NCBI GenBank assembly: GCA_001819395.1
Contig: MHMQ01000011.1
Location: forward strand, 1-42,661
DNA from: Candidatus Niyogibacteria bacterium RIFCSPLOWO2_01_FULL_45_48
Lineage (GTDB): Bacteria > Patescibacteriota > Minisyncoccia > HO2-45-28
Direction: 5' to 3'
Length of the DNA: 42,661 nt
Shown here: positions 1 to 42,661 of the stretch, piece by piece
Position numbering within the stretch: the first letter of the stretch is position 1
Layout of the letters: every line of letters begins with the position of its first letter
Program-made: the position numbers and the translations under genes
The notes under the pieces: generated by a model
Told to the model about the DNA's origin: nothing
What the model saw: the letters and a program-made list of their open reading frames with translations, nothing else
Database searches by the model: none

Positions 1-1
1 G

Positions 2-433
2 CATACTGTCGGGCGCACTTTCATTGACCCGGTGCAGGATTTGAGGAGGGAAGGAGTCAGATTCAAACACTTCGTAATTGAAGAGATTGTCAAAGGAAAA
101 AGGGTTGTTGTCGTTGATGATTCAATTGTTCGCGGAACGACTGTTCCCAGAGTTATCGGTCTTTTGCGCGAAGCCGGAGCCAAAGAAGTCCATGTCAGAA
201 TCAGTTCTCCTCCGTACCGAAATCCGTGTTATTTCGGCATTGATACCTGGCGCATCAAAGGAGAGCTGATTGCGGAAAATTTTGCCGGAGATATCAATAA
301 GATTTGCCAAGAAATCGGCGCGGATTCCCTTGCTTATTTGAGCTTGGAAGGAGCGAAGTCCGTGTGGCGCGGAGCGGAAGGATTATGCGATGCCTGCTTT
401 TCGGGGAATTATCCTATATTTGTTGGAAAATAA
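2..433 (+). CDS. purF: Amidophosphoribosyltransferase, C-terminal part (truncated by window start)
   Basis: Open frame from base 2; PRTase motif VVVVDDSIVRGTT followed by RISSPPYRNPCYFGIDT, typical of PurF. Confidence 0.95.
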   Translation, partial: HTVGRTFIDPVQDLRREGVRFKHFVIEEIVKGKRVVVVDDSIVRGTTVPRVIGLLREAGAKEVHVRISSPPYRNPCYFGIDTWRIKGELIAENFAGDINKICQEIGADSLAYLSLEGAKSVWRGAEGLCDACFSGNYPIFVGK

Positions 434-434
434 A

Positions 435-463
435 GTCCGCCAAAAGGCGGATTTTTTATTTTT
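435..463 (+). terminator. Rho-independent terminator after purF
   Basis: GTCCGCC-AAAA-GGCGGA stem followed by a T run. Confidence 0.8.
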
Positions 464-489
464 TGAGCGCGTGTTAAAATTATAAAATC

Positions 490-1257
490 ATGAATTTATT
501 TTATTGGATTTTGGGGACGAGTTTTCTTTCAAGCGTAGTTTCGCTTATCGGCCGGTCGGTAGCATTCTTGGGCGAAGAAAAATTAAGAAGTTATATCCAA
601 TATGCCATAAGTTTGGCGGTTGGCGTTTTGCTTGGCGTTGTTTTTCTAGACGTTTTACCCGAAGCGCTTGAGGCGGGAGAAGGTGTTGGTATGGATACGC
701 ACGGCGTGCTTTTGTGGGTTCTGGGCGGTTTTTTGTTTTTCTTTATTCTCGAGAGGCTTTTGCTGGTTTATCATTGCCATGAAGGCCAATGCCCGGTTCA
801 TGTTTTCGGATATTTATCGCTTTTGGGCGATGCCGTTCATAATTTTATAGACGGCGTCATAATCGCTCTTGCTTTTTTTGTTGATATAAAACTGGGTATT
901 TTAACTGCCGTTGCCGTAGTACTTCACGAAATACCGCAGGAGATGAGCGATTTTCTGGTCTTGCTTCATGCCGGATTCAGCAGAGCCCGAGCGATACTTT
1001 ACAATTTTTTAATCGCGCTTACCGCTGTGTTGGGCGCAGTTTTGACTTATGTTTTTTCGGGAGCGATTGAAGGTTTGATTTCTCCCGCTCTTGCGGTTGT
1101 GGCGGGGAATTTTTTGTATATCGCCGCGGTTGATCTTGTTCCCGAGCTTCACGAAGCAGAACACGGACGCAAAAAAACCGCAGTTCTCATGCAGTTTTTT
1201 CTAATATCTTTGGGGATTTTAATTATCTGGCTTGCCGGATTCTTTTTGGAACATTAG
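490..1257 (+). CDS. ZIP family metal transporter
   Basis: Multi-TM protein with GDAVHNFIDG and VVLHEIPQEMSDF motifs characteristic of ZIP transporters. Confidence 0.93.
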   Translation: MNLFYWILGTSFLSSVVSLIGRSVAFLGEEKLRSYIQYAISLAVGVLLGVVFLDVLPEALEAGEGVGMDTHGVLLWVLGGFLFFFILERLLLVYHCHEGQCPVHVFGYLSLLGDAVHNFIDGVIIALAFFVDIKLGILTAVAVVLHEIPQEMSDFLVLLHAGFSRARAILYNFLIALTAVLGAVLTYVFSGAIEGLISPALAVVAGNFLYIAAVDLVPELHEAEHGRKKTAVLMQFFLISLGILIIWLAGFFLEH

Positions 1258-1284
1258 ACAGAATCCAGTTTGGGATTTTGTGGT

Positions 1285-1635
1285 TTAGGAAGAAAGGGCC
1301 GTTTCAACTACTTTTTTAAAAGCGTCCGGGTGTTTTTCGGCAAGCTCGGCAAGCATCTTGCGGTCAAGTTTAATGTCTGCTTTTTTGAGCGCGTGAATAA
1401 GTTTTGAATAACTCAAACCCGCTTCGCGCGACCCAGCGTTTATTTTTATCTGCCAAAGCCTTCTGAATTCCCGTTTTTTCCTTCGCCTGTCTTTAAAAGC
1501 ATGGGACCAAGCGTGCAGTAATCTTTCCCGAGCTTGGCGTTCTTTTGATTTTCCGCTCCACTTATAACCCTTGGCGTGTTTTAAAACCTTGCGCCTCCGC
1601 TTTAATGAAGTTGTTCCTCTTTTTACTCTGGTCAT
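1285..1635 (-). CDS. rplT: 50S ribosomal protein L20
   Basis: MTRVKRGTTSLKRRRKVLKHAKGYKW...; located after L35 and infC. Confidence 0.97.
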   Translation of the reverse strand: MTRVKRGTTSLKRRRKVLKHAKGYKWSGKSKERQARERLLHAWSHAFKDRRRKKREFRRLWQIKINAGSREAGLSYSKLIHALKKADIKLDRKMLAELAEKHPDAFKKVVETALSS

Positions 1636-1641
1636 TGGTTT

Positions 1642-1836
1642 TTATTTAAATGGCAAATATCTTCCCAGTTCTTTTTTAGATATTGAAAGTTCGCCGGATC
1701 TTTTCGCGTCCAGCTGAAAACCGCGCGATTTTCTTGCGCGGAAGTGATTTTGGCCCGGGTTTCTTTTCAATACCCTGCCATCCTTGGTAATTTTTAGCCT
1801 TTTTGCGAAGGCTTTGTTTGTTTTGCCTGTTGCCAT
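1642..1836 (-). CDS. rpmI: 50S ribosomal protein L35
   Basis: Small basic protein with L35-like sequence in the infC-rpmI-rplT context. Confidence 0.93.
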   Translation of the reverse strand: MATGKTNKAFAKRLKITKDGRVLKRNPGQNHFRARKSRGFQLDAKRSGELSISKKELGRYLPFK

Positions 1837-1843
1837 GTTTGAG

Positions 1844-2338
1844 TTATTTTTTTGCTCTTTCCACCATTATATACGGCCCCCTCGGCCCCCTTTTCGGGCC
1901 CTCGACTATATTATGTTCAACCGTTACGTAATTCAAGACCCGTAAGAGCTTTTCGTTAAGCAGTTTTTGGTCAAGATATTTTGCCCGCCCCCGAAGGGCC
2001 ATTCCTATTTTTATGCGGTCGCCTTTTTCCAGAAAGCCGGAGGCCTTTTTTGCTTTCATTATCAGATCGTGTTCCGATGTTCCGAGGCCGACTCTGACTT
2101 CGCGTGTTTCGGACTGGTGGACTTTTTGCGATTGCTTCATTTTGTGCTCCTCTTCATACCGGTATTTGCCGTAATCCATTATTTTGGCCACCGGCGGGTT
2201 TGCGGTCGGAGCGATCTCGATTAAATCCAGATTTGCCTCTTTGGCTCTGCTTAGCGCTTCCTCCGTCTTAATGACGCCCAGATTTTTGCCGTCTGGGCCT
2301 ATGACTCTCATGTCGCGCGCTGTTATTTGATTATTTAT
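1844..2338 (-). CDS. infC: Translation initiation factor IF-3; true start is upstream of the ATG at 2311 and non-ATG (exact start uncertain, 2338-2356)
   Basis: MRVIGPDGKNLGVIKTEEALSRA...; in-frame upstream codons give (LNKKAR)INNQITARD, the conserved IF3 N-terminus. Confidence 0.9.
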   Translation of the reverse strand: MNNQITARDMRVIGPDGKNLGVIKTEEALSRAKEANLDLIEIAPTANPPVAKIMDYGKYRYEEEHKMKQSQKVHQSETREVRVGLGTSEHDLIMKAKKASGFLEKGDRIKIGMALRGRAKYLDQKLLNEKLLRVLNYVTVEHNIVEGPKRGPRGPYIMVERAKK

Positions 2339-2364
2339 CCTTGCTTTCTTGTTCAGATTTGTTC

Positions 2365-2370
2365 ATTATA
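2365..2370 (-). promoter_or_regulatory. Putative -10 (TATAAT) for infC-rpmI-rplT
   Basis: TATAAT on the minus strand, 17 nt after TTGCGC; overlaps an out-of-frame ATG. Confidence 0.5.
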
Positions 2371-2433
2371 GCCCACGAGAATCCATAGCGCAACTGCTTG
2401 TTTATGTGGGTCGTTGCGGTATAAATAAGGTAT

Positions 2434-3807
2434 ATGGACTATCTGCCGCCGCCGTGGAAAATAAAAATGGTGGAAAAGGTGAACTTGCTTTCACGTTCAG
2501 GCAGGGAGAGTGCTGTTAAAGAGGCGGGGTTTAATACCTTTCTTCTCAAATCACGCGATGTTTTTATTGATTTACTCACCGATTCCGGAACGTCGGCAAT
2601 GTCGGATAACCAGTGGGCGGGACTCATGCTTGGAGACGAGGCATACGCCGGATCCGAAAATTTTTATAATTTGGAGAAAGCCGTAAAAGACGTTTACGGC
2701 TTTTCTTTTGTTGTTCCGACTCATCAAGGCAGGGCGGCAGAGCATCTGATGGCCCGCGCTTTGGTTCAAAAAGGCCAGCATGTTCTTTCAAATATGTATT
2801 TTACGACTTCCCGCGAACACGTTGAGCGGCGGGGTGGGATATGGCAGGACTGCATTGTGCCGGAAGCCCACGACCCGCAAAAAGACAAACCGTTTAAGGG
2901 AAATTTTGACATTGCGCGTACCGGCCGTCTTATAAAAAAACTAGGCAAAAATAAAATTGCTTTTATCCGGGTTGAAGCCAATTGCAACATGGCCGGAGGT
3001 CAGCCGGTTTCAATGAAAAATCTGGAAGATTTGAAAACTTTAGCCGAACGTCACGAAATCCCGGTCATAATGGATGCTACCCGCGCGCTTGAGAACGCCT
3101 ATTTCATAAAAGCGCGAGAAAAGGGATGGGAAAAAACGCCGGTTAAAAAAATATTAAAAAATATGATGCGTTTTACCGACGGCATTACCGTAAGCTCAAA
3201 AAAAGACAATTTGGTAAATATCGGCGGATTTTTGGCCACGCGTAACAAAAAAATTTTTGAAGAAACAAAAACGCTTGTTGTAGTTTATGAAGGTTTGCAC
3301 ACCTATGGCGGAATGTCGGGACGCGATATGGAAGCCCTAGCGCGGGGTATTCGTGAAATGGTTGAAAACGACGATTATGTTGAACATAGGGTTAAACAAG
3401 TTGAATGGTTCGGCGGGCTTTTGAAAGAGGCGGGCGTTCCGATAGTCGTTCCGGTCGGTGGGCACGCCGTTTATCTTGACGCCAAAAAATTTTTAAGCCA
3501 TCTGCCGCAAAGCCAGTATCCGGCCCAAACTTTATCCGCCTCAATTTACGAAGAGTGCGCGGTTCGATCAATGGAAAGAGGAATAGTTTCGGCCGGACGC
3601 GATCCGAAAACAAGGAAAGAACACGGCTCAAAACTGGAACTGGTCAGGCTTACTGTTCCAAGGCGCGTTTACACCAACGATCATCTCGGTTTTGCCGCCG
3701 AGGGCATAGTCAACCTTTTCAAAAAAAGGCAGACGATACGCGGACTTAAGATGACCTATGAGCCGAAGCAATTAAGATTTTTTCAGGCGAAGTTCAGGAG
3801 GGTTTAA
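2434..3807 (+). CDS. Tyrosine phenol-lyase-like PLP enzyme (beta-eliminating lyase family)
   Basis: FIDLLTDSGT, PTHQGRAAEHL, SSKKDNLVNIGG (PLP lysine), VRSMERGIVSAGRDPKTRKEH, VRLTVPRRVYT, YEPKQLRFFQAKF; TPL-type residues rather than tryptophanase-type. Confidence 0.88.
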   Translation: MDYLPPPWKIKMVEKVNLLSRSGRESAVKEAGFNTFLLKSRDVFIDLLTDSGTSAMSDNQWAGLMLGDEAYAGSENFYNLEKAVKDVYGFSFVVPTHQGRAAEHLMARALVQKGQHVLSNMYFTTSREHVERRGGIWQDCIVPEAHDPQKDKPFKGNFDIARTGRLIKKLGKNKIAFIRVEANCNMAGGQPVSMKNLEDLKTLAERHEIPVIMDATRALENAYFIKAREKGWEKTPVKKILKNMMRFTDGITVSSKKDNLVNIGGFLATRNKKIFEETKTLVVVYEGLHTYGGMSGRDMEALARGIREMVENDDYVEHRVKQVEWFGGLLKEAGVPIVVPVGGHAVYLDAKKFLSHLPQSQYPAQTLSASIYEECAVRSMERGIVSAGRDPKTRKEHGSKLELVRLTVPRRVYTNDHLGFAAEGIVNLFKKRQTIRGLKMTYEPKQLRFFQAKFRRV

Positions 3808-3890
3808 AAACCCGATAAATTTCTTGCCTGGATAGCGGCGTGTTATGCTGATTGCGGGATCTTTTTGATTTGGAGGATACTGAAGTGAAA

Positions 3891-4529
3891 ATGTCAGCCA
3901 AGGCCGCGCGCCGTTTTTTAATTTTTACGACACTATTGGCTGTCGTCTGCGGATTTGATGGCAAAGAAACCGTAAACGCAGACACAAAAACAGAAAAGAA
4001 AGCGGAAATTCGTGAAAATAAAACATACGAAGACAAAGCGTTTTCGGAATACTCTTTGATATTTCAGCAGTTGCTTGAAAAAGACAGGAGCGTTAGCGAG
4101 CTTGCCGAAAAAACCTATCCCAAAATTATAAAAGAATACAAAGATTTTGTTAAAAAATATCCGCAAAGCCGGCTGGTTGACGACGCGAAGTTGAGAATAG
4201 CCGAGTTTTATAACATCTGGGGAACGGCCGGTTCGGGTGATTTACTGAAAAGAAAGTTAAATACCCCCGGAGATTGGAGAAAAAAAGCATCCATGTGGCT
4301 TTTGGATATAGTTGAAAATCATCCTGATTCAAAAGCCGTCTCTTATCCTCGCGGTGAAGAAACGAAGGAGTATACCGCGGCTTACGCGCTTTACTTTTTG
4401 TATGTTTGGGGCAGTCCCAAAGACAAAAAATATCTGGAAACGCTGATTAACAAATATCCAGCATCTGAAGCATTCGAGTGGGCAAGGGATATTCTTAAGT
4501 CAGCGGAAAAGAATAAAAAGAGCAGATAA
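3891..4529 (+). CDS. Secreted or lipid-anchored TPR-like protein (hypothetical)
   Basis: Hydrophobic N-terminus FLIFTTLLAVV followed by BamD/YbgF-like repeats such as KDFVKKYPQSRLVDDAKLRIAEFY; ORF track starts at 3852. Confidence 0.6.
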   Translation: MSAKAARRFLIFTTLLAVVCGFDGKETVNADTKTEKKAEIRENKTYEDKAFSEYSLIFQQLLEKDRSVSELAEKTYPKIIKEYKDFVKKYPQSRLVDDAKLRIAEFYNIWGTAGSGDLLKRKLNTPGDWRKKASMWLLDIVENHPDSKAVSYPRGEETKEYTAAYALYFLYVWGSPKDKKYLETLINKYPASEAFEWARDILKSAEKNKKSR

Positions 4530-4552
4530 AATCCCCCTAAGGGGATTTTTAC
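4530..4552 (+). terminator. Rho-independent terminator
   Basis: AAATCCCC-CTAA-GGGGATTTTT. Confidence 0.75.
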
Positions 4553-4649
4553 TTGACAGCGCTGTGGATAAGTTTATGTTGTGAGTAAAATCGGAAGCGC
4601 ATATCCTTTAATAGATAATAGTTATTAGTTAACAAGCAATAAATAAAAT

Positions 4650-5468
4650 ATGTTTAATAAAAAAATTTTTGTTATCGCGGGGGTTGCTGTTTTTTTGTTC
4701 GCGGCGTTTTTTGTAAGCGCGAACCATTCATGGGGCAACTATCATTGGGGGCGTACGGCCAATTCATTCACTCTTGAATTAGGGAATAATGTTTCTGAAA
4801 AGTGGACGGAGTATTTGAACACAACTGCTACTGATTGGAGTTTGTCGGCTGTTCTTGATACGGTTGTGGCCGCGGGCAAAGCGGGCAATCCGCGAAACTG
4901 TAAGGCAACCAACGGGCGGGTTGAGGTTTGCGGCGCATCTTATGGCTTCAATGGCTGGCTTGGTATCGCCCAAATTTGGATTTCGGGAGAGCACATTATC
5001 AAAGGTGTTACCAAAGTCAACGACACTTATTTTGACACCGCGACCTATGACAAGCCGGAATGGAGGAATTTTGTAATGTGCCAGGAGGTGGGACATACGC
5101 TTGGGCTTGGGCACACGGATGAGGATTTTTACAACGCAAACACGGGAACTTGCATGGATTACACCAACGACCCGGCGCGAGACGACGGAGCTGGAGACAA
5201 TCAGCATCCGAACTCTCATGACCACGAAATGCTTGAGCAGATTTACGCCCATTTAGACAGCGTAAACACGGTCGGTTCTTCTGATGGCGGAAGCGGGTCG
5301 GGAAAAGGCAACGGCAAGGGAAACAAATTTGGTGTCGGTATTGATTTGGACAATCCTTCCGAGTGGGGGCGTGCCATAAAGAAAGACGCGCAAGGCAAGG
5401 ACTCGCTTTTTGTTCGCGATTTAGGAAAAGGCGAGAAGGTTTTCACCTTTGTCATTTGGGCCAGATAA
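4650..5468 (+). CDS. Secreted matrixin-like zinc-metalloprotease homologue with altered motif (QEVGHTLGLGH)
   Basis: N-terminal hydrophobic segment; MCQEVGHTLGLGHTDED...GTCMDYTND (metzincin helix plus Met-turn-like CMDY). Confidence 0.75.
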   Translation: MFNKKIFVIAGVAVFLFAAFFVSANHSWGNYHWGRTANSFTLELGNNVSEKWTEYLNTTATDWSLSAVLDTVVAAGKAGNPRNCKATNGRVEVCGASYGFNGWLGIAQIWISGEHIIKGVTKVNDTYFDTATYDKPEWRNFVMCQEVGHTLGLGHTDEDFYNANTGTCMDYTNDPARDDGAGDNQHPNSHDHEMLEQIYAHLDSVNTVGSSDGGSGSGKGNGKGNKFGVGIDLDNPSEWGRAIKKDAQGKDSLFVRDLGKGEKVFTFVIWAR

Positions 5469-5488
5469 AAAGTAAATAAGCGTAGAAC

Positions 5489-5522
5489 AAAAAATTGCCG
5501 GCATAAAACCGGCAATTTTTTG
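5489..5522 (+). terminator. Strong rho-independent terminator
   Basis: AAAAATTGCCGG-CATAAAA-CCGGCAATTTTT. Confidence 0.85.
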
Positions 5523-5675
5523 TTTGTGGAAACTAATAAATGACGTTAGAACCTCTTTGTTGGAACTCGATAATATGACGTATATACTCAGTATTCAAGA
5601 ATGTGTAAAAACATTTGAATCGGTGGTTGTCTAGGTGAGATACCTGGAATAAGTTAGAACCTGTTGGTTTTCGAG

Positions 5676-6332
5676 CTACTTTTTCTTAACATCGTCCCTT
5701 ATCATTTTCACTATCTCTGGAAATTTAGGTATGTTGAAATGGCCACCCTTACTCTTGTAGATGATTATATGTGGATGTTTCAGTTTTTTGGCATATTTTT
5801 CTGCGTGGGCAACAGACACTACATCGTCATCTTTTGAGAAAAGTAGATACAGGTTTCTCGTATTTTTTTCAATCAAGGATAAGTCTGGTTTGAGTTTAAA
5901 ACCACCGACTAGATCTTCTCCAGGAAGAGAATTATCAAAAGGTGGGCAAACAAGATAAACAGATAACGCTTTTTTACGCAATTTGTTTTCTGAAAGATAT
6001 TTAGCAAGAAAAACTCCCCCAAGAGATGAACCTATGAGAATAAATTTGCCTTTAAGCAATGGAAGATACCTCTCGAAGAAGATTTTCCAATCTCTATATT
6101 TTGCAAAGTCCTGTAAAGGCATTCGTGGCGAAATAATTTCGAATTGTCTGCCAAGACTTTTCTCAAGATAATCACCAGCCCAGTAGGTCTTTTTCTTTGT
6201 AGAGATCTTCTTGTTTCTCAGGTAATCCAAATAGTCCCTCTCATTTTTGAAGGTCATTCCGCCGTGTACTGTCAGTATCTGGATTTTGTTTTTCATTAGT
6301 AAAATCATACCTATTTTGTCTCGTATTGGCAA
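5676..6332 (-). CDS. Alpha/beta-hydrolase fold protein (RBBP9/YdeN-like)
   Basis: GSSLGG nucleophile-elbow-like motif, late conserved D (FSKDDDVV) and H (GGHFNIP); start may be 6296. Confidence 0.7.
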   Translation of the reverse strand: MPIRDKIGMILLMKNKIQILTVHGGMTFKNERDYLDYLRNKKISTKKKTYWAGDYLEKSLGRQFEIISPRMPLQDFAKYRDWKIFFERYLPLLKGKFILIGSSLGGVFLAKYLSENKLRKKALSVYLVCPPFDNSLPGEDLVGGFKLKPDLSLIEKNTRNLYLLFSKDDDVVSVAHAEKYAKKLKHPHIIIYKSKGGHFNIPKFPEIVKMIRDDVKKK

Positions 6333-6371
6333 AATAGGCAGTTTTTATTCTTCCATATACTTCTATATCAG

Positions 6372-6715
6372 TGGAGGTGGGGAGAATCGCACTCCCGTTT
6401 GAATTGATTTATTAAGAAGTTTCTACAGTTTTAGTTTCGCTTGGTTTCGATTGCGGCTATAAGCGAAACGAAAGTGCCGCAAAAGTCGCTCCTTAAATGT
6501 TGTGCCGAATCGGAGCTCTTCGGCATTGAGCCTCAAAATTTCACACCCGCGCTTTCCTATGAGACATCAGAAAGTCGGATGGCTTAAGCAATTAAGCGTA
6601 AGCGAGTGCTGGTTGATAGTTTGCACTTGGAACTGTTTGGAAAATTTTACAAGGACACCAAACATCCTTGAACTGCGCCTCTTAACGCCTCAACTCATCG
6701 AAGCTAGGCACCCCC
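6372..6715 (-). ncRNA. ssrA: tmRNA (SsrA)
   Basis: 5' GGGGGUGCCUAGCUUCGAUGAG pairs with 3' CGGGAGUGCGAUUCUCCCCACCUCCA; internal tag reading frame GCAAACTATCAACCAGCACTCGCTTACGCTTAA (ANYQPALAYA*); smpB nearby on the same strand; CCA not encoded. Confidence 0.9.
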
Positions 6716-6717
6716 GC

Positions 6718-6757
6718 GAATTTCGCCTCCGACGCAAAGTCGGAGCTTGCGAAATTC
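6718..6757. repeat. Long hairpin immediately upstream of the tmRNA 5' end
   Basis: GAATTTCGC-CTCCGAC-gcaaa-GTCGGAG-ctt-GCGAAATTC. Confidence 0.75.
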
Positions 6758-6818
6758 AGCGTCCCGAGATTACTATCGAGGGACTACTTATAATTATATA
6801 CACGAATTTTATGATTTG

Positions 6819-7847
6819 TCAAGATGCCGTTGTGCCTCTGCGGACGGCGTTTTCGGCAATTTCTTTGATTAGGCTTTCATAAGTTATACCCGCCTTTTCG
6901 GAGGCCAGCCCGAATTCTTCATCCGGGGAAAGATCCGGGTTAGGGTTTACTTCAAGAATATAAGGCCTGCGATTTTCACTGATTCTAATATCTATTCTGG
7001 CGTAATCTCTGCATCCGAGCGCGCGAAAAGCTTTTAATGAAATTTTTTCAATGCGGTTTTTCAAAGCCGTTTCAATCTGGGCCGGAAATTTTAACCCGAC
7101 ACCCAAGCCGTTTTTGGCCCACTTGATGCCGTACGAAAGTATTTTCGGATCTTTTGCCGGTATTTTGCTGAAGTCTACCTCGCCAATGCCGAGAACCCTC
7201 GGAGGGTTGTCGATTACGGCAACGGTGAACTCGCGGCCGTCAATAAATTCTTCAACCAAAGCCGGCTGGCTGTATTTTTCGTGGATCATCGTGACTTTTT
7301 CTTCCACTTCTTGAGGCGTTTCAACAACGGAGTCTTTGGTTATACCAAAACTTCCGTCCTCTCTTAAGGGTTTTACTATGAACGGAGGAGTAATGGGTTC
7401 CAGATTTGGTTTTTCTCCCACTTGCACGGTGATCGATGGCGGAATCGGGAGGCCGGAAGTTTTTAAAATCTGCTTGCACCTCATTTTATTCAGCGAAATT
7501 CCCAAGGACAAAGGAGGCGAACCCGTATACGGGAGTTTCATAAGTTCGAGCCATCCAGCAACATACATTTCTGTTAGCGCTTTATGTGGGTGGTTATAAA
7601 GCACTTCGCACAAATTAAAAACAAGGTCCGGCTTCATTTCTTCTATTAACGCGGAAGTTTTTGAGTTAGTCCTTCTCAAACCGAGCGTGCGCACGTTAAA
7701 ACCGGCTTCTCTTAAGGCGTGGCGGACCGCTTTGATGTCTCCGCGTGCGTTAAGGGAAGAATCGGAGTCGGTTTCCGCGGAGTCTTCAGGCGGATTTCCG
7801 CTCGCGGCGTTGTACAAAAGCAGGCAGTTTTTTCCTTCGAGTTTCAT
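6819..7847 (-). CDS. D-alanine--D-alanine ligase-like ATP-grasp enzyme
   Basis: ATP-grasp signatures PFIVKPLREDGSFGI, EEFIDGREFTVAVI, DYARIDIRI...YILEVNPNPDLSPDEEF. Confidence 0.82.
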   Translation of the reverse strand: MKLEGKNCLLLYNAASGNPPEDSAETDSDSSLNARGDIKAVRHALREAGFNVRTLGLRRTNSKTSALIEEMKPDLVFNLCEVLYNHPHKALTEMYVAGWLELMKLPYTGSPPLSLGISLNKMRCKQILKTSGLPIPPSITVQVGEKPNLEPITPPFIVKPLREDGSFGITKDSVVETPQEVEEKVTMIHEKYSQPALVEEFIDGREFTVAVIDNPPRVLGIGEVDFSKIPAKDPKILSYGIKWAKNGLGVGLKFPAQIETALKNRIEKISLKAFRALGCRDYARIDIRISENRRPYILEVNPNPDLSPDEEFGLASEKAGITYESLIKEIAENAVRRGTTAS

Positions 7848-7850
7848 TAT

Positions 7851-8309
7851 TTAATTGTAAGCTGTTTTGAGCTCTCTTTCTATCTTTCTTTTTGATTCAC
7901 GCTTTTTTATTTTTTCGCGTTTGTCGTATTTTTTCTTTCCTTTGGCGATGCCGACCTCCGTTTTAAGCATGCGCCCTTTGATGTATACACGGATTGGCAC
8001 GATTGTTAGGCCCCTTTCCTCGCCTTTTCCCGAAAGATATTTTATCTCGCTTTTTTTCAAAAGAAGTTTTCTTGTTCTCTGCGGTTCGTATTCCTTTGGC
8101 GTGTTTGCCGGCTGATACGGAGGAATTTCCATGCCGACAACAAACGCTTCGCCTCCGCGGATGATGACGCGCGCACCGAGAATTGAGCCAAGTTTGTTTC
8201 GCAGCGCCTTAACCTCAAATCCGCGCAATTCTAACCCGGCCTCAAATTTTTCAAGGATTTCATAATCAAAAAAAACTTTTTTATTTTGCAGCAAATCCGC
8301 CATGCGCAA
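7851..8309 (-). CDS. smpB: SsrA-binding protein SmpB
   Basis: NKKVFFDYEILEKFEAGLELRGFEVKALR...; basic C-terminal KGKKKYDKREKIKKRESKRKIER. Confidence 0.97.
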   Translation of the reverse strand: MRMADLLQNKKVFFDYEILEKFEAGLELRGFEVKALRNKLGSILGARVIIRGGEAFVVGMEIPPYQPANTPKEYEPQRTRKLLLKKSEIKYLSGKGEERGLTIVPIRVYIKGRMLKTEVGIAKGKKKYDKREKIKKRESKRKIERELKTAYN

Positions 8310-8380
8310 ATTATTGCATTTTTTGCCGTCTTGTGCTATTGTCAGCGTGGATTGAATTTTTGGAGGAAAGGAGGAGCAAG

Positions 8381-8713
8381 ATGCAGAAATTCGAATTAAA
8401 ATTTAATACTACTTTTGTTGAGTGCGGAAAAACCTACAGGGGGCGGGGCGAATACCACCGTGTGATTAAGGCTAAAGACAGGCATTCGGCGGAACTTGTT
8501 GGTAGGGCAATGGTGGGCGAAGAGATAGATAGTTGTGAATGGATTGCGAATCTGATTGCCGTTGAGGAGACGGATAAGCCGTATACCAGTTATTGGGACA
8601 ACGGTTATACTTTTAATCGGGTTTTGGAAAATATGGGTTGTTTGCCAAACAGAGTTGTTTTTGAAAGAGATGAAACAGGTCGCATTATCGGGCTGTGTTT
8701 TATCCCGATTTAG
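8381..8713 (+). CDS. Hypothetical protein
   Basis: ATG at 8381 preceded by GGAGG; no family recognised. Confidence 0.6.
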   Translation: MQKFELKFNTTFVECGKTYRGRGEYHRVIKAKDRHSAELVGRAMVGEEIDSCEWIANLIAVEETDKPYTSYWDNGYTFNRVLENMGCLPNRVVFERDETGRIIGLCFIPI

Positions 8714-8739
8714 TAAAATGTTTAGCGTAAACGAATTAC

Positions 8740-8764
8740 GAGCCGTCCTCGAGACGGCTTTTAT
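8740..8764 (+). terminator. Rho-independent terminator
   Basis: AGCCGTC-CTCGA-GACGGCTTTTA. Confidence 0.7.
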
Positions 8765-8768
8765 TTAA

Positions 8769-8799
8769 AAAACAGCCGCGCATTAACGGCTGTTTTTAT
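8769..8799. terminator. Bidirectional-looking terminator between convergent genes
   Basis: AAAAACAGCCG-cgcattaa-CGGCTGTTTTT. Confidence 0.75.
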
Positions 8800-9246
8800 C
8801 TAAGCGAGTATCACTGTTATTACTCCTATTACTGTAATTATAAGCCCGAATACTTTTTGGACGGTCATGGTCTCTCCTAAAAAGTACCAAAGGATTATTG
8901 CGCTGACCAGAGCGGGGTATGTCGCGGCTATCGCGTTTGTTACCGATTCTTTTCCGGGGCTTAGGTAATAAGCGATTACCACTACGAGGCCCCCCGAAGA
9001 CCAGAACCAGGCGATGGCCCATCCCGACCAATGCCACGACCACGATTTGGCCGGCGCAAACCCGGTAAAAAGCATGACCAGCGCCACGAAAAATATGTTG
9101 CCCATCGTTGCCCAGATAAAAGGCATGGCCGGGTGGAATTTATCCGGACCCATAACTTGGTTCATTTTTACCGAAAGAGGAGCAAGCGTTCCCCAACTGA
9201 AGCAGACGTAAAGCGACAAAAGCAGGGCAAGAGTGTATCTGGACAC
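8800..9246 (-). CDS. EamA/DMT-superfamily small membrane transporter
   Basis: Multi-TM; AIAATYPALVSAIILWYFLGETMTVQKVFGLIITVIGV is EamA-typical. Confidence 0.8.
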   Translation of the reverse strand: MSRYTLALLLSLYVCFSWGTLAPLSVKMNQVMGPDKFHPAMPFIWATMGNIFFVALVMLFTGFAPAKSWSWHWSGWAIAWFWSSGGLVVVIAYYLSPGKESVTNAIAATYPALVSAIILWYFLGETMTVQKVFGLIITVIGVITVILA

Positions 9247-9339
9247 GCCGTTTCTCCGCCGAGGAAAATTTTAAAATTCCTAAGTCATTATATTCCTCGG
9301 ATTTTCATAGTCAACGTTTTAATATATTGTATAAATAAG

Positions 9340-10914
9340 ATGATAAGAGGGGGGATTATTAAAGAAATAAAAAAAATTGCGCCGAAGGACGCCAAATTTT
9401 CGGTTTCGCGCCCGGAACGTCCCGCTTTTGGTGACTACTCGTCCAATGTCGCGATGGTGGTCGCAAAAAAATTTGGTAAAAATTCAAGAGAACTTGCCGA
9501 AGATTTTAAAGAGAAGCTCGGAAAGTCAAAACTTTTTGAAAGAATTGACGTGGCTGGCCCGGGCTTTTTGAATTTTTGGATTTCGCCGGAAGTTGTCGGC
9601 GAAGGTTTTTTGGAATTCGCGCGCGCGAAAGGTCTGCCCAAATTCAACATCGGCAAAAATAAAAAAATACAAGTTGAATATGTGTCGGCTAATCCGACTG
9701 GCCCTCTTACTTTGGCCAATGGTAGAGGGGGATTTTTGGGCGACATTTTATCAAGCGTTTTGGCGCTCGTCGGTTTTAAAGTTGAGCGCGAATACTATAT
9801 AAACGATACCGGAAAGCAAATAATAACACTTGGAAAATCAATGCTTGCGTCGGCCGGACTGATTCCCGACGAAGAAACATTTTACAAGGGGGGTTACATA
9901 AAAGATTGGGCTAAAAAAAATAAAGCAAAAATTAAGAAACTCGGAAAAGATCCTCTGAAACTTGGCCAAGAAGCCGCAAAAGATTTTTTGAAGTCAATTA
10001 AAAACACTCTTAAGAGTATAGCCAAAATAAAATTTGACCGCTGGACGTCGGAAGACAAATATATCCACAAAAAAAACTGGATCAAAAAAGCGCAGGCGCT
10101 TTTTGAGAAAAAAAATATGGTTTACGAAAAAGACGGCGCGACCTGGCTTAAGACAACAGATTTCGCCGATGACAAAGACAGGGTTTTGATTACTTCCGAC
10201 GGCTACCCGACGTATTTTTTGGCTGACGCCGGGCATTATTTTGAATCAGTCGTGCGCGGATTCAAGAAAAAAATAAATATTTTGGGGCCCGACCATTACG
10301 GCTATGTGGCAAGGATTCAAGCTGTTGCCGAAATCGTAGGAATGGAGGACTCGGAAATTATTGTTACCCAAACTGTCCGTCTGATGAAAGGTGGAGAAGA
10401 ATTTAAGATGTCAAAACGCAAAGGGACATTTGTGGCATTTGAAGAATTGATTGATGAAATTGGATTGGATGCCGCGCGTTGGTTTTTTTTGGGGCGCTCC
10501 TCCGATACGCATATTGATATTGATTTGGAATTTGCCAAGAAACAATCGGCCGAAAACCCCGTTTATTATGTCCAGTACGCGCACGCGAGAATGTCGGGAA
10601 TTTTGAGAAAAGCGCAAGTGCACAGCGTTAAGCGTTTAGCGTTTGGTGGTTTTAAAAAAGACGAACTTAAATTTATAAAAAAACTTTTGGAGGTTTCCGA
10701 TGTTTTGGAAGACGTCGCGCGCGATTATCAAGCCCATCGCTTAACGGCTTACGTTTACGAACTCGCGCAGGCATTTTCGGCGTTTTATCGCGATGTGAAA
10801 GTGCTTGACTCCGGCTCGGACGAACCCCGCCGGCTTTTCATAATTAAGTCAGCAAAAAACACTCTAGGCTCGCTTTTGAAACTTCTCGGCATCTCGGCTC
10901 CCGAGAGGATGTAA
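9340..10914 (+). CDS. argS: Arginyl-tRNA synthetase
   Basis: VEYVSANPTGPLTLANGRGGFLGD (HIGH-like region), MSKRKGTFVAFEELIDEIG; start trimmed from ORF 9031 to MIRGGIIKEI. Confidence 0.95.
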   Translation: MIRGGIIKEIKKIAPKDAKFSVSRPERPAFGDYSSNVAMVVAKKFGKNSRELAEDFKEKLGKSKLFERIDVAGPGFLNFWISPEVVGEGFLEFARAKGLPKFNIGKNKKIQVEYVSANPTGPLTLANGRGGFLGDILSSVLALVGFKVEREYYINDTGKQIITLGKSMLASAGLIPDEETFYKGGYIKDWAKKNKAKIKKLGKDPLKLGQEAAKDFLKSIKNTLKSIAKIKFDRWTSEDKYIHKKNWIKKAQALFEKKNMVYEKDGATWLKTTDFADDKDRVLITSDGYPTYFLADAGHYFESVVRGFKKKINILGPDHYGYVARIQAVAEIVGMEDSEIIVTQTVRLMKGGEEFKMSKRKGTFVAFEELIDEIGLDAARWFFLGRSSDTHIDIDLEFAKKQSAENPVYYVQYAHARMSGILRKAQVHSVKRLAFGGFKKDELKFIKKLLEVSDVLEDVARDYQAHRLTAYVYELAQAFSAFYRDVKVLDSGSDEPRRLFIIKSAKNTLGSLLKLLGISAPERM

Positions 10915-10978
10915 TACGATTGACTTTTTGGCACAAAAATGCAAGTTTTAGATTGGGTTTTTGAAAAAGGGGAGCGCA

Positions 10979-11368
10979 ATGTTCTTAAAATGGCTGGTTT
11001 TTGCGCTGGCTTCTTTTGTCGGAATAGGACTTTTTCAGTGGGCGCTTTACACCGGCTTCGAGCTTGCTAAAACAAAAACATTTTTAGGATACATGTTCCC
11101 GAATCTGTTTACTTTTTTTGTTTTCTGGTCGCTGTTGATAAGTTTTATTATGGCTTTACCAAACGGGATAGTTTGGGCGATTTCCAGCATTGCCTTAAAT
11201 GAATGGTTTGGCAAAGCATGGGTTATCCATCTTACTTTCGGCGCAATGAGTTTGCTTGCCGCGGCCACGACCTTCTGGTTTAAGTTTGGAGAACTTCCCA
11301 CAAAAGGGACATTGGTTGGACTTACTCTGGCGATCGTCGGAGCTTTAATAAGCGCTCTTTGGCGATAA
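10979..11368 (+). CDS. Small multi-TM membrane protein (DMT-like)
   Basis: Four hydrophobic segments; ATG at 10979 after GGGGAGCG. Confidence 0.6.
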   Translation: MFLKWLVFALASFVGIGLFQWALYTGFELAKTKTFLGYMFPNLFTFFVFWSLLISFIMALPNGIVWAISSIALNEWFGKAWVIHLTFGAMSLLAAATTFWFKFGELPTKGTLVGLTLAIVGALISALWR

Positions 11369-11377
11369 AAACTTTCA

Positions 11378-11403
11378 GCCCCCCGATGATTTATCGGGGG
11401 GCC
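11378..11403. terminator. Terminator-like hairpin between convergent genes
   Basis: CCCCCCGAT-gattt-ATCGGGGGG. Confidence 0.75.
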
Positions 11404-11652
11404 TTAAACTGTCTCGACGACTTTGATGACGAACGCGGAAGCGCGAACAGAACTTCTTTTCGCGATTTCCGGCGTTACAATGCCGCCGATTTTTGTTGCG
11501 GGGGCAGCGGTCGCGATGACCATGCCCCTTTTTTCGTTTTCAACTTCCACTTCCGCTCTCCTCCAGTCGTCCAAATTGCTGCCGGGAATACCGTGTTCTT
11601 TTCTCCAATCGTAGATCTCCCTTGCCCGTTTGTTGATGGCCGACCCGTACAT
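11404..11652 (-). CDS. DUF2934-like small protein
   Basis: RAREIYDWRKEHGIPGSNLDDWRRAEVEVE resembles DUF2934; ATG at 11652 with GGAGG 8 nt upstream. Confidence 0.72.
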   Translation of the reverse strand: MYGSAINKRAREIYDWRKEHGIPGSNLDDWRRAEVEVENEKRGMVIATAAPATKIGGIVTPEIAKRSSVRASAFVIKVVETV

Positions 11653-11672
11653 CGGAATCACCTCCTTCTTAC

Positions 11673-11701
11673 ATTATACCAGCAAAACATTGTTTTGTCA
11701 A
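11673..11701 (-). promoter_or_regulatory. Consensus sigma70-type promoter TTGACA-N17-TATAAT for the DUF2934-like gene
   Basis: Minus strand TTGACA aaacaatgttttgctgg TATAAT. Confidence 0.85.
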
Positions 11702-11722
11702 CATCAACAAAACTTTGTTTTG
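11683..11722. promoter_or_regulatory. Twin palindromic operator-like sites
   Basis: CAAAAC-ATT-GTTTTG (11683-11697) and CAAAAC-TTT-GTTTTG (11708-11722), centres 25 bp apart. Confidence 0.75.
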
Positions 11723-11754
11723 CCTCCCTCTTTCTATATTATAACCATATATAT

Positions 11755-14700
11755 ATGCAAGACAAAGATAAGAAATCCACAGAGACGGAAATTCTGGAAT
11801 ACTGGCAAAAAAATAAAATTTTTGAGCAAACGCTTGCGAAAACAAAAAAGGGCAAGCCGTTTGTTTTTTACGAAGGTCCGCCTACCGCAAATGGCAAGCC
11901 CGGCATTCATCATGTGGAAGGCCGGTCTTTTAAGGATGTTATATTGCGCTACAAAACAATGCGCGGTTTTCGCGTGCCAAGAGTTGCCGGCTGGGACACG
12001 CACGGGTTGCCGGTTGAAGTTGAGGTTGAAAAAGAGCTCGGTCTGAAAAGCAAAAAAGAAATTGAAGAGTATGGCATTGAGGCGTTCAATAAAAAATGCC
12101 GCGAGTCCGTATGGAAGTATAAAAAGCTGTGGGAAGACATGACTGCCAGAATGGGGTTTTGGATTGATATGGATAAGCCGTACGTCACTTATGAAAACTC
12201 GTATATGGAAAAACTTTGGGGGGTTATTAAAAACTTTTCTGTCAGAAAACTTCTTTATAAAGATTACAAAGTTGTGCCGTGGTGTCCCAGGTGCGGAACG
12301 TCTCTTTCTTCGCACGAACTTGCGCAGGGGTATAAAAAGATAAAAGAAAAATCAATTTATATAAAATTTAAGGCCAAAGACAAAGCTGGCGGAGTCTTTT
12401 ATTTTTTGGTTTGGACCACAACCCCGTGGACTTTGCCGGGAAATGTTGCTTTGGCGGTAAATCCCAAGGCGACATACGTTGTCGCCGAAAAAGACGGCGC
12501 TCGTTTTGTGTTGGTGAAAGAACGAGCCGGGGTTTTGGAAGAAAATTATAAAATTATCAGCGAAAGATCCGGACAAAGCTTTCTCGGGGTTGAATATGAA
12601 CCGCTTTATCGGACTTCCGGCTCCGAGCTTCCGATATTCAATTACAAAGTAATTGGGGCTAATTTCGTTTCAACCGAAGACGGCACGGGCATTGTTCACA
12701 TCGCTCCGGCTTTCGGCGCGGACGACCAGAAAGTCGGCAAAGAAAACGGACTTACAACCCTTATAACGACCGCTGAAAACGGAAAAATGCTAACGCCCGA
12801 TTATTTGTGGAACGGAAAATATTTTCAGGAAGCAAATCAGTTCATCGTTCAAAACCTAAAAGAGCGAAACCTGTTTTTAAAGGAGGAGTCCCACGAACAC
12901 GACTATCCTTTTTGCTGGCGGTGCGATTCGGCTTTGATGTATCTGGCAAAAAATTCCTGGTTTTTAAAAACAACTGCGGTTAAAAAAGAAATGCTCGCCG
13001 AAAACAAGAAAATCGGCTGGCACCCAGAATTCATAAAAGACGGCCGATTTGGCCAGTGGCTGAAAGAAAACGTGGACTGGGCGATATCAAGAGAACGTTA
13101 TTGGGGGGTGCCTTTGCCGGTTTGGATTTGTGAAAAATGCGGACATCAAGAAGTTGTCGGCTCTATAAACGACTTGGATAAACTCGGCCCAAAAAGGACG
13201 ACTAGGGTTTTTGTTGTGCGCCATGGCGAGGCCGAACACAACGTAAAAGGCATAGTTGGGCCGGCGATTCCGGCACGGGATTTTGATAACCACCTTACCA
13301 AAAAAGGAATTAAAGAGGCTGAAAAGACGGCCAGGGCCTTAAAAAAAGAAAAAATAGATTTAATCATTTCCTCTCCGCTTAACCGCACGAGACAAACTTC
13401 GGAGATTCTCGCCAGTACTCTGGGCGTTAAGATGGAAGTCAACGAACAAATTTATGATTATAATATTGGAGATTTTCACGACAGGAGTATTAAAGATTCG
13501 CATATAGAGTTTCCGTTTGAGCGAAGGCTTTGTGAGCCGTTTCCCAACGGCGAGTCGCTTCGCGACGTTAGGGCGAGAATGATGATGGAGTTAAGACGCA
13601 TCGTCAGAAGCAATTCCGGCAAAAATATTTTGATAGTCAGCCACGGCGATCCAATGTGGGTTTTAAATGCCTCACTTGAAGGTTTGGAAGAAAAAAACTA
13701 TCCAAAATCATGGTATCCAAAGACAGGAGAAGCAAAAGAGCTAAAACTCCACAACTGGCCGTACAACAGGGACGGCGAGCTGGATTTGCATAAACCTTAC
13801 GCCGATTTAGTAAATTTGCGGTGTCAAAAATGTGAAGGTAATATGTCGCGTGTAAAAGAAATCGCCGATGTTTGGTTTGACTCCGGAGCAATGCCGTTTG
13901 CTTCCGATGTTCCCGGGTATCCGGCAGATTACATTGTTGAAGCGGTTGACCAAACTCGTGGATGGTTTTACACACTTCTTGCGGTCGCGTCGCTTTTGGG
14001 AAAAAAAGCGCCCTATAAAAACGTAATTTCTTACGGACACGTGTTGGACTCGGAGGGTAAAAAAATGTCCAAACACAAGGGTAATGTAGTTGAACCATCA
14101 CTGCTTTTTGACAAATACGGGGCGGATGCCGTCCGCTGGTATTTTTATACCGTCAATCAGCCGTGGGATGAAAAACTTTTTAAAGAATCGGACATAGCGG
14201 AGGCCTCGCGGAGGTTCCTTAATATTTTCCGGAACTCATTTGTTTACTGGCAGACATATAAAGACAAATCAAAAATCAGCAAGAAAAAACCCAAGCTACT
14301 TATTAATAAATGGCTGAATGCCCGCATGAATCAGGTTGGTTACGAAGCGACCGAAGCTCTTGAAAAATACGACATCGTAAAAGCCGCCAGGGCTATTGAA
14401 AATTTTGTGGCCGAAGATTTATCCAGATGGTACATAAGGCGAATTAGGGATGCGATCAGATTCGGCTCAAAAAAAGAAAAAGAAGAGATATCATCTATTT
14501 TTGGTCTCGCTTTATATGAAGTCGCAAAACTTTCGGCGCCCTTCGTTCCGTTTTTAACAGACAAAATGTTTTTGGATGTAATGGGCAAGGGTAGTATCCA
14601 TCTGGAGAAGTGGACTAAATTTAAAAAACCGTCTAAGGCCGACAAAAAATTGGCTGAAGAGATGAACGAGGCGCGAAGAATTGTTTCGTTAGCACTTGAG

Positions 14701-15123
14701 GCAAGGGCTAAAGCGGGAATTAAAGTACGTCAGCCACTCGCCCTACTTAAGGTAAAATCTAAAAAATTAAATATAAAAAATAAAGAACTTGTCGGGCTGA
14801 TTAAGGGCGAAGTCAATATAAAAGAAATAAAATTTGATCCGAAAATAAAAGATGAAGTTGAATTAGATGTCAACATAACGCCCGAACTTAAAGAAGAAGG
14901 CCAGCTTCGCGAACTTATTCGCCACATTCAGGAGAAAAGAAAAGAAGCAGGCCTCCAGCCGTCAGATAAAACAACTTTTGTCGCTTTAACCGACGACAAA
15001 GGCGAAACCTTTGTAAAGAAGTTTGAGTCGGTCCTCAAAAAAGAAGCGGGGATTAAGGTTATTTCTTTTGGCGAACCCTCAAAACCCAACCGCTTGACTA
15101 TTTCTTTGAAGTTTGGTATATAG
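11755..15123 (+). CDS. ileS: Isoleucyl-tRNA synthetase with inserted histidine-phosphatase domain
   Basis: FYEGPPTANGKPGIHHVEGR, TTPWTLPGNVALAV, DVWFDSGAMPFAS, KMSKHKGNVVEP; insert RVFVVRHGEAEHN...SSPLNRTRQTSE...ILIVSHGDPMW; start trimmed to MQDKDKKSTETEILEYW. Confidence 0.96.
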   Translation: MQDKDKKSTETEILEYWQKNKIFEQTLAKTKKGKPFVFYEGPPTANGKPGIHHVEGRSFKDVILRYKTMRGFRVPRVAGWDTHGLPVEVEVEKELGLKSKKEIEEYGIEAFNKKCRESVWKYKKLWEDMTARMGFWIDMDKPYVTYENSYMEKLWGVIKNFSVRKLLYKDYKVVPWCPRCGTSLSSHELAQGYKKIKEKSIYIKFKAKDKAGGVFYFLVWTTTPWTLPGNVALAVNPKATYVVAEKDGARFVLVKERAGVLEENYKIISERSGQSFLGVEYEPLYRTSGSELPIFNYKVIGANFVSTEDGTGIVHIAPAFGADDQKVGKENGLTTLITTAENGKMLTPDYLWNGKYFQEANQFIVQNLKERNLFLKEESHEHDYPFCWRCDSALMYLAKNSWFLKTTAVKKEMLAENKKIGWHPEFIKDGRFGQWLKENVDWAISRERYWGVPLPVWICEKCGHQEVVGSINDLDKLGPKRTTRVFVVRHGEAEHNVKGIVGPAIPARDFDNHLTKKGIKEAEKTARALKKEKIDLIISSPLNRTRQTSEILASTLGVKMEVNEQIYDYNIGDFHDRSIKDSHIEFPFERRLCEPFPNGESLRDVRARMMMELRRIVRSNSGKNILIVSHGDPMWVLNASLEGLEEKNYPKSWYPKTGEAKELKLHNWPYNRDGELDLHKPYADLVNLRCQKCEGNMSRVKEIADVWFDSGAMPFASDVPGYPADYIVEAVDQTRGWFYTLLAVASLLGKKAPYKNVISYGHVLDSEGKKMSKHKGNVVEPSLLFDKYGADAVRWYFYTVNQPWDEKLFKESDIAEASRRFLNIFRNSFVYWQTYKDKSKISKKKPKLLINKWLNARMNQVGYEATEALEKYDIVKAARAIENFVAEDLSRWYIRRIRDAIRFGSKKEKEEISSIFGLALYEVAKLSAPFVPFLTDKMFLDVMGKGSIHLEKWTKFKKPSKADKKLAEEMNEARRIVSLALEARAKAGIKVRQPLALLKVKSKKLNIKNKELVGLIKGEVNIKEIKFDPKIKDEVELDVNITPELKEEGQLRELIRHIQEKRKEAGLQPSDKTTFVALTDDKGETFVKKFESVLKKEAGIKVISFGEPSKPNRLTISLKFGI

Positions 15124-15173
15124 GAAGAGGAAAACACCCAGCCGATTGTTTTGTTTAACGGGGGAGAAACACA

Positions 15174-15287
15174 ATGCACGTAGATGCTTTAAATCAGGAG
15201 GTTCCGGTTCAATTTTTGTTCCTTGGTCTGGTGGTGATTTTTACGACGATTGCTTTTGTTTATTTCTGGTTTGCGGACAAAAAATAA
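15174..15287 (+). CDS. 37-aa single-TM microprotein (not in the supplied ORF list)
   Basis: MHVDALNQEVPVQFLFLGLVVIFTTIAFVYFWFADKK*; preceded by GGGGGAG 8 nt upstream of ATG. Confidence 0.6.
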   Translation: MHVDALNQEVPVQFLFLGLVVIFTTIAFVYFWFADKK

Positions 15288-15318
15288 CGTCTCAAAATAA
15301 GTTGATGTTAGCTGAAAA

Positions 15319-15345
15319 TTATTCGCGTCGATACGCGAATTTTTT
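15319..15345 (+). terminator. Terminator-like hairpin
   Basis: ATTCGCGT-CGA-TACGCGAATTTTTTC. Confidence 0.65.
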
Positions 15346-15366
15346 CTTTTGTGTTAAAATTTAATT

Positions 15367-15915
15367 ATGTACAACCTCCACCACACCGAAGGAATAATTT
15401 TGTCGGCAAATGATTTTGGAGAAGCCGACAGGATTTATAATATTTACACCAAAGATTTCGGGAAAGTGTCGGTTCTTGCCAAAGGGGTGCGGCTTGAAAA
15501 ATCAAAATTGCGGCCGCACCTTCTTCCGCTGTCCTTTGCGAGAGTTTCTTTCATTGAAGGCAAAGAATTTATGCGCCTGACCGACGCCGAAGAAATTTTA
15601 TCCCCGCTGCTTGACGAAAAAACTTATTCGGTGTTTTCCGGCGCATGTTCTTTTTTAGAAAGACTGGTTAAGGGTCAAGAAAAAGACGAAGCCGTCTGGG
15701 AACTTTTGCGGAGCCTTTTGTTGAACACCGAGTGTTTAATACATGAGGGGTTTGAAGAAATTTTTCAAGCTCGGCTTTTGTACCGGCTTGGCTATGTTGA
15801 TTCGGAAGATGAAATAATTCGCGGAAACCGTTGGTCTGATTTACCAGATCAAGTACTCAGGGTGGCCGAGTTCAAAAAGATTAGCGCTCAAGGCCTTTCA
15901 GCCAGCCAGCTTTAA
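15367..15915 (+). CDS. recO: DNA repair protein RecO (short form)
   Basis: HHTEGIILSANDFGEADRIYNIYTKDFGKVSVLAKGVRLEKSKLRPHLLPLS. Confidence 0.88.
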   Translation: MYNLHHTEGIILSANDFGEADRIYNIYTKDFGKVSVLAKGVRLEKSKLRPHLLPLSFARVSFIEGKEFMRLTDAEEILSPLLDEKTYSVFSGACSFLERLVKGQEKDEAVWELLRSLLLNTECLIHEGFEEIFQARLLYRLGYVDSEDEIIRGNRWSDLPDQVLRVAEFKKISAQGLSASQL

Positions 15916-15932
15916 AATGCTATAATATTTAA

Positions 15933-17837
15933 ATGAATGACGACGGTCTTGAGCGGCTGAAAAAACGCCTCTACAAAGAGGGTGAGCGGTTTGGGGGCAG
16001 ATTCAGAGAGCCGGAGCTCTCTTATAAACCGGAAAAAGTCGATTCCGGATGGCCCGAGCGTCAGTCTGAAGAAATTTTAGCCGAAGTTCTAAAAGAGCCA
16101 AAACTTTTAAAAATGAAATTTTTATTATGGGCCGGGATTATTTTTGTTTTGGGTGTTATTGTCCTTGCTTCATTTTATCTTTTTGGCGGATTCGGAGCGG
16201 TATCTTCAAGAAATATTGATCTGGTTATATCCGCGCCTCAAGAGGTTGCCGGTGGAGATCTGGTCAGATGGGAAGTGTCGGTTACAAATAAAAATAATGT
16301 TAAGTTCGCTTCGGCAGACCTCGGCTTTAAATATCCGGAAGGTTCGCGTCCGGTGAACGTCATTCCGGGCTCGTTTTTGATCGAAAGGGTTTCTTTGGGT
16401 GAAATTTCGGCGGGAGACACCGTGCGCCGGACTTTTGCCGCCCATGTTTTTGGACCGGAAAATTTTGAAGCCGAAGCCGAGGCGGTCCTCGAATACCGCA
16501 CCGAAGGATCCAACGCGGTTTTTGAAAAAAGCGGCAAAAAAAACATTAAAATAATTCGTTCTCCGGTCGGCGTATCATTTAACGCCGCCGGAGAAATTAA
16601 CGCCGGACGGGAAATCAATTTTGAAGTTAAATACGTTTCAAACTCGTCGGAAACAATAAGAGGCCTCGCTCTCGATCTTACTTACCCTTCCGGATTTATT
16701 TTTAAAAATTCCAGCCTTCAGCCGGCCGAAGGCGAAAACCGCTGGGTTTTGGGCGATCTTGCTCCGGGAAGCGAGAGATCAGTTTCCATATCCGGTGTTT
16801 TTGAGGGGGAAGACATGGAGCAAAAAAACATAACGGCCCAGATCGGAGTTTTGGACGGTAAAAGTTTGTCGGTTTACGGCGCGTCCACCCACTCGTTTAC
16901 TATCAGGCGCATGTTTGTCGATCTCAACGCGCGCATAAACGGACGGGATGATATCACGGCGGTAAAAAGCGGCGATTTGGTGAATGTGAATATTTTTTGG
17001 AAGAACAATCTTCTCCAGTCTGTTCGCGATGTTAATGTGGAGATCGAAGTTTCGGGGGAAGCCTTGGATGAAAAAACAATATCCGTTTTTTCCGGAGCTT
17101 ATCGCGGATTTGAAAAAAAAGTTGTCTGGTCTCCGTCGAGCCTTTCGGATTTGTCTTTGCTTGACCCGGGGGGGTCGGGGCAGTCCAGTTTCAGTTTCAG
17201 AGTGCTCGATGCCGTGTCTTTGTCCAGAGCAAAATTGGTAAATCCGACAATAAAATTGAAAGGCGAAATCAGGCCCGCGTCGAGTCCGGCGGGTTTGGGC
17301 GAATTTGACGTCTCCGGCAAATTCGAGCTTGAACTCAAAATTGAAACATCTTTGCAATTATCAAGCCGGGGGGTTTATTATTCGGCGGTTTTGCCCGGAC
17401 GCGGGCCGCTGCCCCCGCGGGTTGGAGAAGAAACGGTTTATACGGTTATCTGGACTCTGGCCAATGTTTCAAATAATGCAAGCGGTGTCGCGGTCAAGGC
17501 GTCGGTGCCCGCGTACGTTGCTTGGAAAGGCGCCGTGCTTCCTTCGGCCGAAAGCGTGGTTTACGACCCGGCGCGCTTGGAAATAATATGGCGTCCGGGG
17601 GCGATAAAAGCCGGTGTTGGCATAACACAGCCGGCGCGCGAAGTCATGTTCCAGCTAGGCATTATTCCGTCGGTTGACCAGACGGGATCTTCGCCGGTTT
17701 TACTTTTTGATATTTCGGCTTCAGGACGGGACGATTTTACCGGCAATTCCGTAAGCGATGCGGCGTCTTCCCTGACTACGGACATACTTGCCTCGGATAC
17801 TAAAACAAAATCGGGAGACGAAAACGTGGCGCGGTGA
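15933..17837 (+). CDS. Large single-TM surface protein with Ig-like/DUF11-like repeats
   Basis: Cytoplasmic charged N-terminus, one TM segment (FLLWAGIIFVLGVIVLASFYLF), repeated beta-rich segments. Confidence 0.65.
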   Translation: MNDDGLERLKKRLYKEGERFGGRFREPELSYKPEKVDSGWPERQSEEILAEVLKEPKLLKMKFLLWAGIIFVLGVIVLASFYLFGGFGAVSSRNIDLVISAPQEVAGGDLVRWEVSVTNKNNVKFASADLGFKYPEGSRPVNVIPGSFLIERVSLGEISAGDTVRRTFAAHVFGPENFEAEAEAVLEYRTEGSNAVFEKSGKKNIKIIRSPVGVSFNAAGEINAGREINFEVKYVSNSSETIRGLALDLTYPSGFIFKNSSLQPAEGENRWVLGDLAPGSERSVSISGVFEGEDMEQKNITAQIGVLDGKSLSVYGASTHSFTIRRMFVDLNARINGRDDITAVKSGDLVNVNIFWKNNLLQSVRDVNVEIEVSGEALDEKTISVFSGAYRGFEKKVVWSPSSLSDLSLLDPGGSGQSSFSFRVLDAVSLSRAKLVNPTIKLKGEIRPASSPAGLGEFDVSGKFELELKIETSLQLSSRGVYYSAVLPGRGPLPPRVGEETVYTVIWTLANVSNNASGVAVKASVPAYVAWKGAVLPSAESVVYDPARLEIIWRPGAIKAGVGITQPAREVMFQLGIIPSVDQTGSSPVLLFDISASGRDDFTGNSVSDAASSLTTDILASDTKTKSGDENVAR

Positions 17838-17875
17838 TTGTTGCCAACGGCCGGAGTTGGGCTTAAAATTTCTAA

Positions 17876-19153
17876 ATGACCGAATCAAGTCTCGAAAAAA
17901 TAATCTCTCTTGCAAAAAGGCGCGGGTTTGTGTATCCGGCGTCAGAAATTTACGGGGGGCTTTCCGGTTTTTGGGACTTGGGGCCTTACGGCGCCGAGCT
18001 CGCGCACAACATAAAAGAGCTGTGGTGGAACATGTTTGTAAAAAGCCGGGCTGATGTGTTTGGTGTAGCAACCACAACCATAATGCCGGACGCGGTCTGG
18101 AAGGCAAGCGGGCATCTGGAGGGTTTCGCCGACCCGATGGTTGAATGTGAGGAATGTAAAAAACGTTTTCGTGCCGACCAGATTGAAGGCAAAAAATGTC
18201 CGGAATGCGAAGGAAACCTCGGCTCCCCGCGCCAATTTAATCTTATGTTTAAAACCGAAGGCGGCTACTTGCGTCCCGAAATAGCACAGGGTATGTTTGT
18301 CAATTTTAAAAATGTTTTGGACACAATGCGCGCCGTTCTTCCTTTTGGTTTAGCACAGATAGGGAAGGCCTACAGAAACGAAATAGCGCCTCGCGATTTT
18401 CTTTTTCGCGTTCGCGAATTTGACCTGATGGAATTTGAATATTTTGTGAAAGAGTCGGAGTGGGAGAAACACTTTGAAAGCTGGCGTAAAGAAATGTGGT
18501 TGTGGATTGCGAGCGTGGGAATTGATAAGAACGCGGTTTCGGAGCTTGAAGTGCCTGAAGGCGAGCGGGCGCACTATTCAAAGCGGACGATTGATTTTGA
18601 GTTTGAATATCCTTTCGGAAAAAAAGAGCTTTACGGCTTGGCTTATCGCGCAGACTACGATTTGTCCCGGCATATGAAAGAGTCGGGAGTTGATTTGCGA
18701 TACACCGACCCCGTTTCGGGAGAAAAATTCACACCGCATGTTATTGAGCCGACTTTTGGTTTGGGGCGCACGATTTTGGCCATTTTGACCTCGGCTTACA
18801 CTGAAGACAAGCTGGGAGGAGAGCCAAGAACTTATTTGAAATTAAAGCCGAGCATCGCTCCGGTAAAAGTCGCCGTTTTTCCTCTGGTGAAAAACAAACC
18901 CGCTTTGGTTGAGAGTGCCCGGGAGATTTATAAAAATTTAAAAAAAGAATTTGGCGCCGTTGAATTTGACGACAACGGCAACATCGGCAAACGATATCGC
19001 AGGCAAGACGAAATTGGAACGCCGTGGTGTGTGACGGTTGACTACCAGACATTTGAAGACGACACCGTAACCGTCCGTGATAGAGACACGGGAGAGCAAA
19101 TTCGCCGCAAAATCCAAGAGCTTGGCGGGCGCATAAAAGACATGTTAAGTTAG
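17876..19153 (+). CDS. glyS: Glycyl-tRNA synthetase (single-chain, archaeal/eukaryal-like type)
   Basis: SLAKRRGFVYPASEIYGGLSGFWDLGPYGAEL, RPEIAQGMFVNF, RNEIAPRDFLFRVREF, PHVIEPTFGLGR. Confidence 0.96.
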   Translation: MTESSLEKIISLAKRRGFVYPASEIYGGLSGFWDLGPYGAELAHNIKELWWNMFVKSRADVFGVATTTIMPDAVWKASGHLEGFADPMVECEECKKRFRADQIEGKKCPECEGNLGSPRQFNLMFKTEGGYLRPEIAQGMFVNFKNVLDTMRAVLPFGLAQIGKAYRNEIAPRDFLFRVREFDLMEFEYFVKESEWEKHFESWRKEMWLWIASVGIDKNAVSELEVPEGERAHYSKRTIDFEFEYPFGKKELYGLAYRADYDLSRHMKESGVDLRYTDPVSGEKFTPHVIEPTFGLGRTILAILTSAYTEDKLGGEPRTYLKLKPSIAPVKVAVFPLVKNKPALVESAREIYKNLKKEFGAVEFDDNGNIGKRYRRQDEIGTPWCVTVDYQTFEDDTVTVRDRDTGEQIRRKIQELGGRIKDMLS

Positions 19154-19187
19154 AATAGGTTGTTTTTTGTAAGTTAAGGAGGTGGGC

Positions 19188-19436
19188 ATGTTCTACGTTC
19201 TGACTCCGGTTTGGTTTGTCGTGGCATGGTTATTTTTTGGCTACTTGGCTGCGGCTATTCTGAAATACGATTTAGTAGAGACTTATCCCGAATGGCGCGG
19301 ACCAGATATTGCTTTTTCGCTATTTATCATATTTTTGGGTCCCCTCATGTTCGTTGCCGTGTCTATTATATGTTTGCTGTGTCACAAAAAGCTGGGTATG
19401 CGCCTGAACATCTTCAAAATAATCATTAAACGATAA
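19188..19436 (+). CDS. Small membrane protein
   Basis: Two TM segments; ATG at 19188 with upstream AAGGAGG. Confidence 0.6.
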   Translation: MFYVLTPVWFVVAWLFFGYLAAAILKYDLVETYPEWRGPDIAFSLFIIFLGPLMFVAVSIICLLCHKKLGMRLNIFKIIIKR

Positions 19437-19457
19437 GTTGTTTAAAAAACCAAGTTA

Positions 19458-19492
19458 CGCCGAACCTTCTAGGTTCGGCGTTTATTTTTTTT
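19458..19492 (+). terminator. Rho-independent terminator
   Basis: CGCCGAACCT-TCT-AGGTTCGGCG then T-rich tract. Confidence 0.8.
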
Positions 19493-19514
19493 ACGTAAAT
19501 GTTATAATTTTGAT

Positions 19515-20786
19515 ATGAAATTCTACAAAAAGATTTTACCCTCCGGGCTTAAGGTTATAATTTCTCCAATGTCGGGGACGGAGGCGATGACTCTTTTGGT
19601 CTTGGTTGGCACCGGCTCAAAATACGAGACCAAAAACATCAACGGCATCTCTCATTTTTTGGAACATTTGTTTTTTAAGGGCACCAAGCATCGTCCGGAG
19701 CCCGGTGAGGTAAACCGCGCTCTTGACGGGTTAGGCTCCGAACATAACGCCTTTACCTCAAAAGAAGTAACGGGATATTGGGTTAAAGCCGCGGGAAAAC
19801 ATTTTGATGCCGCCTTGGACATAGTTTCGGATATTTTGCTTGAGCCTCTTTTTAAAGCCGATGAAATTGAGCGCGAGCGCGGGGTGATTTTGCAGGAAAT
19901 AAGTATGTATGAAGATATGCCCCAGCGCAGAATAGGCGATTTGTGGGAAACATTGCTGTACGGCGATCAGCCTGCCGGATGGGATATCGCCGGGACCAAA
20001 GCAATAATCAACCGCATAAAACGAGACGAGATTTTGGATTATAAAGAAAAACAGTATGTCGCTTCAAACGCCTTGGTTGTTGTTGCGGGCAATATTGATG
20101 CCAAAAGCACAGAGAAAAAAATTATTAAAGCTTTTTCTTCTTTTAATCACGGAAAAGCTTTTCCGAAAAAACCGATCAAGGAGGTTCAGAAAAATCCAAG
20201 TACACACTTTATGTATAAAGAAACCGATCAGAGCCATCTGATTCTTGGTTTTCGCGGTTATAATATGTTTGACGATCGCAGATATGCTCTGGATCTTTTG
20301 AGCGTGATTTTGGGCGGGAATATGTCCAGTCGATTTTTCATGGAAATAAGGGAAAATCTGGGTTTGGCATATTATGTAAGAGCCTCAGCTCAAAATTATA
20401 CAGATTCCGGCTATTTGGCTGGTTCAGCCGGGGTTCCGCACGAAGAACTGAAAAGAGTTATTGAGTTAATGGTTAAAATATTAAAAGACGTTAAGACCCG
20501 GGGAGTTTCGGAGAGTGAAATTAAATTCGCAAAAGACTACTTAAGAGGGTCAATGGCTCTGTCTTTTGAATCTTCCGATGAAATCGCCACTTTTTTGGGG
20601 GAACAATCTTTGTTTTACAAAAAAATAGAAACACCGGATGAAGTCCTAAGGCATATTGAAAAAGTGACGCGCGGTGATATTATGAAAGCGGTTAAAGAAC
20701 TGGTGCGTCCTGACAAAATGAATTTGGCGGTAATAGGACCGCACCGTGATTCAAAAGATTATATAAATATTCTCAAACGAATTTGA
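19515..20786 (+). CDS. M16 family zinc peptidase (processing-peptidase-like)
   Basis: Inverted zinc motif HFLEHLFFKGT and downstream E in ERERGVILQEI. Confidence 0.94.
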   Translation: MKFYKKILPSGLKVIISPMSGTEAMTLLVLVGTGSKYETKNINGISHFLEHLFFKGTKHRPEPGEVNRALDGLGSEHNAFTSKEVTGYWVKAAGKHFDAALDIVSDILLEPLFKADEIERERGVILQEISMYEDMPQRRIGDLWETLLYGDQPAGWDIAGTKAIINRIKRDEILDYKEKQYVASNALVVVAGNIDAKSTEKKIIKAFSSFNHGKAFPKKPIKEVQKNPSTHFMYKETDQSHLILGFRGYNMFDDRRYALDLLSVILGGNMSSRFFMEIRENLGLAYYVRASAQNYTDSGYLAGSAGVPHEELKRVIELMVKILKDVKTRGVSESEIKFAKDYLRGSMALSFESSDEIATFLGEQSLFYKKIETPDEVLRHIEKVTRGDIMKAVKELVRPDKMNLAVIGPHRDSKDYINILKRI

Positions 20787-21808
20787 ATATGCCAAATATT
20801 ACTAAAATAGAAATTTCAACCGGAACTTTTATACGTGCCCTGCTTGTGGTCTTGGGGCTGGTTTTTTTGTACCTGATAAGAGATGTGGTCGCGGTGGTGC
20901 TTCTTTCGGTTGTGATAGCTTCAGCCATTGAGCCCGCGGCCCAGTGGTTTATGCGCTATCGTTTGCCGAGAATTTTGAGCGTGCTTTTGGTCTATATAAT
21001 ATCCTTTGCTATTTTGGCCGCCGCCTTTTCGCTTGTCATACCCCCGCTTTTTTCAGAAATATCCCAGGTTTCATCAAAGTCTCTTTTCCAGACCGCTTCC
21101 GGAGCGCTTTTTGAGTTTGTGCCGGAGCTGCCAATTTCAATATCGCAGACACTCACAAGCCTTCTGGATAAGGCCGGAGTTTATCTGGAACAGCTGGCCG
21201 GAGGATTTTTCCAGGCCACTTCGCTTGTGTTTGGCGGAGCGCTTTCTTTTATTTTGGTTGTGGTAATATCTTTTTACCTTTCGGTGCAGGAAAGAGGAAT
21301 TGAAAACTTTTTAAGAATAGTCACGCCCATTGAATACGAAAGATACATATTGGATTTGTGGTCCAGGGCCCGTAAAAAAATAGGCGGATGGATGCAGGCG
21401 CAGATACTGCTCGGACTTTTAATAGGCGTTATGGTTTATATAGGTCTTACGGTTTTACAGATCAAATTTGCCTTATCGCTTGCGGTTGTCGCCGCCATTT
21501 TCGAGCTTATTCCGGTTTTTGGGCCGGTGCTTGCGGCAATTCCGGCGGTTCTGGTGGCTTTTTTGCAAAAGCCGATACTGGGGCTTGTCATAATAATTTT
21601 TTATTTTGTCGTCCAGCAGTTTGAAAACCATCTCATAGTGCCGGTTGTTTTTAAAAAGGCCGTAGGCGTTCCGCCGATTCTGGTGGTCATCGCTTTGATA
21701 GTCGGCGGAAAACTGGGCGGGTTTCTGGGACTTCTTCTCGCAGTGCCATTGGCAGCCGTGCTGGTTGAGTTTTTGAACGATGTTGTCGAAAGAAAACAAA
21801 TAAAGTAA
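20783..21808 (+). CDS. AI-2E family transporter / PerM-like permease
   Basis: Multi-TM; AVVAAIFELIPVFGPVLAAIPAVLVA and IVPVVFKKAVGVPPILVVIALIVGGKLGGFLGLLLAVPLAAV. Confidence 0.9.
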   Translation: MNMPNITKIEISTGTFIRALLVVLGLVFLYLIRDVVAVVLLSVVIASAIEPAAQWFMRYRLPRILSVLLVYIISFAILAAAFSLVIPPLFSEISQVSSKSLFQTASGALFEFVPELPISISQTLTSLLDKAGVYLEQLAGGFFQATSLVFGGALSFILVVVISFYLSVQERGIENFLRIVTPIEYERYILDLWSRARKKIGGWMQAQILLGLLIGVMVYIGLTVLQIKFALSLAVVAAIFELIPVFGPVLAAIPAVLVAFLQKPILGLVIIIFYFVVQQFENHLIVPVVFKKAVGVPPILVVIALIVGGKLGGFLGLLLAVPLAAVLVEFLNDVVERKQIK

Positions 21809-23386
21809 ATGCAGGAAAAATTTTATATCTCTACCGCGATAGCCTATGTGAATTCGCGGCCGCACATCGGATTTGCTTTGGAGCTGGCGCAGGCCGATGC
21901 CATAGCCCGCTGGCAAAGACTTAATGGCAAGGATGTTTTTTTTCTGACCGGAACCGACGAGCATGGCGCAAAAATTACTCGCGCCGCCGAGAAGGCAGGA
22001 AAAAGTCCGCAAGATTTTGCCGGAGAAAACGCGGCGGTTTTTAAAAAACTTGTCGAGGACTTAAATGTTTCATCCGACGATTTTATAAGGACATCCGACG
22101 AGAAAAGGCATTTTCCGGGGGCGGTTAAACTTTGGAAGAAGCTTGAAGAATCCGGAGATATTTACAAGAAAAATTATAGCGGGCTTTATTGCGTTGGGCA
22201 CGAGGCTTTTGTGACCCAAAAAGATCTGGTTGACGGCAAATGCGCCGACCACGACGCAGAGCCCGAAACAATTGAAGAAGAAAATTATTTTTTCAGACTT
22301 TCAAAATACGGCCAGGCCGTTAAAAAAGCCGTCGAATCAGGCGAGTTAAAGATTTTTCCCGAATCCCGCAAAAACGAAACCGTGTCTTTTATTAACGAGG
22401 GCCTTGAAGACATAAGCGTTTCCAGGCCGTCCAAAGATATTTCATGGGGAATACCGGTGCCTGGGGACTCAACGCAAACCATGTATGTCTGGTTTGAGGC
22501 GCTGGCTAATTATATTACCGCGCTTGGTTTCGGCTCATCAAACCAGGATAATTTTGAAAAATTCTGGCCTGCGGACATTCATGTGATAGGCAAAGACATA
22601 TTGAGATTTCACTCGATAATTTGGCCGGCAATGCTTTTGTCGGCCGGACTGCCGCTCCCAAAAAGTGTTTTTGTCCACGGATTTATTCATTCCGGAGGAC
22701 GGAAAATGTCAAAAACCGTAGGCAATGTTATTGATCCGGTTGATTTTGTCGACCGGCACGGATGCGATCCGCTCCGTTACTATCTTTTACGGGACATACC
22801 GACATTCGAGGACGGGGATTTTACCGAAGAAAGATTTGTTGAGGCTTATAACTCGGATTTGGCAAATGGGCTCGGAAATTACATAAGCAGGATTTCTAAG
22901 ATGATCGAACAATATTTCGGCGGTGTTTTGGAACGTCCGTCCGACAACGAACTTTCGGCGGTTCCTATAAAAAAACACTCATCGTTTTTTGCTCCCAACG
23001 GCGAAGGAGCGAAACTTGAGCTTGTAAGCCCGCCGTATTTTATAGATCAGGTTGTTTGGCCGATTTATCGGAGCGCTTTCGCGGATTATAAATTAAAACA
23101 GGTTTTGGACGCTGTGTGGGCGCTTTTGGGGGAACTTGACGCATATGTGCAGACTTACGAACCGTTCAAGTTGATAAAAACCGACACGGAAAAAACGCGG
23201 GCGGTTTTGTGGAATCTGTCTTACGGCGCTTTAAGCATCGCTTGGATGTTGAAACCTTTTATGCCGGACACCGCCGAAAAAATTCTGGATACGTTTGGCG
23301 TTAAATCCGACTCAAAAGAAGAGTGGTTAAAAGTTGGCGTTAAACTTGACGATCCGCTTTTTGCGAGAAAAGAAAATGTTGATTGA
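21809..23386 (+). CDS. metG: Methionyl-tRNA synthetase
   Basis: YISTAIAYVNSRPHIGFALELAQADAIARW, FLTGTDEHGAKI, GGRKMSKTVGNVIDP. Confidence 0.96.
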   Translation: MQEKFYISTAIAYVNSRPHIGFALELAQADAIARWQRLNGKDVFFLTGTDEHGAKITRAAEKAGKSPQDFAGENAAVFKKLVEDLNVSSDDFIRTSDEKRHFPGAVKLWKKLEESGDIYKKNYSGLYCVGHEAFVTQKDLVDGKCADHDAEPETIEEENYFFRLSKYGQAVKKAVESGELKIFPESRKNETVSFINEGLEDISVSRPSKDISWGIPVPGDSTQTMYVWFEALANYITALGFGSSNQDNFEKFWPADIHVIGKDILRFHSIIWPAMLLSAGLPLPKSVFVHGFIHSGGRKMSKTVGNVIDPVDFVDRHGCDPLRYYLLRDIPTFEDGDFTEERFVEAYNSDLANGLGNYISRISKMIEQYFGGVLERPSDNELSAVPIKKHSSFFAPNGEGAKLELVSPPYFIDQVVWPIYRSAFADYKLKQVLDAVWALLGELDAYVQTYEPFKLIKTDTEKTRAVLWNLSYGALSIAWMLKPFMPDTAEKILDTFGVKSDSKEEWLKVGVKLDDPLFARKENVD

Positions 23387-24224
23387 CTCGCACGCGCATT
23401 TGCAATTTAAGGCGTTTGATGCTGATCGCGACGAAGTTATAAAACGAACGCTTGAGGGCGGTGTGTTTTGTATTAATGTCGGGACGCAAAAAGACACTTC
23501 TCGCGCGGCGGTGGAACTTGCCGAAAAACACGAAGGATTTTGGGCGGCTGTCGGGCTGCACCCTATTCATACCGAAGAATCTTTTCACGACGAACAGGAA
23601 ATTTCGGGTTCAGGCGTGTTTAAAAGCCGCGAAGAAGTTTTCGATTCAGATTTTTATGAAAAGTTAGCAAAGCATCCCAAAGTTGTAGCAATAGGCGAAT
23701 GCGGTTTTGATTATTACCGAGCAATGCCCGACTCCCGTAAAAAACAGGAGGATGCTTTTTGCTCGCAGGTTAGGTTGGCTAAAAAAATTGGGAAGCCCAT
23801 CATGCTTCATTGCAGGCCGTCTCAAAATCCAGACAAATCTTATTCTGATGACGCTTATTTGGACATGTTCCGTGTTTTAAAAGAAGAGGGAGGTAATTCT
23901 GTGGGCGGTAACGTGCATTTTTTTGTCGGTTCAACTGATATTGCTAAAAAATTTTTGGAAATTGGATTTTCGTTTTCATTTTCGGGAGTTATCACAATTA
24001 CAAATATGTACGACGAAGTCGTTAAATTTCTGCCTTTGGATAAAATTTTAATTGAAACTGACTCTCCTTATGCGGCGCCAATTCCATATCGCGGAAAACG
24101 AAATGAGCCGCCATATGTTGAAGAAGTTGCTAAGCGTCTCGCAGAACTTCATGGAAAATCGTTTGAAGAAATAGCCGAACTAACCACTCAAAACGCAAAG
24201 AAAGTTTTTAATTTAAAATTTTAA
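23376..24224 (+). CDS. tatD: TatD family metal-dependent hydrolase
   Basis: MLIDSHAHLQFKAFD, AIGECGFDYYR, MLHCRPS, ILIETDSPYAAPIPYRGKRNEP; overlaps metG 3' end by 11 nt. Confidence 0.92.
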   Translation: MLIDSHAHLQFKAFDADRDEVIKRTLEGGVFCINVGTQKDTSRAAVELAEKHEGFWAAVGLHPIHTEESFHDEQEISGSGVFKSREEVFDSDFYEKLAKHPKVVAIGECGFDYYRAMPDSRKKQEDAFCSQVRLAKKIGKPIMLHCRPSQNPDKSYSDDAYLDMFRVLKEEGGNSVGGNVHFFVGSTDIAKKFLEIGFSFSFSGVITITNMYDEVVKFLPLDKILIETDSPYAAPIPYRGKRNEPPYVEEVAKRLAELHGKSFEEIAELTTQNAKKVFNLKF

Positions 24225-24231
24225 CTCACCA

Positions 24232-24360
24232 AAACTTGCACACATCAATACGATTGTAGCGATGTGTGCAAGTTTGAAAAGTTGAAAAAAATTAAAAAGA
24301 AAAAGCTCCGACGAATCGTCGGAGCTGGGTTTACGGGGTGGTCCAAGTCCGACTTGGACC
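24232..24360. repeat. Cluster of three perfect inverted repeats between convergent tatD and ALDH genes
   Basis: 24232-24275 (15-bp stem AAACTTGCACACATC), 24304-24326 (AGCTCCGACG/CGTCGGAGCT), 24340-24360 (GGTCCAAGTC/GACTTGGACC). Confidence 0.75.
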
Positions 24361-24364
24361 AAAA

Positions 24365-26104
24365 TTACTGTTTGGAAAGATTTATGCCGCCTTGCGTCAG
24401 AACTTCTTGCGCGGCTTTTTTGTACTCGTCGTCAGCATCCTTCGGATAAAATCCGGAAAATGTCTGCTGGGAGCCGAAAAGAGCCAAAGCGTTTTTGCCT
24501 TTTACACCGTTTGGTGAAGACGCCGAGCGCAGACCTCCGAAACATTCCGTATCAACGAGCGCCCCTGTGCATTTCCTGTTCCAGTAAAGATTTCCAGAAG
24601 GGATAACGCGCATCATTCGCTTCAATGTTTCGAGATTTCGACAGAATACGGAGCCCGTAAGCGCGAAGTTTGAAAGTTTGCATTTCCACTCAATCTCATC
24701 AAGGTTGTTGAAAGGCACAACGGTGCTTACGGGACCGAAAAATTCAGTATTCATAACCGTCCGCATATCCTCTTCGTCATCAGATGCTCCTTCGCACATC
24801 AAAAGTGTTGGGGGAAAATCGCTTGCGGAGACTTGGTTAATTTCTTTCTCAAAATACACATCTACTGTACCGACACTCTCAAGAGCTTCTATTTGTTTTA
24901 CAAGTTTTTCCTTATCCGAATAAGTAATCATTGCTCCAACGTTGGCGCCCTGCTTCACATCGCCGTATCGGATTTGTTCCAAACGCTCACACACTGAATC
25001 CAAAAATACTGACAAAACCTTTTCGGCCACAAACGCAATCCTTGCGGAAGAACACTTTTGTCCCGAACGGCCGGTAAATGATTTTACATATTCGTTTGCG
25101 GCATGATGGGGGCCGGCATCTTCGCAGACGACAAAAATGTTTACGCCGCTTGTTTCGGCTGAACCGTAAACAAGCTCTGCCTTGCCGTGCCAGCCGTAGC
25201 GAAGAAGGTCTCTGTGTTTGTGCCTGATTTCTCTGAAAACCTCGCTTGAGCCGGTAAAAGAAAAACCGGAAACATAAGGATTTGAAAGAAATGCGTCAAC
25301 GACCTCCGCTCCGCCGGGAGCGTAATTAATCACGCCGCGCCAATCAATACCCATTCGCTCAAACGCTATTTTAACGCTTTCCCAAACAAGATAACCGCAA
25401 AGCGCCGATTTCGGGGACGGCTTCATAATTACGGCGTTGCCCATCGCAAGCGCTTTGGTCGCCATATCCATCGGAATGGCTCCAGGGAAGTTAAACGGCT
25501 CAACATCAAGAAATACACCGTGCGGATAAAAGCATTTTCCGTTTATATCGCCGGCAAAGCTCGGGTTTGGAATAAGCAAATCGCGGTTAATCTCTTCAAG
25601 ATACATCGCGTTTACAAGAGGAAAATCGGCTTCTTCGTCGGTCTCACCAATGGCTTCCGCGATAGATTGCCCTGTTTCGTACATTTTCGCGGCGCAAAGA
25701 AGCCAGAAGCGTTCTTCGACAACCCGCGAAATTGTCTCAAGAAGTTCTACTCGCTTCGGCCAAGGGTTTTCTTCAAAAAATCTGCGCCCGGCGTTGCGAA
25801 TATTTTCGGAGTGGGAGTTTACCAAATCACAAAGGTGTGGCCAAGTGAATAAGGGAAAGAAACCAACGCACTGCTTTTTTGGCCGTCTTGAGATTTCCGG
25901 CTCATTTGGGTCGCGGGTTTCAAAATACACACCGATTGAGCTGAATTCAGCGCCGCTGAGAATCCACCGAAAATGTTTTCCCAGATAACTTTTCCTGAAC
26001 TGTTCAATGCCGTCAGCAAGTTTTTGCGCCGTTTCCGGGTCGGCAGGATTCGGATAAATTTTGTTGGAAAGCCGGGCTTTAATGCGCTCTCGAACAGAAC
26101 TCAT
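24365..26104 (-). CDS. Aldehyde dehydrogenase, delta-1-pyrroline-5-carboxylate dehydrogenase-like
   Basis: EPFNFPGAIPMDMATKALAMGNAVIMKPSP, FTGSSEVFREI, SGQKCSSARIAFV (catalytic Cys), GNLYWNRKCTGALVDTECFGGLRSAS. Confidence 0.88.
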   Translation of the reverse strand: MSSVRERIKARLSNKIYPNPADPETAQKLADGIEQFRKSYLGKHFRWILSGAEFSSIGVYFETRDPNEPEISRRPKKQCVGFFPLFTWPHLCDLVNSHSENIRNAGRRFFEENPWPKRVELLETISRVVEERFWLLCAAKMYETGQSIAEAIGETDEEADFPLVNAMYLEEINRDLLIPNPSFAGDINGKCFYPHGVFLDVEPFNFPGAIPMDMATKALAMGNAVIMKPSPKSALCGYLVWESVKIAFERMGIDWRGVINYAPGGAEVVDAFLSNPYVSGFSFTGSSEVFREIRHKHRDLLRYGWHGKAELVYGSAETSGVNIFVVCEDAGPHHAANEYVKSFTGRSGQKCSSARIAFVAEKVLSVFLDSVCERLEQIRYGDVKQGANVGAMITYSDKEKLVKQIEALESVGTVDVYFEKEINQVSASDFPPTLLMCEGASDDEEDMRTVMNTEFFGPVSTVVPFNNLDEIEWKCKLSNFALTGSVFCRNLETLKRMMRVIPSGNLYWNRKCTGALVDTECFGGLRSASSPNGVKGKNALALFGSQQTFSGFYPKDADDEYKKAAQEVLTQGGINLSKQ

Positions 26105-26210
26105 TTCACCACTCCTTTCTTGTTGTTCTTGTTGTCAAAAACCACCCTTATCTTAACGCAATTTTTTTTATTGTCAACGTCTCCAAAAATAGCTAGAATA
26201 AGACGCATAT

Positions 26211-28637
26211 ATGACCGATTATGATTTTAAAAAAATAGAAAAAAAATGGAGCGATAAATGGCTTAAAGACAAGGTTTATGAGCCCTTCGACTTCGCTCAG
26301 GACAAGCCCGATTTGGATAAAGCCAAAAATCCATTTTACAACCTGATGATGTTTCCGTATCCTTCGGCGGAAGGTTTGCATGTGGGGAACGTCTACGCAT
26401 TTGTCGGAGCCGATATTTACGGAAGAAAAAAACGAATGGAGGGCTTTGATGTTTTTGAGCCGATAGGCCTTGACGGCTTTGGGATTCATTCCGAAAACTA
26501 CGCGCTTAAAACAGGAAAACATCCCAAAGAACAGGCAGAAGTCTCGGAAAAAAATTTTTATAAGCAGATGCGGATGATCGGCAACGGATTTTCTTGGGAC
26601 GAAAAGCTGGAGACCTATGACCCGGATTATTACAAATGGACCCAGTGGATTTTTGTCCAGATGTTTAAAAAAGGCCTTGCTTATCGCAAAAAAGCTATGG
26701 TTAATTGGTGTCCGAAATGTCTGACCGTTCTTGCGGATGAGCAAGTGCTTGCGGGAGAGTGTGAAAGATGCGGGACAAAAGTCATTAAAAAAGAGCTTGA
26801 GCAGTGGTTTTTCAAAATAACCGATTACGCCGAGCGGCTGCTTGCCGATTTGGATAAGATAGATTGGTCCGAGCGCGTAAAAATAGCGCAGAGAAACTGG
26901 ATAGGAAAATCAGAAGGCGCTTCTATCCGTTTTCCGCTTGTTGGTGTTTCCGGACAGCCCGACGAAAAACACTACGTAGAAGTTTTTACAACAAGGCCCG
27001 ATACATTATATGGAGCGACATTTATTGTTGTTTCGCCCGAACTTGCAAAGTTTTGGATCGATATTGGCTGGCAAGCGCCGGATAAAGTAAAAAAATATAT
27101 TGCGGATGCTTTAGCAAAGCGAGGACAAAAAGACACAGAAAAAGAAAAAACCGGAATTGACTCCGGAATATTCTCTGTAAATCCGGCAAATAAAGAAAAA
27201 ATTCCGGTCTGGGTTGCCGATTATGTCCTGGCCGGCTATGGCACCGGCGCCATCATGGCCGTGCCCGCGCATGACCAAAGAGATTTGGAGTTTTGGAAGG
27301 CGCACAGAGGGTCGTCAATAAAAGGTTTTAATGTGGTTGTTTATCCGGATGAAAATATTCCGGATATAATAGAAATTAAGGACGCTTACGTTGGTGACGG
27401 AATAATGCATAACTCCGGCCCGTTTAACGGCCTTTTAAACGTAGAAGCCGGAAAAAAAATAACTGACTTCGTCGGCGGGAAAATGGAAGTTAAATACCAT
27501 CTTCGCGACTGGCTTATTTCGCGCCAGCGCTATTGGGGACCGCCTATTCCGATGATTTTTTGCCAAAAGTGCGATTGGCAGCCCGCGTCGGAAAAAGATT
27601 TGCCCGTTTTGCTTCCGGACGTAAAAGATTTCCGCCCCACCGGCACGGATAAATCTCCCCTGGCTACCGTTGAGGGGTTTGTAAAAACAAAATGTCCCAA
27701 GTGTGGGGGCGATGCCGAGAGAGAAACGGATGTTTCGGACACTTTTCTTGATTCCGCTTGGTATTTTTTTAGATACCCTGATGTAAAAAATAAAAAAGAG
27801 CCGTTTAGTAAAAAAACTATTAAAAAATGGCTTCCGATTGATATGTATACTGGAGGAGCGGAGCACGCCGTTTTGCATCTTTTATATACCAGATTTCTGA
27901 CCAAAGTTTTTCGCGATTGGGGCTTGGTTGATTTTGACGAACCGTTTAAAAAATTCCGCGCGCACGGGCTTTTGATTAAAGACGGCGCGAAAATGTCAAA
28001 ATCCAAAGGCAATGTGGTTAATCCTGACGAGTATATTAAAAAATTCGGCGCGGATGTCTTAAGAATGTACCTGATGTTTCTGGGGCCGTTTGAACAAGGC
28101 GGGGATTTTCGCGACGAATCAATCGCGGGCATAGACAGGTTTTTAAATAGGGTTTGGAATTTGAAAGATAAAATTGGCGACGGAAAAAGTATCGGGACGG
28201 AAATCCTTTTACATAAAAGCATCAAAAAGATAGGCGAGGACATAGAAAAATTGCATTATAATACCGCGATATCGCAACTGATGATTTTGTTGAGCGGGAT
28301 TGAAAAAGGATGCGACGAAAAAAGTTTTAAAATATTTTTAAAACTGCTTGCTCCGTTCGCGCCATTTGTCGCGGAGGAATTGTGGGATGATAAAACCAGT
28401 ATCCACAAATCAAAATGGCCCGAATATGACGAGAAAAAAATAAAAGAAGAAACAAAAACAATAATCGTCCAAATAAACGGAAAAATTCGCGATAAATTTG
28501 AGGTCGCAAATGATATTTCTGAAGATAATATTAAGACACAAGCGTTGGCGCGGGATAAAATAAAAGAAATCCTTGTCGGAAAAAAACCAAAAAAAATAAT
28601 AATCGCGCGTGGTCGGCTGGTAAACATCGTTTTGTAG
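26211..28637 (+). CDS. leuS: Leucyl-tRNA synthetase
   Basis: YNLMMFPYPSAEGLHVGN, MVNWCPKCLTVLADEQV, KMSKSKGNVVNPDEYI. Confidence 0.96.
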   Translation: MTDYDFKKIEKKWSDKWLKDKVYEPFDFAQDKPDLDKAKNPFYNLMMFPYPSAEGLHVGNVYAFVGADIYGRKKRMEGFDVFEPIGLDGFGIHSENYALKTGKHPKEQAEVSEKNFYKQMRMIGNGFSWDEKLETYDPDYYKWTQWIFVQMFKKGLAYRKKAMVNWCPKCLTVLADEQVLAGECERCGTKVIKKELEQWFFKITDYAERLLADLDKIDWSERVKIAQRNWIGKSEGASIRFPLVGVSGQPDEKHYVEVFTTRPDTLYGATFIVVSPELAKFWIDIGWQAPDKVKKYIADALAKRGQKDTEKEKTGIDSGIFSVNPANKEKIPVWVADYVLAGYGTGAIMAVPAHDQRDLEFWKAHRGSSIKGFNVVVYPDENIPDIIEIKDAYVGDGIMHNSGPFNGLLNVEAGKKITDFVGGKMEVKYHLRDWLISRQRYWGPPIPMIFCQKCDWQPASEKDLPVLLPDVKDFRPTGTDKSPLATVEGFVKTKCPKCGGDAERETDVSDTFLDSAWYFFRYPDVKNKKEPFSKKTIKKWLPIDMYTGGAEHAVLHLLYTRFLTKVFRDWGLVDFDEPFKKFRAHGLLIKDGAKMSKSKGNVVNPDEYIKKFGADVLRMYLMFLGPFEQGGDFRDESIAGIDRFLNRVWNLKDKIGDGKSIGTEILLHKSIKKIGEDIEKLHYNTAISQLMILLSGIEKGCDEKSFKIFLKLLAPFAPFVAEELWDDKTSIHKSKWPEYDEKKIKEETKTIIVQINGKIRDKFEVANDISEDNIKTQALARDKIKEILVGKKPKKIIIARGRLVNIVL
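26282..26308. repeat. Putative short repeat embedded in leuS (GCCCTTCGACTTCGCTCAGGACAAGCC)
   Basis: Encodes the extra residues PFDFAQDKP between VYE and DLDKAKNPFYNLMMFPYPS; resembles a CTTCGACTTCGCTCAGG repeat I recall from MAG genomes (recollection, unverified). Confidence 0.55.
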
Positions 28638-28695
28638 TTGTAATTAAAGCAAGTCCGTGATATAAATACTCAAAGTTCTTTGAGTGGAGTTTGAT

Positions 28696-29289
28696 ATGAC
28701 TTATGCCGACTACGCGTCTTTGGTAAGGATTATTTTCGGTCCGCCGTTCGCGCTTATTTTATATTTGACCGTTAAATTTCCCGGAAAATATCCCGCGCTT
28801 GAAGAGCATTGGCCTTTTCTGATTTCACTAATTATGTTTTTGGTTCTTGCTCTAACGGACGCGCTTGACGGCAGGCTGGCCAAAAAATATGGCGAAACTC
28901 GTTTTGGAGCGTTTCTTGATCCGTTGGCCGATAAGATTTTTCTGTGGTCGTATTCCGCTGTTTTTGTTTTTACTGTTGCTTGGAATGCGATTTTGCCTCT
29001 AGTTTTACTTTTTGTGTTGGACGTTTGGTCAACCGTTGACCGTGTTAAGTGGTATGGTCTTCGGGAAAAAGAAATCAGGGCAAATAAAGGCGGTAAACGG
29101 AAAATGTTTTTTCATTTTCTGGCGATAGCTCTTTTTCTGGCCACGCTCGTTTTTTGGCCGGAAAGCGCTAAGTCCGAAGTTGCTTTTTGGGATACATATA
29201 CCGCGCCTGCTGGTTGGATTTTTCTGTGGTCTGCTCTCGGATATTCTTTTTTATCGTGTTGGAATAAACATGAACAGAGGAAAGAGTAG
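28696..29289 (+). CDS. CDP-alcohol phosphatidyltransferase family protein
   Basis: CDP-OH-P motif DALDGRLAKKYGETRFGAFLDPLADK. Confidence 0.88.
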   Translation: MTYADYASLVRIIFGPPFALILYLTVKFPGKYPALEEHWPFLISLIMFLVLALTDALDGRLAKKYGETRFGAFLDPLADKIFLWSYSAVFVFTVAWNAILPLVLLFVLDVWSTVDRVKWYGLREKEIRANKGGKRKMFFHFLAIALFLATLVFWPESAKSEVAFWDTYTAPAGWIFLWSALGYSFLSCWNKHEQRKE

Positions 29290-29301
29290 ATAGATAGTTT
29301 T

Positions 29302-29334
29302 GGGCCCAGCGAAATTTCGCCGGGCCCTTTTTGT
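29302..29334 (+). terminator. Rho-independent terminator
   Basis: GGGCCC-a-GCGAAA-TTTCGC-c-GGGCCC TTTTTG. Confidence 0.85.
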
Positions 29335-29468
29335 TTTCACCGATGAGGGGTTGACAAACGGGTTATCCCCAGCGTCGCAGCTCGCCCACCTCTTGACAAG
29401 AAAGTTGTCCACAGCTCTTGTAGGAAATTAGTTGACACTTTGTGTGCTTAAAAATAGGCTTAAAATAT

Positions 29469-30215
29469 ATGCTTGAAGTGAAAGATGCGCTGAAAGGTAT
29501 TGGACTGGCTGACAAAGAAATGCAAGTTTATAGCGCTTTGTTGCCCCTTGGTTCGGCTTCAATAAGAATTTTAGCACTACGTACCGGCATAAATCGCGGG
29601 TCGGTTCATGACGCCCTTAATTCCCTTGAACAAAAAGGGCTGGTTTCCGGCGAGCGTAAGGGCTCGCGCCGGCATTTCAGTGTCCGCTCGCCGGAGAATA
29701 TTATTGATACACTTGAGGCCCAGAAGAAAAAGATCGAGCGAAGCGAGGATATGGTGCGCCAGGCCTTGCCCGCGCTTTTGTCTTTCTATTCAAAACAAGG
29801 CGGAAGGCCGTCGGTTGAGTATTTTGACTCCGACGAAGGAATCCGAAAGATACTGGAAGATGTTCTAATAACTGTGGACGCGCTTCCGGAAAAAGAATAC
29901 GCCCTTTATTCTTCAAAATCGGCGCGCTCTTACCTATATAAGCTTTATCCGGACTTTACCAAGGAAAAAATAAAGCGCGGAATTAACACAAAAGTCATCG
30001 CTTTGGGCGAGGGCGGAGATCCGGCCAACCTCAAGATGGCCGAGCGCAAGTGGCTTGACTCGGACGCGCCGGCTTACATTTTGATTTATGGGCCGAAAGT
30101 GGCGATGATTTCGGCGGCGGAAGACGACACGCCCTTCGGTGTTTTAATTAAAGACGACAAAATAGCTCGTACCCAGAGGATTTTATTCGATAATCTGTGG
30201 TCGAGAATAATCTAA
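29469..30215 (+). CDS. TrmB family HTH transcriptional regulator
   Basis: LKGIGLADKEMQVYSALLPLGSASIRILALRTGINRGSVHDALNSLEQKGLV; effector-like C-terminal region. Confidence 0.85.
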   Translation: MLEVKDALKGIGLADKEMQVYSALLPLGSASIRILALRTGINRGSVHDALNSLEQKGLVSGERKGSRRHFSVRSPENIIDTLEAQKKKIERSEDMVRQALPALLSFYSKQGGRPSVEYFDSDEGIRKILEDVLITVDALPEKEYALYSSKSARSYLYKLYPDFTKEKIKRGINTKVIALGEGGDPANLKMAERKWLDSDAPAYILIYGPKVAMISAAEDDTPFGVLIKDDKIARTQRILFDNLWSRII

Positions 30216-30235
30216 CTTTTAATTTCTAAATTAAC

Positions 30236-32092
30236 ATGTGCGGGATAGTTGGATATATCGGCAAAAAAAACGCCGCTCAAATAACGCTTGAAGGACTCAA
30301 GCGCCTTGAGTATCGCGGGTATGACTCGGCCGGAATTGCGGCGCTGGATCAAAATGGGGCAGTTTTCATGCGAAGGGAGGTCGGAAAGATTTCGGCGCTC
30401 GAAAAAAAACTTAAAATCTTGCCGCAAAGCCGATTGTCCATAGCTCACACGCGCTGGGCGACTCACGGCGAACCGAGCGTTTCCAATGCCCATCCGCACG
30501 CCGACTGCAAAAACAAAATTTTTCTTGCGCATAACGGCATCATTGAAAATCACGACAAAATCCGCGAGGCGCTTTTGCGCGAAGGCCACGTTTTCCGCTC
30601 CGAAACTGATACCGAAGTTTTGACCCACCTGATTGAAAGATGTCTGGCGTTCGGGGCGCCCGACTTGCAATCGGCCGTAGCGCAGGCCTTAAGGCATGTT
30701 GTCGGAACTTTTGGCATAGCCGTTTTTTCGGCTGACGAACCGGATACTCTCATTGGCGCGAGACGCGGGTCGCCGCTTCTTTTGGGTGTCGGAAAAAACG
30801 AATTTATAGTTGCGTCCGATGCCGCGGCTGTTCTGAAGCGCACAAGAAAAGTGATTTATCTTAACGACAACGAAATGGCGGTTTTAAGCCCCAAATCAAA
30901 AAAGATTTTTAATATTTTACGTACCGGTTCGAAAAGCGGCAAGCCTCTTAAAAAAGAAGTGAAAATGATTGACTGGTCGCTGGAAGACGCCGAAAAGGGC
31001 GAGTTTACTCATTTTATGGAAAAAGAAATTCATGAAATACCTGAGGTGATTGAAAACGCGCTTAGGGGGCGGGCGTTGGCCAAAGAGGGGCGGGCAAAAC
31101 TAGGCGGCCTGGACTCGGTTGAAGAACAGCTTGGCGGAATCGAAAGAGCGGTAATTACCGCTTGCGGAACTTCCTATTACGCCGGACTAATTGGCAAGTA
31201 TCTTTTTGAAAAACTTGCTCATTTACCCACCGAGGTAATATACGCTTCGGAGTTTCGTTACCATCCGCCCATCATCGGCAAGGAAACGGCGGTGTTTGCT
31301 GTTTCGCAATCGGGCGAGACGGCGGATACGCTTGAGGCGGTCAGAGAAGCAAAAAAAACAGGCGCGCTTACATTGGGAATAGTGAACGTGGTCGGCTCGT
31401 CAATTGCCCGTGAAGTTCACGCGGGTATTTATAACCACGCCGGACCTGAAATCGCCGTGGCTTCAACCAAAGCCTTTGTGTCCCAGCTTGCGGTTTTAAC
31501 TCTGGCGGCGGTTCATTTGGGGCGCGTGAGAGGAGCGATAAGCCAAGAATCGGCCGCGGAGCTTTTGAAAGAAATGCTCGCGCTTCCGTCAAAGGCGCGA
31601 AAGATTCTGGCTTTGGGCGGAAAAATAAAAAATCTCGCTAAATCCTATTCAAACCACGACAATTTTTTATATCTCGGACGTAAATATAACTGGCCGGTTT
31701 CTCTTGAGGGGGCCCTTAAACTTAAAGAAATTTCATACGTTCATGCCGAAGGTTATCCGGCGGGAGAGATGAAGCACGGCCCGATCGCTTTGGTGGATTC
31801 GAACTTTCCGGCGATGGTTATCGCGCCCAGAGACAGCGTTTACGAAAAAACTCTTTCCAATCTGCAGGAGCTGAAGGCCCGCAGAGCAAAAATAATAGCG
31901 CTGGCCACCGAAGGAGACATGGAGATCAAAAAATACGCAAATCACGTGATAAATATTCCGCAAACGCCGGAAGAGCTAAGTCCGATTTTGTCGGTGATAC
32001 CTCTTCAGCTTTTCGCCTATCATATGGCGGTTTTGAAAGGTCGGGACGTGGACAAGCCGCGCAATTTGGCAAAATCGGTCACCGTTGAATAA
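30236..32092 (+). CDS. glmS: Glutamine--fructose-6-phosphate aminotransferase
   Basis: MCGIVGYIGKKNAAQITLEGLKRLEYRGYDSAG...; SIS domains; C-terminus KPRNLAKSVTVE. Confidence 0.98.
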   Translation: MCGIVGYIGKKNAAQITLEGLKRLEYRGYDSAGIAALDQNGAVFMRREVGKISALEKKLKILPQSRLSIAHTRWATHGEPSVSNAHPHADCKNKIFLAHNGIIENHDKIREALLREGHVFRSETDTEVLTHLIERCLAFGAPDLQSAVAQALRHVVGTFGIAVFSADEPDTLIGARRGSPLLLGVGKNEFIVASDAAAVLKRTRKVIYLNDNEMAVLSPKSKKIFNILRTGSKSGKPLKKEVKMIDWSLEDAEKGEFTHFMEKEIHEIPEVIENALRGRALAKEGRAKLGGLDSVEEQLGGIERAVITACGTSYYAGLIGKYLFEKLAHLPTEVIYASEFRYHPPIIGKETAVFAVSQSGETADTLEAVREAKKTGALTLGIVNVVGSSIAREVHAGIYNHAGPEIAVASTKAFVSQLAVLTLAAVHLGRVRGAISQESAAELLKEMLALPSKARKILALGGKIKNLAKSYSNHDNFLYLGRKYNWPVSLEGALKLKEISYVHAEGYPAGEMKHGPIALVDSNFPAMVIAPRDSVYEKTLSNLQELKARRAKIIALATEGDMEIKKYANHVINIPQTPEELSPILSVIPLQLFAYHMAVLKGRDVDKPRNLAKSVTVE

Positions 32093-32102
32093 AAATAATA
32101 AT

Positions 32103-32792
32103 ATGAAATGCGTAATTTTAGCCGCGGGCGAGGGAATAAGAATGAGGCCGCTCACGCTTGAGAAACCCAAGCCGCTTTTAGCAATCAACGGAAAGCCGCT
32201 TATTGAGCACATAATCGGGAATTTACCCAAAGAAATCGACGAACTGATTGTGGTTATCGGTTACAAGGGCGAACAGATAAAAGATTTTTTAGGCGAAAAA
32301 TTCAAGGGTTTAAAAGTTAAATATGTTTGGCAGAAAGAGAAACTGGGTACGGGGCACGCGTTGAAATTGTGCCAGCCGCATTTGGGCGAAGGAAAGTTCA
32401 TGATGCTTTTTGCCGACGATATCCATGGGCGGGAAGGATTGAAGCGCCTTTTAAATCACGATCGCGCCATAATTACGGCAGAAGTAGAAGACCCGCGGCG
32501 CTTCGGAGTCATCTCTGCTGACGCAAAAGGAAAAATAACTGATTTTGAAGAAAAACCGGAAAAACCCAAATCAAAACTTGTTTCAACCGGAGCGATGGCG
32601 CTTGATGGCCGTATTTTTAAATATGAGCCGAGCCTGCACCCGAACGGCGAATATTATCTGACAACCATGATTGAACAGATGCTCAAAGAACACGATGTTT
32701 TTGCCGTGCCGTCATCTTTATGGATTTCAACCGCTGTTCCGGAAGATTTAAAAAAGGCCGAAGAAATTTTAAATTCGCAAAAGTATGTCTAA
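32103..32792 (+). CDS. Sugar-phosphate nucleotidyltransferase (GlmU-N/RfbA-like)
   Basis: MKCVILAAGEGIRMRPLTLEKPKPLLAINGKPLIEHII. Confidence 0.9.
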   Translation: MKCVILAAGEGIRMRPLTLEKPKPLLAINGKPLIEHIIGNLPKEIDELIVVIGYKGEQIKDFLGEKFKGLKVKYVWQKEKLGTGHALKLCQPHLGEGKFMMLFADDIHGREGLKRLLNHDRAIITAEVEDPRRFGVISADAKGKITDFEEKPEKPKSKLVSTGAMALDGRIFKYEPSLHPNGEYYLTTMIEQMLKEHDVFAVPSSLWISTAVPEDLKKAEEILNSQKYV

Positions 32793-33744
32793 AGAAAAAA
32801 GAATTGTTGTCGTTGGAGGGGGCACCGGAACTTATACGGTGCTGTCGGCCTTAAAAGATCATCCTGTTTTTCTTTCGGCAATTGTTTCTATGTCTGATGA
32901 CGGAGGGTCCACGGGGGTTTTGCGCGAAGAGTTCGGTATTTTGCCGACCGGGGACGCTCGTAGGGCGCTGGTTGCTCTTTCGCGTCATCCCGATGAGCTT
33001 TTGGCCAAACTTTTTACTTATCGTTTTCGCGAGGGAGGACTTGATGGGCATAATTTCGGAAATCTTATAATAACCGCGCTTGAACGCATCTGTGGAAATT
33101 TTGAAAAAGCTCTTCAAGAAGCTTCGCGTCTGCTTGCCGTGGAAAAAGGGGAAGTGATCCCGGTCACTCTTTCAAACGTCAGACTCCTGGCCGAACTTGA
33201 AGACGGCTCGGTCATTAAGGGTGAAAGCAACATAGATATTCCCAGACATGACGGCGAACTTGCGGTAAACCGCGTCTGGCTTGAGCCGGAAGCGAAGGCT
33301 AACCCGCGGGCGCTTAAAGCCATACACAATGCCGATTTGATAGTTATTGGTCCGGGGGACCTATATACCAGTATTGTTCCCAACTTTTTAGCCCGAGGGA
33401 TTTCCGAGGCTATGGCGAAGTCAAAAGCCAAGAAAGTATTTATCTGCAACCTTATGACCAAATACGGCGAGACCCACGGCTTCGTAGGCGGGGACTTCTT
33501 AAAAGTGCTTGAGCGCTATCTTGGTGAAGATGTTTTGGATGCCGTAATTATGAACGACCAAAAGCCGTCGGAATCGATTTTGAAACGCTACAGAAAAGAG
33601 AAGGCATTTTTTGTCGATCCGTTTTTTACCATAGAAACAGGGGCAAAAAAAATCAAAGTAATAAAGTCCGATCTGGCGAGGAAAGGCGAGCTTATCCGCC
33701 ATGACCACGAAAAATTGGCGTCAATAATTTTGAAACTGGCATGA
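32785..33744 (+). CDS. yvcK: YvcK/CofD-like protein (gluconeogenesis factor family)
   Basis: RIVVVGGGTGTYTVLSALKDHP, VSMSDDGGSTGVLREEFGILPTGDARRALVAL. Confidence 0.94.
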   Translation: MSKEKRIVVVGGGTGTYTVLSALKDHPVFLSAIVSMSDDGGSTGVLREEFGILPTGDARRALVALSRHPDELLAKLFTYRFREGGLDGHNFGNLIITALERICGNFEKALQEASRLLAVEKGEVIPVTLSNVRLLAELEDGSVIKGESNIDIPRHDGELAVNRVWLEPEAKANPRALKAIHNADLIVIGPGDLYTSIVPNFLARGISEAMAKSKAKKVFICNLMTKYGETHGFVGGDFLKVLERYLGEDVLDAVIMNDQKPSESILKRYRKEKAFFVDPFFTIETGAKKIKVIKSDLARKGELIRHDHEKLASIILKLA

Positions 33745-34400
33745 TGAAAATCGCTCTTCTGGATTTTGACGACGTTTTGTTTGACACCTCGGCTTTCAGC
33801 GTTGCTTCGCGCAAGGTTTTTATTGATTCCGGCGTGAGCGAAAAAGAACACGACGAGTTTTATCAGCAAATGCGAGAGGATTTTAAAGCGAAAGGCGCGG
33901 CTTATCACCGAAACGAGCATATGGCTCTTTTTACCGAACGATTCCCAAAAGCAGACAGCGGACTTCTGAAAAAAAGTTTGGAAGCTCTTAACGAAACAAT
34001 GCCGGGTTTTGTTTATGACGACACTCCATTATTTCTTGGGGGTCTTTCTAAAAACGGATGGCGCAGGGTCATTTTGACTTTCGGCAATGAAGACTGGCAA
34101 AAACAAAAAATCGGCTTCAGCGGGGTGGATAAAATCGTTGACGAGGTTGTTGTTTCTAAAGACGCTTCAAAAGTCGTCGCGGCCGAAGAGATTTTAAAAA
34201 AACACCCGAAGGCGGAGTCCGTAATTTTTATCGATGACAATCCTTACCGCGCGCTTCATTCGGTTAAAGAAAAATTCCCGCATGTCCGAACCATTCAGCT
34301 TATACGCCCCGAACTCGAGGCGGTTCGCGAACGCCATCTTGGATGCGACCACGATTGCCAAAACTTACTGGACGTAGCTAAAATTTTGGGGTATAATTGA
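33741..34400 (+). CDS. HAD-like hydrolase
   Basis: LLDFDDVLFDT N-terminal motif; VIFIDDNPYRAL C-terminal motif. Confidence 0.8.
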   Translation: MMKIALLDFDDVLFDTSAFSVASRKVFIDSGVSEKEHDEFYQQMREDFKAKGAAYHRNEHMALFTERFPKADSGLLKKSLEALNETMPGFVYDDTPLFLGGLSKNGWRRVILTFGNEDWQKQKIGFSGVDKIVDEVVVSKDASKVVAAEEILKKHPKAESVIFIDDNPYRALHSVKEKFPHVRTIQLIRPELEAVRERHLGCDHDCQNLLDVAKILGYN

Positions 34401-34408
34401 GGGTTAAC

Positions 34409-35467
34409 ATGAAACTTTACGAGTTTGAAGGACAGAACCTTTTTAAAAAATACGGAATACCTGTTCCGGAGTCCGTTCTTATTTCAAAGACGGGCCAAAA
34501 AATAAATTTTGATCCCCCGTATATGCTTAAAGCCCAGGTTCTTTCGGGCGATCGAAAAAAGGCGGGCGGAATTATGTCCGCGAATTCTCAATCTTCCGCC
34601 CAAAAAGCGATAGCCGCTCTTTTGAAAAAAGAAGTTAATTTTGAGCCGGTCAAAAAAGTGTTGGCGGCAAAAAAGCTGAATCCGTTAGCGGAATATTATC
34701 TTTCGTTTAGTTACGATACCGGAAGCCAGGGGCCGGTATTTGCCGTATCTCCAAAAGGAGGTTCCGGAATCGCGAACGCGGATGTTTTTCCGATTGACAT
34801 AATTTTTGGTTTAAGGCCGTTTGTTGTCCGTGAGTACTTGGCCAAAGCCGGTTTTATATCAGACGATATTACGAAAGTTGCCGATATCGCACAAAAATTA
34901 TGGCAGCTTTTTTTGGACGAAAATCTGGTTTTATCCGAGATAAATCCGCTGATTAAAACAAAGAAAAAAGAATTTATCGCTGCAGACTCAAAGATAATTA
35001 CCAAGACCAGAAGACGGGTTGAACATTTGGGTGGCGATATCGCGATTCTTGCTTCAGGGGGCGGAGCCTCTGTTTTAAGCATTGATGCGTTGATTGAGGC
35101 CGGAGGAGATCCGGCGAACTACACCGAGTATTCGGGAAATCCTTCAGCAGAGCTGGTTATGGAATTAACCAAGGAGGTACTGGGCCAAAAAAATCTTAAG
35201 GGGTGCTGGGTTGTGGGGGGCACCGCCAATTTTACCGACATTTTTGAAACACTTAGCGGTTTTGTGCGCGGACTTCGCCAGATAAAACCCAAACCGGCCT
35301 ACCCGATTGTGATCAGAAGAGACGGGCCGAGACAAAAAGAAGCCGCGGAAATGCTGAGAGCGGTCGCCAAAAAAGAGGGCTATAACTTTCACGTTTTTGG
35401 CTCGGAAACTTCCATAGCTTCAAGCGCCCGAACAATTGTTGATTTGTCTTATAAAAATAAAAAATAA
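34409..35467 (+). CDS. ATP-citrate lyase / citryl-CoA synthetase SucC-like (ATP-grasp) subunit
   Basis: ATP-grasp N-terminus; C-terminal GGGASVLSIDALIEAGGDPANYTEYSGNPSAE, VVGGTANFTDIFETLSGFVRGL, IRRDGPRQKEAAEML, FHVFGSETSI match ACL/Ccs-type rather than SucC-type motifs. Confidence 0.82.
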   Translation: MKLYEFEGQNLFKKYGIPVPESVLISKTGQKINFDPPYMLKAQVLSGDRKKAGGIMSANSQSSAQKAIAALLKKEVNFEPVKKVLAAKKLNPLAEYYLSFSYDTGSQGPVFAVSPKGGSGIANADVFPIDIIFGLRPFVVREYLAKAGFISDDITKVADIAQKLWQLFLDENLVLSEINPLIKTKKKEFIAADSKIITKTRRRVEHLGGDIAILASGGGASVLSIDALIEAGGDPANYTEYSGNPSAELVMELTKEVLGQKNLKGCWVVGGTANFTDIFETLSGFVRGLRQIKPKPAYPIVIRRDGPRQKEAAEMLRAVAKKEGYNFHVFGSETSIASSARTIVDLSYKNKK

Positions 35468-35470
35468 TTT

Positions 35471-36364
35471 ATGGCTATTTTGGTGGACAAAAAAACAAGG
35501 GTGCTGGTTCAGGGCATTACGGGCAATGAAGGTTCCAGAGCCGCAAAAGAGATGCTTTCGTACGGGACTCGGGTTTTGGCCGGAGTTACGCCGTCAAAAG
35601 GCGGCCAGGAGATTCATGGTGTTCCGGTATATGACACGGTTAGAGAAGCAAAAAATCGGCATCCGGAAATAAACGCCTCACTGATTGTTGTGCCCGCTTT
35701 TGCGGTAAAAGATGCGGCAATTGAAGCCATATCCGCCGGCATTCCGCTTATTAATATTTTGACCGAACTTGTGTCCCCCAAAGATTGCTCCGAAATTATA
35801 GCTTGGGCAAAAATTAAAGGAGCCCGCGTTATAGGCCCGGCCTCCGTGGGTGTTATTTCTCCGGGTAAAGGAAAGATTGGTTCAATCGGTTCGGCCGACG
35901 TAGATAAAATTTTTACCTCGGGGCCGGTGGGAGTTATTTCAAAAAGCGGAGGAATGACCTCCGAAATCTCGATCATTTTGAGCCGCGCCGGCATCGGGCA
36001 AAGCACCGCCATAGGCATCGGGGGCGAACAGCTTATTGGTTCCGGTTTTTCCGACCTTCTTATGCTTTTTGAACAAGACCCTCAAACCAAAGCAGTCGTG
36101 CTTTTTGGCGAAGTGGGCGGAGGATACGAGGAGCAAGTCGCAAAACACATAAAGTCAAAAAAAATAACCAAACCGATAGTTGCCGTTATTGCCGGAAAAT
36201 TTACAAACCGTCTGCCGCACGGCACCGTATTGGGTCATGCCGGCGCAATTGTCGGCAAAGGGGCCGGCAGTTATCGGTCAAAGATAAGAGCTTTAAAATC
36301 GGCTGGCGTTATATTGGCGGACGTTTTGGAAGACATACCAGAAGCTGTTAAAAAATTAATATGA
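35471..36364 (+). CDS. SucD-like CoA-ligase alpha subunit (citryl-CoA synthetase-like)
   Basis: VQGITGNEGSRAAKEML, VPAFAVKDAAIEA, VISKSGGMTSEISIILSRAGIGQSTAIGIGGEQLIGSGFSDLLMLFE, HGTVLGHAGAIVGKGAGS (phosphohistidine). Confidence 0.88.
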   Translation: MAILVDKKTRVLVQGITGNEGSRAAKEMLSYGTRVLAGVTPSKGGQEIHGVPVYDTVREAKNRHPEINASLIVVPAFAVKDAAIEAISAGIPLINILTELVSPKDCSEIIAWAKIKGARVIGPASVGVISPGKGKIGSIGSADVDKIFTSGPVGVISKSGGMTSEISIILSRAGIGQSTAIGIGGEQLIGSGFSDLLMLFEQDPQTKAVVLFGEVGGGYEEQVAKHIKSKKITKPIVAVIAGKFTNRLPHGTVLGHAGAIVGKGAGSYRSKIRALKSAGVILADVLEDIPEAVKKLI

Positions 36365-37077
36365 AGTGGAAAACAAAAATCAGTTTTGATAAAGACGGCG
36401 AGCACTATATCCGCGGGAAAAGCCTTATTGGGCTTATTGAAAAATATTCTTTTGTTTGGGCGCTTTTTTTGGTTATTCTCGGACAAGAACCGAGCGACAA
36501 AGAGGAAAAACTAATGAACGCGATTTTGGTAAGCGCGATTGACCACGGTATTTCGACGCCATCGGCATACGTGCCGAGAATAGTGATTTCTTCCGGAAAC
36601 GACGTAAACGCGGCGATTGCGTCGGGGGCGCTCGCGGTTGGCGAGCGTCATGGGGGCGCGATTGAAAAAGCGATGCGCATGTTTAAAAACGAAAAGGACG
36701 CATCATCCGTCGTTTCCGAAGCGCTGTCAAAAAACGAAATTTTGCCCGGATTCGGCCATAAAATATATAAAGAAAAAGATCCGAGGGCGCAAGCGCTTTT
36801 AAAAAAAGCGAAAGATCTGGGTTTTGATTTAATTTTTGCGGATAAAGCCGTGAAAATTGAGGAAGAGATCCGAAAACAGAAAGGCAAAAAACTTCCGTTA
36901 AATATTGACGGCGCGATTGCCGTACTCTTGTGTGAAATGGGTTTTGATTCAAAAACAGGGAAGGCGTTTTTTATTCTCGCGCGCATGCCCTCAATGATAG
37001 CCAATATAATAGAAGAGATGAACGAAGAAAAAACTTACCGCAGACTAAACGAAGAAGATGTTGAATATGGGGGCTGA
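36361..37077 (+). CDS. Citrate synthase-fold protein, citryl-CoA lyase-like
   Basis: DHGISTPSAYVPRI, GERHGGAIEKAMRMF, PGFGHKIYKEKDPRA, LPLNIDGAIAVLLCEMGF (compare ACLY LNVDGLIGVAFVDM). Confidence 0.85.
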   Translation: MKWKTKISFDKDGEHYIRGKSLIGLIEKYSFVWALFLVILGQEPSDKEEKLMNAILVSAIDHGISTPSAYVPRIVISSGNDVNAAIASGALAVGERHGGAIEKAMRMFKNEKDASSVVSEALSKNEILPGFGHKIYKEKDPRAQALLKKAKDLGFDLIFADKAVKIEEEIRKQKGKKLPLNIDGAIAVLLCEMGFDSKTGKAFFILARMPSMIANIIEEMNEEKTYRRLNEEDVEYGG

Positions 37078-37130
37078 CCGCGCCTTAAACCAAAAAAACC
37101 AATTATTATATTTTAAAGTTTTGACGGAAA

Positions 37131-37778
37131 GTGGAAAGGATAAAAATTAGTAAAAATAATTTTGGCGGGTCGGTTAGTAGGGCCGTTGAGGTTTTGGTTT
37201 CCGGCGGGGTGGTTGTCGTGCCGACGGATACGGTTTACGGGTTGGCGGCGGATGTGGGTAACGAAAAAGCGGTTCAGAAAGTCTTTGAAATAAAGGGGCG
37301 CTCGGAAGACAAAAAATTGCCTGTTTTTGTTTCGTCTTTTGAAATGCTTGGTCAGAGCCCGGCTTTGACCACAGAACCGAGTTCTGACCGAGAAAGCGAG
37401 CGGGTTTTATATTTTTTGCGTAAAGTATTGCCTGGCAAAATTACTTGTGTATTAAGAGCGAAAGGCGGCAGAACAATTGCTGTGAGGATGCCTAATTATG
37501 ACTTGGTTTTAAAAATTATTGAAAAATTCGGAAGACCCATAACGGGCACTTCGGCGAATGTTGCCGGAAAGCCGGAGCATACTAAAATTGACGAGTTGAT
37601 CGCAGAGTTTAAAAATTTAAAAGTTAAACCGGACTTAATTTTGGATGCAGGAGATTTGTCTCCTTCAAAACCATCAACCGTTCTTGATTGCACAATTTGG
37701 CCTCCTAAAATTTTACGCGAAGGAGCGGTTTCTAAAAAAGAATTGAAAAAACTGATTTTCGGGGATATTCTTAAATAA
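37131..37778 (+). CDS. tsaC: L-threonylcarbamoyladenylate synthase (Sua5/YrdC)
   Basis: VVVPTDTVYGLAADVGNEKAVQKVFEIKGR, RPITGTSANVAGKPE; GTG start. Confidence 0.92.
   Translation: MERIKISKNNFGGSVSRAVEVLVSGGVVVVPTDTVYGLAADVGNEKAVQKVFEIKGRSEDKKLPVFVSSFEMLGQSPALTTEPSSDRESERVLYFLRKVLPGKITCVLRAKGGRTIAVRMPNYDLVLKIIEKFGRPITGTSANVAGKPEHTKIDELIAEFKNLKVKPDLILDAGDLSPSKPSTVLDCTIWPPKILREGAVSKKELKKLIFGDILK
37350..37389. repeat. Palindromic element inside tsaC
   Basis: GGTCAGAGC-ccg-GCTTTGACC followed by CAGAA-ccgag-TTCTGACC. Confidence 0.5.
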
Positions 37779-39001
37779 TGACTGACAAAAAAATGCGGGC
37801 GCTGATTAAGGCCGAAGAACACAGGCAGGCGGGGGTTATTAATCTGATTGCCTCTGAAAATTACGCTTCGCGCGAGGTGCGGGAGGCGACTGGTTCTGTT
37901 TTGACCAACAAGTACTCCGAGGGCTATCCGGGGAGGCGTTATTACGCCGGAAATGAAGTTGTTGATGAAGTTGAACGGCTGACGCAAGAACGCGCGCTTA
38001 AACTTTTTAAACTCAACCCAAAAAAGTGGGGAGTGAATGTTCAGGCGCTTTCGGGTGTGCCCGCCAATTTTTTTGTATACTCGGCATTAGTTCCGCCGGG
38101 AGAAAAAATGGCGGGGCAAGCTCTGGATCAGGGCGGGCACCTTTCGCACGGCTCAAAAGTAAGTCTGACTTCAAAATTCTGGCGCTGGGCTCACTACACG
38201 GTTGACAGAAAAACGGAAATTTTGGATTACGGCAAACTAACGCTACAGATGAAAAAAGAAAAGCCAAAATTGATTGTGGCGGGATATTCGGCATATTCGC
38301 GCGAATTAGACTTTAAAAAATTCAGGAAAATTGCGGATTCTTGCGGCGCGATTTTGATGGTTGATATGGCGCACTTTGCGGGTCTTGTCGCCGGAGGCGT
38401 TTATCCTTCACCGTTTCCATACGCGGATGTTGTGACAACGACTACGCATAAAACATTAAGAGGGCCGAGGGGGGCTTTGATTTTTTTTAAAAAAGAATAT
38501 GAAGATGCGATAAATAAAGCCGTTTTTCCCGGAGGGCAGGGCGGGCCACATGATCACCAGACGGCGGCTATCGCGGTCGCGCTTCATGAGGCAACGCAAC
38601 CATCTTTTAAAAAATACGCGCACCAAATCGTAAAAAACGCGAAAGTTCTGGCGGGGGAATTAAAAAAGAAGGGCTGGCGCATTGTTTCTGGGGGAACGGA
38701 TAATCACTTATTTTTGCTTGATGTTTGGGACAAAGGCATTGCGGGGAAAGACGCGGAAAAACTTCTTGAATCGGCCGGAATAATAGTAAATCGCAACGGC
38801 ATTCCTTATGACAGCCGTTCTCCTTTTAACCCTTCGGGAATCCGCATCGGAACTCCGGCCGTAACCACAAGAGGAGTGAAAGAAAAAGAAATGGCGCGTA
38901 TTGCCGAATGGGTTAGTGGGATTTTGAAAAATAATCTGGATCCGAAAAAAGTTAAAAACGAAGTTTCGCGTTTCGTTAAAAAATTCCCATGCCCAAAATA
39001 G
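37778..39001 (+). CDS. glyA: Serine hydroxymethyltransferase
   Basis: NLIASENYASREVREATGSVLTNKYSEGYPGRRYYAGN, TTTHKTLRGPRGALIFF. Confidence 0.97.
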   Translation: MTDKKMRALIKAEEHRQAGVINLIASENYASREVREATGSVLTNKYSEGYPGRRYYAGNEVVDEVERLTQERALKLFKLNPKKWGVNVQALSGVPANFFVYSALVPPGEKMAGQALDQGGHLSHGSKVSLTSKFWRWAHYTVDRKTEILDYGKLTLQMKKEKPKLIVAGYSAYSRELDFKKFRKIADSCGAILMVDMAHFAGLVAGGVYPSPFPYADVVTTTTHKTLRGPRGALIFFKKEYEDAINKAVFPGGQGGPHDHQTAAIAVALHEATQPSFKKYAHQIVKNAKVLAGELKKKGWRIVSGGTDNHLFLLDVWDKGIAGKDAEKLLESAGIIVNRNGIPYDSRSPFNPSGIRIGTPAVTTRGVKEKEMARIAEWVSGILKNNLDPKKVKNEVSRFVKKFPCPK

Positions 39002-39852
39002 TTGACGGCAAAAAGCTGGCCGAAGAAATAAAAGACGAACTTAAAAAAGAGGTTACGGTTGTCGGTAAAAAAATAAAACTTGCAGTTATTTATATTGGCG
39101 ACAATTCGGCATCCGAAAGTTTCATAAAGAGAAAGAGGGCGTTCGGGGCGTCAGTCGGCGTTGATGTTGAAGTGAAAAAACCAAAAAAAGAAATCTGGAA
39201 ATCTAGAGAAAAACTTCGGGCATGGATTTCGCAGATAACGCACGATAAAAAAAATACGGGCGTCATAATCCAGCTGCCTCTGCCTGACGAAATAAAACAA
39301 CGCACGCAATATATTCTTGATTCAATTCCCGTGGCGAAAGACGTTGATGTTTTGTCGTCTGAAGCTGTCGGAAAATTTGCGAACGGCAGATTAGATATAA
39401 CGTCCCCTGTTGTCGGCGCCATAAAACATATTTTTGAAAAAAACGAAATTAAGCTTGAAAGTAAAAACATAGTTATTATCGGAGAAGGAGCTTTGGTCGG
39501 AAAACCGGCATCGCTCTGGCTTTTAGGTGGACGCCTGCCTTTTGCGGTTCTTACTACCGAATCGCCAAACTTTTCGGAAGTTATCGCCGGAGCCGATGTT
39601 ATAATTTCAGGCGCCGGCAAAGCAGGATTCATTAAAAAAGACATGGTTAAAGATGGAGTTATTGCGATTGACGCCGGAACTTCCGGAGAACATGGCCAGC
39701 TTAAGGGCGATTTTGAACCGGCGGTTTCCGGGAAGGCGTCTTTATTTACTCCTGTTCCGGGGGGCGTGGGACCATTGACGGTCGCCATGCTTTTTAAAAA
39801 TTTAGTAATTTTGTCGCAAAAAACTAAACACCGAGTGTCTAGTAAACATTGA
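38989..39852 (+). CDS. folD: Methylenetetrahydrofolate dehydrogenase/cyclohydrolase (FolD)
   Basis: VIIQLPLPDEI, DVDVLSSEAVGKFANG, FTPVPGGVGPLTVAMLFKN. Confidence 0.92.
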   Translation: MPKIVDGKKLAEEIKDELKKEVTVVGKKIKLAVIYIGDNSASESFIKRKRAFGASVGVDVEVKKPKKEIWKSREKLRAWISQITHDKKNTGVIIQLPLPDEIKQRTQYILDSIPVAKDVDVLSSEAVGKFANGRLDITSPVVGAIKHIFEKNEIKLESKNIVIIGEGALVGKPASLWLLGGRLPFAVLTTESPNFSEVIAGADVIISGAGKAGFIKKDMVKDGVIAIDAGTSGEHGQLKGDFEPAVSGKASLFTPVPGGVGPLTVAMLFKNLVILSQKTKHRVSSKH

Positions 39853-39857
39853 TAAGT

Positions 39858-40421
39858 ATGGATACAACAATTCTTAATTACTTAAATAGCTTTGCGGGGC
39901 GCTGGATGTTTTTTGATACGGCTGTAATTTTTAAAGCCGAATATCTCGGCTGGTGGATGCTCACGGGCCTTGGCGCATTTTTAATATACCCGGTTTATTT
40001 TGGGCGCAAACGTTTTGTGTCCACTTGGACGTTTCACGTCCAAGTGCAAATGCAAATGGTTTTTGTCGCGCTTGTTTCAGCGTTTTTCTCACGTTTTTTT
40101 ATCACGGATTTGATTCGATTTTTTTACAGCAGGCCGCGCCCGTTTGAAACCATGGATATTTATCAACTTGTCGCTCACGACGGCGGAAGCTCTTTTCCCT
40201 CGGGACACGCCGCTTTTTTCTTCGCTTTGGCCGCGGGAGTTTTCATTTATTATCGCAAGTGGGGAATTTTGTTTTACCTTTTCGCCCTGGCGATGGGCAT
40301 TTCCCGCGTTATCGCGGGCATCCACTGGCCGTCCGACATTTTGGGCGGGGCCGTTATCGGTATTGTCTCGGCGTATCTTGTAAACTATTTTGTTTTGAAA
40401 TATAAAAAATACTCCAGTTAA
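39858..40421 (+). CDS. PAP2 family phosphatase
   Basis: SRPRPFE, FPSGHAAFFFALAAGVF, SRVIAGIHWPSDILGG. Confidence 0.92.
   Translation: MDTTILNYLNSFAGRWMFFDTAVIFKAEYLGWWMLTGLGAFLIYPVYFGRKRFVSTWTFHVQVQMQMVFVALVSAFFSRFFITDLIRFFYSRPRPFETMDIYQLVAHDGGSSFPSGHAAFFFALAAGVFIYYRKWGILFYLFALAMGISRVIAGIHWPSDILGGAVIGIVSAYLVNYFVLKYKKYSS
40022..40046. repeat. Perfect inverted repeat inside the PAP2 gene
   Basis: CACTTGGACGT-TTC-ACGTCCAAGTG. Confidence 0.85.
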
Positions 40422-40435
40422 CCGGAGTGTTTTGG

Positions 40436-40618
40436 CTATTTTAAATTTTCTAAAAACTCTTTGCCGTGTCCGCATACGGTAACCAGAAATGGTTTGGCGT
40501 AAATGACATCATGGTCTACATACTTATCGCTATGGTTCCCGCCGGATAATACGAAGTGGCCCTTTTTCAAAACACCCTCTTTCTCCAAGGATTCCATTAA
40601 CTCTTGATCTTTGTCCAA
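40436..40618 (-). pseudogene. Orotate phosphoribosyltransferase-like N-terminal remnant
   Basis: ELMESLEKEGVLKKGHFVLSGGNHSDKYVDHDVIYAKP resembles the PyrE N-terminus, then stops after about 60 aa without the PRPP-binding motif. Confidence 0.6.
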
Positions 40619-40652
40619 GCGCCCCCTACTTAGAAGAACCCATTTGAAGATA

Positions 40653-41327
40653 TTAAAACTCTTTCACTTCCCAATCAAGATGCATTTTGGGGAGCATCAT
40701 GTGGGGATTCCAGTCTTTTTTGAGTTTTTCTAAATCATCGGCAACTTGGTATTTGCCTTTGTCCTGCGAATAATCTTTATCAAGGATTGGCTCAACTTCG
40801 TAAAAAACCATCTGCGCTATTCGGCGGCCGACGACGAGGGGAATGGTGAAATGCTGGGAATTATTCGTCACTTCCATTGTCCAGCGGTTGAAATATCCGA
40901 CGTCTCCCCAGCCGGCGTCTTTGCAGACCTCGATGAAGTTTCTGCCCAAAGATGAGCGCGCGTACATTTTGCCGACACACTTTGTGCGTCCGCCGACGTA
41001 TTCCTGGGTGTGCGCCAGAATAGTCTCGCCCGGGTGAATCATTATTATTTTATCCCCCGGCTTTATGTTGGAAAATTTCATGTTCATTTCTTCCGAAAAT
41101 TTTTCCGTGGTTTTGGCTTCATGTGGCCCCGACCAAATCCGCTTGGTTGAAGCGTCGTCGTATATATTATGTATGGTGTGGCCTCCGTTCGGGTGCGACT
41201 CGCGCCAGAAATATTCGCCGAGAGTCACGTCGTAGCTTGTGGTTTTGAGTTTTTTGGGCTCATATGGGTCAATAATGATATTGCCCTCTTTCATGTGTCT
41301 TAAAATAGCATCGCGGGATAAAAGCAT
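40653..41327 (-). CDS. dcd: dCTP deaminase/dUTPase-family protein
   Basis: MLLSRDAILRHMKEGNIIIDPYEP, TSYDVTLGEYFW, ARSSLGRNFIEVCKDAGWGDVGYFNRWTMEVTN, RIAQMVFYEVE. Confidence 0.88.
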   Translation of the reverse strand: MLLSRDAILRHMKEGNIIIDPYEPKKLKTTSYDVTLGEYFWRESHPNGGHTIHNIYDDASTKRIWSGPHEAKTTEKFSEEMNMKFSNIKPGDKIIMIHPGETILAHTQEYVGGRTKCVGKMYARSSLGRNFIEVCKDAGWGDVGYFNRWTMEVTNNSQHFTIPLVVGRRIAQMVFYEVEPILDKDYSQDKGKYQVADDLEKLKKDWNPHMMLPKMHLDWEVKEF

Positions 41328-41401
41328 ATTGGGTATATTGTATCACAAAAAAGAATGATGTAATATCAAGGCGGAAAGTGGTTTTGATAAGGAGCGCGGT
41401 A

Positions 41402-42544
41402 ATGCTTAAAGAAGAGGTGAAGCAGGTTCGCGGCCTAATGATGGATTTTGTGCGGGATATTCCAAAAGAAGAAATAGATTCTCTTGAAAAAGAACACGAA
41501 ATGCCGCTGGATCGTATCGGCATGTTGGGCGACCGAGGGATGATGGGCCTTTCCGTTCCGCTTGAATACGGCGGCGCCGGATTTTGCACGACAGAGCTGC
41601 TCACAGTGGGCGAGCCGCTTGCGGAAGCGTGGTCAAGCTTGTATCTGATTTGGCTTGTTCAAAACTCCATTGCCGTTTTACCCGTTCTTTTGTTCGGAAA
41701 TAACGAACAAAAAGAGTTTTGGCTGCCAAGGTTTGCCAACGGAGAACTGGGGTGTTTTTGCCTTACCGAGCCCTCCTGCGGAAGCGACGTTGCTTCATTG
41801 AAAATTTCGGCGAAAGAAACCGAGGACGACTTTATTCTTAACGGCACGAAGCGTTTTATAACCAACGCCATAAATGGCAAAATGGCGACAGTTTTTGCAA
41901 GAACGGGTGCCAAGGGCTCCGGCTCAAAGGGAATAAGCGCATTTATTTTAGACCTTTCAACTCCGGGTATAATTCTGGGTTCAGCCGAGAAAAAAATTGC
42001 TCTTCATGCCTCTCCAATTTGTGATGTTATTTTTAACGAATGTCACATTCCAAAAGGGGCGCTTGTCGGAGAAAAAAACAACGGCTTTAAAATCGCGATG
42101 AGCACTTTGAACGCGGGGCGTCTCGGCGTTGCTATGCAGGCAGTCGGCCTTGCCGAAGAAGCATTAAGGCGCGCCAAAGATTACGGCGACGAAAGAATGG
42201 TCGCTGGAGGCGAAAAAAAGGTTAATGACACAGAGCAGGCGCGAAGAAAGTACGCCTGGATGCGAACGGAAATAGACGCTGTGCGAGCCCTTATTTTTGA
42301 AGCGGCCCGGCTCAAAGACGAAGGTCAGCCATTTGTTCAAAAAGCGTCCGAAGCCAAGCTGAAAGCTGCTAGAGTGGCGCTTGAGGTGACGCGCGAGGCG
42401 GTCGGTATTTTCGGCGGAAATGGTTTTATTGCCGACTATGATATTTTTAGACTGCACGCCGAGGCATTCGGAGTTTGGATCTATGAAGGAACCCAAGAAA
42501 TTCAGGAAATGATTATTTCCAAGGCCGAGTTCGGCGAACTCTAA
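41402..42544 (+). CDS. Acyl-CoA dehydrogenase
   Basis: FCLTEPSCGSDVASLKISA, GTKRFITNA, STLNAGRLGVAMQAVGLAEEAL, FGGNGFIADYDIFRLHAEAFGVWIYEGTQEIQEMIISK. Confidence 0.93.
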   Translation: MLKEEVKQVRGLMMDFVRDIPKEEIDSLEKEHEMPLDRIGMLGDRGMMGLSVPLEYGGAGFCTTELLTVGEPLAEAWSSLYLIWLVQNSIAVLPVLLFGNNEQKEFWLPRFANGELGCFCLTEPSCGSDVASLKISAKETEDDFILNGTKRFITNAINGKMATVFARTGAKGSGSKGISAFILDLSTPGIILGSAEKKIALHASPICDVIFNECHIPKGALVGEKNNGFKIAMSTLNAGRLGVAMQAVGLAEEALRRAKDYGDERMVAGGEKKVNDTEQARRKYAWMRTEIDAVRALIFEAARLKDEGQPFVQKASEAKLKAARVALEVTREAVGIFGGNGFIADYDIFRLHAEAFGVWIYEGTQEIQEMIISKAEFGEL

Positions 42545-42549
42545 ACAAA

Positions 42550-42582
42550 AACACCCCGGCGGGTTTTCCGTCGGGGTTTTGT
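42550..42582 (+). terminator. Rho-independent terminator
   Basis: ACCCCGGCGG-gttttc-CGTCGGGGTTTTG. Confidence 0.75.
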
Positions 42583-42584
42583 CT

Positions 42585-42661
42585 TGGTGCCCGGGGGGAG
42601 AGTTGAACTCCCATGAGGTTGCCCTCGCAGGATTTTGAGTCCTGTGCGTCTGCCGGTTCCG
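42585..42661 (-). tRNA. tRNA-Leu (anticodon CAA), 5' end truncated by window end
   Basis: Reverse complement CGGAACCGGCAGACGCACAGGACTCAAAATCCTGCGAGGGCAACCTCATGGGAGTTCAACTCTCCCCCCGGGCACCA; long variable arm; CCA encoded. Confidence 0.92.

Follow-up and report, generated by a model that had tools for sequence, protein, structure and literature searches.

The window, a contig of 42,661 nucleotides, encodes a type-2 isoleucyl-tRNA synthetase (IleRS) that carries a branch-1 histidine phosphatase (HP) in its CP2 loop. The gene, ileS, is read from a single unbroken frame at 11755–15123 on the plus strand (1122 aa) in the order IleRS N-terminal part, HP, IleRS C-terminal part, and its neighbours are argS upstream (9031–10914, +; PF03485, PF00750, PF05746) and recO downstream (15367–15915, +; PF11967). 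The ileS model TIGR00392 matches the protein in two stretches (816 bits against a cut-off of 621), with the PF00300 match between them at residues 485–651 counted from the Met at 11755 (DNA about 13207–13707). With 120–125 bits (124.6) against a gathering cut-off of 21.7, and E-values of 1.3e-34 within the whole protein and 5.3e-36 for the insert alone, this match identifies a branch-1 HP. The first-pass annotation had proposed a histidine phosphatase domain at 13195–13770 (+) within an uninterrupted frame, and both points were confirmed, the limits of the insert being precise to within about 10 residues.

The insert is located in the zinc-knuckle loop of CP2, 3' of the segment IGS..EL and 5' of DLHRPY. 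The knuckle is thereby divided into a first half with Cys459/Cys462 (13129–13140, +), assigned from the sequence, and a second half with Cys690/Cys693 (13822–13833, +), which is invariant in the alignment, while a C-terminal linker, PYNRDGELDLH (13759–13791, +), identified by motif comparison, leads from the HP to the CP2 strand. In Thermus IleRS the four knuckle cysteines bind zinc. The CxxC pattern of Cys459/Cys462 is present in insert-bearing and in most insert-less IleRS, and the latter have only a short loop at this site, as had been stated earlier.

The remaining part of the protein shows the signatures of an IleRS, including PGIHH, KMSKH, WTTTPWTLPGN and GTGIVHIAPAFGADD, which correspond to the HXGH/GXHH and KMSKS motifs and to the editing motifs of CP1. 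The final residue of the KMSKH loop differs from KMSKS, and the HXGH motif has the GIHH form. GIHH/GXHH is a swapped HXGH motif reported for some IleRS2, and the IleRS2 of Priestia megaterium has a motif of this type (PMC10485003). A connection of the GXHH motif with the insert was rejected, since each form of the motif was found with and without it. With the models for mupirocin-resistance IleRS of the MupA and MupB type the protein scores 734 and 774, below the NCBIfam exception cut-off of 1900.

An AlphaFold2 model of the whole protein reached a pLDDT of 90.7 and a pTM of 0.83, and its HP region consists of alternating strands and helices with pLDDT values mostly between 87 and 97; the HP modelled alone from a single sequence gave a poor model (pLDDT 44). 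The best PDB match of the full-length model is P. megaterium IleRS2 (8c8v), and comparison with Thermus IleRS (1ile) gave a TM-score of 0.91, normalised to the target length. Due to this resemblance the synthetase fold is predicted to be unchanged around the insert. The window protein has the fold, the CP1 editing domain and the CP2 zinc knuckle in common with both solved enzymes (8c8v/8c8w and 1ile), but the best solved IleRS chains align to it in two stretches that skip the insert, and no solved IleRS chain with an HP was found among the PDB matches.

Conservation and distribution of the insert

The earlier reading had also noted that the R-H pair, the second Arg and the second His of HP enzymes are all present, and these residues can be assigned to R489-H490, R544 and H630. 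They show no variation across the 81–84 distinct single inserts that were aligned: R489 and H490 of the catalytic RHG (R489-H490-G491; 13219–13227, +), with H490 as the predicted phosphohistidine, are conserved in 81/81 inserts, and both R544 (13384–13386, +), the predicted second phosphate-binding Arg, and H630 (13642–13644, +), the second catalytic His, in 84/84. The predicted general acid, D568 (13456–13458, +), is Asp in the window and Glu in most relatives (74 Glu and 9 Asp, hence an acid in 83 of the 84), while E600 (13552–13554, +) and R608 are each kept in 83/84. The catalytic residues are equally invariant when 15 free-standing relatives or the two copies of tandem HPs are examined. 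In eight of the nine computable comparisons the dN/dS of the HP was 0.02–0.14, similar to that of the remaining IleRS (0.04–0.13), and in the ninth, a copy pair from one genome bin, it was 0.22; several dS values are close to saturation, so that these ratios are rough. Conservation and dN/dS support a catalytic set that is maintained under purifying selection. However, a conserved RHG is no proof of the expected activity: no activity is known for the RHG domain of mycobacterial MutT1, where mutation of the His leaves the measured phosphatase activity in place (PMC11784022).

The insert is frequent in the class of the window genome and patchy elsewhere within the ultra-small Patescibacteria (CPR). 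It was found in about 26 of 37 relatives, nearly all of different families, and in about 154 of 240 genomes of a class sample (best E below 1e-85), where contig ends truncate some of the remaining ones. A phylum sample contained 25 genomes of the class, of which 20 carry the insert, and 263 of other classes, of which at least 26 do. Since the same insert is present in a sister genome assembled as one contig (G001) and in many families, a chimeric assembly join, which the first-pass annotation had considered, can be rejected. Among the matches listed, insert-bearing records come from Yanofskybacteria, Nomurabacteria, Paceibacterota, Kerfeldbacteria and Peregrinibacteria, and the insert was seen within Patescibacteria alone. 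One insert-bearing IleRS lies on an 8.5-kb contig titled Spirochaetia (L046); because both trees place it inside Patescibacteria and the contig is this short, it is probably misbinned. Insert-less IleRS occur in the same families as insert-bearing ones, and several genomes of the class have an IleRS without insert and no PF00300 domain at all, indicating that the HP is dispensable.

Separate genes and entry into the zinc loop

In nine genomes (G021, G288, G327, G365, G400, G416, G392, G458 and G490) an HP gene lies immediately upstream of an insert-less ileS. Listed by locus, the distances from the HP stop to the ileS start are -7, 4, -4, -4, 1, -4, 14, -4 and 3 nt, four of the pairs overlapping by ATGA. 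The gene preceding the HP looks like argS by eye in 7/9 of them, so that in most split genomes checked the HP stands between argS and ileS, in the order known from the window. The nine HPs score 172–222 bits with a profile of the insert, compared to 26–130 bits for ordinary HPs of related genomes, they are placed among the inserts in the HP tree, and a tree in which all free-standing HPs of the IleRS type form one clade was not rejected (p 0.43). Covalent placement is thus not needed in all lineages. The first-pass annotation had proposed a "built-in" phosphatase, which is one form of this association; the other is the same type of HP as a separate gene. Two further arrangements were observed: in G468 (L244) the order is argS-HP-recO with ileS on another contig, and G100 (L182) combines an HP insert in IleRS with a free-standing HP gene located roughly 300 nt upstream.

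A diverged type of IleRS, with SKKRYWGLALPI and with NPWLDAG replacing DVWFDSG, is found in the families f182, f187 and f194 (L228, L229, L230 and L262), and a separate HP is encoded just upstream in three of these four loci. Since another genome of f182 (G408) has the usual IleRS with an in-frame HP, at a contig edge, the HP appears to have been retained through an exchange of the synthetase.

On an IleRS tree calculated with the insert removed, presence of the insert requires about 17–20 changes (FastTree, a rough estimate). The motif of the linker PYNRDGELDLH is present in 43 of 89 insert-bearing IleRS, in 5 of 46 insert-less IleRS from CPR and in 0 of 60 from outside CPR, which suggests that the five insert-less lines with this trace have lost the insert. 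In family f105 the loop contains two HPs in 7 of nine or more genomes inspected; the IleRS with tandem HPs (L186, L187, L188, L192 and L271) have about 1465–1550 aa, the catalytic motifs of both HPs are complete wherever copies were checked, and the second copies fall among ordinary HPs in one tree. Among 153 genomes scanned for PF00300, three (G412, G420 and G075) have a valyl-tRNA synthetase (ValRS) whose homologous zinc loop contains an HP. These are encoded at L236:63-3101 (-), at L267:1726-4473 (-), where the same genome also has the IleRS insert, and at L268:2026-5004 (-) of G075, where the second catalytic His is lost; the ValRS of G506, a sister of G412, has no HP. In agreement with these tandem and ValRS forms, HPs seem to have entered the CP2 loop more than once, and one clade for all synthetase-associated HPs was weakly rejected (AU p 0.033). 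Outside synthetases, an HP was also observed in an ORF of 552 aa (L269:1988-3643, -), which by eye looks like a 2-hydroxyacid dehydrogenase fusion.

Candidate substrates of the phosphatase

HP enzymes are mostly small-molecule phosphomonoesterases, and the recurrence of HPs in IleRS and ValRS together with the coupled separate genes points to a diffusible substrate common to Ile and Val charging more than to one that depends on a fixed covalent site. On these grounds our preferred putative substrate is a small phosphorylated molecule that either arises as a by-product of amino-acid activation or inhibits this step. The insert would be an active branch-1 HP and a partner of IleRS, an independent side domain that does not interfere with aminoacylation or CP1 editing and is produced in about equal amount with the synthetase. 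H490 would take over the phosphate as phosphohistidine in a pocket formed by R489, R544 and H630, with D568 as the acid, so that a small phosphorylated molecule made by, or inhibiting, the activation of Ile (sometimes Val) would be removed at source. Conservation and gene arrangement give good support to an active phosphatase coupled in function to Ile/Val charging, and the chances appear about even that it works with IleRS in clearing such a by-product or inhibitor. We tentatively extend this to a so far undescribed phosphatase step in Patescibacteria, tied to the charging of Ile and sometimes Val, in which a by-product or inhibitor may be cleared or proofread by an HP recruited through repeated entry into the CP2 loop or through a coupled operon; this wider proposal is possible, though it should be taken with reserve. 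The first-pass interpretation is supported in part, namely for the identity of the HP, its conserved catalytic set and its link to IleRS; the editing role and the substrates it named (Ile-AMP, a tRNA end, a damage product) would be further candidates.

Alternatively, the HP could be a metabolic phosphatase for a sugar phosphate, phosphoserine or a similar compound, unlinked to aminoacylation, with ileS as a steadily expressed carrier. HP families act mostly on small metabolites, the nearest relatives in the PDB are a phosphoserine phosphatase and CobC-like enzymes, and in several small genomes the insert HP is the sole PF00300 domain. We nevertheless consider this role rather unlikely, since a neutral carrier would hardly account for the recurrent linkage with ileS in several arrangements or for HPs having apparently entered the loops of IleRS and ValRS more than once. 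Replacement of phosphoglycerate mutase in particular is unlikely because the metal-dependent family of this enzyme is present in 33/37 relatives including the window genome, G000. That the HP acts on a tRNA end or on damaged tRNA, for example by dephosphorylating its 3' or 2' position prior to charging, appears improbable: we know of no phosphate-bearing tRNA specific to Ile or Val, and free-standing HPs require no fixed geometry. Such a role would agree with the position of the HP within the synthetase body, with the related docking of tRNA in IleRS and ValRS, and with RNase H/HP as the best NCBIfam relative, though below its cut-off; moreover, HP domains are known in RNA-linked proteins, as in the tau55 subunit of TFIIIC (PMC4490372).

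HipA_C was absent from all 37 relatives while four control genomes were positive, so that a function in countering HipA kinases was rejected, and a regulatory role of the HP as a protein phosphatase for IleRS itself or for other translation proteins is quite improbable, even though HPs acting as protein phosphatases (SixA, Sts-1) and kinases that phosphorylate class I synthetases (HipA/HipT) exist. Finally, the insert could be catalytically idle and retained as a structural or tRNA-binding add-on. While insert-less IleRS of the same families imply that aminoacylation needs no HP, invariant catalytic residues and the retention of the HP as a separate coupled gene leave very little room for an idle domain. 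Replacement of pyrophosphatase gained no support either: a soluble type I pyrophosphatase (PF00719) is present in 8 and a membrane H+-pyrophosphatase in 21 of 37 genomes, the latter including G000, with no evident match between pyrophosphatase type and presence of the insert. The recurrent link between IleRS and HP offers a direct route to test for a phosphorylated compound in aminoacylation.

Relation to known enzymes

The RHG, the second Arg, the acid, the second His and the overall length of the insert are common to PF00300 phosphatases of the PspA/CobC/PhoE type (E 1e-10 against PDB 4ij5), from which it differs by its location inside a tRNA synthetase. All substrate-named HP subfamilies compared (PspA, CobC, GpmB, dPGM and SixA) remained below their NCBIfam equivalog cut-offs, and the top NCBIfam match of the insert, RNase H/HP, reached 82 against a cut-off of 326. 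In mycobacterial RNase H/HP (PRK07238) and MutT1 (Nudix plus RHG) an HP is likewise fused to an enzyme of nucleic acids or nucleotides, but as a terminal fusion, whereas the window HP is inserted into the zinc loop. NF040702 describes an IleRS that also has an extra enzymatic domain, but a different one (N-acetyltransferase/GNAT), and the window protein scores 313 against its cut-off of 1999.

The architecture of HP in IleRS is probably already visible in domain databases. A literature search, with preprints and most subscription papers outside its coverage, found no publication on an IleRS with a histidine phosphatase, and to our knowledge no phosphatase within a tRNA synthetase has been known. 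The separate parts are known; as far as searched, there is no description of their combination, of how widely it occurs, of the split form with coupled genes or of the repeated arrival of HPs in one loop. Within one of the largest bacterial phyla, the HP in IleRS is common, under selection and repeatedly linked with the same synthetase in varied arrangements, and may serve as a marker of streamlined translation in these mostly uncultured bacteria. tRNA synthetases have acquired many appended domains; one IleRS of 1544 aa (L183:641-5272, +) has, besides an HP in CP2, two further domains in its CP1 region, one serine-hydrolase-like (PF06821) and one of the Nudix type (PF00293).
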